DNA of 45,611 nt from Candidatus Poribacteria bacterium (GTDB taxonomy: Bacteria; Poribacteria; WGA-4E; WGA-3G). The translations under genes were made by a program, and so were the position numbers. How positions within the stretch are numbered: position 1 is the first letter of the stretch; every line of letters starts with the position of its first letter. The stretch covers positions 1 through 45,611 of the forward strand of contig JAPPFM010000008.1 of NCBI GenBank assembly GCA_028821605.1. Direction: 5' to 3'. Of the stretch, positions 1 to 45,611 are shown in pieces. Below the pieces are notes generated by a model, which searched no databases, was not told the origin of the DNA, and saw nothing but the letters and a program-made list of their open reading frames with translations.

Positions 1-2
1 AT

Positions 3-77
3 GCGGGAGTAGCTCAGTGGTAGAGCTCCACCTTGCCAAGGTGGAGGTCGCGAGTTCAAATCTCGTCTCCCGCTCCA
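3..77 (+). tRNA. tRNA-Gly (GCC)
   Basis: Complete cloverleaf. The 7-bp acceptor stem is GCGGGAG (3-9) with CTCCCGC (67-73). The anticodon stem CCACC/GGTGG encloses loop TTGCCAA with anticodon GCC. The T-arm is GCGAG-TTCAAAT-CTCGT, with one G-T pair. The discriminator is T74 and CCA is encoded at 75-77. It is the first of three tRNAs within 250 bp. Confidence 0.97.
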
Positions 78-83
78 TCTTTT

Positions 84-158
84 GGTGGCGTAGCCAAGTG
101 GTAAGGCCAGAGTCTGCAAAACTCTTATTCGTCGGTTCGATTCCGACCGCCACCTCCA
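84..158 (+). tRNA. tRNA-Cys (GCA)
   Basis: Acceptor stem GGTGGCG (84-90) pairs with CGCCACC (148-154). The anticodon stem AGAGT/ACTCT encloses loop CTGCAAA, anticodon GCA. The T-arm is GTCGG-TTCGATT-CCGAC. The discriminator is T and CCA is encoded at 156-158. It starts 6 bp after tRNA-Gly, so the two are probably cotranscribed. Confidence 0.97.
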
Positions 159-174
159 TTCTTTTTCTCTAAAC

Positions 175-248
175 GGGCGATTAGCTCAGGTGGCTAGAGC
201 GTTTGCTTGACATGCAAGAGGTCGCTGGTTCAAGTCCAGCATCGCCCA
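175..248 (+). tRNA. tRNA-Val (GAC)
   Basis: Acceptor stem GGGCGAT (175-181) pairs with ATCGCCC (241-247). The anticodon loop TTGACAT gives anticodon GAC. The T-arm is GCTGG-TTCAAGT-CCAGC. The discriminator is A248 and the next bases are TCC, so CCA is not encoded, unlike the two tRNAs before it; it would need CCA-adding enzyme. Confidence 0.95.
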
Positions 249-307
249 TCCTTCCAAAATTCTTGCTCCAACGGATGTCCGCTGCGAAGTTCCGTCAAAA
301 CTGCCCC

Positions 308-414
308 GCTTTGTGCATTTTTTAGATTGGTTTGCCCTTTTTCGTGCAATTCAACGACTGTAAAACCAGTTTTATCGGTGTATTGAGCGTGCTTTCGTTG
401 GCATAAAAATTGCA
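308..414 (+). promoter_or_regulatory. Sigma-54 promoter P1 with upstream GTGC sites (class II)
   Basis: The core is TGGCATAAAAATTGC at 399-413. The -24 GG (400-401) and -12 GC (412-413) have the correct 12-bp offset. Upstream lies CCCTTTTTCGTGCAATTCAA, whose GTGC ends at 347, exactly 52 bp before the T of TGGCA; another GTGC ends at 316. The 52-bp spacing recurs at the promoters at 21650 and 23420. The expected transcription start is about 425, 56 bp before the GTG start of the lipoprotein gene. Confidence 0.82.
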
Positions 415-480
415 CCATATTTCTCATGAATAATAGTTGTAGAAATATCATTGGGTCAATCTTTGCCAAGGAGTGAAACA

Positions 481-1692
481 GTGCACACAATTCTTACTAA
501 ATCAACTTTTGCTTTTGTGATCGTAACGCTAATTGTTATTACTAATATGGGTTGTGGTCTGAGTGTTCTTGAACAAAACCGAGAAACTGCCACTCCGACA
601 AAACCACAAGAAAGCGTTTTCATTGTAGTAGATACAGCAAATGTGGAAGCCCCGACGCTTGTGGGTTCTGTTCAGTTGCCCTTTCGCGTCGGTCTGAACA
701 ACAATGTTGTCCTTTCAGGGCAGGACGCTTATGTTATGACAGCACAACACTTGCACGTCGTTAATCTCTCTGATGAGCAACATCCATCACTTGTTGCATC
801 CATGCCGTTTCCTGATAAAGTTGGCAGTGCCAAATTATCCGGGAAACGTCTTTTTGTTGCGGGTCCACGGGAGATTTATATCGTAGATGTTTCAAATCCG
901 AACCACCCCTCGCTCCAGTCTACCACGCGCACTATTACCTCTCTCGGTCCGATAAAGGATTTTGATGTACATAATGCTTACTTGTATGTTATGGACACCG
1001 GGTACTACCTGCATATTTTTGATGTCGGTACGGCGAAATTCGTTGAAGCGATGCCGGTATCGCGTTCCCGTCTGGTAGGCGTTAGGGCTAAAGGTGAATT
1101 CGTGCAACTGATTCAGTCGGAGTCATCCTATTTTTCCCAACATATTTGGAGAGAAATCTTGGACCGCCAAGACCTCTTAGAATTAAGTGCCAGATATGAG
1201 AAACTTCGGGTCTCTAAGGATTATCTATTGTTCACCAACCGTGGCCATCCGACAGGCGTTATTACGGTTGCTCGTGAGGATCACCAGGCTTGGGACGGTG
1301 GTCAATTTGAGCACTACAACATGGAGATATACTATTCAGATTATCTCCGTACGAAGGAAAACGAGAGACTCAACACACAGGAAATAGCAGATGTTGTTGT
1401 GAGTTCAGAAGGCGTTGCTGTTAACAATCTCGATCGGTGGCACCGGCGGATAGATACTGAGGTGAATATCCTCGGACCTATTACAGATTTTCAGATTTCG
1501 AGAGATTTTCTTTACGTATCAAATTTAAACGGTTTTCTTTCTATTATTCACCTTTTTAAGACGAATCGCCCCTTTCAAAGAGATGAGGATCGTTTTTTAT
1601 CTGTCACGACACTTGGAGCGTTTCGTCCTATGAGTATAGCCGTTGGTGAGAACTATGCCGGTGTGTTATGTGATTTGAGCGATTTGAAATGA
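481..1692 (+). CDS. LVIVD-repeat beta-propeller protein, predicted lipoprotein or exported
   Basis: About 403 residues. I place the start at GTG 481, because AAGGAG at 468-473 lies 7 bp upstream and the resulting N terminus is a short charged region plus a hydrophobic stretch (FAFVIVTLIVITNMGC). The Cys after that stretch could be lipidated, but NMGC is a poor lipobox. The mature part has repeats of the kind IYIVDVSNPNHPSL, LHVVNLSDEQHPSL and FIVVDTANVEAPTL, the signature of LVIVD repeats, which fold as a propeller in bacterial surface proteins of unknown ligand. An in-frame ATG at 451 has no ribosome binding site. The gene is driven by a sigma-54 promoter and ends 18 bp from the convergent sigma-54 activator gene. 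The ligand or partner cannot be named. Confidence 0.8.
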   Translation: MHTILTKSTFAFVIVTLIVITNMGCGLSVLEQNRETATPTKPQESVFIVVDTANVEAPTLVGSVQLPFRVGLNNNVVLSGQDAYVMTAQHLHVVNLSDEQHPSLVASMPFPDKVGSAKLSGKRLFVAGPREIYIVDVSNPNHPSLQSTTRTITSLGPIKDFDVHNAYLYVMDTGYYLHIFDVGTAKFVEAMPVSRSRLVGVRAKGEFVQLIQSESSYFSQHIWREILDRQDLLELSARYEKLRVSKDYLLFTNRGHPTGVITVAREDHQAWDGGQFEHYNMEIYYSDYLRTKENERLNTQEIADVVVSSEGVAVNNLDRWHRRIDTEVNILGPITDFQISRDFLYVSNLNGFLSIIHLFKTNRPFQRDEDRFLSVTTLGAFRPMSIAVGENYAGVLCDLSDLK

Positions 1693-1710
1693 CCAAATTA
1701 CCGAACAACA

Positions 1711-3810
1711 TTATTCCCGAAAAAGCGTGTGATGACTTGGAAATGCCTCGTTCTCAGGACAGTACTTTCTAAAGGTTCTGATATCTACGTCTAATGCCGT
1801 AGCTGCTTCAGCATGATCCGTGTATAGGTAGCGTGCCCGGCGATAGACATTCCATTCAATTTGCGAAAAGGTCATCCCACCGAAATAGATACAGCCATGA
1901 TCTCCAGCCAACCGTTTAGATAGCACTTTCAAAGCAAGGTGGACAGCTTGCCTCTGCCCATTCCGACTTTTGTTTCGCCATACTGGACGTGAGAAATTCT
2001 CCAAAATGAAAGGGTCGATAGGTTCTGTAAGAAGTCTTAGGATATCGTCATAAGGAAACCGCTCGAGTCGGCGCAAAGCCGCTATAGATGTACAAAGTGA
2101 ACCATCATCTTCTGTCCGATATGACAACCACCTCTCAAGCTGCGCGAGGGAAATACGCAATTCTCTCGCGGCTTTTTCTCTGTCTTCGCCATAACCTTTT
2201 ACGACTTCGTGTAGCACCGCAGTCAGGCTGCCTTTGAGGGTTCTTCCTTTTATGCTGACTGGCTCAGCTTCTTCTATGGGTTCGGAACTATGCCGAAGAT
2301 TTGATAATTGAGAGATGGCGTCGTCAACCACCCGCCTAATCCAGTCGTCCGAGAAGATCGGAAACTCTAAGTTGGTCGTGTTAAACTCGAGCCTCCAATT
2401 ATCAATTTCGCGTCTGGCACTATTGGCACGGGCGCGTCCATCATTAGAGAACGCTTCCCACCACTCGGCGATTTGACGATCAGTGACACCTGACTCCCCT
2501 TCAGAGAGAAACTGACAAAACTGTCCATCAGAGAAAAACTGACAGAATACCATGACCGGCAAATCAAGTAGGTTCTGATACACCGGTGTTTCCGTAGATC
2601 GTGTTTCTGGTGCCTCCACCTCGGAACTCCCATCTCCATTATACGTCCGAATGGTTTGTGGGAGGTCCCTCGGCATAATTACTTCGCCTTGGGAAGTGAC
2701 TGTCGCGCTTTTCAGGCATTGCTCTAACTCTCGAACGTTACCGGGCCAGTTATACGCTTGGAACAATTCCATCACTTCTTCCGAAATACCGTACAGTGGT
2801 TGACCATTTTCTTCCTCGATACGCTGCAGAAAGTACGCAGCGAGTAACGGGATATCCTCTTTCCGTTCTCGCAACGGAGACAAGGACATTTGATAGCCGC
2901 AGAGACGGTGGAACAAATCCAGCCGGAATTTCCCCTGCTCCACCATTTCCTCCAATCTCTGATTGGTAGTACTGATGATACGCACATCCACGCTACGCAC
3001 CTGAGTGTCGCCCAGCCGCGTGACCTCTCCTGTTTGCAACACATTGAGTAGTTTCATTTGTAATGCTGGTGACATATTACCGACTTCATCAAGAAAAAGG
3101 GTGCCGCCATCCGCCAACTCAAACCGCCCAGGTTGACCGCTTGGTCTTGCATCTGCAAAGGCACCCCTTACATGACCAAACAACTCATTCTCCAAGAGCG
3201 AATCTGGGAGTGCGCCACAATCAACTGTGACAAACTTTTCCCCTGCACGATCACTTTCTTGGTGAATTAAGCGCGCAACCAATCCCTTCCCTGTGCCTGG
3301 TTCACCTTCAAGCAGCACTGAAACGTTAAAGTTGGCTGTGAGTCCAATCCTTCTATTAAGTTCAAACATTACCTCGCTTTCCCCCACGAGAAAAGACTGG
3401 TTCCCAGGCATTTCTTCGTCCGGAATCGAGGCTGGGTCGCTTCGAGCTGATAGCCGGCCAAACGCCCGATCAAGTGCCCTACGGATACCTTCTATATCAG
3501 TGTGTTTAGACAAAACCTCTAATGCGCCCAGACGCATTGCCTTTCTCGCTGTTTGTACCCCCGCTCTAATCACAATTACAATTACCTCTGGGTGTTCCTG
3601 CTTAATTCTCCTCAATGCATCCAAACCACTTATCCCTGACAGTTCCACACTAAGCAAGACCACTTTCAAATTTTCGGATTGGTTAATTTTCTCCAAACCT
3701 TCGTCAATGGTCTCAACGATGATAGGCGAATAGCCCTCAGTTCTTAGGAAATACGCCAAGGCATGAGAACTTTGGTTGTTATCAATGATTAATACTTCTT
3801 TTTTTTCCAT
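1711..3810 (-). CDS. Sigma-54-dependent transcriptional activator with degenerate receiver and long C-terminal region
   Basis: About 699 residues from ATG at 3810; a TTG at 3837 is possible but less likely. Residues 1-120 form a CheY-like receiver (VLIIDNNQ) in which the usual phosphoacceptor Asp position is Ser54 (VVLLSVEL), so phosphorylation is doubtful. Residues 145-380 are a sigma-54 activator AAA+ domain: Walker A GEPGTGKG near 169, Walker B LFLDEV near 237, Arg region FRLDLFHRL, and the sigma-54 contact loop GAFADA where GAFTGA is usual. The roughly 310-residue C terminus is unusual: instead of one short Fis helix-turn-helix it holds two Fis-like segments (near 545-562 and 667-684) separated by unassigned sequence. 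Its own promoter is sigma-54 type with the three-site array found at three other promoters, so autoregulation and control of those genes is inferred. The inducing signal is unknown; no sensor kinase gene is nearby. Confidence 0.92.
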   Translation of the reverse strand: MEKKEVLIIDNNQSSHALAYFLRTEGYSPIIVETIDEGLEKINQSENLKVVLLSVELSGISGLDALRRIKQEHPEVIVIVIRAGVQTARKAMRLGALEVLSKHTDIEGIRRALDRAFGRLSARSDPASIPDEEMPGNQSFLVGESEVMFELNRRIGLTANFNVSVLLEGEPGTGKGLVARLIHQESDRAGEKFVTVDCGALPDSLLENELFGHVRGAFADARPSGQPGRFELADGGTLFLDEVGNMSPALQMKLLNVLQTGEVTRLGDTQVRSVDVRIISTTNQRLEEMVEQGKFRLDLFHRLCGYQMSLSPLRERKEDIPLLAAYFLQRIEEENGQPLYGISEEVMELFQAYNWPGNVRELEQCLKSATVTSQGEVIMPRDLPQTIRTYNGDGSSEVEAPETRSTETPVYQNLLDLPVMVFCQFFSDGQFCQFLSEGESGVTDRQIAEWWEAFSNDGRARANSARREIDNWRLEFNTTNLEFPIFSDDWIRRVVDDAISQLSNLRHSSEPIEEAEPVSIKGRTLKGSLTAVLHEVVKGYGEDREKAARELRISLAQLERWLSYRTEDDGSLCTSIAALRRLERFPYDDILRLLTEPIDPFILENFSRPVWRNKSRNGQRQAVHLALKVLSKRLAGDHGCIYFGGMTFSQIEWNVYRRARYLYTDHAEAATALDVDIRTFRKYCPENEAFPSHHTLFRE

Positions 3811-4001
3811 TACCTTACCTTCTATGTTCACTATCAATATGCGGTCAACTTAAGCTTTTAGCAGATGATAGCACAAGATTCAGTTGTTTCTTCCTATTTA
3901 CAGCAAAATTTTTTGTGCAGGCGGGTGCTTCTACTCATCCCTCTGTGCCAGTTGGTGAACGGGGTAGGAACTCGAATTCCCGTTCAACTAAGTCATAACG
4001 C

Positions 4002-4016
4002 GCAATTTTCATGCCA
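4002..4016 (-). promoter_or_regulatory. Sigma-54 promoter P2 of the activator gene
   Basis: On the minus strand the sequence is TGGCATGAAAATTGC, a near-consensus sigma-54 core with GG and GC at the right spacing. The expected start near 3990 gives a leader of about 180 nt to the activator ATG at 3810. The core is identical to P3 at 4546-4560. Confidence 0.87.
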
Positions 4017-4057
4017 AGCAAATTTCGTCAATATTAAGCACCAAAATAGCAATTCCA

Positions 4058-4111
4058 GCAGAAGCCTTGTAAAAAATAGCAGCGGTTTTGTAAAATTTCG
4101 CACAGGTCCTG
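4058..4111 (-). promoter_or_regulatory. Class I three-site activator array of P2
   Basis: Read on the minus strand there are three 12-bp sites: CAGGACCTGTGC (4100-4111), CAAAACCGCTGC (4079-4090) and CAAGGCTTCTGC (4058-4069). Starts are exactly 21 bp apart, about two helical turns, and the last site ends 42 bp before the -24 element. The same geometry is found before P3, P4 and P5. Confidence 0.78.
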
Positions 4112-4148
4112 CAGAACAAGAAATTCCCTTTACTTTTCATTAGCTCGA

Positions 4149-4213
4149 TATAAGAAACCATACATGGAGTGGGAGGAACACACCTCTGAAAAAATCCATA
4201 TCGGTTTCCTATA
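4149..4213. repeat. Imperfect inverted repeat between divergent promoter regions
   Basis: TATAAGAAACC (4149-4159) is matched by GGTTTCCTATA (4203-4213), 10 of 11 positions. Between the arms I see no gene. The rest of 4214-4440 holds a GTAG-type palindrome (separate entry) and otherwise nothing I can name. Confidence 0.45.
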
Positions 4214-4354
4214 CAGACGGCATCTGTTATAGCAGCTTGTCTGCCAGATCCGCTTTTGTCTTAGTTTATGGTGAACCTAATATGGCATATTGTCATAGAT
4301 ATGTCAAGTTTCTGATCAGAGCCATTCGGTTTTCTGCTGATTCTCTGGGGCATC

Positions 4355-4376
4355 GCGAGCGGGAGCTCGCTCCTAC
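4355..4376 (-). repeat. GTAG-headed palindrome (REP-like)
   Basis: GCGAGC (4355-4360) and GCTCGC (4365-4370) form a 6-bp hairpin with a GGGA loop. On the minus strand it is preceded by GTAGGA (4376-4371). The head GTAG followed by a palindrome is the layout of REP elements mobilised by RAYT transposases. Four further GTAG-headed palindromes occur in this window. Confidence 0.6.
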
Positions 4377-4450
4377 AGTTGTGTGTCGGGAAACGGAATT
4401 CCTTCCTATCAGAAGAACTAAATGACCCTGAAGGCGTTCCTTTTTCTCTG

Positions 4451-4504
4451 CAAAACCTGTGCGGATTTTTACAAGCCTTCTGCTATTTCTGGCAAAACTT
4501 GTGC
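4451..4504 (+). promoter_or_regulatory. Class I three-site activator array of P3
   Basis: The sites are CAAAACCTGTGC (4451-4462), CAAGCCTTCTGC (4472-4483) and CAAAACTTGTGC (4493-4504), spaced exactly 21 bp. The last base is 42 bp before the T of TGGCA at 4546. Confidence 0.8.
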
Positions 4505-4545
4505 TGGAATCGCCATTGTCTCCCGCAATATTGACGAAATTTGCT

Positions 4546-4560
4546 TGGCATGAAAATTGC
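4546..4560 (+). promoter_or_regulatory. Sigma-54 promoter P3
   Basis: TGGCATGAAAATTGC matches the sigma-54 consensus at the -24 and -12 elements. The expected start is about 4572. No convincing coding sequence follows for more than 800 bp; a 60-codon reading frame at 4700-4882 has no ribosome binding site and cuts across hairpins. The first transcribed part contains the palindrome GTAGGCCTAC (4600-4609) and a perfect 8-bp hairpin TTCTGCAT/ATGCAGAA (4643-4668). Confidence 0.83.
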
Positions 4561-4753
4561 TTCTACATTATTGCGTGTGAGTTGAAGAATAAAAGGCAAG
4601 TAGGCCTACGGAATTAATACTGAATGGGCATAAGGCATATAGTTCTGCATCGCTCACGGCATGCAGAAAATGCGCGGGAAATATTCATGAACCCCTAAAA
4701 TGTGTTGGGTGGCGACTGAAATTCGCACAAAAAATTGGGATGATAAAAAAATG

Positions 4754-4782
4754 TTGTATTTTATTTTAATTCTTGCTATAAT
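4754..4782 (+). promoter_or_regulatory. Sigma-70-type promoter before structured RNA
   Basis: TTGTAT (4754-4759), a 17-bp spacer, and a perfect TATAAT (4777-4782). A start near 4789 would place transcription directly ahead of the first strong hairpin at 4815. The surroundings are AT rich. Confidence 0.6.
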
Positions 4783-4788
4783 CCGTTT

Positions 4789-5084
4789 TGGCATCCGTAA
4801 AATCCTTTACAGGTGGTTCGGCGAGAGTGTCAGTCTCCCGAACCGCGGCACTGCCAAGCGTAGATTGCCAGTGCGTGTTTAAGTATATCATACATCGTAA
4901 GTAGTATGCTATGATATTTTAAGCAGCATCGTAATTTTACTTGATTTTTTTCGAAAAATTTTGTATCGTTACGAATGGACGTTGGAGGCGGATTGCCAGG
5001 GTAGTTCCCACTACCTCCCGTCTCCACCCAACTGGCAATTGGGTATGCGTCTAAGAATACAACGTCCAAATACCCCGATTTTTT
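4789..5084 (+). ncRNA. Candidate structured non-coding RNA, family not recognised
   Basis: About 300 nt with no supported reading frame but strong base pairing. Hairpin 1: GGTTCGG/CCGAACC (4815-4821, 4838-4844) extended by GAGA/TCTC. Hairpin 2: GCACTG/CAGTGC (4848-4853, 4869-4874) plus CAA/TTG. Hairpin 3: ATATCATA/TATGATAT (4885-4892, 4910-4917). The 3' part has crossing helices: TGGACGTTG/CAACGTCCA (4976-4984, 5060-5068), GGAGGCGG/CCGTCTCC (4984-4991, 5018-5025, one G-U), ATTGCCAG/CTGGCAAT (4992-4999, 5032-5039), GGTAG/CTACC (5000-5004, 5011-5015) and GGGTAT/ATACCC (5041-5046, 5070-5075) before six Ts. The order of arms implies a pseudoknot or mutually exclusive folds. I find no match from memory to tmRNA, RNase P, SRP or 6S RNA landmarks. 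It could be made from the internal sigma-70 promoter, from P3, or both. Confidence 0.6.
5041..5084 (+). terminator. Putative terminator of the structured RNA
   Basis: GGGTAT (5041-5046) pairs with ATACCC (5070-5075), followed by CGA and six Ts (5079-5084). The loop contains CAACGTCCA, which can instead pair with 4976-4984, so formation of this hairpin may compete with another helix. Confidence 0.5.
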
Positions 5085-5131
5085 GATTCACTGATGGAGG
5101 TGGTTCTACCTTCGTTAGTTTGGTTTCTTTG

Positions 5132-5185
5132 CAAAACTTGTGCGGATTTTTACAAAACTTCTGTTATTTCCTGCAAGGCTTATGC
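5132..5185 (+). promoter_or_regulatory. Class I three-site activator array of P4
   Basis: The sites are CAAAACTTGTGC (5132-5143), CAAAACTTCTGT (5153-5164) and CAAGGCTTATGC (5174-5185), spaced 21 bp. The last ends 42 bp before TGGCA at 5227. The whole array-plus-promoter block closely resembles that of P3, suggesting duplication. Confidence 0.8.
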
Positions 5186-5226
5186 TGCAATCGCCATTTT
5201 TCCGCCTAATATTGACAAAATTTGCT

Positions 5227-5241
5227 TGGCATGAATCTTGC
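5227..5241 (+). promoter_or_regulatory. Sigma-54 promoter P4 of the beta-barrel gene
   Basis: TGGCATGAATCTTGC has both sigma-54 elements. The predicted start near 5253 leaves a leader of about 190 nt before the ATG at 5443. I see no further structure in the leader that I would defend. Confidence 0.85.
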
Positions 5242-5442
5242 CCATTTCTGACTAAATCGCGAATAAGATTCCGGATTCGTTTGATGGGGATACGCTTCGT
5301 GTTCCATTGATTGACGAAGATGAAATTATTTTCGTATAGCAGAAGGATTCGTTATCTGACTGATATTTCCCATATTGTGGAATGTCATAAAAGCCTTCCT
5401 TTTCAGTGCGATATTCGGTCATAAACTTAAAGGAGGATTTCA

Positions 5443-5991
5443 ATGAAAGTTTTAGTCATTTTACTACTCGTTTTGCTCTGTTTGTTACCAGTACCGCAAA
5501 GTTTGGCACAGCAGTCCAACTTCTTTGACAAATTTATGGATGAAAAACGGAAAGGATTGTGGGCGGGGGCAGAATTGGGGTATGCGGTAGGAGCAGTGCA
5601 ATATAGTATCCCTCTTTTGGATTTTGAAGATACATCTGAGATACAAGGGACACTCATACGAGGCAAGTTAGGGTATGCGCCTTCAGAAAATCTGGTACCC
5701 TACATCGCAGGCGGCACAGATGCACTGGATTTTGGGGCGATGGTGTTTCTCCCGAATATCCGCCCAGGTTTTTATCTCGACGGTAGCTTTGGATCCTATG
5801 ACTTAGACCTTGAAGAATATGATAGTAATTTTTATGGCCTCCGCTTCTGTGGTGGTTATGAATTTCAGCCACACTGGAGCATTGAAGCTGGAATGCGTTA
5901 TATCTGGGGTTCAGCATCCATACTGGGCGAAATACGCACTGATGTGTCAGCAAGAGTATTCTTTATCTCTATTAATTACTTAGCCTACTAA
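5443..5991 (+). CDS. Predicted outer-membrane beta-barrel protein
   Basis: 182 residues. AAAGGAGG lies just upstream of the ATG. The N terminus is a textbook signal peptide (Lys, then VILLLVLLCLLPVP, then a LAQQS cleavage region). The mature protein alternates hydrophobic and polar residues with many Gly and aromatic positions (WAGAELGYAVGAVQYSIPLL, LRFCGGYEFQPHWSIEAGMR) and ends in an aromatic residue (FFISINYLAY), as small eight-stranded outer-membrane barrels do. No enzyme motif is visible. Because it is preceded by a sigma-54 promoter with the full three-site array, it is probably induced by the activator encoded at 1711-3810. The specific family is not recognised; an OmpW- or OmpA-barrel-like role is only one possibility. 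Confidence 0.78.
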   Translation: MKVLVILLLVLLCLLPVPQSLAQQSNFFDKFMDEKRKGLWAGAELGYAVGAVQYSIPLLDFEDTSEIQGTLIRGKLGYAPSENLVPYIAGGTDALDFGAMVFLPNIRPGFYLDGSFGSYDLDLEEYDSNFYGLRFCGGYEFQPHWSIEAGMRYIWGSASILGEIRTDVSARVFFISINYLAY

Positions 5992-6016
5992 AAGACGGTA
6001 AAAATTAAAATCAAAT

Positions 6017-6166
6017 ATTCGGATTAGAATCCACCTGAACAACGGTGAAAAGATTGAACCGCCTTATGGTCCAAGTTTAGCACCAAAGGAAGAAGTTGAG
6101 ATTGAATATTCAGGTGCCCACAAACCCTTCGATGGCTGGACAGCAGATTTTACAGTTGGAAAATAA
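6017..6166 (+). pseudogene. Gene fragment without start codon
   Basis: An open stretch of 49 codons encodes IRIRIHLNNGEKIEPP, then PYGPSLAPKEEVEIEYSG, and ends TADFTVGK before TAA. The composition looks like real protein, a beta-rich C terminus, but the frame has no start codon and is closed by a stop just upstream. It is probably the remnant of a longer exported protein. The remaining bases to 6263 hold nothing clear. Confidence 0.4.
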
Positions 6167-6263
6167 AAATCGCTATAGAGTGCCCCGACATGGCGAAGGT
6201 TCTCAATAGTTCCTGCACCACATGTTTAACCGAAACCCTCAATTTTCTAATGAGGAGAAAGTT

Positions 6264-8171
6264 TTGAAAAACGTATTTAAGCTAACAATAGGAATTGTGC
6301 TTCTCACGCTTGTGTTCTCAAGCCTTGGGTGGAGTCAGTCGACGGCTGACATCGTTCTCATCATTGACAGTTCCGGGAGTATGGTGGAAAACGATCCGAA
6401 TGACTTACGCAAAGCTGCAGCGAGGCAGCTGATCGATTTAGCCGATTCTGATGTCCAAATCGGGATTGTAGATTTTGACAGTGATGCCGTGACGCTTAAA
6501 GAACTCACCTCTGCCAATAAGGATGGAAAAAGTGAACTAAAGAACGCTGTTGGCCGTATTGATGCCTATGATGGAACTAATATTGCCGCAGGTCTACAAC
6601 AAGGGTTTGACGTATTATCTAAATCCAAGACTTTCACGGCAAGAAAGGCGGCAGTGCTGCTAACCGATGGCGAAGACAATGAGCCAACAACACTCGACGC
6701 ATACGTAGGAAACTATGTGAAAGAGGGATGGTCTGTCTATACAATCGGGCTTGATGATGGTGTGAGTCTTGACAGAGCGTTGCTGGAAGCCATAGCAGCA
6801 GAAACGCTGGAAGGCGAATACTATTCGGTAACTGTGGATAATATTCAGTCAGTCTACCACAAAATCCTTGCCAAGATTACCTGGAAATCTGTTGTTCTCG
6901 CAAGTCCGAGTGGATACATCAATCAAGATCAGACAATTGAAAAAAGGGTTAAAATTGATGGATGGGTTACACAGGCAAATTTTACCTTAAATTGGACAGG
7001 CAGCACTGTTGAAATGGTGCTTGTTGATCCCAGTGGTGCCGAGATCACACCTGACACCGCCGCCACTCTCGGTATTAGTTATCAAGCTGCACCGACTTAT
7101 GCTATCTATACCGTTGATAACCCAATGCAAGGGGAATGGAAGATGCGCTTGACAGGAACTGATATTCCCCCGGAAGGCGAAGCTTATGGCATTGTCGTTA
7201 CCGGTGCTTCGGACTTTATTACCAATCTCCTCGCCTTTGAGCCAAGTTACGCTATCGGGGATACAGTCCGTATCGGTATTCGCATTGAGGAAAAAACAGG
7301 AGACACCGCGCACCCCATAATTGGTGCTACGACTTCAGCCACTGTTGTTCGTCCGGATGGACGCATTGAAACGATCAACCTGTTTGATGATGGTGTCCAT
7401 AACGATAACGCAGCGGGGGATGGGATCTATGCGGGGAATTACACCAATGTGGATATACTGGGAACCTACCTGATTCGCGTTTCTGTTCAAAACGGGTTCT
7501 CGCGTGAGATTCAACAACAGATCATTGTCGGCGATATTGATAATGTCTTCGTCGATGGGTCAACCTTGATACCCGCCGCGGGGGCAACCCTCAACCGGGC
7601 ACCCCGCAGTATCAGTGCTGTTATCTCAGGACCCGCACGAAAAATTGACAGCGAATCTATTGTGCTGAAAATTGACGGAAAAGTTGTTGCACACACCTAC
7701 GATGTCGTGAATCAACTCGTTTCATTCCAGCCAACGCGCTTATCCCGCGGCACGCACACAGTGTCGCTAAGTGTCAATAACACTATTGAGACAAATTGGT
7801 CCTTTATCACTGCGTCGGGTGTTGCATCGCGTTTTGATACTTTGATGGTTCTTCTTAACGAAGAACTCAACACGCTTGAAGAGACGGACCTTGCACAGAA
7901 CTACCCGAATCCTTTCAACCCTGAAACGTGGATACCCTATCAATTGAGTGAACCAACTGATGTTTCCATTCAGATTTACGATAGCTCAGGGCACTTAGTT
8001 CGGACGCTGGATATAGGGGTAAAGACAGCAGGTGCCTATAGGACGCGTTCGCGCGCTGCATATTGGGATGGTAAGAATGAAATAGGCGAGCGTGTTGCGA
8101 ACGGTACCTATTTCTACACGCTCCGGACACCGGAATTCTCTGCCACACGCCGGATGGTCATTCTGAAGTAG
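6264..8171 (+). CDS. Exported von Willebrand factor A-domain protein with C-terminal FlgD-like sorting module
   Basis: About 635 residues from TTG 6264, chosen because AGGAG (6253-6257) lies 6 bp upstream and the peptide then begins as a clean signal sequence (KNVFKLTIGIVLLTLVFSSL...WSQS). An ATG at 6222 is an alternative without a good binding site. Residues about 28-205 are a VWA domain with an intact metal site: DSSGS, the Thr of DGTNIAAGL and the Asp of LTDGEDNE. The middle resembles extracellular beta-sandwich domains, including DGVHNDNAAGDGIYAGNYT, common in VWA proteins that bind other surface proteins. The last 90 residues carry NYPNPFNPETWIPYQL and end in a TYFYTLRTPEF...RRMVILK segment, a C-terminal module shared with two other proteins here and resembling type IX-style sorting domains. 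Role: surface or secreted adhesion protein, partner unknown. Confidence 0.87.
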   Translation: MKNVFKLTIGIVLLTLVFSSLGWSQSTADIVLIIDSSGSMVENDPNDLRKAAARQLIDLADSDVQIGIVDFDSDAVTLKELTSANKDGKSELKNAVGRIDAYDGTNIAAGLQQGFDVLSKSKTFTARKAAVLLTDGEDNEPTTLDAYVGNYVKEGWSVYTIGLDDGVSLDRALLEAIAAETLEGEYYSVTVDNIQSVYHKILAKITWKSVVLASPSGYINQDQTIEKRVKIDGWVTQANFTLNWTGSTVEMVLVDPSGAEITPDTAATLGISYQAAPTYAIYTVDNPMQGEWKMRLTGTDIPPEGEAYGIVVTGASDFITNLLAFEPSYAIGDTVRIGIRIEEKTGDTAHPIIGATTSATVVRPDGRIETINLFDDGVHNDNAAGDGIYAGNYTNVDILGTYLIRVSVQNGFSREIQQQIIVGDIDNVFVDGSTLIPAAGATLNRAPRSISAVISGPARKIDSESIVLKIDGKVVAHTYDVVNQLVSFQPTRLSRGTHTVSLSVNNTIETNWSFITASGVASRFDTLMVLLNEELNTLEETDLAQNYPNPFNPETWIPYQLSEPTDVSIQIYDSSGHLVRTLDIGVKTAGAYRTRSRAAYWDGKNEIGERVANGTYFYTLRTPEFSATRRMVILK

Positions 8172-8211
8172 TAGTGCTTCAATGTTGAGTTTATAGATGA
8201 TCCTGTTCGTA

Positions 8212-8230
8212 GTAGGGCAATTCATTGCCC
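8212..8230 (+). repeat. GTAG-headed palindrome (REP-like)
   Basis: GTAG (8212-8215) overlaps a perfect inverted repeat GGGCAAT/ATTGCCC (8215-8221, 8224-8230) with a 2-nt centre. It sits between two exported-protein genes, 56 bp before the next start codon. It has the same head as the palindromes at 23225, 36345 and 40253. Confidence 0.6.
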
Positions 8231-8285
8231 GTTGCTTGCCTTCGGACGTTCGATAATTGGCAGCGCATTTATTCAAGGAGAAGTC

Positions 8286-11200
8286 GTGAAAAACAGTTCT
8301 ACGTTGATAGCAGGTTTTAGCATCATAGTTCTTACGCTTCTGTCTGTCACGCCCGGGTACGCAAACCCGCGTGGGGTTGGAACACTGCGCTATTCGGTGC
8401 TTGCAGAGCAGCCGGAAAGTGTTTTAAGTATCGCTTTCAACCCGATACATGAAGACATACTTGCTGTCGGACGAGCCGATGGCACGATCCGACTGTGGAA
8501 CACAAGCACATCCGAACTCCTGCACACCCTCGGGGGGCGTACAGGTGCCGTCGAGGGGCATACAGATGTTGTCTTCACCCTCGCTTTTAGTCCTGATGGC
8601 AACAAGTTAGCAAGTGGAAGTGCCGACGGCACCGTGTGGGTATGGAATACAACAGACATAGAAAACCAGAAAAGCATAGAAGAACTCTGGAAGTTTTCTG
8701 AGCACAACGGTCTTGTGCTTACGCTTGCTTTCCTTACGGAGAATGGCAACGCACTCGCCAGTGGCAGTAAGAACGGTTCAATCAGGTTCTGGAACATAGA
8801 AACAGGAGAATGGCAGGATGTTATCTCTGGGGATGTACTCCCTGCTGTCCTCAGCCTCGCTTCCAGTCCGAAGAACAATCTACTTGCCACTGGACGCTCT
8901 GATAAGATAATTAGAGTGTGGAATCTAACGGCTGGCGAATTGATGCACACCTTTGATGGGCATAAGGATGATGTTACCAGCCTCGCTTTTAATTCCGATG
9001 GAAACACGCTCGTAAGTGGAAGTGCGGATGGCACAGTGCGACTGTGGAGTATAAGCCCAGATGCATCTCCGCAAGAATTCACCCCTCATACGGATTGGGT
9101 CAATAGTGTTGCACTCCATGAAACAACGCTTGCCAGCGGAAGTCACGATAAGACGATCCGCCTGTGGAATGCAAACACAGGAAAACTCCAGCACACGCTC
9201 ACCGCGCATACCGGAAGTGTGGAAAGCGTTGCATTCAATGCTGATGGGGATACACTCGCGAGTGGGAGTGTCGATGGCCGGGTGCTGCTATGGAAACTCG
9301 CTCCAGTACCAGACGCACCAGACTTAGTGGTTGAATCTGTCACGGCGAACAAAATCACCTTAGACCCTGGAGAAACGTTTACCTTGACTGCCATTCTTAA
9401 GAACCGAGGAATCGGGCGTGCCGAGGCTCCCATCTACTACCGTTGGCATCGTTCAACTCATCCGAATATTCATAAGATGGGAGGTTCTGATAAGGTCTTA
9501 ACAGGTGCCAGCGAAGAAATAGGCAAGAAACGCAAAGCAGTTGCTGTTAAGGGGAATATATTCCCCAACATATTTGAAGATGTTGAGCTGACAGCAGATC
9601 AATTCAGCAAGCAATACATGGTTCTTACTGCCCCTGAGAAGTCTGGCACCTACTATTACTCTGTTTGTGTTGAGAGTCCTCTCAATGAGAGTGATAATTG
9701 CTCTGCTGATGTAGAAATTACCGTCCAGTCACCCGTTAACATCCCTGACTTGAACCTCCGTGCGGTTATTGAAAAAGAATTAAGCAAGAACCCAGGTGCC
9801 ACAATTACCGCAACCGATATGCAGACAATCACGGGCCTTAATGCAAAAGGTAAGAGTATTGAAAAATTGACCGGACTTGAATTTGCTATAAATCTTGAGA
9901 AGTTGGATCTTTCCAATAACCAAATATCGGATGTGAGCCCCCTCGCGGGTTTGACGAAGCTTGAAGAGTTGGATCTTTCTGACAACAGCAATGCAAAGGG
10001 TAAAAGTATTACGAATCTGACCGGTCTTGAACTTGCTATAAATCTCGAGAAGTTGGATCTTTCCAATAACCAAATATCGGATCTGACTCCTCTTAAGGAT
10101 TTGAAAAATCTTGAGGAGTTGGATCTTTCTGACAACAAAATACTAGATGTGAATCCCCTCGCAAACTTGACAGAACTTAAAGAGTTGGATCTTGATAACA
10201 ACTCAATATCGGATATGAGTGCCCTCGCGGGACTGAAAAATCTTACATTGCATTTTAACAAACACCACGAAACTATTAATGAGTACGGATCCACCGTTTA
10301 CAACTATGGTGATAGTGATAGCAATAAGGTAGTGCTAATAAAAGGGATGAAGTTGGAAAAGTTAAGTCAAGAAGGGAGGAACAAAGGGGCACAGTTGGTA
10401 AATGGTAAGCCTGACTTTAGTGCCTCTAACCTTGACTATACCCACTATCAGCCTCTCGAGAATGATCCATATTTTAAAATTTATGGGCAACCCAATAATC
10501 ATACATGTGGCCACACCTCCGCCCTGATGCTATCGCACTACTATGGCGTGAAGTTTTCCACAAAGATGGAGGGTATAGATCTCTTTAACAAATTGGCTAA
10601 AGGTTCTTTTTCTTTGGAGTGCAATAAGATATTGCTTTCCGTTTATCCTAATTTGCTTTCATTGCCTACTCTTACTGATTTACGTTCGTTTCGTCTTGAT
10701 GACGCATTAAAATTTTCGTGTATTCCTGGTGCATCAGATGTACTTTATCAGTTCGGACCTGGAACTCTTCCACATGAAATGGCTATCGGTCTTAAAAAGA
10801 TATTTCCCTTTCCTACTGAGGTACGTAATGGAACCGGTAATGTAGATAGCCAGAAGAAATTCCTGGAAAATCAAGTTTCAAAAAGCTGTCCTCCAATAGT
10901 TCTTTTAAAACTTAAGCGGTTGAGTCTCCATTGGGTGGTTGTTGTCGGATACGATACCAAAGCAGACAAGTTTCTAATTGCCGACCCGAGCCCTCAAAAT
11001 AAAGGCAAATTTAAATGGTGGGAATGGACTAACCAGCCGGGTTGCGGACCGTCGCTTCAGCAAGCTTGGAGTCTAGAAGATTACTTATTCGACCTTGATT
11101 GCGTTGGAACACTTGCTTGGACGGCCGAGGTGAAAGCACTCGCTAAATGGTTAGGTGGAGCGGTTGCTGCTACTGAGCTATTGAATGCAGGAACTCAATA

Positions 11201-11843
11201 TTTTGCGGTTTTTCCAACAGAAGCACCTCCGCCCCATCACCTGGAATCACAAACGATTCAAATCCATAAGGAGGGTAAATCTAAATTCTTGGGATTTTGG
11301 ACAGATAGTACATGGACTTGGGATCGGGACTTTCAGGGAAAAAAAGTGATTGATTGTAGGTGGTCTTTTATAAAGCTGGAAAGTTGTTCTGAACCAGACG
11401 TTAGATGGAGCGACGAAAAGGTCACCGTATCTGGTACATGTGAAGATGGGAAGATTGATAAAGGCATCGTAGATATGTTTTTAACGGTGTACTATGAATC
11501 AGGCGGGGCCGCTCATTCTGCTCCTTCTATTGTGTTTTCTGTACCATCAACAAATACCTCCCTGTTGCCCAACTACCCAAACCCGTTCAACCCAGAGACG
11601 TGGATACCGTATCAACTATCAGAGCCCGCAGATGTGACACTAACGATCTATGATATCCAAGGTCGCGTGGTGCGGAATTTGGATTTAGGGCATCAACGTG
11701 CGGGGATGTATCACAGTCGGAGCCGGGCAGCACATTGGGATGGTAGGAACGCACAAGGCGAATCGGTCGCAAGCGGAATCTATTTCTATACGCTCACCGC
11801 AGGCGAATTCACCGCCACGCGTAAACTCTTGATACGGAAGTAG
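8286..11843 (+). CDS. Exported giant: WD40 propeller, CARDB-like, LRR, C39-like peptidase domain and C-terminal sorting module
   Basis: About 1,185 residues from GTG 8286; AAGGAG at 8275-8280 supports this start over an upstream ATG at 8232. Order: signal peptide (1-27, cleavage near GYANP); seven WD40 blades (about 35-340, such as LASGSADGTVWVWN); a CARDB-like beta domain (345-485, DLVVESVTANKITLDPGETF); internalin-style leucine-rich repeats (485-655, LEKLDLSNNQISD); a papain-like C39-type domain with Cys near 741 (HTCGHTSALM), His near 882 (LHWVVVVGYD) and Asp near 900 (IADPSPQ); then NYPNPFNPETWIPYQL near 1096 and the shared C-terminal module. C39-like domains usually cleave peptides or are inactive relatives; all three expected residues are present. 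Its function is inferred as an extracellular protein-interaction scaffold with possible protease activity. Confidence 0.88.
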   Translation: MKNSSTLIAGFSIIVLTLLSVTPGYANPRGVGTLRYSVLAEQPESVLSIAFNPIHEDILAVGRADGTIRLWNTSTSELLHTLGGRTGAVEGHTDVVFTLAFSPDGNKLASGSADGTVWVWNTTDIENQKSIEELWKFSEHNGLVLTLAFLTENGNALASGSKNGSIRFWNIETGEWQDVISGDVLPAVLSLASSPKNNLLATGRSDKIIRVWNLTAGELMHTFDGHKDDVTSLAFNSDGNTLVSGSADGTVRLWSISPDASPQEFTPHTDWVNSVALHETTLASGSHDKTIRLWNANTGKLQHTLTAHTGSVESVAFNADGDTLASGSVDGRVLLWKLAPVPDAPDLVVESVTANKITLDPGETFTLTAILKNRGIGRAEAPIYYRWHRSTHPNIHKMGGSDKVLTGASEEIGKKRKAVAVKGNIFPNIFEDVELTADQFSKQYMVLTAPEKSGTYYYSVCVESPLNESDNCSADVEITVQSPVNIPDLNLRAVIEKELSKNPGATITATDMQTITGLNAKGKSIEKLTGLEFAINLEKLDLSNNQISDVSPLAGLTKLEELDLSDNSNAKGKSITNLTGLELAINLEKLDLSNNQISDLTPLKDLKNLEELDLSDNKILDVNPLANLTELKELDLDNNSISDMSALAGLKNLTLHFNKHHETINEYGSTVYNYGDSDSNKVVLIKGMKLEKLSQEGRNKGAQLVNGKPDFSASNLDYTHYQPLENDPYFKIYGQPNNHTCGHTSALMLSHYYGVKFSTKMEGIDLFNKLAKGSFSLECNKILLSVYPNLLSLPTLTDLRSFRLDDALKFSCIPGASDVLYQFGPGTLPHEMAIGLKKIFPFPTEVRNGTGNVDSQKKFLENQVSKSCPPIVLLKLKRLSLHWVVVVGYDTKADKFLIADPSPQNKGKFKWWEWTNQPGCGPSLQQAWSLEDYLFDLDCVGTLAWTAEVKALAKWLGGAVAATELLNAGTQYFAVFPTEAPPPHHLESQTIQIHKEGKSKFLGFWTDSTWTWDRDFQGKKVIDCRWSFIKLESCSEPDVRWSDEKVTVSGTCEDGKIDKGIVDMFLTVYYESGGAAHSAPSIVFSVPSTNTSLLPNYPNPFNPETWIPYQLSEPADVTLTIYDIQGRVVRNLDLGHQRAGMYHSRSRAAHWDGRNAQGESVASGIYFYTLTAGEFTATRKLLIRK

Positions 11844-11860
11844 ACAGAATGTCTTTTTTT

Positions 11861-11914
11861 CAAAGACTATGCGGATTTTTACAAACCTGATGCGAATACG
11901 GACAAGACCTTTGC
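11861..11914 (+). promoter_or_regulatory. Class I three-site activator array of P5
   Basis: The sites are CAAAGACTATGC (11861-11872), CAAACCTGATGC (11882-11893) and CAAGACCTTTGC (11903-11914), spaced 21 bp. The last ends 42 bp before TGGCA at 11956. It begins only 18 bp after the stop codon of the previous gene. Confidence 0.78.
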
Positions 11915-11955
11915 TGGAATCTCCTATTTTCGCCCAATAATTCGCAAAATTCGCT

Positions 11956-11970
11956 TGGCACGCATCTTGC
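11956..11970 (+). promoter_or_regulatory. Sigma-54 promoter P5
   Basis: TGGCACGCATCTTGC is close to the full sigma-54 consensus. The predicted start is about 11982, at the very edge of the inverted-repeat element that fills the leader of the genes at 12136 and 12338. Confidence 0.87.
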
Positions 11971-11984
11971 AGTTACTCGTTTAG

Positions 11985-12099
11985 GTAGGACTTACCCAAT
12001 TTCCGATGAATGCCTATGGTCCGCACACCGATGGCGAGGTTTCTGCGGGGAACACCCAAGCAAAAACACCTCGCCAGCAAAGGAGGCTGCGTAAGTCCA
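11985..12099. repeat. Nested inverted-repeat element forming the leader of the P5 transcript
   Basis: The outer arms are GGACTTAC (11988-11995) and GTAAGTCC (12091-12098). The inner arms are GGCGAGGT (12033-12040) and ACCTCGCC (12068-12075); both pairs are perfect 8-mers. The element starts with GTAG and its ends resemble terminal repeats of small non-autonomous insertion elements. It contains no reading frame. In RNA it would fold as a nested stem ahead of the ribosome binding site. Confidence 0.6.
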
Positions 12100-12135
12100 A
12101 TATAAAAATAACATAAATCTTAAAGGAGAACACCC

Positions 12136-12324
12136 ATGCGAATAATTTCAACCTTTCACATCTTGACTATTTTCATGGTGGTCCTGATGTTCAGTTCAAC
12201 TTTTAGTACTTTCGCGCAACGAAGTTTTGTGCGAAAGGACGTTATCGCCACTGCCAAAGCGGATGCCGATAAAGATATCAACAAATTTGTATGGTTTGGC
12301 AAAGGCGCGGCTGCCACAAACTAA
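12136..12324 (+). CDS. Small exported protein, function unknown
   Basis: 62 residues. AAAGGAG precedes the ATG at good spacing. The first 28 residues are a signal peptide (FHILTIFMVVLMFSSTF, then TFAQRS). The remaining 34 residues include KADADKDINKFVWFGKGAA, which looks like the beginning of a longer small envelope protein rather than a finished domain, so truncation is possible. It ends 13 bp before the barrel gene at 12338, is under P5, and is probably translationally linked to that gene. Confidence 0.6.
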   Translation: MRIISTFHILTIFMVVLMFSSTFSTFAQRSFVRKDVIATAKADADKDINKFVWFGKGAAATN

Positions 12325-12337
12325 CGGGAATTTCAAG

Positions 12338-13648
12338 ATGAAAACGAAAACAATGTTGACGTTACGAATGATTGTTAAGACTGGGTTTCTATTAGGCACT
12401 TTACTTATCCTTATTCATAACAGCGTGGCCGAAAATTTTGGCATCTTAGAGCCAAGCACGGAAATAATTGAAACAGGATTAGATAATCGAAGCCTCGCGA
12501 TGGGAAAAACAACAACCATTACTTCGAGAAGCAGCAGTGCGATCTTCTCAAATCCGTCTATTCTCGGCACCTTCACCAAAACGCAGGTGCAGGCGGGTGG
12601 GAAACTTTTATATGGGACAATTATAAATGAAGCAGCACTTGCAGACAACGCCTATGAGTCGTATGAGGGCAAGTATCTGCTTTTTCCGAATAGGTCGTAC
12701 TTCGCATTCGCTGTCCCGTATCGGTTACCGCACCGACACTTACCCCGCCCACGGCACTGGCAACTTGTTTTTGGGATGGGTTACCAAAGAAATGAAGGCG
12801 CAAAAGGGGAGATCCAGGCAGTTTGGGCAGAAGAAGGCGGCACGGAGCTAAAGGGTGAACCCGTGAGCATCCAGGGCAGGCGGCGCGGGGCTATGAGCAC
12901 GCTTACCCCGGGCATCGCGTTTAATTTTTTAGACAAATACTTCTGCGGGGTAACGCTCAACCGAACCCTTGGTGCCATTACCTACACAAACGAGTTGAAA
13001 GGTTCTGACTACTACAAAAAAGTAGATGACGAGCAGGAACAATCGGCACTGTTCCTCAGAATTGGTGCCCTCGCGAAGCTCACACCTGAACTCTCTGTCG
13101 GTTTGACCTACCGCCCAGCATTTGACTGGGAATTGGGGGAGACGATCACGAGAATCGCCGAGAACGGTGAAATTGAAACGAGTAGGGATCAGACGTATGC
13201 GACCTTAACAATACCTACGATGTGGGGACTCGGCGCGGAATATAAAGTATCTCCTGAATTCGTTATCGCTTTAGAAGTACAATCCCGTCCATTCTCTAAT
13301 CTTCAATGGAGTGGAGATGTTCGTCAAGAACTCTTTATTGAGGATGGTTTTAATTTTTCCGTCGGTGCAGAGTATTCAGGGATAGGCTTTCCATTGCGCT
13401 TTGGGGCATTTCAGGACGTGATTCCGTTTGTAGATGAAAACGACACTGCACCCGTGAATCTTCTCGGGCTCACTGCAGGCCTCGGTTCTAATAGAAAAGC
13501 AGCCTTCTCTTGGGATGCTTCGGTGCTCTTTGGCACCTGGGAGCAGCTGAATGATGAAGGGCAAAAATACTCGGAAAATCTAATACGTGTCGGTATTTCG
13601 GCGACGTATCACTTCAGGACGAATTTTGGCGGGGCTGCTGTAAATTAG
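12338..13648 (+). CDS. Outer-membrane beta-barrel protein, FadL/PorV-like
   Basis: About 436 residues from ATG 12338, whose GGGA lies just upstream; longer in-frame starts run through the preceding small gene in another frame and are unlikely. A signal peptide (MIVKTGFLLGTLLILIHNSVAE) is followed by the segment SLAMGKTTTITSRSSSAIFS and NPSILGTF, the usual opening of FadL/PorV-type barrels where a conserved Asn-Pro follows early strands. The rest is alternating beta-strand sequence (FGMGYQRNEGAKGEI, VGLTYRPAFDWELGE, VGISATYHFR). It may move hydrophobic compounds or act as an outer-membrane anchor for C-terminally sorted proteins, as PorV does in type IX systems; this is suggested only by the company of proteins with such C-terminal modules. 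Confidence 0.78.
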   Translation: MKTKTMLTLRMIVKTGFLLGTLLILIHNSVAENFGILEPSTEIIETGLDNRSLAMGKTTTITSRSSSAIFSNPSILGTFTKTQVQAGGKLLYGTIINEAALADNAYESYEGKYLLFPNRSYFAFAVPYRLPHRHLPRPRHWQLVFGMGYQRNEGAKGEIQAVWAEEGGTELKGEPVSIQGRRRGAMSTLTPGIAFNFLDKYFCGVTLNRTLGAITYTNELKGSDYYKKVDDEQEQSALFLRIGALAKLTPELSVGLTYRPAFDWELGETITRIAENGEIETSRDQTYATLTIPTMWGLGAEYKVSPEFVIALEVQSRPFSNLQWSGDVRQELFIEDGFNFSVGAEYSGIGFPLRFGAFQDVIPFVDENDTAPVNLLGLTAGLGSNRKAAFSWDASVLFGTWEQLNDEGQKYSENLIRVGISATYHFRTNFGGAAVN

Positions 13649-13679
13649 CCCTGCCAACGTCTACTATCTATAACAAAAA

Positions 13680-13695
13680 CCGAGGTTTTCCTCGG
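13680..13695. repeat. Intergenic hairpin
   Basis: CCGAGG (13680-13685), TTTT, CCTCGG (13690-13695): a perfect 6-bp hairpin. On the plus strand no T-run follows; on the minus strand it is followed by TTTTTG, so it would terminate leftward transcription better than rightward. It sits 23 bp before the next start. Confidence 0.5.
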
Positions 13696-13718
13696 CACTG
13701 GAAAGAAAAGGAGCGATT

Positions 13719-14471
13719 GTGAAAAAAGAAAGGCTATATCTTTATTATCTACCGCTAATAATAATGAGTGCATTTCTCTTTACGACAGGCTGCGTGCCCT
13801 CATTAGAAACATCACAGCGAGCGTCTCCGCAATTCCGCAAAGTCCAATGGCGGAACACAAAGGATTGGGTACGCATGCAAGAACGAGACGAACGAATCCA
13901 CGCCGATATCCGAAACGCGTTAGTCTACAACATCCGATACAACGGTATACCGATGCGGTTGATATATGGCTTTAGGATCGACAAAGGGGTTCATCGTCTA
14001 CGGACAGCGGGATATCTGACACCATCAGGGGCATCAGTGGACAATCCCGAAAAAGTCTTCCGTCAAGATCTGTTTGAAAAATTCGGTGAACCGACTCAAA
14101 CGCTTGGCAGTGGCGGTATGCTCTGGATCGGTAGTCAAACGGTGATCTACACAAATATTTATTATTTAGCGGGTGGCCGCCCCGTTTCTCTTGAGGGAAC
14201 TAAATTTGATTCAATACCTCTGATACCAAGAGATGGACACACTGCACGAACGTACTATCTCATTGTCGGGTACATGGAACGCGGTTTCTATGACGAGATT
14301 CTGGAGACGCTGAATAAAGAAAGCTTGGAAGATGCGGAATTCTCAACATATAAGAGACGCTCAGGATATAAACTCTCAGACGACAATAGACTCTCAGAGT
14401 ACGAAGAAAAACTTTTCTCGGGGATGTTACGAGAAATTTTCAGACAGAACTTGAGAGAGAAAACCCAGTAG
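13719..14471 (+). CDS. Predicted lipoprotein, function unknown
   Basis: 250 residues from GTG 13719 with AAAAGGAG upstream. The N terminus KKERLYLYYLPLIIMSAFLF is followed by lipobox TTGC, so it should be lipid-anchored. The mature part has charged helical sequence (TKDWVRMQERDERIHADIRN) and a segment GYLTPSGASVDNPEKVFRQD leading into KFGEPTQTLGSGG, in the style of proteins whose product is evaluated by a small beta domain. I do not recognise the family. It follows the beta-barrel gene and precedes another lipoprotein gene, so an envelope role is likely. Confidence 0.68.
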   Translation: MKKERLYLYYLPLIIMSAFLFTTGCVPSLETSQRASPQFRKVQWRNTKDWVRMQERDERIHADIRNALVYNIRYNGIPMRLIYGFRIDKGVHRLRTAGYLTPSGASVDNPEKVFRQDLFEKFGEPTQTLGSGGMLWIGSQTVIYTNIYYLAGGRPVSLEGTKFDSIPLIPRDGHTARTYYLIVGYMERGFYDEILETLNKESLEDAEFSTYKRRSGYKLSDDNRLSEYEEKLFSGMLREIFRQNLREKTQ

Positions 14472-14546
14472 AGTGGAGGCGCTTTTCAACCCGATCTACA
14501 CGTTATAGGGGCTTACGCTTTGGGTCATACTAACGGGAGGCATACT

Positions 14547-14825
14547 ATGATTAGAATATACTTCTTCGCCGTATTAGCAACTTTTGCTATAGGTTGCGGT
14601 ATAGATTTAGACCCTTGCACTTATGAGGTAGGAGAAACCCTAGAACTTGTTGCACAAGAAACAGGTTTAGCGTTTTCAATGAGAGTGAATCGATCAGGCT
14701 GTGATAGTCCAGCAACACTCGAAATCGAAAATGGTCCAATCTTGCAAGTGGCTGGACAGACTGTGAAGGTAAAAGTGACGCATGTAAATAACGAAAACTC
14801 TTACATTGTAGAAGTGATAGAATAG
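14547..14825 (+). CDS. Small lipoprotein, function unknown
   Basis: 92 residues from ATG 14547, preceded by GGGAGG; an in-frame ATG at 14520 lacks a binding site. The signal peptide IRIYFFAVLATFA ends in lipobox AIGC. The mature part is about 75 residues, with two Cys (DPCTYEV, SGCDSPA) that could form a disulfide, and a beta-rich C terminus (VAGQTVKVKVTHVNNENSYI). A terminator follows directly, so this is the end of the transcription unit. Confidence 0.68.
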   Translation: MIRIYFFAVLATFAIGCGIDLDPCTYEVGETLELVAQETGLAFSMRVNRSGCDSPATLEIENGPILQVAGQTVKVKVTHVNNENSYIVEVIE

Positions 14826-14834
14826 CATTGATTG

Positions 14835-14870
14835 AAGGCTGGATGTATACACTAATATTTCCAGCCTTTT
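14835..14870 (+). terminator. Intrinsic terminator
   Basis: AAGGCTGGA (14835-14843) pairs with TCCAGCCTT (14860-14868) with a 16-nt loop, and the stem runs into TTTT. It begins 9 bp after the stop codon of the small lipoprotein. Confidence 0.75.
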
Positions 14871-14998
14871 GACAAAAATCTCAAGTCCAAAACTACTTAT
14901 TGCGTAATTTTAATTTTATTCATAAGTGGTACGATATGAATGTTGAGGAGACGATGGGGTTTCTCCACATTTGCGAAATCCGCGGGAGGTAGAGGATC

Positions 14999-16111
14999 AT
15001 GTTTTTACGTCGTATCGTTGAATGGAGGGATTCATTGGAGATTGAGTATCGATTCCGAAGATGGGTATCACTGTCTACGGAAATACCGGAGGTTTCTATT
15101 TTCGTTATTACCTTGGTGTTGGGAATGGTCTTCCTTAACAGCTCCGCCCAAGATTTTCCTTATACCGTGCTTCAGGGACATCGGGAGGCTGTCAGTAGTA
15201 TAGCGTTTAGTCCGGATGGGCAGACACTCGCCAGCGGGAGTCTGGACGATACCGTCCGTTTATGGGATGTGAAGACCGGTGAATATCTCCGCACCCTCAC
15301 GGAACATTGGGACAATGTTACCAGTGTCGCGTTTAGCCCGGATGGACGGACCCTCGCTAGCGGAAGTTCTGATCGCACCATTCGTTTATGGGACGCGAAC
15401 ACGGGCAATCTCCGCCGCACCTTCAAAGGGCACACGCATGCTGTGAGTAGCATAGCGTTTAGTCCGGATGGGCAGACGCTTGTTAGTGGAAGCTATGACC
15501 GCACCATCAAGTTATGGGGTGTGTACTCGGGCAGTGTCCGCCGCACGTTTAAAGGACATGAGGATATTATCTTTAGCGTCGCGTTGAGTCGGGATGGACG
15601 GATACTCGCCAGTGGGAGCGAGGATCAGACCGTCCGGTTGTGGAACGCGCGAACAGGCAGCCTTCTCAGCACCCTCACAGGGCATTCCTCCCGTATCAAT
15701 AGTGTGGCATTTAGTTTTGGGGGTAAGGTGCTTGCCAGCGGAAGTTTGGATGGCACCATTCGTTTATGGAACGCGCGAACAGGCGTACACCTTCACACGT
15801 TCAAAGGTGAGGCAAAGGAGGTCCGTAGTCTCGTGTTTCGTCCCGCCGAACAGATTCTCATTGAGGAGCGTATTGTGTTTCGACCAGATGAACAGACATT
15901 TGCCAGCGGGAGTGCGGATCGGACGGGCCAGTTATGGAATGCGAAGATGGGCGGTCTCCTCGCCACCCTTGAAGGGCATCGGAATACCGTCCAGAGCGTC
16001 GCGTTTGATCCGAAAGGTGAGACGCTTGCCACCGGGGGGTATGACAACACCATCCGTTTATGGAAGTTAGGCACCGCGTTGAGGCCCCAGTCAAGTTTGC
16101 GGAGGCGATAG
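14999..16111 (+). CDS. Exported WD40-repeat beta-propeller protein
   Basis: 370 residues from ATG 14999, with GGGAGG and AGAGGA upstream. A polar stretch of about 34 residues precedes a hydrophobic segment (SIFVITLVLGMVFLNSS), so it is either a long signal peptide or an N-terminal membrane anchor; the true start could also lie elsewhere. Residues 55-365 are seven WD40 blades with classic GH...SGS.D.TIRLW spacing, which close one propeller. Blade six is enlarged: VFRPAEQ and VFRPDEQ occur 13 residues apart, apparently a small internal duplication with divergence. No catalytic domain is attached. Unlike the two larger WD40 proteins of the window it lacks the C-terminal sorting module. Partner unknown. 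Confidence 0.83.
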   Translation: MFLRRIVEWRDSLEIEYRFRRWVSLSTEIPEVSIFVITLVLGMVFLNSSAQDFPYTVLQGHREAVSSIAFSPDGQTLASGSLDDTVRLWDVKTGEYLRTLTEHWDNVTSVAFSPDGRTLASGSSDRTIRLWDANTGNLRRTFKGHTHAVSSIAFSPDGQTLVSGSYDRTIKLWGVYSGSVRRTFKGHEDIIFSVALSRDGRILASGSEDQTVRLWNARTGSLLSTLTGHSSRINSVAFSFGGKVLASGSLDGTIRLWNARTGVHLHTFKGEAKEVRSLVFRPAEQILIEERIVFRPDEQTFASGSADRTGQLWNAKMGGLLATLEGHRNTVQSVAFDPKGETLATGGYDNTIRLWKLGTALRPQSSLRRR

Positions 16112-16264
16112 ATAGCAGTGGAGCTGCCCTCTCAGCATTTTCAATTGGCATTTCTCTACCCGATGGTGTAAAATAATTGGTAAACAACGTCCCAAAAAAG
16201 ACGTTAAGTCTATTAAGACCAATTTTGAAACCTACACGAATGGATATATAGAGAGTAAACCGCA

Positions 16265-18058
16265 ATGCGTGAATCCAATCAACCTGAAGATTACGGACAA
16301 CGCCTACGCCATTCGACCGCGCATATCATGGCGTATGCTGTACAACAACTATTTCCAGATGGCGAACGTACCGTTAAACTCGCAATCGGACCACCGATTG
16401 AAAACGAGTTCTATTATGATATGGAGGTGCCGCGTCCAATTACACCCGACGATTTCCCCGAAATCGAAAAGCACATGAAGGCGATGATTAAATCCAATGT
16501 GCCTTTTGAACACGAAACCTGGACCTACGACGATGCCCGTGAATGGTTCGGTGAACGAGACCAAAAATTCAAACTCGAATTAATCGACGGAATCTCTGAC
16601 CGGGAAGTTAGTGCGAGCGATGAGGGTGTTGCTGACGAAGGTGTTTCTATCTATCACAACGGTGATTTCACAGACTTATGTAAAGGACCACACGTTGAAA
16701 AAACAGGCGAATGCCGATATTTCAAACTGCTCCGCGTTTCTGGAGCCTATTGGCGCGGTGATAGCAATCGCGAGCAGTTGCAACGAATTTACGGCACCGC
16801 ATGGGAGACCAAAGCCGACCTTCAGGCATACTTGACACAACGCGAAGAAGCCGCCAAACGCGACCATCGCAAACTCGGACGTGAGTTGGAACTCTTTCAG
16901 ATGCATCCGGAATCCTTACCGGGCAGTCCGTTTTGGCTCCCCAAAGGTACGCTTATCTATAATCTCCTGTCTGAAAAGGTACGAAAACTCTATCTCAGCG
17001 AAGGTTATCAGGAGGTACGGACACCGCTCATCTACGACATCAACATGTGGGAAACCTCTGGGCATTGGGAGCACTTCAAAGACAATATGTTCCTCGTCTC
17101 CGAAAGCGAGGATGGCGAGGCAACTCGCGCACTCAAGCCGATGAACTGTCCGGCGCACATGTTGATTTATAAAAGCGCGCGCCACAGTTACCGAGACCTG
17201 CCCTACCGCCTACACGACCAAGGCGTGTTGCATCGCAACGAGGCAACAGGCACGCTGACTGGCTTGTCGCGCGTCCAACAAATATGTCAAGATGACGCAC
17301 ACAATTTCGTTACGGAGGATCAGATCGCCGACGAATATGAGCGTATCCTTGGACTCTTCCAGCGGATTTATGGCACTTTCGATTTGCCCTTCCGATGCGA
17401 TTTAAGCACACGCAACCCTGAAAAGTTTATGGGTGATATTGCGGTTTGGAATCGAGCGGAAACGATGCTTGAAGATGTGTTGAAAAACAATCAGATTGAG
17501 TACACTGTCGATCCTGGTGAGGCAGCGTTCTACGGTCCTAAACTCGATTTTCAGGTGCGGGATTCACTGAACCGAGATGTGCAGTGTGCCACCGTGCAAC
17601 TCGATTTCCAACTGCCCGAACGGTTTGATCTCATCTATGTCGCACCGGACGGATCTGAAAAGCGTCCGGTGGTTATCCATCGCGCGATTTGTGGGAGTTT
17701 TGAACGTTTCATCGCGATGCTGATTGAACATTATGCGGGTGCCTTCCCAACATGGCTCTCTCCCATCCAATGTGTTGTGATGACAATTAGCCAACGCTTC
17801 GTTGACTACGGCAAAGAGGTCGAGCAGCTGCTGTTGCAGAAAGGGTGTCGTGTTGCGTTGGATAACAGCGACGACAAGATCGGTGCGAAGATCCGCCAAG
17901 CCCGTTTGCAGCGTGTTCCATATATGTTAATTATTGGTGGACGAGAAGAAGAGAGTCGGACCGTTAGTGTTCGCAGTCGAGATGAAGGCGACATCGGCGC
18001 GATGGCACTTGATACCTTCGTTGACAAAATTGTTCAGGAAGCCGATTTAGATTTTTAG
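16265..18058 (+). CDS. thrS: Threonyl-tRNA synthetase lacking the TGS domain
   Basis: 597 residues. It charges tRNA-Thr in the cytoplasm. The protein starts almost directly with the editing domain (HSTAH near residue 16 and DLCKGPHV near 139 supply the metal-binding residues), so the 60-residue N-terminal TGS domain of the usual 640-residue enzyme is missing. The class II core follows: motif 2 region LHRNEATGTLTGLSRVQQ, the zinc Cys in MNCPAHM, and the C-terminal part of the core EHYAGAFPTWLSPIQ. The last 110 residues are the anticodon-binding domain ending GGREEESRTVSVRSRDEG. No strong Shine-Dalgarno is visible before ATG 16265, but no alternative start restores a TGS domain in this frame. 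It stands apart from its neighbours functionally. Confidence 0.96.
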   Translation: MRESNQPEDYGQRLRHSTAHIMAYAVQQLFPDGERTVKLAIGPPIENEFYYDMEVPRPITPDDFPEIEKHMKAMIKSNVPFEHETWTYDDAREWFGERDQKFKLELIDGISDREVSASDEGVADEGVSIYHNGDFTDLCKGPHVEKTGECRYFKLLRVSGAYWRGDSNREQLQRIYGTAWETKADLQAYLTQREEAAKRDHRKLGRELELFQMHPESLPGSPFWLPKGTLIYNLLSEKVRKLYLSEGYQEVRTPLIYDINMWETSGHWEHFKDNMFLVSESEDGEATRALKPMNCPAHMLIYKSARHSYRDLPYRLHDQGVLHRNEATGTLTGLSRVQQICQDDAHNFVTEDQIADEYERILGLFQRIYGTFDLPFRCDLSTRNPEKFMGDIAVWNRAETMLEDVLKNNQIEYTVDPGEAAFYGPKLDFQVRDSLNRDVQCATVQLDFQLPERFDLIYVAPDGSEKRPVVIHRAICGSFERFIAMLIEHYAGAFPTWLSPIQCVVMTISQRFVDYGKEVEQLLLQKGCRVALDNSDDKIGAKIRQARLQRVPYMLIIGGREEESRTVSVRSRDEGDIGAMALDTFVDKIVQEADLDF

Positions 18059-18060
18059 TT

Positions 18061-18175
18061 GGCAATCAGCCATCAGCAGTCAGCGGTCAGAAACAGAACC
18101 TTGTGGTGGTTATCGTAAACATTCCTGCCATACTGTGCCCTACTGACGGTTTCCGAAGGCTGATGGCTGAGAGCC
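18061..18175. repeat. MITE-like element with TCAG-heptad ends
   Basis: The left end GGCAATCAGCCATCAGC (18061-18077) and right end GCTGATGGCTGAGAGCC (18159-18175) are inverted copies, 15 of 17 matching. The left end continues as further CAGTCAGCGGTCAG units. The 115-bp element has no gene and fills the space between thrS and the LpoB-like gene. Similar heptad ends occur at 32651, 35122 and 42081. Confidence 0.6.
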
Positions 18176-18198
18176 ATTCCCAAAAAGGAGCATTTCTA

Positions 18199-18828
18199 AT
18201 GTGTAAAATTTTGACAGTCAAGCCTATCGTTTATAGCCTTACAATTTGTGCCTTCCTCATCGGAATTATGGTTTTTAACGGTTGCACTGCTAAACAGGTC
18301 TCACGCGTTGATGTTGATAGGACGATTGATCTTTCAGGACGTTGGAACGACACAGATTCGCGCATGGTCGCCGAAGAGATGATTGGCGATTGCTTAAACC
18401 ACCCTTGGCTTAACGACCACGGTATAAGCACTGGCGGCAAACCCGTCGTGATTGTCGGGGGTATCCGCAATAAGAGCATGGAACATATCCCCGTCGCTAC
18501 GTTTATCAGCGATATTGAACGTGCCTTTATCAACACTGGAAAAGTCCGTACAGTCTCAGGTTCAAATGAGCGTGGGGCACTCCGTGGCGAACGTGCCGAC
18601 CAAGCAGAATTCGCTGCCCTCGAAACCGTTAAACGGATGGGACGCGAACTTGGTGCCGATTATATGATGACTGGCGAAATCAATACGATTGAGGATCGTG
18701 AGGGTGGCGATCAGGTCGTCTTCTATCAGACAGATCTCACGTTGACGAATATTGAAACCAACGAGAAGATTTGGATCGGTCAGAAGAAAATTAAGAAGTT
18801 CATCGAACGGAACAAGTTTAAACTATAG
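18199..18828 (+). CDS. LpoB-like outer-membrane lipoprotein
   Basis: 209 residues from ATG 18199, preceded by AAGGAG. The signal peptide CKILTVKPIVYSLTICAFLI leads to lipobox FNGC. The mature part matches the pattern of LpoB-type penicillin-binding protein activators: RTIDLSGRWNDTDSRMVAEE, then PVVIVGGIRNKSMEHI, a long helix with RELGADYMMTGEINTIED, and a C-terminal strand VVFYQTDLTLTNIETNEKIW. In enteric bacteria LpoB is an outer-membrane lipoprotein that activates PBP1B during wall synthesis; whether this protein does so here is inferred. The following gene is a COG3014-type lipoprotein, a frequent neighbour of LpoB-like genes, separated by a hairpin. Confidence 0.8.
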   Translation: MCKILTVKPIVYSLTICAFLIGIMVFNGCTAKQVSRVDVDRTIDLSGRWNDTDSRMVAEEMIGDCLNHPWLNDHGISTGGKPVVIVGGIRNKSMEHIPVATFISDIERAFINTGKVRTVSGSNERGALRGERADQAEFAALETVKRMGRELGADYMMTGEINTIEDREGGDQVVFYQTDLTLTNIETNEKIWIGQKKIKKFIERNKFKL

Positions 18829-18849
18829 GGACGCGTCTCTATCTACGTA

Positions 18850-18881
18850 ATAGTGGACGGCACCATGTGTCTGTCCACTAT
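18850..18881. repeat. Intergenic hairpin between LpoB-like and COG3014-like genes
   Basis: ATAGTGGAC (18850-18858) pairs perfectly with GTCCACTAT (18873-18881) with a 14-nt loop. Only a weak T-run follows (CACCTTTC), so it may modulate rather than end transcription into the next gene at 18902. Confidence 0.6.
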
Positions 18882-18901
18882 CACCTTTCAAATATAGAAA
18901 A

Positions 18902-20242
18902 ATGATTAAAACATTACCTTTTCTACTTATTATCTCTCTGATAATGGGATGTAGTCGCTATAACATGCAAGAGCTCCGCACCACTTTAGAGCAGGGCAAT
19001 TATGAAGGAGCCTTCGCTTACATTGACAAGAACACCCCTGAGGACCCAAAACTCCCGTTTCTTTTTGAGCGAGGATTGGTTGCACATTACGCCAACCGCT
19101 TCTCGGAAAGCGGTGCCGCGTTTGCAAACGCGGAGACTATTGCAGAGGACCTCTATACAAAAAGTCTTTTAAAAGAGGGTGCTTCGCTTTTTCTAAACGA
19201 CCAGACACGTCCCTACGCGGGCACGCAGTATGAACGGCTTTTGGCACACTATTATCGTGCACTCAACTATGTCTATCTGAATCAATTAGAAGGAGCATTG
19301 GTAGAGTGCCGCCGTGCCACGGCTCTAATCAATTACTTCAAAGATGAAGACGAGAAGTACGATTTCTTTGGGGCAGCGTTTCTGGCCCACCTTTCCGCCA
19401 TGTTATTTGAAGCCTCAGGCGAGTGGAATAGTGCCTATATTTCTTACAGGCAAGCCGCGGAGTACTACCAAAACGCTGTGGAGAAAACTGGTGTTCAAAT
19501 ACCGGTAGATATCGGACATTCGATCGTGCGATTGGCGCGCAGGCTTGGGTTTGCTGATGAATTTGAACGCTATCGGGCCCAGTACGGCGAGCCACCGACA
19601 CATCCCTCCGGGACCGGCGAATTGATTCTCTTTTATGAGAGCGGTTACATTCCGCAGAAAGGTGAAGAGGCTTTAATGTTTCCTATTCTCAAAACCGACA
19701 AGCCAAGCGATGAACCTGAAAAGTTCGTTCCTACCCTTTTAGGACGTGCGGGGAAAGTCTATGACGACACGGCATTGCAATACGTTCTACGTGTCGCAAT
19801 GCCGACAATTGCCCCGAATCCGCCGCACCTTGTGGGGGTTGAAGTTAAAGTAGGGCAGGAACAAACGAGCAGCGTCCTTGTAGCGCATATAGAAAAAATT
19901 GCGATAGAAACATTTGCCGCGCAGCGTACGACTATCCTCTTTCGAACGGTCCTCCGTGCTTTGCTGAAATACTTAGCAACCAGCGAAGTACAGAAGGAAA
20001 ATAAAATCTTAGGAATCGCCGCCAACCTTGCTGCTGTAGTGACGGAGCGTGCAGATACACGGGCGTGGGAAACGCTGCCCAATCAAATCTTTATGGTGCG
20101 GATGCTGCTTCCAGCAGGTACGTATACACTCAATCTCTCATTTTTGGACGCAAATGGACGGGTCCGCGGAAGTCAGTCCGTGCCGGACATTAAGATTGAT
20201 GCAAATCGGATAACCTTTCTGAATCACCGAACTTATGAGTGA
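18902..20242 (+). CDS. COG3014-like lipoprotein with TPR-like helical repeats
   Basis: 446 residues. The signal peptide IKTLPFLLIISLI ends with lipobox IMGC. Residues 25-220 form paired helices in TPR style (GNYEGAFAYIDKNTPEDPKL, AHYYRALNYVYLNQLEGALV), and the C-terminal half is a beta-rich domain (GTGELILFYESGYIPQKGEE, MLLPAGTYTLNLSFLDANGR). This layout is that of the COG3014 group of uncharacterised bacterial lipoproteins, which often sit next to LpoB-like genes, as here. The role is probably in the envelope, possibly linked to wall synthesis; the reaction is unknown. There is no strong ribosome binding site before ATG 18902. Confidence 0.78.
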   Translation: MIKTLPFLLIISLIMGCSRYNMQELRTTLEQGNYEGAFAYIDKNTPEDPKLPFLFERGLVAHYANRFSESGAAFANAETIAEDLYTKSLLKEGASLFLNDQTRPYAGTQYERLLAHYYRALNYVYLNQLEGALVECRRATALINYFKDEDEKYDFFGAAFLAHLSAMLFEASGEWNSAYISYRQAAEYYQNAVEKTGVQIPVDIGHSIVRLARRLGFADEFERYRAQYGEPPTHPSGTGELILFYESGYIPQKGEEALMFPILKTDKPSDEPEKFVPTLLGRAGKVYDDTALQYVLRVAMPTIAPNPPHLVGVEVKVGQEQTSSVLVAHIEKIAIETFAAQRTTILFRTVLRALLKYLATSEVQKENKILGIAANLAAVVTERADTRAWETLPNQIFMVRMLLPAGTYTLNLSFLDANGRVRGSQSVPDIKIDANRITFLNHRTYE

Positions 20243-20273
20243 TCCTCTTTGAATCGTAATTTGGACAAAAAAC

Positions 20274-21434
20274 ATGCAACGTATCTATTTAGATTACAAC
20301 GCCACAACACCGCTCCGTCCCGAAGTTAGGGATGCGATGATGCCGTATCTCACCGAGGCATTCGGCAACGGCTCCAGTATCCACGCTTATGGGCGCGAAG
20401 CACGTACTGCGATTGACACCGCACGCGAACAAGTCGCTGAACTTATCGGTGCCAAGAGTCCGAGCGAAATCGTCTTCACAGGAAGTGGCACCGAAGCAGA
20501 TAACCACGCCATCAAAGGGCTGACTGAGTTACAAAAGAGCCGCGGCGCAGGCAACCATATCATTACCTCCTCAGTGGAGCATCACGCTGTCTTGCATACC
20601 TGTCAATATCTGGAACAGTGCGGTTTTGAGGTCACCTATCTTCCTGTAGATAGATATGGACGAATTAATGTTGAGCAGCTGCGTGAGGCGATCCGCGACA
20701 CCACAATGCTGATCTCCATCATGCACGTCAACAACGAGAATGGTACTGTCCAGCCGCTTGAAGAGATATGTGAAATCGCTCAGGAACACGATATCCCTCT
20801 CCACACCGATGCCGTGCAATCGGTTGGAAAGTTGGAGATGAACGTCCAAGCACTCGGCGTGAATCTCTTGGCGTTTTCTGGGCACAAGATTTACGCGCCC
20901 AAGGGTATTGGTGTCCTCTATATCCGCCGCGGCACTCGGTTGGCGAACCTCGTCCACGGTGGTTCGCATGAACGCAACCGACGCGCCGGATCCGAGAACG
21001 TCCCTGCTATCGTAGGGCTTGGTGCTGCCGCTGATCTTGCAAAACAGGAACAGCGGACCTACGCGCAGCATCTTGATTCATTAACCCAGCAATTGCACGA
21101 AGGACTTGATACACACATTGATCGATTGCACTACAATGGACACCCCGACCACTGTGCTCCCGGCACGCTTAACGTCTCCTTTGAAAATGTGGAGGGTGAA
21201 AGCCTCATCTTACGCTTGGACATGGAAGGCATCTGTGTCTCAACGGGTTCGGCGTGTACCTCTGGTTCTATGGAGCCGTCGCATGTCCTCGCTGCGCTCG
21301 GTTTACCGCCACGTTTGGCACAGGGCACCGTCCGTTTTTCGCTCGGTAGAAACACGACCGAAGCCGAGATTGACGCGGTTATTGCCAAACTACCAAAAGT
21401 CATCCAGCAGATGCGCACCCTGTATAGAGGATAA
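20274..21434 (+). CDS. Cysteine desulfurase, NifS/IscS type
   Basis: 386 residues. A PLP enzyme that converts cysteine to alanine and passes sulfur to iron-sulfur cluster or thiolation pathways. Visible motifs: YLDYNATTPLRPEV at the N terminus, HHAVLHTC, HTDAVQSVGK, the PLP lysine in FSGHKIYAPKGIGVLYI near residue 204, and the active-site Cys in STGSACTSGSMEPSHVL near residue 326. The length and short Cys loop fit the NifS/IscS group rather than SufS. It begins 31 bp after the COG3014-like gene and may be cotranscribed with it. No iscU, nifU or thiI gene is nearby, so the sulfur acceptor cannot be named. Confidence 0.95.
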   Translation: MQRIYLDYNATTPLRPEVRDAMMPYLTEAFGNGSSIHAYGREARTAIDTAREQVAELIGAKSPSEIVFTGSGTEADNHAIKGLTELQKSRGAGNHIITSSVEHHAVLHTCQYLEQCGFEVTYLPVDRYGRINVEQLREAIRDTTMLISIMHVNNENGTVQPLEEICEIAQEHDIPLHTDAVQSVGKLEMNVQALGVNLLAFSGHKIYAPKGIGVLYIRRGTRLANLVHGGSHERNRRAGSENVPAIVGLGAAADLAKQEQRTYAQHLDSLTQQLHEGLDTHIDRLHYNGHPDHCAPGTLNVSFENVEGESLILRLDMEGICVSTGSACTSGSMEPSHVLAALGLPPRLAQGTVRFSLGRNTTEAEIDAVIAKLPKVIQQMRTLYRG

Positions 21435-21553
21435 GTTTCCATTCTCACCCAACCGAGGTAAGCACGGTTTCCAACTCGGATTCCTGCCCGTTACTGGGAA
21501 GAGGCACCGGTCCTCCAACTTGTAACACTTCTTCACTTTGATTCTACCGCAGC

Positions 21554-21664
21554 CCCTTTTTGTATAGTTTAAAAATACGATTGTTCATTTTTTGTGCAGC
21601 TTGCCTCGTTGAATCTACACATTTCCCGCGAATTCGGCGTATTCAACATTGGCACGAAAATTGC
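21554..21664 (+). promoter_or_regulatory. Sigma-54 promoter P6 with class II upstream sites
   Basis: The core TGGCACGAAAATTGC is at 21650-21664. Upstream TTTTTTGTGC has GTGC ending at 21598, exactly 52 bp before the T of TGGCA, as at P1 and P7. A related CCCCTTTTTGTAT lies at 21556-21568. The expected start near 21676 is 35 bp before the ATG at 21711. The stretch 21435-21553 holds no gene or structure I can name. Confidence 0.82.
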
Positions 21665-21710
21665 TACTACCTTCATATCAACAGTTTTACGTTTTGGAGG
21701 TAAGGACATA

Positions 21711-23176
21711 ATGAACAGAAAAGTAACCTCGCATGCTTTAATGATTGCATTGATGTGTCACGTTATTATTGCTTTTGTTGTCGGAATCTATCTGCTCGGA
21801 TAGACGAGAGAGTTTAAGGATCTGATAGGTATCGAAATCCTGGAACTGAAGGAACGACCGACACCTAAGGTGGCGACGTATGTCGTGAAACCTTCCATTA
21901 AACCGAGTGTTCCGATGCAAAGCACTGTCATTGAACAGATTCAGATGCAGCCCCGTGTGGAGACGATACCTCCTCGCGAGTCTCGGTTCCAGCCACAGAC
22001 AGGCCTGAAATTTTCGAGCCAAACCGTTAAAGTAAAGCCCCAACAGATCCGAACGTCCCGAAAGTAAACACCTTGAATCCGAGGGTGCCAGCAAGTGTGA
22101 TACATGGTGAGGTGTTGGTGTTAGATGCTCCCGATGCTTTGGAATTCTCTGCGCCTGTGGTAGCGGCCCCTTCCGCTCGAATGAGAAACGTCAGCCGTGG
22201 TATTGCGGAGCAGTTGAAAGTCACCCTTGAACGTCCGCCGGGTCTTGCAATGGTTGAGAACGTCGGTGCGGCACGCGATGCGCTTGACGATGTCGTCAAA
22301 AACGTTACGCTTTCCAAGTATACTGTCCCACCGCTACCTAAGGGGGAACCGGGGGGACGCGTGATTGGCAAGGGCAGAGACATCCAAGGCGTATTTCGTT
22401 TTACACGCATTCGACACACTCTCTCTGACTGGTGGGCTGATGCTTCTGCGCTCAACTCATTGACGCAATGGCTCAATGAACGCACCCAAATTAAAGCCGA
22501 TATGAACGTTGAAGGCGGCGCATTGAAACTCACCGATGCCAGTCTCTTCAAAACGCCCCTCGTTTTTATGACGGGACATGATCCGGCAGTTGTCCGATCT
22601 CGTGATCTCCACCGAAAAAATTATGGTGCTGGTAGAATAGATGGTCGTTTCTCTGACAACGAAGCAGCAGGGCTGCGCCGCTATCTCGTCGAAAAAGGTG
22701 GGCTCCTCGTCTTTGACGACTGCGGTGTAGAGGCTCCTGCACAGGCGATGACGCGCCTCTTCCTGGCGCAGATGCGATACATTATGCCTGAATATCACAT
22801 TGGGCGGATTTCCAACGATCACGAAGTCTATAATAACTTCTATGGGATGGGTGGACCTCCGATCGGATATGACATCTTCTGGTGGGGCACACGTCCGCCG
22901 AAACGGAACTACCTCGAAGGTATCTCTATCGCTGGCAAACTCTCCGTTATCGTTATCCGTCGTGACTACATGTGCTCAATGGAGTCTATCAGTCTTCCGG
23001 TACGTAGTGTTCACTATTCACCTGGTGTCTTTCGTTTCATGACGAACGTTGTCGTATACGCGTTGACACACGGCGCGATTTCCGACTACTCCGGTTATGT
23101 CCCGGAGGATTTATTACGTGAAAAGAAGCTCCCGACGCGTCCACCTGCCGCCGCGAGGGTTGGTGGTTTTGAGTAG
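21711..23176 (+). pseudogene. First TonB-anchored DUF4159 paralog, disrupted by a nonsense codon and a frameshift
   Basis: Clearly homologous along its whole length to the intact genes at 23475 and 25095. The frame opens MNRKVTSHALMIALMCHVII but hits TAG at 21801-21803, where the third copy has CAG in QTERFKDL. The same frame then continues open as TREFKDLIGIEILELKERPT until about 22040, where CCCC replaces the five Cs needed to encode KPPTDPN; the remainder, from NPRVPASVIHGEVLV to the end, is one frame over and open to 23176. The Ser of the SxxxH anchor motif is also Ala here. Its sigma-54 promoter and ribosome binding site look intact. Recent pseudogene is the simplest reading; an assembly error could explain the C-run but less easily the TAG. 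Confidence 0.8.
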
Positions 23177-23224
23177 CATCTTTATCTTCCAGCGCGTCCA
23201 CGTTTTCATTGAAGGAACTAAAAA

Positions 23225-23254
23225 GTAGGTTGGGTTGAACGCAGTGAACCCAAC
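23225..23254 (+). repeat. GTAG-headed palindrome (REP-like)
   Basis: GTAG (23225-23228) is followed by GTTGGGTT (23229-23236) and its inverted copy AACCCAAC (23247-23254) with a 10-nt loop. It lies 48 bp after the disrupted paralog and may also act as a weak transcription barrier. Confidence 0.65.
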
Positions 23255-23333
23255 TTATGTTCTAATTTTTCTCCCCGCACTGCCCTTGTAATTCCAAGTT
23301 TTACCGTATTCACCATAGTTCCACCGAAGGCAG

Positions 23334-23434
23334 CCCTTTTTTGTGCAGCCTGATGCCCCTTTCCGTGCAATTTAACCCGTTTAAGCCACGAATTACCTCA
23401 TATCCCGCATTGTTTGCATTGGCACAGAAATTGC
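23334..23434 (+). promoter_or_regulatory. Sigma-54 promoter P7 with class II upstream sites
   Basis: The core TGGCACAGAAATTGC is at 23420-23434. Upstream are CCCTTTTTTGTGC (23334-23346) and CCCTTTCCGTGCAATTTAAC (23357-23376); the second GTGC ends at 23368, 52 bp before TGGCA as at P1 and P6. The start near 23446 lies 29 bp before ATG 23475, whose ribosome binding site is TGGAGGT. Confidence 0.83.
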
Positions 23435-23474
23435 ATTTACCTCTAACAACAATTATTTTTGGAGGTAATGACGA

Positions 23475-24950
23475 ATGCGTACGAAAAGAACCTCAGGTGC
23501 CTTGTTGACTTCTTTGGGACTTCACCTTGTGTTAGCGTTTGTTGCTGGTCTTTATCTGATTGCTCAAACGCCTCATTTCCAAGAATTCATAGGTGTTGAA
23601 GTCCTCAAACAGCAAGCACCACCGAAACCTACGGTGCGGAAACTTATTGTGAGATCTTTTACTAAGCCGACTGTTCCGACGCAAAAGGCAATTGTTGTTG
23701 AACAGGTGCCAGTGAAACCCCGTGTAACAACCGTCTTCGGTGATAAGGACTTTTTCCGACCCCAGACAGTGCTTGGGGTTTCAAATCAGACGGTCAAAGT
23801 CGAAGCACCAATTAATCCAAATGTGCCGAAAGCGGTCGCCCCGAATGCGTCAGTCCCACCAACTGTAACACATACAGATGTTCCAGTTTCAAACGCTCCC
23901 GATGCCTTGGCGTTCTTTGCTCCTGTGGCAAGTGTCCCTACTGGACCGGCTAATATTGGTCGGGGTGTTGCTGGCACTGCAGTTCAGGTAAAGATTGCTT
24001 TTGAGCATCCACCTGGACTTGCGATGGTTGAATATGTTGGTGCCGTAAATAGCAGTATTGATCATGTTAATAGAAGAATCAATCTTGGTTCTGACGAAGT
24101 GCCACCTGCTCCCAGGGGTGAGCCGCATGGACACGTTATCGGAAGAGGGAAAGACATCCGTGGTGTATTCCGTTTCACACGGGTCAAACATAGTCTCTCT
24201 GACTGGTGGGCGGATGCTTCTTCCTTGAACGCATTGACGAAGTGGCTCAACGAGCGAACGAAAATCAAAACCGACATGAATGTTGAAGGTGGCGCAGTGA
24301 AACTCACCGATGCCAACCTCTTCAAAATGCCGCTCGCCTTTATGACAGGACATGATCCAGCACTTGTCCGTTCTCGGAACCTACTTGGACGGCAATATGG
24401 TGGTGGTAAACTGGATGGCCGTCTCAGTGAGACTGAGGCTGCGGGTCTGCGTCGGTACCTTGTTGAGAAAGGTGGATTCCTTGTCTTTGATGACTGTGGT
24501 GTGAACGCACCGGCACAGGGGATGGTTCGTCTGTTTCTCGCACAGATGCGTTATGTGATGCCTGAGCATCAGGTTGAGCGGATCCGGAATGATCACGAAG
24601 TTTACAACAACTTCTATGAAATGGGGGGTCCTCCTGTCGGCTTCGACATCTTTTGGTGGGGCACACGTCCACCGAAACGGAATTATCTTGAAGGTATCTC
24701 TGTTGGGGACAAGTTATCTGTTATTGTTGTCCGTCGCGACTATATGTGCTCGATGGAAGCAGTGAGTCTCCCGACGCGTCCTGTTCACTATTCACCGGGT
24801 GTGTATCGTTTCATGACGAATGTTGTGGTGTATGCGTTGACACATGGTCGGATTTCTGATTACTCTGGTTATGTGCCGGAGAATAAGTTAGCGAAGACAG
24901 AACTCCCGACACGCGCCCCTCAAGCCGCAAGAGTAGGTAATTTTGAATAG
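23475..24950 (+). CDS. TonB-like N-terminal anchor fused to a DUF4159 domain (second paralog)
   Basis: 491 residues. Residues 7-29 form one membrane helix (LLTSLGLHLVLAFVAGLYLI) containing Ser-x3-His, the signature by which TonB-family helices engage ExbB/ExbD-type motors. A Pro/Val-rich periplasmic stretch follows to about residue 150 (PTVPTQKAIVVEQVPVKP). Residues 250-490 match DUF4159 proteins: FMTGHDPALVRSRN, RRYLVEKGGFLVFDDCG and DIFWWGTRPPKRNYLEG, ending with NVVVYALTHGRISDYSGYVP. DUF4159 is uncharacterised and found in periplasm-facing proteins next to MoxR/VWA systems; a glutamine-amidotransferase-like fold is often suggested. No ExbB/ExbD gene is in the window. The gene has its own sigma-54 promoter. 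Confidence 0.83.
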   Translation: MRTKRTSGALLTSLGLHLVLAFVAGLYLIAQTPHFQEFIGVEVLKQQAPPKPTVRKLIVRSFTKPTVPTQKAIVVEQVPVKPRVTTVFGDKDFFRPQTVLGVSNQTVKVEAPINPNVPKAVAPNASVPPTVTHTDVPVSNAPDALAFFAPVASVPTGPANIGRGVAGTAVQVKIAFEHPPGLAMVEYVGAVNSSIDHVNRRINLGSDEVPPAPRGEPHGHVIGRGKDIRGVFRFTRVKHSLSDWWADASSLNALTKWLNERTKIKTDMNVEGGAVKLTDANLFKMPLAFMTGHDPALVRSRNLLGRQYGGGKLDGRLSETEAAGLRRYLVEKGGFLVFDDCGVNAPAQGMVRLFLAQMRYVMPEHQVERIRNDHEVYNNFYEMGGPPVGFDIFWWGTRPPKRNYLEGISVGDKLSVIVVRRDYMCSMEAVSLPTRPVHYSPGVYRFMTNVVVYALTHGRISDYSGYVPENKLAKTELPTRAPQAARVGNFE

Positions 24951-24965
24951 CGTTTTGTGTCTAAG

Positions 24966-25030
24966 AGCAGTTAAAAACTGCTTACTGTATCCAAGGTTGT
25001 TCAGTTATCTATCGCTGGTAACTGAACAAC
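24966..25030. repeat. Two adjacent hairpins between second and third DUF4159 paralogs
   Basis: Hairpin A: AGCAGTT/AACTGCT (24966-24972, 24976-24982), a 7-bp stem with an AAA loop. Hairpin B: GTTGTTCAGTTA/TAACTGAACAAC (24996-25007, 25019-25030), a perfect 12-bp stem with an 11-nt loop. Neither is followed by a T-run. They lie just upstream of the decayed promoter at 25042, so either a protein-binding site or a terminator without T-run is possible. Confidence 0.6.
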
Positions 25031-25041
25031 TCTATTAGGAT

Positions 25042-25056
25042 TGGCATCAAAATTAT
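25042..25056 (+). promoter_or_regulatory. Degenerate sigma-54 promoter (P8), probably weak or inactive
   Basis: TGGCATCAAAATTAT has a good -24 half, but the -12 half reads TTAT instead of TTGC. At the position where P6 and P7 carry GTGC (52 bp upstream) it reads GTAT. It therefore looks like a decayed relative of P6/P7. The third paralog may instead depend on read-through from P7. Confidence 0.45.
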
Positions 25057-25094
25057 ATTGGTCGCAATAAGTTTATCTTTTGGGGTGATGAGAA

Positions 25095-26561
25095 ATGCGT
25101 ATGAAAAGAACTTCAGGTGCCCTCATGACTTCCGTGGTTCTCCACCTTGTCATAGCATTTGTTACTGGTATCTATCTTGTCACACAGACCGAACGGTTTA
25201 AAGACTTGATAGGCATTGAAGTGCTCCAACCCGAAGAGGCACCAAAACCTATGATTGGGCGGTCTCTTGTAAAACCCGCTGTTAAGCCGACTGTTCCAAC
25301 ACGAAAAATTGTCATTGAGCAGATTCAGGTGCCACCACGTTTGGATACTGTATTTTTCCATGAGCCGACGTTCCGATCGCAGAAGGTACTTGAGTTTTCA
25401 TACCAAACCGTCAGAGTAAAACCGCCGACGGATCCGAACAGACTGAAATTGGTTACGCCGAACCGGGCAGTGCCAACAGATGTGATACATGCTGATTTGC
25501 TCGTGTCGGATGCGCCAGATGCCTTAGCATTTTCCGCGCCTGTGATAACAGTACCGCCCGCACGAACGAAAGATGTTGTCCGTGGTATCGCAGGACATTT
25601 GAAGCCCGCTCTTGAGCATCCACCGGGACTCTCAATGGTTGATAACGTCGGTGCTGCACGCGATGCGCTCGGCGATGTCGTTGAAAACATCACGCTTTCC
25701 AGTTACGTCGTACCGCCCCTTCCTAAAGGTGAACCGGGTGGACGTGTCATCGGTAGAGGTAAGGACATCCAAGGTGTGTTCCGTTTTGCACGGGTCCGGC
25801 ATGAGCTTTCTGACTGGTGGGCGGATGCTTCTGCACTCAACGCCCTGACGCAATGGCTCAACGAACGCACGAAAATCAAAACCGATATGAACGTTGAGGG
25901 CGGCGCGGTGAAACTCAATGATGCAAACCTCTTCAAAACACCGCTCGCCTTTATGACAGGACATGATCCGGGACTCGTCCGTTCTCGGAAGATGTATGGA
26001 TGGAAGTATGGTACCGGTAGAATAGATGGTCGCCTCAGCGAGTCTGAAGCCGCTGGCATGCGTCGCTATCTCGTTGAGAAAGGCGGATTTCTCGTCTTTG
26101 ACGACTGTGGTGTGAATGCTCCTATGCAGGCAATGGTTCGCCTTTTTCTCTCACAGATGCGTTACGTCATGCCTGAATATCAAGTTGAACGGATCTCCAA
26201 CAACCACGAAATTTACAATAACTTCTATGGGATGGGGGGTCCCCCTGTCGGTTTTGACATCTTCTGGTGGGGCACACGTCCGCCTAAACGGAACTACCTT
26301 GAAGGTATCTCTGTCGGTGAGAAGTTGTCCGTTATTGTTGTCCGTCGCGATTACATGTGCGCGATGGAGACTGTCAGTTATCCGACACGGAGCGTCCACT
26401 ATTCACCAGGAGTCTATCGCTTCATGACGAATGTTGTGGTGTATGCGTTGACACACGGCGCGATTTCCGACTACTCCGGTTATGTACCGGAGGACTTATT
26501 GCTTGATAAGGAACTTCCGACGCGTCCACCTGCGGCTGCGCAGGTTGGCAGTTTTGAATAG
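25095..26561 (+). CDS. TonB-like N-terminal anchor fused to a DUF4159 domain (third paralog)
   Basis: 488 residues; same plan as the gene before it. The membrane helix LMTSVVLHLVIAFVTGIYLV keeps Ser-x3-His. The Pro-rich linker (KPAVKPTVPTRKIVIEQIQV) runs to about residue 150, and the DUF4159 part retains FMTGHDPGLVRSRK, RRYLVEKGGFLVFDDCG, FDIFWWGTRPPKRNYLEG and VVRRDYMCAMETVS. Sequence similarity among the three copies is high in the DUF4159 part and lower in the linker, as expected for a tandem duplication whose linkers diverged. TTTGGGGTGATGAGAA precedes ATG 25095. The end is followed by a sigma-70-type promoter for the next gene. Confidence 0.83.
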   Translation: MRMKRTSGALMTSVVLHLVIAFVTGIYLVTQTERFKDLIGIEVLQPEEAPKPMIGRSLVKPAVKPTVPTRKIVIEQIQVPPRLDTVFFHEPTFRSQKVLEFSYQTVRVKPPTDPNRLKLVTPNRAVPTDVIHADLLVSDAPDALAFSAPVITVPPARTKDVVRGIAGHLKPALEHPPGLSMVDNVGAARDALGDVVENITLSSYVVPPLPKGEPGGRVIGRGKDIQGVFRFARVRHELSDWWADASALNALTQWLNERTKIKTDMNVEGGAVKLNDANLFKTPLAFMTGHDPGLVRSRKMYGWKYGTGRIDGRLSESEAAGMRRYLVEKGGFLVFDDCGVNAPMQAMVRLFLSQMRYVMPEYQVERISNNHEIYNNFYGMGGPPVGFDIFWWGTRPPKRNYLEGISVGEKLSVIVVRRDYMCAMETVSYPTRSVHYSPGVYRFMTNVVVYALTHGAISDYSGYVPEDLLLDKELPTRPPAAAQVGSFE

Positions 26562-26593
26562 CGTTTCTGCCGTAGCAGTAATTCCTTTTTGTG

Positions 26594-26621
26594 TTGACAA
26601 AAAAGGCATATCCCATAAAAT
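26594..26621 (+). promoter_or_regulatory. Sigma-70-type promoter before the first Ldh_2 gene
   Basis: A perfect TTGACA (26594-26599), a 16-bp spacer, then TAAAAT (26616-26621). The expected start is about 26628, leaving a leader of about 58 nt to ATG 26686. Confidence 0.65.
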
Positions 26622-26685
26622 AAGATGCATTGTTTCCAGAATCTATCACACCGCTAACTAAATTTATATCTAAAGGACCCACATA

Positions 26686-27765
26686 ATGGAAAAAACGCAT
26701 CTACTTCAAGCACCCCACCTCCACGCGATTGCACGCAATATCTTCGTCGCCACCGGGGTGTCGCGGCACATTGCAGAAGATGTCGCCGAAATCCTTGTTA
26801 ACGCCAACCTCGCCGGACATGATTCACACGGTGTGCTACGTGTACCTGCTTATCTACGCGGCATTGATGAGGGACACTTGGATCCCACCGCTGAACCCAA
26901 AATCCTCGCGGAAACCCCTAATACTTTACGCGTTGATGGACAACGCAGCTTCGGACACTATGTCTCACGCTGGTCAATTAGCAAAGCCATTGAGAAGGCA
27001 AAAACCGCTGTCTCTTGCTCTGTCAGCATCAGTAACACCGGGCATATCGGACGTTTAGGTGAATATGCAGAGGCAGCGGCGAAGTCCGGATGTATTGGAC
27101 TTATCAGCGTAGGATCAGGTGGTAAAGGTGGGGGGCCGACGGTGCCTTATGGTGGTTCGCAAGGCACTTTCAGCACAAACCCAATTGCCTTGGGTGTGCC
27201 AACCGGCGATGACAGTCCTTTTATCGTTGATTATGCCACGAGTATGATTGCTGAGGGGAAGATCCAGGTCGCGCGGAGCAAAGGCATCGACTTACCGGAG
27301 GGCTGCATCCTTGATAAAAATGGAATGCCGAGTGTCAAGCCCGCCGACTTCTACGATGGTGGTGCACTCCTTGCATTTGGGAAACATAAAGGTTATGCTC
27401 TTGCTATGTTCACCTGTCTCCTTGGTGGATTGGCTGGGACATTTGACACAGAAAATGGCAGAATGGGTGGCACTTTCATGCAAGCCATTGATGTCAACGC
27501 TTTCACACCGGTTGATGAATATCAGAAAGGCGTGCGATCCTTCTTAGACGGCATCAAATCCACACCACCCGCACCGGGCTTTGACGAGGTATTAGTCCCC
27601 GGTGATTTTGAACACCGGTTCCGCACACAACGATTGGTGGAAGGGATTGAGATACCCGATACTATCTACAATCAACTTCAGGAGGGTGCGGATAAGTTAG
27701 GCATTTCCATCGGCGAGGACACCATTGAAGAAGATGACAAGGCACACTACGGTCCGCTCTCGTAA
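26686..27765 (+). CDS. Malate/L-lactate dehydrogenase family (Ldh_2) NAD(P)-dependent oxidoreductase
   Basis: 359 residues from ATG 26686 with AAAGGA upstream. The Ldh_2 family (malate, L-lactate, ureidoglycolate or sulfolactate dehydrogenases) is unrelated in fold to Rossmann lactate dehydrogenases. Family landmarks: NANLAGHDSHGVLRVPAYLR with the catalytic His, SNTGHIGRLGEYAEAA, GGPTVPYGGSQGTFSTNPIA for the nucleotide, and TPPAPGFDEVLVPGDFEH near the C terminus. The substrate cannot be read from sequence; Poribacteria-type genomes carry many paralogs. The next gene encodes a closely similar enzyme, so the pair arose by tandem duplication. Confidence 0.92.
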   Translation: MEKTHLLQAPHLHAIARNIFVATGVSRHIAEDVAEILVNANLAGHDSHGVLRVPAYLRGIDEGHLDPTAEPKILAETPNTLRVDGQRSFGHYVSRWSISKAIEKAKTAVSCSVSISNTGHIGRLGEYAEAAAKSGCIGLISVGSGGKGGGPTVPYGGSQGTFSTNPIALGVPTGDDSPFIVDYATSMIAEGKIQVARSKGIDLPEGCILDKNGMPSVKPADFYDGGALLAFGKHKGYALAMFTCLLGGLAGTFDTENGRMGGTFMQAIDVNAFTPVDEYQKGVRSFLDGIKSTPPAPGFDEVLVPGDFEHRFRTQRLVEGIEIPDTIYNQLQEGADKLGISIGEDTIEEDDKAHYGPLS

Positions 27766-27803
27766 ATTTGCTGAGTGGGATCAGGAACTTTGCCTGCAAA
27801 ATG

Positions 27804-27926
27804 AACCGCAAGGAAAATTGAAATGGCAATCAGCAACCAGCAGAGAGAATGGAAGCATGGAAGACGGTCACCCAACCCTCCTACCTTCCTACTTTCCAAC
27901 CAAACGCCGCAAGGAAAATTAAAAAA
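27804..27926 (+). repeat. RBS-carrying repeat copies and a purine/pyrimidine inverted element
   Basis: ACCGCAAGGAAAATTGAAAT (27805-27824) and CGCAAGGAAAATTAAAAAA (27908-27926) are copies of the repeat that occurs twice near 45384. The second copy provides AAGGA before ATG 27927. Between them lie TGGAAGCATGGAAG and CTTCCTACTTTCCA, inverted heptad-like arms similar to those at 43775-43875. Confidence 0.6.
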
Positions 27927-28964
27927 ATGAAGAGGCACATATTTGATGCCGCACATCTGCAGGCATTTACAAATAACCTATTTGTAGCGGCAGGCGCACC
28001 GCAGCACATCGCCGACAACGTTGCCGAGATTTTGATAAAAGCCAATCTTGCTGGACACGATTCGCATGGCGTGCTTCGCATTCCTTCCTATCTTGAAGGG
28101 ATTGAAAACGGTGGTATTCGTCCCGATGCTGAACCGGATGTGCTACGGGAAACCGATGAGACGCTCCATATTGATGGTGGAAACGGCTTCGGACACTACA
28201 CCGCACGCTATGCAATTCGACGCGCAATCGAAAAAGCAAAAGTCGGACGCACCTGTTTCGCTACACTCACTCAGACGGGGCATATCGGCAGGGTTGGGGA
28301 ATACGCACAGGAAGCCGCTGAATCGGGGTGTATCGGAATGATTACCGTCGGTGGTGGTTCAAAAGGCGGCGGACGTATTCTTCCGTTCGGCGGTGCAGTC
28401 GGTGCACTCGGCACGAATCCGATCGCTATAGGTGTCCCGACAGGCGATGACACACCCTTTCTCATTGATTTCGCAACCAGTATGATCGCAAACGGTAAAA
28501 CTTACGTTGCTGACAGCGAAAATCGCGATCTGCCAGAGGGATGTGTTGTTGACAAACACGGAAATCCCACCGTCAAAACTGCTGAATACCGCGAGGGTGG
28601 ACATCTCCTCGCTTTCGGGAGACACAAAGGTTATGCGCTATCCCTCTTTGTCTGTCTACTCGGTGGATTGGCAGGGACATTCAACATTGACGCTGGGCAG
28701 ATAGGCGGTCTCTATATGCAGGTGATTGATGTTAACGCGTTTACGCCCCTTGAAGAATATCAGAGAGGGGTCCGCGCGTTTTTAGACGCAATCAAGACGA
28801 CACCGCCTGCGCCGGGTTTTGATGAAGTGTTAGTCCCCGGTGATTTTGAAGTCAATACTCGAACCCATCGCCTCGTAAACGGTATTGATATCCCAGATAC
28901 CATCTATCAGCAGCTGCGCGAGTGTGCTGAAAAATGGAATGTTCAGATGGTAGAAACCCGGTGA
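27927..28964 (+). CDS. Malate/L-lactate dehydrogenase family (Ldh_2), second paralog
   Basis: 345 residues from ATG 27927. A longer in-frame start at 27849 would translate the repeat region and is unlikely. It follows the first paralog closely: KANLAGHDSHGVLRIPSYLE, TQTGHIGRVGEYAQEA, FGGAVGALGTNPIAIGVPTG and TPPAPGFDEVLVPGDFEV. The C terminus is shorter than that of the first copy. It presumably reduces or oxidises a 2-hydroxy/2-oxo acid with NAD(P); two paralogs side by side may act on different acids or on successive steps. AAGGA lies 11 bp upstream of the ATG within a repeated sequence element. Confidence 0.92.
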   Translation: MKRHIFDAAHLQAFTNNLFVAAGAPQHIADNVAEILIKANLAGHDSHGVLRIPSYLEGIENGGIRPDAEPDVLRETDETLHIDGGNGFGHYTARYAIRRAIEKAKVGRTCFATLTQTGHIGRVGEYAQEAAESGCIGMITVGGGSKGGGRILPFGGAVGALGTNPIAIGVPTGDDTPFLIDFATSMIANGKTYVADSENRDLPEGCVVDKHGNPTVKTAEYREGGHLLAFGRHKGYALSLFVCLLGGLAGTFNIDAGQIGGLYMQVIDVNAFTPLEEYQRGVRAFLDAIKTTPPAPGFDEVLVPGDFEVNTRTHRLVNGIDIPDTIYQQLRECAEKWNVQMVETR

Positions 28965-29024
28965 TTCAGTTATAAAAACCTACTGACATAAAATCAAAAG
29001 CGACTGACTCCGGAAATTCATCCT

Positions 29025-31562
29025 ATGCGATTCAAACATCTGTTTCTCACGATAACCGTTTTATTAACGCTCCCATTCATTGCCAATGCTCAGCAAGAAC
29101 ACACCACATTTAGACATGGCGGAAGTATCCAGACGGTAGCATATTCCTCTGTGGATTCTTCTGTCTTTGCGAGTGCAGGGAAGAATGGGGAAATAAAGTT
29201 ATGGGACCTGAAAAACGATACCGTCACAACGTTCAGAGGGCACACTGATCAGGTCAACGCAATTACATTTTCGCCGAATGGACAGTGGCTTACCAGTGGA
29301 AGTGATGATTACACATTCAAAACGTGGGATGTCTCGCAGCGCGTAGAAATCAAGAGCCTTCAACATATCACAGACAGATCCATGTCACAAATCAAAGCGG
29401 TGGCGTTTTCACCGAATGGACGACAACTCGCTACAGCAGGCGTGCATGTCAAACTTTGGGACACCCGCAGTTGGTCCGAGATAACGACGCTCCGACACGA
29501 TGAATGGGTCTTGGCTGTTGCTTTTTCCACCGATGGCAAACTACTTGCCACAGGAGATAACAACGGACAAGTTAACGTCTGGAATCTTCAAAACAGTCGG
29601 ACTGTCGCACACCTCCAAGCTGATTCCAACGCTGTCTACGCAGTTCAGTTTTCCCCAAACAATCAAATTCTTGCAGGTGCTGGATACGAAGGGAACGTCA
29701 AGTTATGGAAAGTCCCGAATTGGAGATCCCACGGCACGCTACCCTCCAATGGAACGGTCTCTGACATCAGTTTTTCACCCGATAGCGGTACACTTGCTAC
29801 CACGGGTTACGAAACTGTTAACCTTTGGACGGTTGACATCGGCGAGAATATTGCTACGCTTACCGGACACACAGATTGGGTCAGAACTACCGCCTTTGCT
29901 CCAGACGGAAGCACGCTCATTAGCGGTGGTGCCGATGGAACATTGCGAATCTGGGATGTAACGTCCTATAGGGCTGTGGAGCGAAATATGGTGCGAATCG
30001 TCTATTTCCTGCCGCGTGGGCGTAGCCATCAACCCAATATGTGGACAAAACTGAATGCACTCATAAGAGATGTGCAACGTTTTTATGCAAACCAGATGGA
30101 AATCAACGGATTCGGTCGAAAAACTTTCGCCTTTGAAACCGATGAAACCGGAGAAACTTCGGTTTGGCAGGTCAACGGGCAGTTCGGCGATTGGTACTAT
30201 CATACGGACACGCGTACCAAAGTCCATGCGGAAGTCGCCGAGCAGTTTGACATGTCTAAACACATCTACCTCATTGTTGTTGATATCAGTAGTGAAACGA
30301 TTGACAATGAAAGAACATGCGGTGTCGGCGGTGGTAATTGGCTTGGAACAGAAACGCTCGCAAGAGCACGCGGTGGGTACGCAATTATCCCCGCATCCGG
30401 TAACTGCTTTGACGGGGAATCCGGCACGGTGGTGGCGGCACATGAACTCGGACACGCCTTTGGCTTAGAGCACGACTTCCGCGATGATGCTTATGTCATG
30501 TCCTACGGTGTGCTACCGGATCGGTTGTCGAAGTGTGCAGCAGGATGGTTGAATGCAAGTCGCTTTTTTAACACCGGTCAAACCGCTTTTAATGATCCGA
30601 CAACAATTCAGATGCTCACGCCGTCGGCTTACCTTCCAAACGCGAGAAACTTCACCCTCCAATTTGAGGTAACGGATATAGATGGTATTCATCAGGCACA
30701 GTTACTGGTCCCGGTCGGTGCTGCGGATCCAGCACCCGGTATCAAGCTGCACAGTTGTAAAAACTTAAACGCCCAAAGTGGTACCCTTGAATTTAGTGTC
30801 TCAACCTTAACAGCACGCCAGGTTAACAACATAACCCTTCAAGTAATTGACGTGCATGGAAACGTTGCGCGACAGGATTATACGCTCAAGGCAGACAATT
30901 CTCTATTTTCCGGGAACAACGCCGATGTCAACCGCGATGGAAGGGTTAATGTTGCTGATTTAGTGCTGGTTGCCTCCAATTTCGGCAAAACTATTAATAG
31001 CAGTGCTCATCCGAATCCGGATGTCAACAGGGATGGGATTGTCAATGTTGCGGATCTTGTCTTGGTTGCGAGCCTGTTAAGTGAGGTACCAGCAGCACCG
31101 ATGTTACATGTCCAAGGCGGGCATACACTCACAGCAACGGACTTGGCGCAGTGGATTCGACAAGTTAAAAACTATGACATCCAAACGAATCCCTCATATC
31201 TTCGCCCGGATGCTATAAAAAAAGGGATTGCTGTGCTTGAACAACTCCTCTCAACCTTAGTGATTCCAACAAAGACCCGTCTCTTAGCAAACTATCCAAA
31301 CCCCTTCAACCCGGAAACGTGGATACCGTATCAGTTAGCAACAGATACAAATGTCACGCTCACTATCTATGATGCGAACGGCGTTCCAATCAGAGTACTG
31401 GACTTAGGACATCAACCAGCTGGGGTCTACCGTGCGCGAAATCGTGCTGCTTATTGGGATGGTCGGAATGAACAGCGGGAACGCGTGGCGAGTGGAATTT
31501 ACTTTTACACGTTGTCTGCTGGAGACTTCACAGCAACGCGTCGGATGTTGATTCAGAAGTAG
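29025..31562 (+). CDS. Exported WD40 propeller fused to a zinc metalloprotease, dockerin-like repeats and C-terminal sorting module
   Basis: 845 residues. Signal peptide 1-22 (FLTITVLLTLPFIANAQQ). Seven WD40 blades cover about 28-320. A metzincin-type domain follows (325-560) with HELGHAFGLEHD near 472, i.e. HExxHxxGxxH plus Asp as in adamalysin-type M12 enzymes, and a Met-turn candidate YVMSYG. Two dockerin type I-like calcium repeats (DVNRDGRVNVADLVLVASNF, DVNRDGIVNVADLVLVAS) lie near 630-690. The last 90 residues carry NYPNPFNPETWIPYQL and end GIYFYTLSAGDFTATRRMLI. This looks like a complete secreted protease whose propeller may select or present substrates. No propeptide cysteine switch is evident. 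Substrate unknown. Confidence 0.9.
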   Translation: MRFKHLFLTITVLLTLPFIANAQQEHTTFRHGGSIQTVAYSSVDSSVFASAGKNGEIKLWDLKNDTVTTFRGHTDQVNAITFSPNGQWLTSGSDDYTFKTWDVSQRVEIKSLQHITDRSMSQIKAVAFSPNGRQLATAGVHVKLWDTRSWSEITTLRHDEWVLAVAFSTDGKLLATGDNNGQVNVWNLQNSRTVAHLQADSNAVYAVQFSPNNQILAGAGYEGNVKLWKVPNWRSHGTLPSNGTVSDISFSPDSGTLATTGYETVNLWTVDIGENIATLTGHTDWVRTTAFAPDGSTLISGGADGTLRIWDVTSYRAVERNMVRIVYFLPRGRSHQPNMWTKLNALIRDVQRFYANQMEINGFGRKTFAFETDETGETSVWQVNGQFGDWYYHTDTRTKVHAEVAEQFDMSKHIYLIVVDISSETIDNERTCGVGGGNWLGTETLARARGGYAIIPASGNCFDGESGTVVAAHELGHAFGLEHDFRDDAYVMSYGVLPDRLSKCAAGWLNASRFFNTGQTAFNDPTTIQMLTPSAYLPNARNFTLQFEVTDIDGIHQAQLLVPVGAADPAPGIKLHSCKNLNAQSGTLEFSVSTLTARQVNNITLQVIDVHGNVARQDYTLKADNSLFSGNNADVNRDGRVNVADLVLVASNFGKTINSSAHPNPDVNRDGIVNVADLVLVASLLSEVPAAPMLHVQGGHTLTATDLAQWIRQVKNYDIQTNPSYLRPDAIKKGIAVLEQLLSTLVIPTKTRLLANYPNPFNPETWIPYQLATDTNVTLTIYDANGVPIRVLDLGHQPAGVYRARNRAAYWDGRNEQRERVASGIYFYTLSAGDFTATRRMLIQK

Positions 31563-31631
31563 AATAGCCATCAGCCGTCAGCAATCAGTCATCGGTGGGC
31601 AAGGTTAGGGGAAAATCTGCAGAAATTGCGC

Positions 31632-31660
31632 TTGACATTACACTGTCGTAGTGTTATACT
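31632..31660 (+). promoter_or_regulatory. Consensus sigma-70-type promoter with an inverted repeat in its spacer
   Basis: A perfect TTGACA (31632-31637), a 17-bp spacer and TATACT (31655-31660). The spacer holds ACACT-GTCGT-AGTGT (31640-31654), a perfect 5-bp inverted repeat that could be a repressor operator. The start near 31667 is about 190 bp before the SDR gene. Confidence 0.7.
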
Positions 31661-31706
31661 TAATCTGGTAAAATCAATTCCGTTTTTTGAAAGGACGTAG
31701 GGCGTT

Positions 31707-31742
31707 GTGACGGTGGACCGAAAACTTATAGAAATGAGTTAA
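31707..31742 (+). CDS. Very short reading frame or gene-start remnant
   Basis: GTG 31707 opens an 11-codon frame encoding VTVDRKLIEMS before TAA, with AAAGGA 11 bp upstream, directly behind the strong promoter. It may be a leader peptide or what is left of a gene cut off after its first codons. From 31743 to 31857 I see only a small hairpin (CATCGC/GCGATG). Confidence 0.25.
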   Translation: MTVDRKLIEMS

Positions 31743-31857
31743 GAGCGGAGCAGAGGGAAAACATTAAGACCGTATACATTCTCAGTTGCCTCGCGATTCA
31801 CCAGACACCATCGCGAAACGAAGTGAAGCGATGCCCAGGAGCCCATAGTTAAAAAAA

Positions 31858-32649
31858 ATGAATCTCGGACTCACGGATAAAATTGCAGTCGTAGGTGCCT
31901 CGAGCAAAGGGCTTGGACGCGCGATTGCCCTCGGTTTGGCACAGGAGGGAGCGAAAGTCACCATCTGCGCGAGAGATAGCGACATACTGGAAGCAACAGC
32001 AGATGACATTCGCAAACAGACCGGCACAGAAGTTTTAGCGGTGCCAACAGATGTTAGTCAGCCGGAACAGGTTGAAAATCTCATTCATACAGCCGTTGAT
32101 CACTTTGGTGGTATTGATATTTTAGTTAACAACGCCGGTGGACCCAGAGCCGGACGATTTGATGACTTGGAAGCGCAGGATTATCAGGATGCCGTCCAGT
32201 TGAATTTGATGAGTACGATAAATCTCTGTCGTGCTGTTGTCCCAACGATGCAGGCGCGCGGGGGTGGACGGATTATCAATCTCACCTCTGTTTCTGTTAA
32301 GCAACCTGTTGATAATCTCATGTTATCAAACATGGCACGGACAGGTGTAATCGGCTTTGCGAAGACACTCGCCACGGAGTTAGCACCAGACAAAATCCTC
32401 GTTAACAACGTCTGCCCCGGTATTATCTTTACGGACCGCATCCAGCAGCTCGCAACGGTACGTGCGGAAGAGGCAGGCATCACATTTGATGAGGCACTCG
32501 CAAATATGACGGAGGACATTCCGCTTGGTAGAATTGGCGATCCCGATGAGTTCGCAAACTTAGTTGTATTCCTCGCGTCGGAGCGCGCAAGTTACATAAC
32601 AGGAACAACGATTCAGGTAGATGGCGGCATGGTGAAATCACTGCTTTAA
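31858..32649 (+). CDS. Short-chain dehydrogenase/reductase family protein with atypical active site
   Basis: 263 residues. The Rossmann start is clear: VVGASSKGLGRAIALGLAQE (GxxxGxG), followed by VPTDVSQPEQV and LVNNAGGPRAGRF (NNAG). Catalytic Ser is available in INLTSVSVKQP, but where YxxxK should follow the sequence is NLMLSNMARTG, so both Tyr and Lys are absent. A subgroup of SDR proteins shares this LSN..R pattern; it may use other residues or be inactive as a reductase. The C terminus (GDPDEFANLVVFLASERASY ending ITGTTIQVDGG) is typical. There is no good ribosome binding site; the ATG follows eight A residues. The substrate cannot be inferred. Confidence 0.88.
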   Translation: MNLGLTDKIAVVGASSKGLGRAIALGLAQEGAKVTICARDSDILEATADDIRKQTGTEVLAVPTDVSQPEQVENLIHTAVDHFGGIDILVNNAGGPRAGRFDDLEAQDYQDAVQLNLMSTINLCRAVVPTMQARGGGRIINLTSVSVKQPVDNLMLSNMARTGVIGFAKTLATELAPDKILVNNVCPGIIFTDRIQQLATVRAEEAGITFDEALANMTEDIPLGRIGDPDEFANLVVFLASERASYITGTTIQVDGGMVKSLL

Positions 32650-32650
32650 T

Positions 32651-32727
32651 GGTTATCAGTTGTCAGTTAAGAGAGGATTTGTAGAATTGACGCAATACAC
32701 AACCGCCATAAGTTTTGACTGATAACC
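32651..32727. repeat. MITE-like element with TCAG-heptad ends
   Basis: GGTTATCAGT (32651-32660) and ACTGATAACC (32718-32727) are perfect inverted ends; a second TCAGTTAA unit follows the left end and TTTTGACT precedes the right one. The element is 77 bp, with no coding sequence, between the SDR and GT2 genes. Confidence 0.6.
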
Positions 32728-32747
32728 CTTAGACGGAGGCATGATGA

Positions 32748-33476
32748 ATGATGTTAATATCTGTTATCATTCCTGCGTTTAACGAAGAGCAGACAATCGG
32801 ACAGGTGCTGAAGGCACTATGTGCCTTGCCATTTGAGAAACAGCTGATTGTTGTTAATGATGGCTCTACCGATGGAACTTATGAAGTGCTTGAGGAACTG
32901 CGTGCGACTTATAAATTGACAGTCGTGCAGTGTAAAGAGAACAGAGGTAAAGGCTTCGCGATTCGGAGTGGACTTCCATACGTAAAAGGAGAGGCGGTCG
33001 TTATTCAAGATGCGGACATGGAATTGGCTCCGGCGGATCTCCCTGAACTATTGAAGTCGCTGGAAAAAGAAAACGTTCAGGTGGTTTACGGCTCAAGATT
33101 TCTAAATGGACGAGGGAACGCCAGTTTTCATAACTTCATCGCAAATCGTATTCTTGCTGCCTACACCAATCTCCTTTATGGGTGTCGAATTACGGATGAG
33201 TCTACAGGTTACAAAGCCTTTTCAACAGAACTGATAACGCGGTTAAATTTAACATGTGAAGGATTTGAATTCTGTCCGGAGGTCACAGCAAAAATTTTGC
33301 GCGCTGGCTATCACATTGATGAGGTACCAGTTTCCTATTTCCCGCGTACGAAGAAGGAAGGCAAGAAACTCCGATTCTGGTCGGACGGATTCTTTGCCGC
33401 GTGGACGCTCTTAAAATACCGATTCATTTCAAAAAAAGAACTTTTCAAAAATACGACGCAAAATGAATTGCGTTAA
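32748..33476 (+). CDS. Family 2 glycosyltransferase, dolichyl-phosphate mannose synthase-like
   Basis: 242 residues from ATG 32748, with GGAGG 8 bp upstream; two further ATGs overlap just before it in other frames. A GT-A fold is shown by SVIIPAFNEEQTIGQVLKAL, VVNDGSTDGTYEVL, and the metal-binding region VIQDADMELAPADLPELL; later VVYGSRFLNGRGNASFHNF and TDESTGYKAFSTELI match the polyprenyl-phosphate glycosyltransferase group. No C-terminal membrane helices are present, so it is the short soluble or peripheral form. It probably transfers a sugar from a nucleotide donor to a lipid carrier. The stop overlaps the vicinity of the next gene, 32 bp before its ATG. Confidence 0.9.
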   Translation: MMLISVIIPAFNEEQTIGQVLKALCALPFEKQLIVVNDGSTDGTYEVLEELRATYKLTVVQCKENRGKGFAIRSGLPYVKGEAVVIQDADMELAPADLPELLKSLEKENVQVVYGSRFLNGRGNASFHNFIANRILAAYTNLLYGCRITDESTGYKAFSTELITRLNLTCEGFEFCPEVTAKILRAGYHIDEVPVSYFPRTKKEGKKLRFWSDGFFAAWTLLKYRFISKKELFKNTTQNELR

Positions 33477-33507
33477 CATTCAACATCTGGAGGTTGAATT
33501 GATAATT

Positions 33508-35121
33508 ATGTTTAAAAAAATTGTTTATTCTATGCTCATCCTTCTGCTGGTAGGTGGTGTGTCCTTTTCTGCACTTGGACACGGTAATCTTCCGACGCTG
33601 CTGGAGGATGTTAACAAAGACGGGATCGTGAACATTCAAGACTTGGTGCTTGTTGCTGCGTCCTTTGGACAACCGAGGGATCGCAATGCCGAGCAGGATC
33701 CTGATGTAAATCGCGATGGGATCGTCAATATCCTGGACCTCGTTCGGGTGAGCAACAGTTTTGGGCAAACTGCCCCGGATGAAAACTCGGCATATCACGA
33801 TATTCAGGAATATGTCTTTGATAAAAGTTGTGCGAGCAGTACTTGCCATGCTGCGCCCGCGAATTCTTTTGGTTTGAATCTCACCTACGGCCTCTCCTAC
33901 GAAAATTTGGTTGGACGCGCCCCAAATAACCCGGCGGCAGCAGCGGCGGGTATGAAACTCGTTGATCCGGGGAATCCAGAGAACAGTTTTCTTTTGACGA
34001 AACTGATGGGACCGACAGCACCGGAACAGGGAGCGCGGATGCCGTTCAATAGTGGCATGCTTCATAATGGAAAAATAAATGCGGTTCCTACATGGATTGA
34101 GGCAGGCGCGCCACAGACTGGTAAAATAGCAGGTATCGGGGACCTCGGTGTCCTACGCGATCCTGACGAAAAATTTGAACCACCCGCGCCACCACCACCT
34201 GGAGAAGGGTATCAACTCCGTTTACCGCCGTTCAAAATTGAACCCGGCACTGAACGCGAAATTTACTATTCCACCCAAATCACTGATGAAAACGGAGATC
34301 CGGTACAGGGAGACATCTTTATTAATAGAGTTGAGATTTTCTATCCTGCTGGTAGCCATCACTTCATTCTATATCGGTTTACCGAAGAAGGTTTGGCGAA
34401 TGGTGTCCCAGGGAGGGGTATCACACCTGGAATTGGTGTTGATCCAGCAGATTCTTTCCGTGAACTTGACACAGAGGATCCGCAGGTACTCGGCAATTTT
34501 GGTGTTGATAGGCTTTTCGTTGTTGGAACGCAAACCGATGATACCCTCTTTCAGTTCCCCGCAGGTGTAGGCTTACGACTGCCCGGCGACACGATTTACG
34601 ACCTCAATTCGCACTACATCAATCTGCTCGGTGACGAGACACTGATTGGCGAAACCTACGTTAACATCTATACGATTCCAGAGGAAGAAGTCCAATACGA
34701 GGCAGTTGAAATTTTCGTTTCTAACCGGTCAATTAACGTGCCACCCGGAACAACGCGCGTTGCCAAAATGACGTGGTATATTGAAGATGAGTTGGAGCGC
34801 CGGGGTCACGACCCAAGTACAGCATTGAACGTCTTTTTGCTGACATCCCACATGCATCGGCATGGAGAATTGTTTGAAGTTTTTCAGGGATCAACAGGCG
34901 GTTTGCTGCATCGGAGTGTTGCTTACGATGATGCCCCCATTGACCTTTTTGATCCAGTCCTTCGTTTAGATTCGGACGATACAATCAAGTTCCAGTGTAC
35001 CCACAACAACTACGATACAAATGAACCGCTCGAATTCGGACTTACGTCTGAGGATGAGATGTGCATTATCTTCGGTTATTATTATATCCCGACTGAAAGT
35101 GCGGGAGAAATAATTAAGTAG
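33508..35121 (+). CDS. Exported dockerin-like / cytochrome-like / copper type II monooxygenase-like protein
   Basis: About 537 residues from ATG 33508. TTG 33499 lies at a better distance from GGAGG (33489-33493) and would add three residues. Signal peptide 1-24 (VYSMLILLLVGGVSFSALGH). Two dockerin-like repeats (DVNKDGIVNIQDLVLVAASF, DVNRDGIVNILDLVRVSNSF) occupy 30-92. Near 108 is CASSTCH, a Cys-x4-Cys-His heme-like motif, in a segment resembling planctomycete-type cytochromes (VDPGNPENSFLLTKLMGP, ARMPF). The C-terminal half has GSHHFILY near 282, SHMHRHGE near 447 and EDEMCIIFGYYY near 515, the His and Met ligand pattern of ascorbate-dependent copper monooxygenases. A periplasmic or secreted redox enzyme is likely; the substrate is unknown. 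Confidence 0.83.
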   Translation: MFKKIVYSMLILLLVGGVSFSALGHGNLPTLLEDVNKDGIVNIQDLVLVAASFGQPRDRNAEQDPDVNRDGIVNILDLVRVSNSFGQTAPDENSAYHDIQEYVFDKSCASSTCHAAPANSFGLNLTYGLSYENLVGRAPNNPAAAAAGMKLVDPGNPENSFLLTKLMGPTAPEQGARMPFNSGMLHNGKINAVPTWIEAGAPQTGKIAGIGDLGVLRDPDEKFEPPAPPPPGEGYQLRLPPFKIEPGTEREIYYSTQITDENGDPVQGDIFINRVEIFYPAGSHHFILYRFTEEGLANGVPGRGITPGIGVDPADSFRELDTEDPQVLGNFGVDRLFVVGTQTDDTLFQFPAGVGLRLPGDTIYDLNSHYINLLGDETLIGETYVNIYTIPEEEVQYEAVEIFVSNRSINVPPGTTRVAKMTWYIEDELERRGHDPSTALNVFLLTSHMHRHGELFEVFQGSTGGLLHRSVAYDDAPIDLFDPVLRLDSDDTIKFQCTHNNYDTNEPLEFGLTSEDEMCIIFGYYYIPTESAGEIIK

Positions 35122-35407
35122 TTAACAGTTTTCAGTTTTCAGTTTTCAGTTAAAGAGGTATATTGTCTACAGCGCATTTCATAGAAAGGTCAGATTATGC
35201 CAATTGTTGTAGCACAGTTTCCTGTTAGTCGGTGCATGTGCGTCCATAAACTAACAGTTTACGGCACAAAAACGCAGGATTCATCGCCACAATCTTGTAG
35301 ATAGCAACTTGGGTTAGATTACATACAAATTGGCATTTATGAGATAGCCCTTAATCAAAACCTCTTTTAACTCTCACTGCGAGGCAAACTGATAACTGAC
35401 GACTGAA
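35122..35407. repeat. Inverted heptad-ended intergenic element
   Basis: The left side has three TTTTCAG units (35129-35150) running into AGTTAAAGAGGT; the right side has CCTCTTTTAACT (35361-35372) and later ACTGATAACTGACGACTGA (35387-35405). The arms are inverted relative to each other, with one-base slippage. Inside is a perfect inverted repeat CTGTTAGT/ACTAACAG (35222-35229, 35250-35257) and a short reading frame listed separately. Confidence 0.5.
35197..35304 (+). pseudogene. Short reading frame resembling the start of a carbon-nitrogen hydrolase
   Basis: 35 codons, ATG 35197 with AGAAAGG upstream, beginning MPIVVAQFPVSR. That opening is typical of nitrilase-superfamily proteins, but from residue 13 on (CMCVHKLTVYG) nothing fits and the frame stops at 35304. 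Most likely a fragment; a real small protein cannot be excluded. Confidence 0.3.
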
Positions 35408-35411
35408 TACT

Positions 35412-37277
35412 ATGTTAAAAAAAGATAACTTCATGGAAGCCCTCGCGCACCGTGTCTTAGTGTGTGACGGTGCTATTGGAACTGAACTCCGTAAAAGGAT
35501 TCCTTCACACTTACAGTGCGTCGATGCCTGCAATATTTCTACAGAACATGCTGAGAAAGTTGTAGCGGTTCATCGCGCTTACATTGACGCGGGTGCCGAT
35601 GTCATCCAAACGAACACCTATCAGGCAAATAGGGAGGCATTGGCTATCCACGGCTTGGCTGATCAGGTTGAAGAAATTAACAGCGCAGGCGTATTGCTGG
35701 CGCGTGAGGCAGCCCAAGACACCTGTTATGTCGCTGGTTCCGTAGGGCAAATTTCGTTCCAAACCTTAGATACGCCAGGCCCTTCCACCAAGACAATCCG
35801 ACGGCTTTTCAAGGAGCAGATGGACGCGCTTGTTGAGGGAGGCGTTGATCTTCTTGTACTTGAGACCTTCGTTTCTCCCAAGCAAGCGGAAATTGCGACA
35901 AAACAGGCACTCTCTTACGACGTTCCTGTTATCGTTGAAATCAGTGGCGTTTCAGGTGGAACTGTGGGTGCAGGATTGGATGTACGCGTCTTCGCACAAG
36001 AATTGGAACAGCTCGGGGCACATGCAGTCGGTATCAACTGTAGGGGACCACATGATCTCGTTGAGGCGATGGAGCTCCTTGCCCCCGTTATCAAAGCCCC
36101 AATCGTGGTGCAGCCCAATGCTGGTAATCCGAGAGTAGAGCAAGGGGAAATTGCGCTGTCCTACACAGTTGAGGCTGAGGTTTTCAGAGACTACGTTGGA
36201 AAGTTAGTCGAACTTGGTGCGAATATGATTGGCGGTTGTTGTGGCACAACACCGGCGTATACTGCGAAAATCCGACAGGCTATTGCTGGGCGCGAACCTG
36301 TAGAACGACAACAGCGTATCTTCGTCCTTCCAAAGATTAGATCAGTAGGGGCGAGGTCACCTCGCCCGTACGATAACCCTGTACAGCAGGTATTTGAAAC
36401 CCGCGAGCGTATCGTAAGCGTAGAGATGCGCGCCAATACTTTTCCGCAATTGCGCGCGATGTTGAAAGAGGCAAAAGGTCTTGCCGCAATAGGGGTAGAC
36501 CTATTTGATGTGACTGACAACTCCGGTGCCGCCGTGAACATCGGGGCTATTGCCACAGCGTATCGCCTTCAACAGGCAACCCAAATTCCGACGCTCATCC
36601 ATTGGACAACCCGATCTCGTAATCTCATTAGTATGCAATCACATCTACTCGAGGCGGAAACGTTGGGTATTCGCGGTATTGTTGCCTTATCCGGTGATCA
36701 TCCGAAAGCCGGTCCTTATGAGACAGCAAGCCTTGTTCCCGATGTCCGCGGTGCGATTCAATTGATGCGACTCATCTCTCGGTTGAATCAAGGGGAACTC
36801 GCCGACGGTTCGTCGATTGGTGAACCTTGCGGTTTCTATTACGGTGGAGGTTTCACGATTGCTGAGAATTTACAGCCGCACGTCAAGCATCTGACAAACA
36901 AAGTGGCACAAGGGGCAAAGTTCGCCTATACCCAACCCGTTTGGACCTATCAGGACATCGTGAGAGCACAGCAAGCGACAGAACATCTCGGTATAAAGAT
37001 CCTTTACGGTCTTTTGCCACTCACAAGTTTTCGTAGTGCATCTTATTTACGCGATAATTTAGGGCTTTACATCCCACAGTTTATCGTTGACAAATTCCGA
37101 GACCTTGGAGATACTGATGGACACGAACTCGGTATGCAATTGTGCTTAGAATTGGTTCGGGACATCCGCAATCAAGACGAATGCGCAATTGACGGCATCT
37201 ATCTCATCCCACCCGCCCGCATGAATTGGAAAAACAGGGCACGGGTCATCTCAGAAATCGTTAAAACCTACCGCTAA
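35412..37277 (+). CDS. Bifunctional homocysteine S-methyltransferase / methylenetetrahydrofolate reductase
   Basis: 621 residues. Residues 1-295 are a homocysteine methyltransferase domain: VLVCDGAIGTELRKR, a zinc Cys in VGINCRGPHD near 211, and the paired Cys in IGGCCGTTPAYT near 275. Residues about 330-621 are a MTHFR (TIM-barrel) domain: VSVEMRANTFPQLRAML, IPTLIHWTTRSRNL, GIVALSGDHPKAG, and KFAYTQPVWTYQDIVRAQ. The fusion resembles Bacillus YitJ and is found across several phyla; it links one-carbon reduction to methionine formation. The linker at 312-322 is encoded by a GTAG-headed palindrome inserted in frame. ATG 35412 has no Shine-Dalgarno; ATG 35442 is an alternative. Confidence 0.93.
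   Translation: MLKKDNFMEALAHRVLVCDGAIGTELRKRIPSHLQCVDACNISTEHAEKVVAVHRAYIDAGADVIQTNTYQANREALAIHGLADQVEEINSAGVLLAREAAQDTCYVAGSVGQISFQTLDTPGPSTKTIRRLFKEQMDALVEGGVDLLVLETFVSPKQAEIATKQALSYDVPVIVEISGVSGGTVGAGLDVRVFAQELEQLGAHAVGINCRGPHDLVEAMELLAPVIKAPIVVQPNAGNPRVEQGEIALSYTVEAEVFRDYVGKLVELGANMIGGCCGTTPAYTAKIRQAIAGREPVERQQRIFVLPKIRSVGARSPRPYDNPVQQVFETRERIVSVEMRANTFPQLRAMLKEAKGLAAIGVDLFDVTDNSGAAVNIGAIATAYRLQQATQIPTLIHWTTRSRNLISMQSHLLEAETLGIRGIVALSGDHPKAGPYETASLVPDVRGAIQLMRLISRLNQGELADGSSIGEPCGFYYGGGFTIAENLQPHVKHLTNKVAQGAKFAYTQPVWTYQDIVRAQQATEHLGIKILYGLLPLTSFRSASYLRDNLGLYIPQFIVDKFRDLGDTDGHELGMQLCLELVRDIRNQDECAIDGIYLIPPARMNWKNRARVISEIVKTYR
36345..36371 (+). repeat. GTAG-headed palindrome inside a coding sequence
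   Basis: GTAG (36345-36348) is followed by GGGCGAGGT (36349-36357) and inverted ACCTCGCCC (36359-36367) around a single base, then GTAC. It lies in frame between the two catalytic domains of the fused methyltransferase/MTHFR and encodes VGARSPRPYD. Confidence 0.75.
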
Positions 37278-37298
37278 CGATGTTTTAATTGACACTCG

Positions 37299-39226
37299 AT
37301 GCATGGACAAAAAACTTTGACCTCATCAGCACGCGTTACTGGACGTTCGCTTCTTTTAGGCGTTTTATTCATTCCGATCAATGTCTATTGGATGACGATT
37401 GTTGAGGTGAAGTACTACTCCCTTGACGGTTCGTGCCTACCTCTTTTTATCCAACCTATTTTCATTATGTTCGTCTGTGTCCTCGCTAATTGCGTGTTGA
37501 AACATCTTGCGCCGCGACAGATGCTACAGCAGGGCGAGTTGCTGGCTATCTACATCATGGTGGCAATCTCCTGCACATTTGCCGGACACGACACGATGCA
37601 AAATATGTTCGGTAGTATCGCGCATCCGTTCCGATTTGCGACGGAAGAGAATGAGTGGCAGGCACTCTTTTTTCGGTATCTACCGTCGTGGCTCACCATT
37701 TCCGATGCCCAGAGTCTACAAGGCTTTTACGAGGGCGAAGCCACCTTTTATACAAGGCGTAACTTTCCATTTGGGCGAAACCGTTGGCATTCTGGGGACT
37801 TTTTTTCCTCATTATGATGTTTATGATGCTTTGCATCAACACACTTGTCCGGAAACGGTGGGCGGAACAAGAGAAACTGGCGTATCCAATTATCCAGCTC
37901 CCGCTTCGACTCTCAGAAGATGGCGGAATTCTCCTACTGAAGAATCGGATGATGTGGGTTGGTTTCAGCATCGCTGTAGCTATCGGCGTGATTAACGGGG
38001 TTCACTACCTCTTTCCCCAGTTTCCAGAGATTCCTTATATCAAACGGACCGCCGTATTCCGAGATATTTTCACCGATCGTCCGTGGAGTGCTATTCGTGG
38101 AACCCGTATCTCTGTCTATCCATTTGCTGTCGGGTTAGCATTTTTCCTGCCCTTGGACCTCTCCTTCTCGTGTTGGTTTTTCTTTGTTGTGCGTTTAGCA
38201 GAATTTGTGATTGCTGCTGCACTCGGTACGCGTTATTTTCCTGCGTTGAACGAACAGGCGTACGGTGCGTGGATCGCGCTCTTCCTGCTTGCTGTTTGGG
38301 GCACGCGGCGGCACTTGACTGAAGTATTGAAAAAGGTGTTCGGATTCAAATCGCGTCTTGATGATTCGGACGAACCGATGCCGTATCGTGCCGCATTCTT
38401 AGGGATTATCGGATCGCTTGTCGCACTCGGTATCTTTTCCTCTATAGCAGGAATGGCGTTATGGATTGCGGGTGTCTTCTTTGGGGTCTATTTCTTGCTC
38501 TCCTTTGCGATCACTCGTGTCCGGGCGGAGCTCGGCACGCCGCATGAGATTTACTACGTCAATCCGCACGATATGTTGGCGACGGTGGGTGGCACTCGAC
38601 AGTTTGATGCGAGTAGCCTCACCATTATGTCGCTTTTCTATTGGTTCAATCGTGGTTACCGCAATCACCCGATGCCGAATCAGATTGAAGCGTTCAAATT
38701 GGCGGAATCGACTGGAATGGGCAACCGACGTTTATGGGTAGCGATGCTGATCGCGATTGTTATCGGGATTTTAGCGACTTTTTGGGCGAATCTTGACATC
38801 ACCTTCCGAAATGGTGCCGTGGCGAAAGCGGGTGGATTCAAAGGATGGGTCGGCAGAGAGTCGTTCGGTCGGCTCCAGCGGTGGTTACATAATCCAACCG
38901 AACCTAATATGGTCGGCATCGGTTTTATGGGCATCGGCGCGCTTCTGACGTTTGTGATGATGTATATGCGGATGCATTTCTTGTGGTGGCCCTTCCACCC
39001 AGCGGGTTACGCCCTCGCAATCAGTTTCGCGATGGACTACTTCTGGTTTGCCTTCTTTGTAGCGTGGTTTTTGAAATTAATGATTTTACGACACGGAGGT
39101 TTGAAGCTGCATCGTCAGGTCGCGCCACTCTTTTTAGGGCTAATTTTGGGTGATTACGTCATCGGCAGTATCTGGGCAATTATTGGGCCCACACTCGGCT
39201 TGCGGACCTATAAGATTTTTATCTGA
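37299..39226 (+). pseudogene. DUF6785-type multi-spanning membrane protein gene with a single frameshift
   Basis: The first part (37299-37772) encodes HGQKTLTSSARVTGRSLLLG and several membrane helices, up to EGEATFYTRRNFPF. There the reading continues in another frame: TTTGGGCGAAACC at 37770 would need one more T to give FWAKPLAFWGLFFLIMM, after which the frame is open to 39226. Together they make about 642 residues with roughly 12-14 membrane helices (LGVLFIPINVYWMTIVEVKY, LGLILGDYVIGSIWAIIGPT), a layout seen in large uncharacterised membrane proteins of Poribacteria and Planctomycetes. With only one base missing in a T-run, an assembly error is as likely as real decay. Function unknown; a transporter is plausible. 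Confidence 0.75.
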
Positions 39227-39236
39227 AAGCGAAGAC

Positions 39237-40256
39237 ATGAATCTACCTGTTGGGAAACTGAAACACGATTTTTTAAAAGAACTTCTACCCACGCACAATA
39301 GAAACGCAGGCGTAGTTGTCGGTCCACAACTTGGTGAAGATGCCGCCGTCATTGAGTTAGGCGACAACTACCTCGTTGCAACCAGTGATCCGATTACCTT
39401 TGCGACAGAGGATATTGGGTGGTATGTGGTATGCGTCAATAGCAATGATATTGCAGCGATGGGGGCTGTACCGAAATGGTTGCTGGTAACTCTCTTGTTA
39501 CCCGAAGACGCAACGACCCCTGCAATGGTTCGAGACATCATGGCGCAACTCACGCATGCATGTGCGGCGTTTGATATTGCGCTGTGTGGTGGACATACCG
39601 AAGTTACGCCAGCCGTAACACAGCCTGTTGTCATAGGACAGATGATGGGGGTTACCGATAAAAATGCCTTGTTCACTTCAGCGGATGCCTGTGTAGGGGA
39701 TGCGTTAATTCTCACAAAAGGACTCGGTATCGAAGCCACTGCGATCATCGCGCGTGAGTGTGAGGAGCAGTTGCGTGAAAAGTGCGATGCCCTATTCTTG
39801 GAGCAGGCGAAGAACTATCTCATGGATCCCGGTATTTCCGTGCTAAAGGACGCGCAAGTTGCGATTGCCACGGGTGGTGTACACGCTATGCACGATGTCA
39901 CAGAGGGCGGTGTTGCAACTGCTGTGTATGAGTTGGCAACCGCCGCTGAGTTAGGAGTGATTGTCTATTCGGATAAACTGTTAGGCTCGCCCCTACTGTA
40001 TAGCGATATAACACGGACGTTGTGTGATATGTTTGGACTTAATTCGCTTGGTGTTATTTCGTCTGGTGCTATGTTAATTGCATCGGAACCTGAAAAAGGC
40101 GAAGCAATCTGTCAAGCTCTCGGTGCGGCTGGTATCAACGCAGACATAATCGGAGCGTTTTTGCCATCTGAGCACGGGCTGTGGTTGGAAGATGCCACTG
40201 GTACACGACAACCACTGCCTGTTTTTGAGATGGACGAAATCGCCAAGCTTTTGTAG
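39237..40256 (+). CDS. AIR synthase-related (PurM/HypE-like) protein
   Basis: About 339 residues from ATG 39237, 11 bp after the preceding stop. Features of the PurM/ThiL/HypE superfamily: GPQLGEDAAVIELGDNYLV, SDPITFATEDIGWYVVCVNS, then NDIAAMGAVPKWLLVTLLLP and CGGHTEVTPAV; ATGGVHAMHDVTEGGVATAVY in the second half. HypE proper ends in a conserved Cys (PRIC) that receives carbamoyl; this protein ends EMDEIAKLL and has no such Cys, so hydrogenase maturation is not supported. It probably binds ATP and phosphorylates or cyclises a small substrate. The upstream neighbour is the frameshifted membrane protein gene, perhaps the same operon. Confidence 0.85.
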   Translation: MNLPVGKLKHDFLKELLPTHNRNAGVVVGPQLGEDAAVIELGDNYLVATSDPITFATEDIGWYVVCVNSNDIAAMGAVPKWLLVTLLLPEDATTPAMVRDIMAQLTHACAAFDIALCGGHTEVTPAVTQPVVIGQMMGVTDKNALFTSADACVGDALILTKGLGIEATAIIARECEEQLREKCDALFLEQAKNYLMDPGISVLKDAQVAIATGGVHAMHDVTEGGVATAVYELATAAELGVIVYSDKLLGSPLLYSDITRTLCDMFGLNSLGVISSGAMLIASEPEKGEAICQALGAAGINADIIGAFLPSEHGLWLEDATGTRQPLPVFEMDEIAKLL

Positions 40257-40277
40257 GGGTTGGGTTACCCAACCCCT
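40253..40277 (+). repeat. GTAG-headed palindrome overlapping a stop codon
   Basis: GTAG (40253-40256) includes the TAG stop of the AIR synthase-like gene. GGGGTTGGGT (40256-40265) and ACCCAACCCC (40267-40276) form a perfect 10-bp inverted repeat around one base. The design matches the element at 36345, with different arm bases. No T-run follows. Confidence 0.7.
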
Positions 40278-40334
40278 ATCCTACGCCGGACAACGTCCTT
40301 CGCATCACAGCTGCTTTGAGGTGCCGTAACGGAA

Positions 40335-41000
40335 ATGAAAATCCAATTGCGAGACTACCCGCTAACAAGTACCATCATTAAGTTGAAAACCGGTCGGGTC
40401 CAGCTCACACTTATAGAGGAACCCGATTGGTTTCTCGAACAGCTCAGTCGAGAGGACAAGGAAGGAAAACTCTATCTCCCCTACTGGACCTACCTCTGGG
40501 AATCTTCGATTGGTCTTGCACACCATATAGAGAAAATGGGTGCGCGGCTAAAAGGTTCACATATCTTGGAGATTGGATGTGGGTTTGGATTGACAGGAAT
40601 TGTCGCCTGTCAGATGGGTGCGCGAGTGATTTTCACGGACGCAGAAAGAGAGGCACTCCGCTTCGCACAACATAACGCGGATCAGAACGGTGTTCACCAG
40701 CACGCCGATTTCGTCCAGATGGATTGGAACACCCCCTGCTTCAATCGCAAATTTCCGTATATTCTCGCCGCTGATGTTATCTATGAAGAGCATCACTGGA
40801 CACCCATAGTGACTTTACTTCAAGGGTATCTTGCACCCAACGGTGTCGCCCTCTTCTCCGAACCGAGCCGAACTAACGCGACTGGGTTTTTCAAACAACT
40901 CTCCGGTAATGGCTTTGTCCATCAAAAATCTATCTGTCCTGTCACATTGGACAGACAAACCTCGCAAGTTTGTATTTACACTGTGCGTCGCGATGCATAG
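40335..41000 (+). CDS. SAM-dependent methyltransferase, lysine methyltransferase-16-like
   Basis: 221 residues. The AdoMet site is HILEIGCGFGLTGIVACQMG (motif I), with acidic IFTDAEREALRFAQHN, FVQMDWN, and LAADVIYEEHHWTPIVTLLQ after it. This order, and WTYLWESSIGLAHHIEK before motif I, fit the METTL/Methyltransf_16 group, which methylates lysines of proteins, though small-molecule enzymes share the fold. There is no clear Shine-Dalgarno before ATG 40335. The target is unknown; the neighbours do not suggest one. Confidence 0.82.
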   Translation: MKIQLRDYPLTSTIIKLKTGRVQLTLIEEPDWFLEQLSREDKEGKLYLPYWTYLWESSIGLAHHIEKMGARLKGSHILEIGCGFGLTGIVACQMGARVIFTDAEREALRFAQHNADQNGVHQHADFVQMDWNTPCFNRKFPYILAADVIYEEHHWTPIVTLLQGYLAPNGVALFSEPSRTNATGFFKQLSGNGFVHQKSICPVTLDRQTSQVCIYTVRRDA

Positions 41001-41007
41001 CGTTCAT

Positions 41008-41092
41008 TGCTAAAAAAATAGGAAAAACGCCTATTTTCTGCTAAAAAAATAGGCAAAAATTTACGTCCCGCGGGCACCTCGTGGGATTTTTG
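41008..41092 (+). terminator. Tandem terminator region after the methyltransferase gene
   Basis: First hairpin AAAATAGG/CCTATTTT (41015-41022, 41030-41037) with a direct repeat TGCTAAAAAAATAGG at 41008-41022 and 41039-41053. Then a stronger terminator, TCCCGC (41066-41071) with GTGGGA (41081-41086, one G-U) followed by five Ts (41087-41091). It isolates the nitrate cluster from upstream transcription. Confidence 0.7.
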
Positions 41093-41140
41093 TTTTGCAG
41101 AAGTCTTGCGCGCCCTAGAGAAATCAATGCGCAATGTTTT

Positions 41141-41155
41141 TGGCAAGGTTTTTGC
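41141..41155 (+). promoter_or_regulatory. Candidate sigma-54 promoter (P9) of the ANTAR regulator gene
   Basis: TGGCAAGGTTTTTGC has the GG and GC elements at correct spacing, with A for the usual C/T at position 6. The expected start near 41167 is 68 bp before ATG 41235. I find no class I or II site at the standard offsets, so a different activator may be used. Sigma-54 control of nitrogen genes is common. Confidence 0.6.
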
Positions 41156-41234
41156 TAATGCTGTGTATGTAAGGTTAACATTCCTTGTTGTTTTCAGCAC
41201 ATTTGCGTGGAATTAACTTAGGAAAGGGTAGAGG

Positions 41235-41864
41235 ATGGAAACGGTCACCTCAACACCGGAGTCTCCACCCGTTACTGGGAAGGGGCGAGTCTTAATCATT
41301 GATAACAATCCGGAGCGGGCGAATTCGTTAATCGATATTCTGAAAGCAAGTCGTTACAAAGTCGCCGTGCCTGTACGTCTACAGGAGGGCGTGGCTGAGC
41401 AAGTTGCACTGATAAAGCCAGATATCATACTGATTGGGGTCGATTTTCCGGGGCGCGCGGTACTCAGTTGGGTCGCGTCTCTCCACGAAAGTTATCCATG
41501 CCCGACAGTTATGTTCTCACGAGATGAGCGATCAGAAACGATTCAAGCAGCGACGCGCGCAGGCGTGTCGGCGTATGCTGTTGGCAAACTCACTGGTGCC
41601 CGAGTTAAAACCATTATTGAAGCGGCTGTCGCTCGATTTTATGAATTCCGGGCATTGCAAGAGGAACTTGAAAAGACGAAAACAAACCTTGCTGAACGCA
41701 AAATTATTGAACGCGCAAAGGAACTGGTCGCGCAACAACGCGGCTGTAACGAAGCGCAGGCATATCAGATTTTGCGGAAGATGGCGATGAATCGCAGAAA
41801 ACGTCTCGCCGAAGTTTCGCAAGATATACTGTCAGTTGCAGAAGTATTGACGAATAAATTATAG
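41235..41864 (+). CDS. ANTAR-domain RNA-binding antiterminator, NasT-like
   Basis: 209 residues. Residues 17-130 are receiver-like (GRVLIIDNNPERANSLIDIL); the phosphoacceptor position in PDIILIGVDFPGR is Gly68 and the acidic pair is DNN, so it is a pseudo-receiver, as in AmiR-type regulators. A coiled-coil segment (ALQEELEKTKTNLAERKIIE) leads to an ANTAR domain at about 145-205 (RAKELVAQQRGCNEAQAYQI, KMAMNRRKRLAEVSQDIL). ANTAR proteins bind paired hexaloop hairpins and prevent termination in nitrate, amide or ethanolamine operons. Such hairpins and a terminator lie just downstream, before the nitrite reductase gene. NasT usually works with a nitrate sensor NasS; no nasS is in the window. AGGAAAGGG upstream serves as ribosome binding site. 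Confidence 0.9.
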   Translation: METVTSTPESPPVTGKGRVLIIDNNPERANSLIDILKASRYKVAVPVRLQEGVAEQVALIKPDIILIGVDFPGRAVLSWVASLHESYPCPTVMFSRDERSETIQAATRAGVSAYAVGKLTGARVKTIIEAAVARFYEFRALQEELEKTKTNLAERKIIERAKELVAQQRGCNEAQAYQILRKMAMNRRKRLAEVSQDILSVAEVLTNKL

Positions 41865-41888
41865 CAGGGATATCCATTCTCACTGAAA

Positions 41889-42018
41889 GTGCACGTGTTC
41901 AAGGGTGAACAGCGTGTGCACATTAGAATTACTTATTTTGCTCAGTAGTGCCGAAGGATTCTACGTCACTGGGCAAATGATATAGATAATAACAACACCC
42001 AACCAATGGTGGTTTGGG
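41889..42018 (+). promoter_or_regulatory. ANTAR-type RNA leader: two hexaloop hairpins
   Basis: Hairpin 1: TGTTC/GAACA (41896-41900, 41907-41911) closes hexaloop AAGGGT, on an outer GTGCAC/GTGCAC stem (41889-41894, 41916-41921). Hairpin 2: CCCAACC with GGTTTGGG (41998-42004, 42011-42018, one bulged T) closes hexaloop AATGGT. Both loops have A at position 1 and G at position 4, the known ANTAR requirement. A third hairpin GCTCAGT/ACTGGGC (41940-41974) lies between them. Confidence 0.72.
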
Positions 42019-42028
42019 ACTGGACACA

Positions 42029-42076
42029 GGTGTCTATCTGGCTGAGTTTTATACTCGCTGATAGATGCCTTTTTTT
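42029..42076 (+). terminator. Leader terminator before nitrite reductase (attenuator)
   Basis: GGTGTCTATC (42029-42038) pairs with GATAGATGCC (42060-42069), ten pairs with two G-U, capped by GAGT/ACTC, and is followed by seven Ts (42070-42076). It sits 11 bp after the second ANTAR hairpin and 108 bp before the nitrite reductase start, so it can control read-through. Confidence 0.85.
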
Positions 42077-42080
42077 GTGA

Positions 42081-42156
42081 GTTATCAGTCAAAGACCATG
42101 GGTGATAGGAACCCAAAAAGCGACAGGATATTAACCGAAAACTGATGACTGATGAC
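42081..42156. repeat. MITE-like element with TCAG-heptad ends
   Basis: GTTATCAGTCA (42081-42091) and TGACTGATGAC (42146-42156) are inverted ends matching at 10 of 11 positions. The 76-bp length is almost that of the element at 32651-32727. It separates the attenuator from the ribosome binding site. Confidence 0.5.
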
Positions 42157-42183
42157 CAACAGCCATGCCAAGGAGGTTCAAAG

Positions 42184-43761
42184 GTGAACGAACTAAAAAA
42201 GAAAACTATTCTGCCAAACAGAAAGGTGCGTTCAGCACCAACAGCGACTGCGAAAAAAGGGAAGTCCAAGATAAATGCTGCAGAACACCTCAAGCAGCAG
42301 AAAAACGGACTTGAGGTAATCAATGACATTCCGAACTACATTCGGGATGGATGGGAATCGATTCCACCGGACGAACGCGACCGACTCAAGTGGGTAGGTG
42401 TCTTTTACCGAAAGCAGACACCCGGAGCGTTTATGATGCGGCTCCGTATGTCCAGTGGTTTTAGTAACGCCGAGCAGTTCCGCACCATTGCCGAAATCAG
42501 TGAAGCACACGGACCGGGATTCGTAGATCTCACGACGCGTCAACAGATTCAACTCCGAGGTTTCGCAATCGAGAACGTTCAGCACATCTGGAATCGACTT
42601 GAAGAGGTCGGTTTAGGTTCACTCCAAACAGGTTTTGACAACATTCGTGGTGTGATTGGATGTCCCGTTGCGGGATTAACACCGAATGAACTCTTTGATG
42701 CTTCATACGTTGGCAGTGAGTTCACAAGGCTCATTGTCGGCAACAAGGAATTTACCGATATTCCGCGCAAGTTTAATGTCGGTATCACAGGCTGTTTGGA
42801 TAACTGCACGCACACCTCCTCGCAAGACATTGCCCTTACGCCAGCAGTAAAGGAGATTGAAGGTCAAGAGACAAACGGCTTTAACGTTGCTGTTGGTGGA
42901 AAGATGGGATCTGGTGGTTACACACTCGCGCAACCGCTTGATGTGTTTGTTCCCCCTGAAGAAGCCGCAGTTTTATGTGCAGACATTACGCTAATTTTTC
43001 GAGATCACGGACCTCGGACAGCTCGCAATAAATCTCGTCTCGCTTTTCTGATTGCGGATTGGGGTGTAGAAAAATTTCGAGAAGAATTAGAAAGGCGGCG
43101 GCACAGAAAACAACCGCTCCTGACTGCGGGTAAAGATATGCGTGGTAAGCACAAGACCGACCACACCGGTATCTTCTCACAGAAAGAACCACACCTCAAC
43201 TATGTCGGACTTGTTGTACCTGTTGGACGCATCACGACGACGCAACTTTTTGAGGTCGCCCGACTTGCAGATGAATACGGGAACGGCGACATTCGCCTCA
43301 CCCAAGGGCAGAATCTGATTATCACTAATGTGCCGGACACAAAGATCGGCGACTTAACCGCCGAACCGCTCCTACAGCAACTCCGCTATGACCCCTCGGA
43401 GATCATGCGCGGGATGGTGAGTTGCACGGGGATCGACTACTGCCACTTCTCGCTTATTGAAACGAAAGAACGGGCGATGGAAGCGATTCGGCATTTGGAA
43501 GCAAAACTCGGCAATACTAAACCGCTGACGATCCATTGGTCTGGGTGTCCTAATGGATGCAGCAATCACGCTGCTGCGGACATTGGACTCCTCGGCAAGA
43601 AGATTAAGATTGATGGGGTTGTTACGGATGCGGTAGACGTGTTTCTCAAGGGCGATGCCAGTGCGAACCCTAAAGTCGCGCCCAAGTTATTGGAAAATGT
43701 ACCCTGCGACGATTTACCGCAGGTACTTGAAGGATTCGTTCCTTACCTTTCACGGAGGTAG
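42184..43761 (+). CDS. nirA: Ferredoxin-dependent nitrite reductase (siroheme, 4Fe-4S)
   Basis: 525 residues from GTG 42184; AGGAGGT (42171-42177) is 6 bp upstream, better than ATG 42145. It reduces nitrite to ammonium using six electrons, probably from ferredoxin. Two half-domains of the nitrite/sulfite reductase fold are seen: FMMRLRMSSGFSNAEQFRTI with TRQQIQLRGFAIENV, then NIRGVIGCPVAGLTPNELFD; later VPVGRITTTQLFEVARLADE. The siroheme/4Fe-4S cysteines are in SCTGIDYCHF near 413 and SGCPNGCSNHAAADIG near 454. A sulfite reductase could look similar; the nitrate transporter and reductase next door favour nitrite. The N terminus has about 45 extra basic residues. Expression is probably gated by the ANTAR leader. 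Confidence 0.9.
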   Translation: MNELKKKTILPNRKVRSAPTATAKKGKSKINAAEHLKQQKNGLEVINDIPNYIRDGWESIPPDERDRLKWVGVFYRKQTPGAFMMRLRMSSGFSNAEQFRTIAEISEAHGPGFVDLTTRQQIQLRGFAIENVQHIWNRLEEVGLGSLQTGFDNIRGVIGCPVAGLTPNELFDASYVGSEFTRLIVGNKEFTDIPRKFNVGITGCLDNCTHTSSQDIALTPAVKEIEGQETNGFNVAVGGKMGSGGYTLAQPLDVFVPPEEAAVLCADITLIFRDHGPRTARNKSRLAFLIADWGVEKFREELERRRHRKQPLLTAGKDMRGKHKTDHTGIFSQKEPHLNYVGLVVPVGRITTTQLFEVARLADEYGNGDIRLTQGQNLIITNVPDTKIGDLTAEPLLQQLRYDPSEIMRGMVSCTGIDYCHFSLIETKERAMEAIRHLEAKLGNTKPLTIHWSGCPNGCSNHAAADIGLLGKKIKIDGVVTDAVDVFLKGDASANPKVAPKLLENVPCDDLPQVLEGFVPYLSRR

Positions 43762-43774
43762 TGTGGAGCAATGG

Positions 43775-43875
43775 GAGCGTGGAGGCACTTGGTTGGAAGA
43801 GTGGAAGGAGGGAAGGATGGGGACCTAATCTTCCAGTCTTCCTTTCTTGTCTTCCAATCTCTCTTCCTTCCCATC
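43775..43875. repeat. Purine-rich/pyrimidine-rich inverted element
   Basis: The left half repeats TGGAAGN-like units (TTGGAAGAGTGGAAGGAGGG, then AAGGATGGGG); the right half is the inverted kind (TCTTCCAGTCTTCC, GTCTTCCAATCTCTCTTCC). The pattern is like the TCAG elements but with a different heptad. No gene or terminator is seen in this stretch. Confidence 0.5.
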
Positions 43876-43908
43876 AAAATTTAATAATTAAAAAATTTGG
43901 AGACATTC

Positions 43909-45261
43909 ATGGATATTAAAAATAAAGCAACACAGATAAATCTCTTTAGCTTAAAAACGATCCAAATGCGAACTTTTCATACCACATGGTTTGCGTTCTT
44001 TTTAGCCTTTTTTGGGTGGTTCGGCATTGCCCCGCTTATGGCGATTGTCCGCGAAGACCTGATGTTAACGAAAGCGCAGATTGGTAATACGATTATCGCT
44101 TCCGTAGCGATTACGGTGCTGGTTCGTGTCTTAATCGGACCCCTCTGCGACAAGGTCGGTTCCCGAAAAGCGTATACATGGCTTCTGATTCTCGGTTCAC
44201 TGCCTGTCATGGGTATCGGACTCGCCCAAAACTATGAAACATTTCTCCTTTTTCGATTGGCAATCGGTGCTATTGGTGCTTCGTTTGTCATCACGCAGTA
44301 TCATACATCGGTGATGTTTGCACCCAATTGTGTCGGCACAGCGAATGCGACAACGGCAGGGTGGGGCAATCTCGGCGGCGGTGTTACGCAGATGGTGATG
44401 CCTCTCATCTTTACCGCTGTTCTCAGTTTCGGTGTGAACGAATTCCTTGGATGGCGGCTGGCGATGATTGTTCCCGGCGTTGCGCTGTTTATCACTGGGT
44501 TCGCGTATTACTTCCTTACCCAAGATGCACCGGATGGGAACTATAAAGAACTCCGTGAACGGGGTGAACTTGAATCTTCAGAAGGTAAAGGCAAAGAATC
44601 TTTCATGCTGGCGATTAAAGATTACCGCGTCTGGGCACTTTTCGTCATTTATGCCGCCTGTTTCGGGGTGGAGTTGACTATTAACAATGTCGCTGCACTC
44701 TACTATCACGACCAATTCCAGTTGGATGTCAAGACCGCAGGTCTCATCGCTGGATTGTTCGGTTTGATGAACATCTTTGCGCGAACCGTCGGCGGTGCTT
44801 TCTCTGATTTCTTTGCCAAAAAGATGGGACTTCGTGGACGCGTTATGTTCCTCTTTGTTGTCCTGTTAGGCGAAGGTGTCATGCTGATGCTATTCTCACA
44901 GATGGCTGTTCTCGTGCTTGCTGTTGGAACGATGATCGTCTTCAGCCTTTTTGTACAGATGTCCGAAGGCGCGACGTTTGGAATCGTTCCGTTTATCAAT
45001 AGGAAGGCGTTAGGAGCCGTTGCTGGTATTGTTGGTGCGGGTGGAAACGCTGGCGCGGTTGCGGCGGGTTTCCTGTTCCGTTCCGAGAGTATCACGATGC
45101 AGCAAGGTTTACTGTATCTCGGCGTAATGGTCGCAGTTGCCTCCGTTGCCACGGCGTTGGTGAGATTCTCACCTGCAGTCCAAGATGCAGAGAAAAAGGC
45201 GTTTGACGCGGCACTCGCAGAGAGACAGCGTCTAAAAGCCGATGTAATACAAAGCGCGTAG
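43909..45261 (+). CDS. Nitrate/nitrite transporter, NNP family (NarK/NasA-like)
   Basis: 450 residues from ATG 43909, GGAG 43899-43902 upstream; TTG 43897 is less likely. It is a major facilitator superfamily protein with about 12 membrane helices. The N-terminal half starts FHTTWFAFFLAFFGWFGIAP and VLIGPLCDKVGSRKAYTWLL (the MFS cytoplasmic loop). NNP signatures: GASFVITQYHTSVMFAPN and ANATTAGWGNLGGGVTQMVM in helix 5, and NAGAVAAGFLF in helix 11. It brings nitrate into the cell for the reductases encoded on both sides. There is no separate promoter that I can defend, so it is likely in one operon with the nitrite reductase gene. It ends with a charged helix (AEKKAFDAALAERQRLKADV). Confidence 0.92.
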   Translation: MDIKNKATQINLFSLKTIQMRTFHTTWFAFFLAFFGWFGIAPLMAIVREDLMLTKAQIGNTIIASVAITVLVRVLIGPLCDKVGSRKAYTWLLILGSLPVMGIGLAQNYETFLLFRLAIGAIGASFVITQYHTSVMFAPNCVGTANATTAGWGNLGGGVTQMVMPLIFTAVLSFGVNEFLGWRLAMIVPGVALFITGFAYYFLTQDAPDGNYKELRERGELESSEGKGKESFMLAIKDYRVWALFVIYAACFGVELTINNVAALYYHDQFQLDVKTAGLIAGLFGLMNIFARTVGGAFSDFFAKKMGLRGRVMFLFVVLLGEGVMLMLFSQMAVLVLAVGTMIVFSLFVQMSEGATFGIVPFINRKALGAVAGIVGAGGNAGAVAAGFLFRSESITMQQGLLYLGVMVAVASVATALVRFSPAVQDAEKKAFDAALAERQRLKADVIQSA

Positions 45262-45300
45262 TCCGTAACGAAGCGGAGGCGTTTTTGCAATGTAATACAA

Positions 45301-45333
45301 GGAATGGATTTAGTCCATTCCCAGACTAAATCC
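45301..45333. repeat. Overlapping alternative hairpins before nitrate reductase
   Basis: GGAATGGA/TCCATTCC (45301-45308, 45314-45321) with a 5-nt loop, and GGATTTAGTC/GACTAAATCC (45306-45315, 45324-45333) with an 8-nt loop. The two share bases 45306-45308 and 45314-45315 and cannot form together. It could be a switch, or a repeat with a palindromic core. Confidence 0.5.
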
Positions 45334-45383
45334 GGTGTTTCTTCAGTTATAGGAACAGGCGCGCTGAAGACCTAACTCACCTC

Positions 45384-45449
45384 ACCGAACCGCAAGGAAA
45401 ATTAAAAAATGCACAATCTACCTGACCGAACCGCAAGGAAAATTAAAAA
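45384..45449 (+). repeat. Two perfect 25-bp repeats at the nitrate reductase start
   Basis: Copies at 45384-45408 and 45425-45449 are identical, starting ACCGAACCGCAAGGAAAA and ending in TTAAAAA. The first supplies AAGGA for ATG 45409; the second lies inside the reading frame and encodes the Thr-Ala-Arg-Lys-Ile-Lys-Lys part of the N terminus. Similar copies occur at 27804 and 27908. Confidence 0.75.
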
Positions 45450-45611
45450 GACAGGAAAAGCGGTATGTCCTTACTGCGGGGTCGGTTGCGTTATTCGCGC
45501 AACCGTCAACGATAACAAAATTACAAAAATTTCAGCGGACGACGAGGTCGCCCCAAATTACGGTATGCTCTGTCCAAAAGGCGCACATCTCAAACAAGTT
45601 TTTCAAAACCA
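45409..45611 (+). CDS. Assimilatory nitrate reductase, N-terminal part (molybdopterin oxidoreductase), cut by the window end
   Basis: 67 codons are visible from ATG 45409; the gene runs off the window. After about 18 residues comes VCPYCGVGCVIRATV, the Cys-x2-Cys-x3-Cys of the N-terminal 4Fe-4S site in NasA/NarB and formate dehydrogenase-type molybdoenzymes, and later GMLCPKGAHL supplies the fourth Cys. A formate dehydrogenase begins alike, but the preceding nitrite reductase and nitrate transporter make assimilatory nitrate reductase the better call. The first 14 residues are partly encoded by a 25-bp repeat. The enzyme would reduce nitrate to nitrite in the cytoplasm with ferredoxin or a flavoprotein as electron donor. 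Confidence 0.8.
   Translation, partial: MHNLPDRTARKIKKTGKAVCPYCGVGCVIRATVNDNKITKISADDEVAPNYGMLCPKGAHLKQVFQN

Follow-up and report, generated by a model that had tools for sequence, protein, structure and literature searches.

Poribacteria are sponge-associated bacteria. In a Poribacteria contig of 45,611 nucleotides, analysed as a whole and referred to here as the window, four sigma-54 promoters each stand behind three upstream sites in one geometry. The question raised by this locus is which protein reads the array, and what is made from the promoters that carry it.

Four copies of one promoter in the window

The promoters are P2 to P5.

4002 to 4111, minus strand: P2, array at 4058-4111 and sigma-54 core TGGCATGAAAATTGC at 4016-4002; faces the EBP gene, the sole EBP-facing array of 34
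4451 to 4560, plus strand: P3, array at 4451-4504 and sigma-54 core at 4546-4560; upstream of an RNA, in an arrangement found at 22 of 54 RNA copies
5132 to 5241, plus strand: P4, array at 5132-5185 and sigma-54 core at 5227-5241, located by pattern match
11861 to 11970, plus strand: P5, array at 11861-11914 and sigma-54 core at 11956-11970, located by pattern match

The geometry described in the first-pass annotation is exact in all four: three 12-bp sites follow one another at intervals of exactly 21 bp from start to start, and the T of TGGCA comes exactly 42 bp after the end of the third. The -24/-12 core TGGCAY-N5-TTGC is likewise exact throughout, the last site combined with the core at 42 bp shows no mismatch, and the 21-bp period phases the upstream activator sites on one helix face. 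The claim that the sites fit CAARRCYTNTGC stands without reservation for six of the 12, the remaining six matching at 10 or 11 of 12 bases (P2, 11/11/12; P3, 12/11/12; P4, 12/11/12; P5, 11/10/12). By eye the site is dyad-like, with CAAAACTTGTG agreeing with its reverse complement CACAAGTTTTG at 8/11.

A two-site pattern (CARRRCYTNTGC twice, 21 bp apart, with at most three mismatches, slightly looser than CAARRCYTNTGC) matched eight times in the window against 0.04 expected, and none of 100 shuffles scored as high. The arrangement had been called too regular for chance. That is borne out by the count, but the four arrays cannot be taken as four events: because the spacers and the array-to-core stretch are conserved as well, P2 to P5 are homologous copies of one promoter of ~110 bp. 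P2 resembles an inverted copy of P3 (80% over 114 bp). Conservation in other genomes is a better test than chance regularity, and it holds.

Distribution of the array in the genome and in relatives

Across the 60 contigs (6.0 Mb) of the window's own genome, the three-site pattern, allowing at most three mismatches, matches five times and its reversed control not at all. Four of these matches are in the window; the fifth, on contig C44, adjoins an EBP paralogue and stands 41 bp from its core. The last site plus core at 42 bp, again with at most three mismatches, matches four times, at P2 to P5, and once in the reversed control. This whole-genome search, proposed as a check in the first-pass annotation, thus produced no flood of random matches. 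The array regulon is local: two EBP loci hold all five arrays of the 6-Mb genome.

The array pattern matches 24 times in 16 of 58 genomes of the family (Poribacteria), with no match of the reversed control. A sigma-54 core lies 32-43 bp away at 23 of the 24, and at the other (G020:C69:29000) the core reads CGGCA, one changed base, at the same distance. Arrays standing free of a core, named earlier as the outcome that would count against a dedicated regulon, were not seen. All fetched loci together hold 34 distinct array-plus-core promoters. The distance from array to core is 42 bp in 19 of them, 41 in six, 43 in five, 40 in two, 32 in one and 29 in one, so that 32 of 34 fall at 40-43 bp; 32 bp is shorter than 42 by one helical turn. 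Four of the 34 have two good sites where the others have three. At one locus (G047, L067) four sites scoring 10-12 of 12 precede a single core, at spacings of 27, 20 and 21 bp.

The 34 promoters differ in what they precede: an RNA in 21 cases, a protein frame in 10, a shortened RNA in one (G044), the end of the contig in one and, at P2, the EBP gene. The autoregulation proposed for P2 is consistent with its facing the EBP gene here, but this orientation is peculiar to the window copy. At the G044 locus (L126) the EBP and the array are kept, and downstream of the core only the 3′ end of the RNA is left. The arrangement at P3 is the commonest one to have been kept in relatives, and what it precedes is not a protein gene but a structured RNA, a point that was missed earlier.

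A structured RNA behind P3

No frame of at least 100 aa is listed in the interval between P3 and P4, which contains the following feature.

4788 to 5084, plus strand: structured non-coding RNA of ~297 nt with a T-run end, from alignments, covariation and folding; both ends putative

The RNA segment shares 86% identity, across 456 positions, with the region that follows the C44 array. Further copies are present in the same genome (contigs C58, C49 and C10) and in relatives. The stretch 4786-5095 folds with a z score of -5.7 against shuffles. On an alignment of 48 copies, a structure of 98 pairs has 94.3% standard pairs. Changes on both sides are seen in 26 of the 98 pairs, compared with 11.3 ± 2.4 in shuffles (0 of 500 as high) and 13-15 in slid controls, for a structure derived from the same alignment on which the changes were counted. 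This covariation alignment (A3) takes in 48 of 54 copies; L053, L126, L145, L146 and both copies of L148 were left out as cut, shortened or unalignable at one end. An earlier alignment (A1) has 33 of the 34 copies then found, one being cut by the end of its locus, and another (A4) has 33 of the 48 A3 copies. The motif GGCATCC near the RNA 5′ end is invariant in the 33 copies of A1, from which its invariance is taken since the 5′ ends in A3 were set by that motif; a T run follows ~297 nt later in most copies.

Rfam 15, searched with the window RNA and one divergent copy, returned no family over its gathering score. At E up to 10 the window RNA had sub-threshold matches of E 1.3 to 5.2, those of the divergent copy were likewise at chance level, and the Rfam matches in the window are three tRNAs only. 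With a model of the first 136 positions, the RNA is found in 33 of the 58 family genomes, under strict filters by which weak matches are lost, and in none of 26 other phylum genomes. Any match to the array plus RNA occurs in 41 of 117 genomes, some of these being to the array part only and two, outside the family, being chance-like. In a pattern search of GTDB contigs, the sole named record matched was an uncultured Poribacteria bacterium.

Two other identities for this segment were rejected. As a coding gene it would have a longest ATG/GTG frame anywhere between 9 and 93 aa in length, judged on 54 copies of which some have untrimmed tails. The downstream genes differ between copies, and the RNA is therefore not the leader of one gene. 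An antisense frame of 79 aa runs across the window RNA. G017, a genome of the window's genus, has two tandem RNA matches ~620 bp apart without a sigma-54 core (L148). Hfq matches are present in 40 of the 58 family genomes, 27 of them over the cut-off, in frames of at least 158 aa.

Near-invariant segments TTGGCA, TGCCAA, TTGCCAG and CTGGCAA lie at window positions 4788-4880 and about 5030-5040. They can pair in two ways that exclude one another, and the RNA may accordingly switch between two states.

Promoters of the RNA and their linkage to sigma-54

Alignment of the copies places a second promoter between P3 and the RNA.

4754 to 4782, plus strand: sigma-70-type promoter of the RNA; TTGTAT at 4754-4759, 17 bp, TGCTATAAT, -10 at 4777-4782

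The -10 is TATAAT in 25 of 52 copies and TATACT in 12, with TG one base before it in 43 of the 52, and the -35 TTGTAT agrees with TTGACA at 3/6. A simple promoter scan left this promoter unflagged and gave two weak promoter-like sites only (2.0 expected); a simple terminator scan left the T-run end unflagged and gave one hairpin only, at 5090-5119 (0.6 expected). A block CCAAAATTTGTTGGAT...CAAAAATTGGG is found upstream of the -35, at 4685-4740 in the window and in other RNA copies. It stands out most where the copy has a sigma-54 core, is weaker in the other copies, and is perhaps a further activator site.

It is conceivable, if unlikely, that the RNA is independent and constitutive from the sigma-70 promoter and that the sigma-54 promoter upstream is incidental or otherwise used. 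As such a reading would have it, 47 of 52 copies have the end of the -10 positioned 5 bp ahead of the conserved T(T/C)GGCATCC, and 15 of the 54 copies are without an upstream sigma-54 core, one of them being the shortened G044 RNA, though it stands behind an array. The remaining 39 comprise 22 with an array, two with a core and EBP and no 21-bp array, 14 with a different core and one with a core at the contig end. The frequency of cores speaks against a constitutive RNA: 38 of 53 copies have a strict core no more than 250 bp upstream, against ~0.8 expected (0.0146 per copy), counted with L128 left out for having <260 bases upstream, though it is core-bearing. In the downstream control the strict pattern was found at 0 of 47 copies and a looser one at two of 47. 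Nor is there a frame of that minimum length before P4 that P3 might serve instead. From the conserved sigma-70 promoter and the 15 copies without a core, we conclude that the EBP is not needed everywhere for the RNA.

The sigma-54 linkage of the RNA takes two forms. At 21 of the 22 array-bearing copies a long EBP is encoded on the fetched stretch, always divergently, and the contig of the 22nd is without one; in all, the RNA is beside a long EBP in 19 genomes. The second form also speaks against an incidental core. Here 14 copies stand behind a different core (TGGCAC...), and 11 of them, with the core TGGCAC[AG][AG]TT[CT]TTGC and a conserved upstream region of their own, have a different EBP gene, codirectional and upstream (L052, L068, L133, L135, L137-L141, L144 and L152). 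In the three sequences of this second EBP that were read, the protein has GAFTTA and no receiver.

On a tree of 48 RNA copies the class labels need six changes, compared with a mean of 21.5 after shuffling (0 of 200 as low), which indicates that RNA lineages and sigma-54 linkage have largely been inherited together. The array-linked copies are in one starred set of 25 rows, with 23 of the array class (two of them with a core and EBP and no 21-bp array), one with a core at the contig end and one without a core. As both the RNA copies and the genomes are related, the counts are not independent.

The EBP and its correspondence with the arrays

The window EBP is the sigma-54 activator encoded divergently beside the RNA.

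1711 to 3810, minus strand: EBP gene, 699 aa; Pfam Response_reg, Sigma54_activat and AAA_lid_14

The protein consists of a degenerate receiver, an AAA+ sigma-54 activator domain and a C-terminal region of ~300 aa. Its Walker A is GEPGTGKG and its Walker B GTLFLDE; Walker B and the arginines are kept in 24 aligned rows of the long type, and the long EBP of G006 has an altered Walker A, GEPSTGK. Contact with sigma-54 is normally made via the GAFTGA loop. This reads GAFADA in the window EBP, and an exact GAFTGA is found in 11 of 25 long-type rows. The sigma-54 gene (rpoN) occurs once in the genome (PF04552, one match over the cut-off). The phospho-acceptor Asp of the receiver is Ser in the window EBP and either N or S in all 25 long-type rows; all six short paralogues have D. 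Given a receiver without a phospho-acceptor, control is probably exerted by the level of the EBP or by another ligand, not by a histidine kinase.

The C-terminal region was found in 26 of the 58 family genomes, and one of these matches, a fragment of 44 residues only (G004), was set aside to leave 25 genomes with a long EBP. HTH_8 is over its cut-off in two of four C-termini scanned, the window's own not being one of the two. The structural model of the region is poor overall (mean pLDDT 54), with confident segments at ~130-178 and at 251-300, the latter a second three-helix segment. Residues 130-175 align with ZraR (1ojl) at Z 4.0 and rmsd 1.4 over 44 residues, and the same region aligns with NtrC1, NtrC4 and Fis at Z of about 4. 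These values are tied with unrelated rows, the best row in VIA-align being an unrelated ribosome-assembly protein (Z 4.3), and the reading of a Fis-type fold therefore rests also on HTH_8. Foldseek returned nothing with E < 0.001 for the model, and NCBIfam gave none over cut-off among the 25 models listed for the EBP and none at all for its C-terminus. From the model and HTH_8 taken together, the C-terminus has a predicted Fis-type HTH.

A long-type ortholog is present in 25 of the 58 family genomes and all 16 genomes with an array are among these: 16 of 25, compared with none of the 33 others (Fisher p 2.6e-8, kinship ignored). For 23 of the 24 family arrays there is also a long EBP on the same contig, and only G002:C139 departs from this. 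The earlier proposal of a dedicated activator array is supported by this co-occurrence.

In principle some protein other than the long EBP next to it, for example an NtrC-type paralogue, could read the array, and candidates are plentiful, each of the 58 family genomes having two or more EBP matches with an E value no higher than 1e-60. We consider this quite improbable, as the arrays track the long EBP and, in two related genomes only, the array is lost (G052) or loosened (G055) where the EBP C-terminus is larger and divergent. The G055 locus (L125) keeps the core, the RNA and three sites, the sites being spaced by 20 and 22 bp and standing 85 bp away from that core, a finding that weakens the idea that sites change with the EBP. 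At the G052 locus (L150) the EBP, core and RNA are present and a recognisable array site is absent. Both genomes have CTATCGGTAGA-like words nearer the core.

That the ~110-bp promoter and the RNA form a dispersed mobile or MITE-like repeat, regular through copying and not through function, would fit the one to five RNA matches per RNA-bearing genome, the conserved spacers and the inverted likeness of P2 to P3, but we reject it as highly improbable in view of the position beside the long EBP in relatives, the compensatory helix changes, the differing downstream genes and the absence of any match in 72,556 plasmid and 50,697 phage records.

Proteins behind the arrays

Signal-peptide-like starts are seen by eye in nine of the 10 array-linked proteins, and the tenth is acetyltransferase-like. 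The nine are WD40 proteins, a VWA protein, lipoprotein-like proteins and the proteins encoded first after P4 and P5.

5443 to 5991, plus strand: outer-membrane beta-barrel protein, 182 aa, first gene after P4 (PF13505, E 5e-7)
6222 to 8171, plus strand: VWA-domain secreted protein, second gene after P4 (PF00092); a similar protein, by eye, is behind the G054 array
12227 to 13648, plus strand: OMPP1/FadL-like outer-membrane protein after P5 (PF03349, E 2e-9)

The first-pass annotation was therefore correct in placing envelope proteins behind P4 and P5. Before P5, at 8232-11843, lies the gene of a large secreted protein with WD40 and LRR repeats and, by eye, a sorting-tail-like end.

Proposed mechanism and relation to known systems

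We think it likely that the locus is a self-contained sigma-54 module, in which the EBP acts from the phased sites on the RNA at P3, on outer-membrane proteins at P4 and P5 and on its own gene at P2. The EBP would assemble on the three in-phase sites, which are spaced by two helical turns, probably with a dimer on each and six subunits altogether, and such a hexamer would contact sigma-54 RNA polymerase at a core whose rotational distance is fixed. It would thereby turn on P4, P5 and P3, the last giving the ~300-nt RNA that may also be transcribed from its additional sigma-70 promoter, and in this genome it would activate its own gene via P2 as well. Of the outputs, the RNA is retained most frequently, and our best guess is that it is a trans-acting regulatory RNA.

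A broader interpretation is more tentative, and we would place it somewhat short of an even chance. The RNAs would form a family-restricted group of structured ~300-nt regulators, coupled to two different sigma-54 activators encoded next to them, each with its own kind of upstream sites, in addition to a shared sigma-70 promoter, and would possibly work as a two-state switch tuning outer-membrane proteins.

EBPs that drive RNAs are known from other bacteria. LuxO of Vibrio is an NtrC-type EBP, controlled by phosphorylation, that drives the regulatory Qrr RNAs of about 100 nt from sigma-54 promoters, and both Qrr and CrcZ are Rfam families. The Poribacteria system is similar in that an RNA is linked to an EBP; it differs in that the RNA is ~300 nt and matches no Rfam family.

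A closer parallel in the use of subsites is CbrB of Pseudomonas. It is described as a sigma-N activator that barely depends on phosphorylation and has three subsites at intervals of 20-25 bp along one face of the DNA, non-palindromic and variable in spacing, its targets being the small RNAs CrcZ and CrcY and an operon resembling an efflux pump (PMC6296734). Both systems thus combine a three-subsite activator with an RNA target, the RNA here being unrelated. The Poribacteria system differs in its 21-bp spacing, in the EBP gene lying divergent beside the RNA and in a receiver without the Asp.

The three-site arrays themselves are of a kind already known from NorR, GcsR and CbrB. For NorR at norVW of E. 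coli, three enhancer sites are described as a scaffold on which a higher-order oligomer forms that is probably a hexamer (PMC2941729). NorR shares the number of sites, but has a GAF sensor in place of a receiver and an operon as target in place of an RNA. GcsR at gcvH2 of P. aeruginosa has three tandem EBP sites; unlike the Poribacteria EBP, it is TyrR-like, with 18-bp palindromes and an amino-acid operon as target (PMC4894688).

Searches of the open-licence literature, judged by titles, brought up no study of a sigma-54 regulon or regulatory RNA in Poribacteria. Neither the RNA family nor its link to two types of EBP turned up in those searches or in Rfam 15. If the proposed reading is right, the locus offers a compact enhancer of 21-bp geometry whose natural spacing variants (40-43 and 32) could serve in tests of hexamer assembly, an EBP lacking the phospho-acceptor, and a structured RNA family tied to two different activators.

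Three further sigma-54-like cores without an array stand on the plus strand of the window, at 399 (TGGCATAAAAATTGC), 21650 (TGGCACGAAAATTGC) and 23420 (TGGCACAGAAATTGC), so other EBPs may act in the window as well.

What the first reader, a model, noticed from the sequence alone, without database searches (positions are those of the whole stretch)
4789..5084. Candidate new structured RNA with pseudoknot-like crossing helices
A 300-nt region without genes has three simple hairpins and then five helices of 5-9 bp, most of them perfect, whose arms cross in order. Examples are GGAGGCGG/CCGTCTCC and ATTGCCAG/CTGGCAAT, interleaved as in a pseudoknot. It begins behind a 17-bp-spaced TTGTAT/TATAAT promoter, ends in a hairpin plus T-run, and lies downstream of a sigma-54 promoter that has no gene. 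No family known to me fits.
Basis: partly seen in the sequence, partly recalled or inferred. Interest (0 to 1): 0.8.

Follow-up and report, generated by a model that had tools for sequence, protein, structure and literature searches.

The report
New structured RNA of sponge bacteria
A roughly 300-base stretch between genes of a sponge-dwelling Poribacteria genome encodes a previously undescribed folded RNA, kept in up to five copies per genome and tied to sigma-54-controlled surface-protein genes, so it is probably a new gene-control RNA whose exact job is still unknown.

Summary
Window 4789-5084 is part of a new structured RNA family of Candidatus Poribacteria: 68 model hits in 36 of 85 phylum genomes, two genera of one family, up to five copies per genome, and no Rfam match. 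On 52 full-length copies, 71 base pairs form in 94.9% of cells. Of these, 26 pairs show changes on both sides, and none of 500 shuffles reaches that. The ATTGCCAG/CTGGCAAT helix is not conserved at 4992-4999. The conserved partner is the second ATTGCCAG at 4864-4871: 99% paired, with one exact swap (L151). That makes a long-range pseudoknot between two domains.

Distant copies carry the 3' strand of the closing helix twice, and both strands follow its changes, which suggests alternative pairing.

Most copies lie downstream of a sigma-54 promoter and many lie beside a sigma-54 activator gene. Full-length copies precede a same-strand gene (50/52), enriched for exported proteins. Best reading: a switch-like regulatory RNA cis-linked to sigma-54-controlled surface genes. 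A Qrr-like trans-acting RNA is the main rival. Transcription and function are untested. The window copy lacks a third domain that other copies have.

The parts
4790..5107 (+). the structured RNA as present in this copy; 5' end inferred 7-8 nt after TATAAT; 3' end uncertain (5076 to about 5119)
   Evidence: sharp conservation boundaries over 43 copies; helices counted on 40 and 52 copies
4754..4782 (+). sigma-70-type promoter TTGTAT-17-TATAAT directly in front of the RNA
   Evidence: conserved across copies
4545..4560 (+). sigma-54 promoter TTGGCATGAAAATTGC upstream of the RNA, with no open gene behind it
   Evidence: same arrangement 95-290 nt upstream of the RNA in about 40 of 58 copies
4451..4504 (+). 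likely upstream activator sites CAAAACCTGTGC (4451-4462) and CAAAACTTGTGC (4493-4504)
   Evidence: 13 matches in window against 2.0 expected; repeated array in relatives
4815..4844 (+). helix P2 (4815-4821/4838-4844) plus P2b (4823-4826/4834-4837), domain A
   Evidence: covarying pairs 4826-4834 (A-U/U-A), 4825-4835, 4819-4840; fully re-sequenced in L148 and L151
4848..4874 (+). helix P3 (4848-4853/4869-4874 and 4855-4857/4865-4867) with a centre that never pairs (4854 x 4868, 0 of 52); shares its 3' arm with the long-range helix
4877..4924 (+). helix P3b
   Evidence: 95.6% paired, 3 pairs with double changes
4865..4871 (+). UUGCCAG, 5' arm of the long-range pseudoknot; pairs with the P8 loop CUGGCAA at 5032-5038
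   Evidence: 99.2% paired in 52 copies; C-G to G-C swap in L151, seven U-G
4929..4974 (+). helix P4 with P4b; overlaps a second promoter-like pair TTGATT-17-TATCGT (4941-4969), a strong promoter in copies that lack domain A
   Evidence: 5 of 6 P4 pairs with double changes; 10 of 11 A-less copies score 9 or more with a 17-bp spacer
4976..5068 (+). helix P5 (4976-4983/5061-5068) closing domain B; its 3' strand is duplicated in distant copies
   Evidence: 92% paired; duplication test
   Evidence: 99.8% and 98.3% paired, double changes; GGTGGCGG/CCGCCACC, GGAGGGGG/CCCCCTCC, TGCGGTGG/CCACCGCA in distant copies
5027..5043 (+). hairpin P8 CCCAA-CUGGCAA-UUGGG; the 7-nt loop is the 3' arm of the pseudoknot
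   Evidence: CCCAU/AUGGG in relatives
1711..3837 (-). divergent sigma-54 activator gene (receiver + Sigma54_activat + own C-terminal domain)
   Evidence: Pfam; its C-terminal domain co-occurs with the RNA, Fisher p = 1e-5
5226..5241 (+). second sigma-54 promoter, between the RNA and gene 5443-5991 (outer-membrane beta-barrel)

Best explanation
Shown by sequence: it is a new Poribacteria family of structured non-coding RNA with two linked domains (A 4788-4925, B 4929-5068) joined by a long-range pseudoknot, and a third domain C that this copy has lost. Inferred: it is transcribed from its own sigma-70-type promoter and, when a neighbouring activator is on, also from a sigma-54 promoter just upstream. 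Inferred mechanism: it is a switch-type regulatory RNA cis-linked to the exported or surface-protein gene behind it. Competing pairings (P3 against the pseudoknot, one or other of two P5 3' strands) would let it exist in two folds that change expression of the downstream transcript. The signal that moves the switch is unknown.
For: Structure: 71 pairs, 94.9% of cells paired, 26 pairs with double changes, 0 of 500 shuffles as high; CM search finds copies with wholly different but complementary stems. Pseudoknot: 99.2% paired with one C-G to G-C swap; 7 of 11 copies without domain A have a drifted P8 loop and most A-only copies have a drifted 4865-4871 arm. Alternatives: P5 finds two perfect 3' partners in seven distant copies, 1.75 sites per copy against 0.43 for swapped P5, maximum 1.15 in 2000 shuffles. 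Sigma-54 link: promoter upstream in about 40 of 58 copies, activator co-occurrence, rpoN present. Cis link: the next gene is on the same strand in 50 of 52 full-length copies and has a hydrophobic N-terminus in 33/52 against 39/125 for other genes, p = 1e-4.
Against: No transcript data exist. No terminator is conserved, and a masked ribosome site was not tested for. In about eight loci, the window included, a second sigma-54 promoter lies between RNA and gene. Most B-only copies lie between convergent genes, where a leader makes no sense; these may be relics. Downstream genes are diverse. My tree-based null gave only one individually significant pair in the 40 closest copies. The pseudoknot rests on one full double change. 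The gene and ORF calls are heuristic.
Confidence: 0.45

Rival explanations
1. A discrete trans-acting regulatory RNA of a sigma-54 circuit, placed like Vibrio Qrr: the activator switches on a divergent, multi-copy RNA, which acts on mRNAs elsewhere.
For: Own promoter; sigma-54 promoter and activator sites between divergent activator gene and RNA; up to five paralogous copies per genome; the window also carries other sigma-54 promoters in front of genes, so the RNA looks like the non-coding member of a regulon; Hfq-fold domains exist in the genome. qrr1 lies 151 bp upstream of luxO in opposite orientation and needs LuxO-P and sigma-54 (PMC8043402).
Against: Near-perfect co-orientation with the next gene (50/52) is unexplained; the exact antisense of the conserved 5' end (TTTACGGATGCC) occurs only at the RNA copies and one site that reads in the RNA's own sense; far more structured than Qrr-type RNAs; the sigma-54 start would add 80-270 nt of leader.
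Confidence: 0.3
2. A large ornate RNA that works as a particle, alone or with a protein, possibly as a homo-oligomer in which the P8 loop (CUGGCAA) kisses UUGCCAG of another molecule.
For: Size, three domains, invariant loop; base complementarity cannot tell intra- from intermolecular pairing. GOLLD, ROOL and OLE form homo-oligomers with kissing loops and covarying intermolecular contacts (PMC12286853).
Against: Patchy presence and association with sigma-54 and surface genes point to regulation; no constant protein partner next to all copies.
Confidence: 0.13
3. A dispersed repeat or mobile element whose structure is incidental.
For: Multi-copy, dispersed, patchy; a copy at G000:C58 sits between unrelated genes without sigma-54 promoter.
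Against: No transposase shared by the loci, no conserved terminal repeats seen, compensatory changes in all helices, G-U pairs tolerated in stems, same-strand placement before genes.
Confidence: 0.07
4. The inverted repeats are DNA operator sites rather than RNA.
For: P4 overlaps a promoter in distant copies.
Against: Many G-U/U-G pairs in helices, nested multi-helix architecture, 290 nt span, strand-specific promoter.
Confidence: 0.03

Closest known systems
Vibrio Qrr1-5 small RNAs (LuxO/sigma-54)
   Same: several paralogous RNAs per genome; sigma-54 promoter with activator sites; one copy divergent from its NtrC-type activator gene (PMC8043402)
   Different: this RNA is about three times longer (Qrr length from general knowledge), multi-domain with a pseudoknot, has its own sigma-70-type promoter, lies before same-strand surface genes, and shares no sequence family (no Rfam match)
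Riboswitch or attenuator leaders
   Same: conserved structured RNA upstream of same-strand genes, with mutually exclusive helices
   Different: no conserved terminator, diverse genes behind it, ligand unknown
Ornate large bacterial RNAs (OLE, ROOL, GOLLD)
   Same: narrow lineage, large ornate fold, loop able to kiss
   Different: smaller, different sequence and structure, sigma-54 linkage; no Rfam match

Membership tests
any Rfam 15 family | covariance-model score at or above the gathering cut-off | tested here: not met
   only tRNAs in the window; best sub-threshold 13.2 bits; distant copies none at E up to 3
Qrr-type sigma-54 sRNA | sigma-54 promoter with activator sites upstream | tested here: met
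Qrr-type sigma-54 sRNA | sequence/structure of the Qrr family | tested here: not met
   no Rfam match at permissive threshold
Qrr-type sigma-54 sRNA | base-pairs with target mRNAs in trans | not testable with these tools
   exact antisense of the 5' end not found as a target site, but partial pairing was not excluded
riboswitch/attenuator leader | lies 5' of a same-strand gene | tested here: met
   50 of 52 full-length copies
riboswitch/attenuator leader | mutually exclusive conserved helices | tested here: inconclusive
   P3 and the pseudoknot share 4865-4871 and both are conserved; doubled P5 partner in distant copies; alternatives not probed
riboswitch/attenuator leader | expression platform (conserved terminator or masked ribosome site) | tested here: not met
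   terminator-like hairpin in 10/68 copies against 16/340 control; ribosome-site masking was not tested
riboswitch/attenuator leader | ligand binding | not testable with these tools
   needs in-line probing
ornate large RNAs (OLE/ROOL/GOLLD) | homologous sequence and fold | tested here: not met
   no Rfam match
mobile repeat | terminal repeats, target duplications or shared transposase | tested here: inconclusive
   no shared transposase among neighbours; target duplications not tested systematically

The most novel reading that the evidence does not exclude
A new class of switch RNA built into sigma-54/activator circuits of sponge symbionts. Two domains linked by a loop-to-strand pseudoknot, and one strand (P5) that can choose between two covarying partners, set the output of surface-protein genes.
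Probability: 0.3. Interest if true: 0.82.

Novelty: new variant of a known kind. Interest (0 to 1): 0.66.

Why it matters
Poribacteria are uncultured sponge symbionts, and the searches made here found no paper on non-coding RNA in them. A multi-copy, covarying, pseudoknotted RNA wired to sigma-54 activators and to genes for secreted WD40, cohesin/dockerin and barrel proteins would be a handle on how these symbionts control their surface. The three-strand covariation gives a clear, testable case of a natural RNA strand-exchange switch.

Tried and rejected
Helix GGGUAU/AUACCC as a terminator (seen in the minimum-energy fold): 81% paired, no compensatory change. Alternative GGCA(4790)/UGCC(4852): only one-sided changes in the main group, absent in L148 and L151. 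5' end as antisense seed: no exact target sites. Family-wide intrinsic terminator: 10/68 copies against 16/340 control stretches, so absent from most copies. Protein-coding origin: frames broken. Viral origin: no match in IMG/VR. Literature searches on Poribacteria RNA or sigma-54 returned nothing relevant. A tree-based covariation null of my own design on 40 close copies had little power, one pair at E = 0.017.

Full report
WHAT WAS CLAIMED.

CHECK OF THE SEQUENCE. The promoter (4754-4782), the sigma-54 site (4545-4560) and the helices are where they were described. The strand 4790-5076 folds at -101.6 kcal/mol against -70.4 +/- 4.6 for dinucleotide shuffles (z = -6.7). No Rfam family matches the window or distant copies, even at permissive thresholds.

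HOMOLOGS. A blastn search with 4700-5100 found copies in 25 of the 36 genomes of the genus that the first search held, up to five per genome, and none in 24 genomes outside the genus (26 of 38 genus genomes). Public titles identify the organisms as Candidatus Poribacteria; an exact pattern had no match in viral contigs. Over 43 copies conservation is low up to about 4690 and falls after about 5107. A covariance model of the 3' domain (R1) found 68 hits in 36 of 85 genomes of the phylum, all in two genera of one family.

STRUCTURE. On 40 close copies the 3' domain has 41 pairs, 95.4% paired, 14 with double changes; the 5' domain 34 pairs, 96.1% paired. On 52 full-length copies the whole model (71 pairs, pseudoknot included) has 94.9% of cells paired, 26 pairs with double changes and a covariation score of 0.142 against 0.095 in shuffles, 0 of 500 as high; slid versions drop to 34-50%. 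Distant copies keep stems with entirely different sequence, for example P6 as GGTGGCGG/CCGCCACC or TGCGGTGG/CCACCGCA, and P2 in L148 and L151. My tree-based null on 40 close copies returned only one individually significant pair, 4826-4834, E = 0.017; three further pairs of the proposed stems (4825-4835, 4819-4840, 4930-4973) rank within the top ten, mixed with non-pairing columns.

THE PSEUDOKNOT. ATTGCCAG occurs twice. Pairing of the copy at 4992-4999 with CTGGCAAT is 86% and gains nothing over shuffles. Pairing of 4865-4871 with the P8 loop 5032-5038 is 99.2%, includes seven U-G pairs and one C-G to G-C swap in L151; about 20 of 500 shuffles reach it, because the arms hardly vary. Supporting context: the centre of P3 opposite this arm (4854 x 4868) never pairs in 52 copies, and 7 of 11 copies without domain A, where the partner is missing, have drifted loops such as CUAACAA, CUAUCAA and CUGUCAA, while L149 and L095 keep CUGGCAA. 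Most copies that keep only domain A have lost UUGCCAG. The helix crosses P5 and P8, so it is a true pseudoknot, and it competes with P3.

A DOUBLED STRAND. In L089, L093, L097, L148, L149, L151 and L154 the 5' strand of P5 has two perfect partners of 7-10 bp, although P5 itself is completely different between most of these copies (GAGAGUU, GAGUGUU, UCGGUCAUAA, GAAGCGU, UAAACCA...). Real copies have 1.75 sites against 0.43 for swapped P5 (maximum 1.15 in 2000 shuffles). Three-strand covariation is what a two-state switch would leave. In the close group the first partner is weaker but still 91% paired.

A THIRD DOMAIN. In most copies conservation continues for about 100 nt past 5076 as another stem-rich block (CUGAUG/CAUCAG, GUGCAUC/GAUGCAC, with GUGCUUC/GAAGCAC in L089 and GUGUAUC/GAUACAC in L058). 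The window copy diverges after about 5107, where activator sites and a second sigma-54 promoter (5226-5241) begin, so it appears truncated.

A SECOND PROMOTER. Copies without domain A have a near-consensus promoter in the P4 region (TTGACT-17-TATAAT in L097, L098, L100, L105; 10 of 11 score 9 or more of 12, control 4%), placing a start at P5. In full copies the same spot folds as P4, with G-U pairs and double changes.

SURROUNDINGS. The window has a sigma-54 activator gene (1711-3837, minus strand; receiver, AAA+ and its own C-terminal domain), a sigma-54 promoter for it (4002-4017), the RNA's sigma-54 promoter with activator sites (4451-4560), the RNA, and a second sigma-54 promoter before gene 5443-5991. 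About 40 of 58 relatives have a sigma-54 promoter in the same strand 95-290 nt before the RNA; simple arithmetic gives less than 0.001 expected per locus. The activator's C-terminal domain occurs in 26 of 59 family genomes, 24 of which have the RNA (p = 1e-5), usually next to it. A second subfamily has a different, tandem activator gene. The gene after full-length copies is on the same strand in 50 of 52 (the two exceptions, L086 and L087, have a small same-strand gene of a conserved cluster in between, that fell below the size cut-off) and has a hydrophobic N-terminus in 33/52 against 39/125 of other genes. Products include WD40 proteins, cohesin/dockerin proteins, Omp85, a beta-barrel, and one N6 methylase. 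These loci are related to each other, so the counts are not independent events.

MECHANISM. Shown: a conserved RNA fold, a long-range pairing, an alternative partner strand in distant copies, linkage to sigma-54 promoters and to same-strand exported-protein genes. Inferred: transcription, the switch, and control of the neighbour. I prefer the cis-linked switch (0.45) because co-orientation is almost perfect; the Qrr-like trans model (0.30) explains the activator geometry but not the co-orientation. Against cis: no conserved terminator, second sigma-54 promoters in some loci, and convergent placement of several B-only copies, which may be relics.

COMPARISON. Vibrio qrr1 lies 151 bp upstream of luxO, divergent, and needs LuxO-P and sigma-54 (PMC8043402); the layout is alike, the RNA is not. 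OLE, ROOL and GOLLD are larger ornate RNAs that oligomerise through kissing loops and other contacts (PMC12286853), which is a possibility here, untested. No membership in a known family is claimed.

LIMITS. The genomes are mostly metagenome-assembled; alignments were collected with searches that favour the model; gene calls are longest ORFs; no expression data were available.

Noticed in passing
window 398-413, 4002-4017, 4545-4560, 5226-5241, 11955-11970, 21649-21664, 23419-23434: Seven exact TTGGCAY-N5-TTGC sigma-54 sites in one 45-kb window (about 2 expected with one mismatch allowed), several just before genes for predicted exported proteins: a sigma-54 surface regulon cluster.
   Followed up: partly
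G000:C10:335487-335724 (L055): A copy in the same genome keeps domain A and P4, then runs directly into the start of a signal-peptide gene: domain B is replaced.
   Followed up: partly
L083 and L096 (G002:C57 and C141 contig ends): One copy appears interrupted near P4 by inserted sequence at an assembly break.
   Followed up: no
L085, L086, L087, L088, L089, L092 downstream of the RNA: A subfamily without sigma-54 promoter is followed by related small proteins with a TrmB/EarA-like winged-helix C-terminus, possibly a dedicated partner.
   Followed up: partly
L085:1539-2864: A TnpB/IS605 OrfB-type gene lies upstream of one RNA copy.
   Followed up: no
window 22073-26561: Three tandem paralogous genes sharing a motif like FTRxRHxLSDWWADASxLNxLTxWLNERT.
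   Followed up: no
window 3-248: Three tRNA genes in a row at the window start.
   Followed up: no
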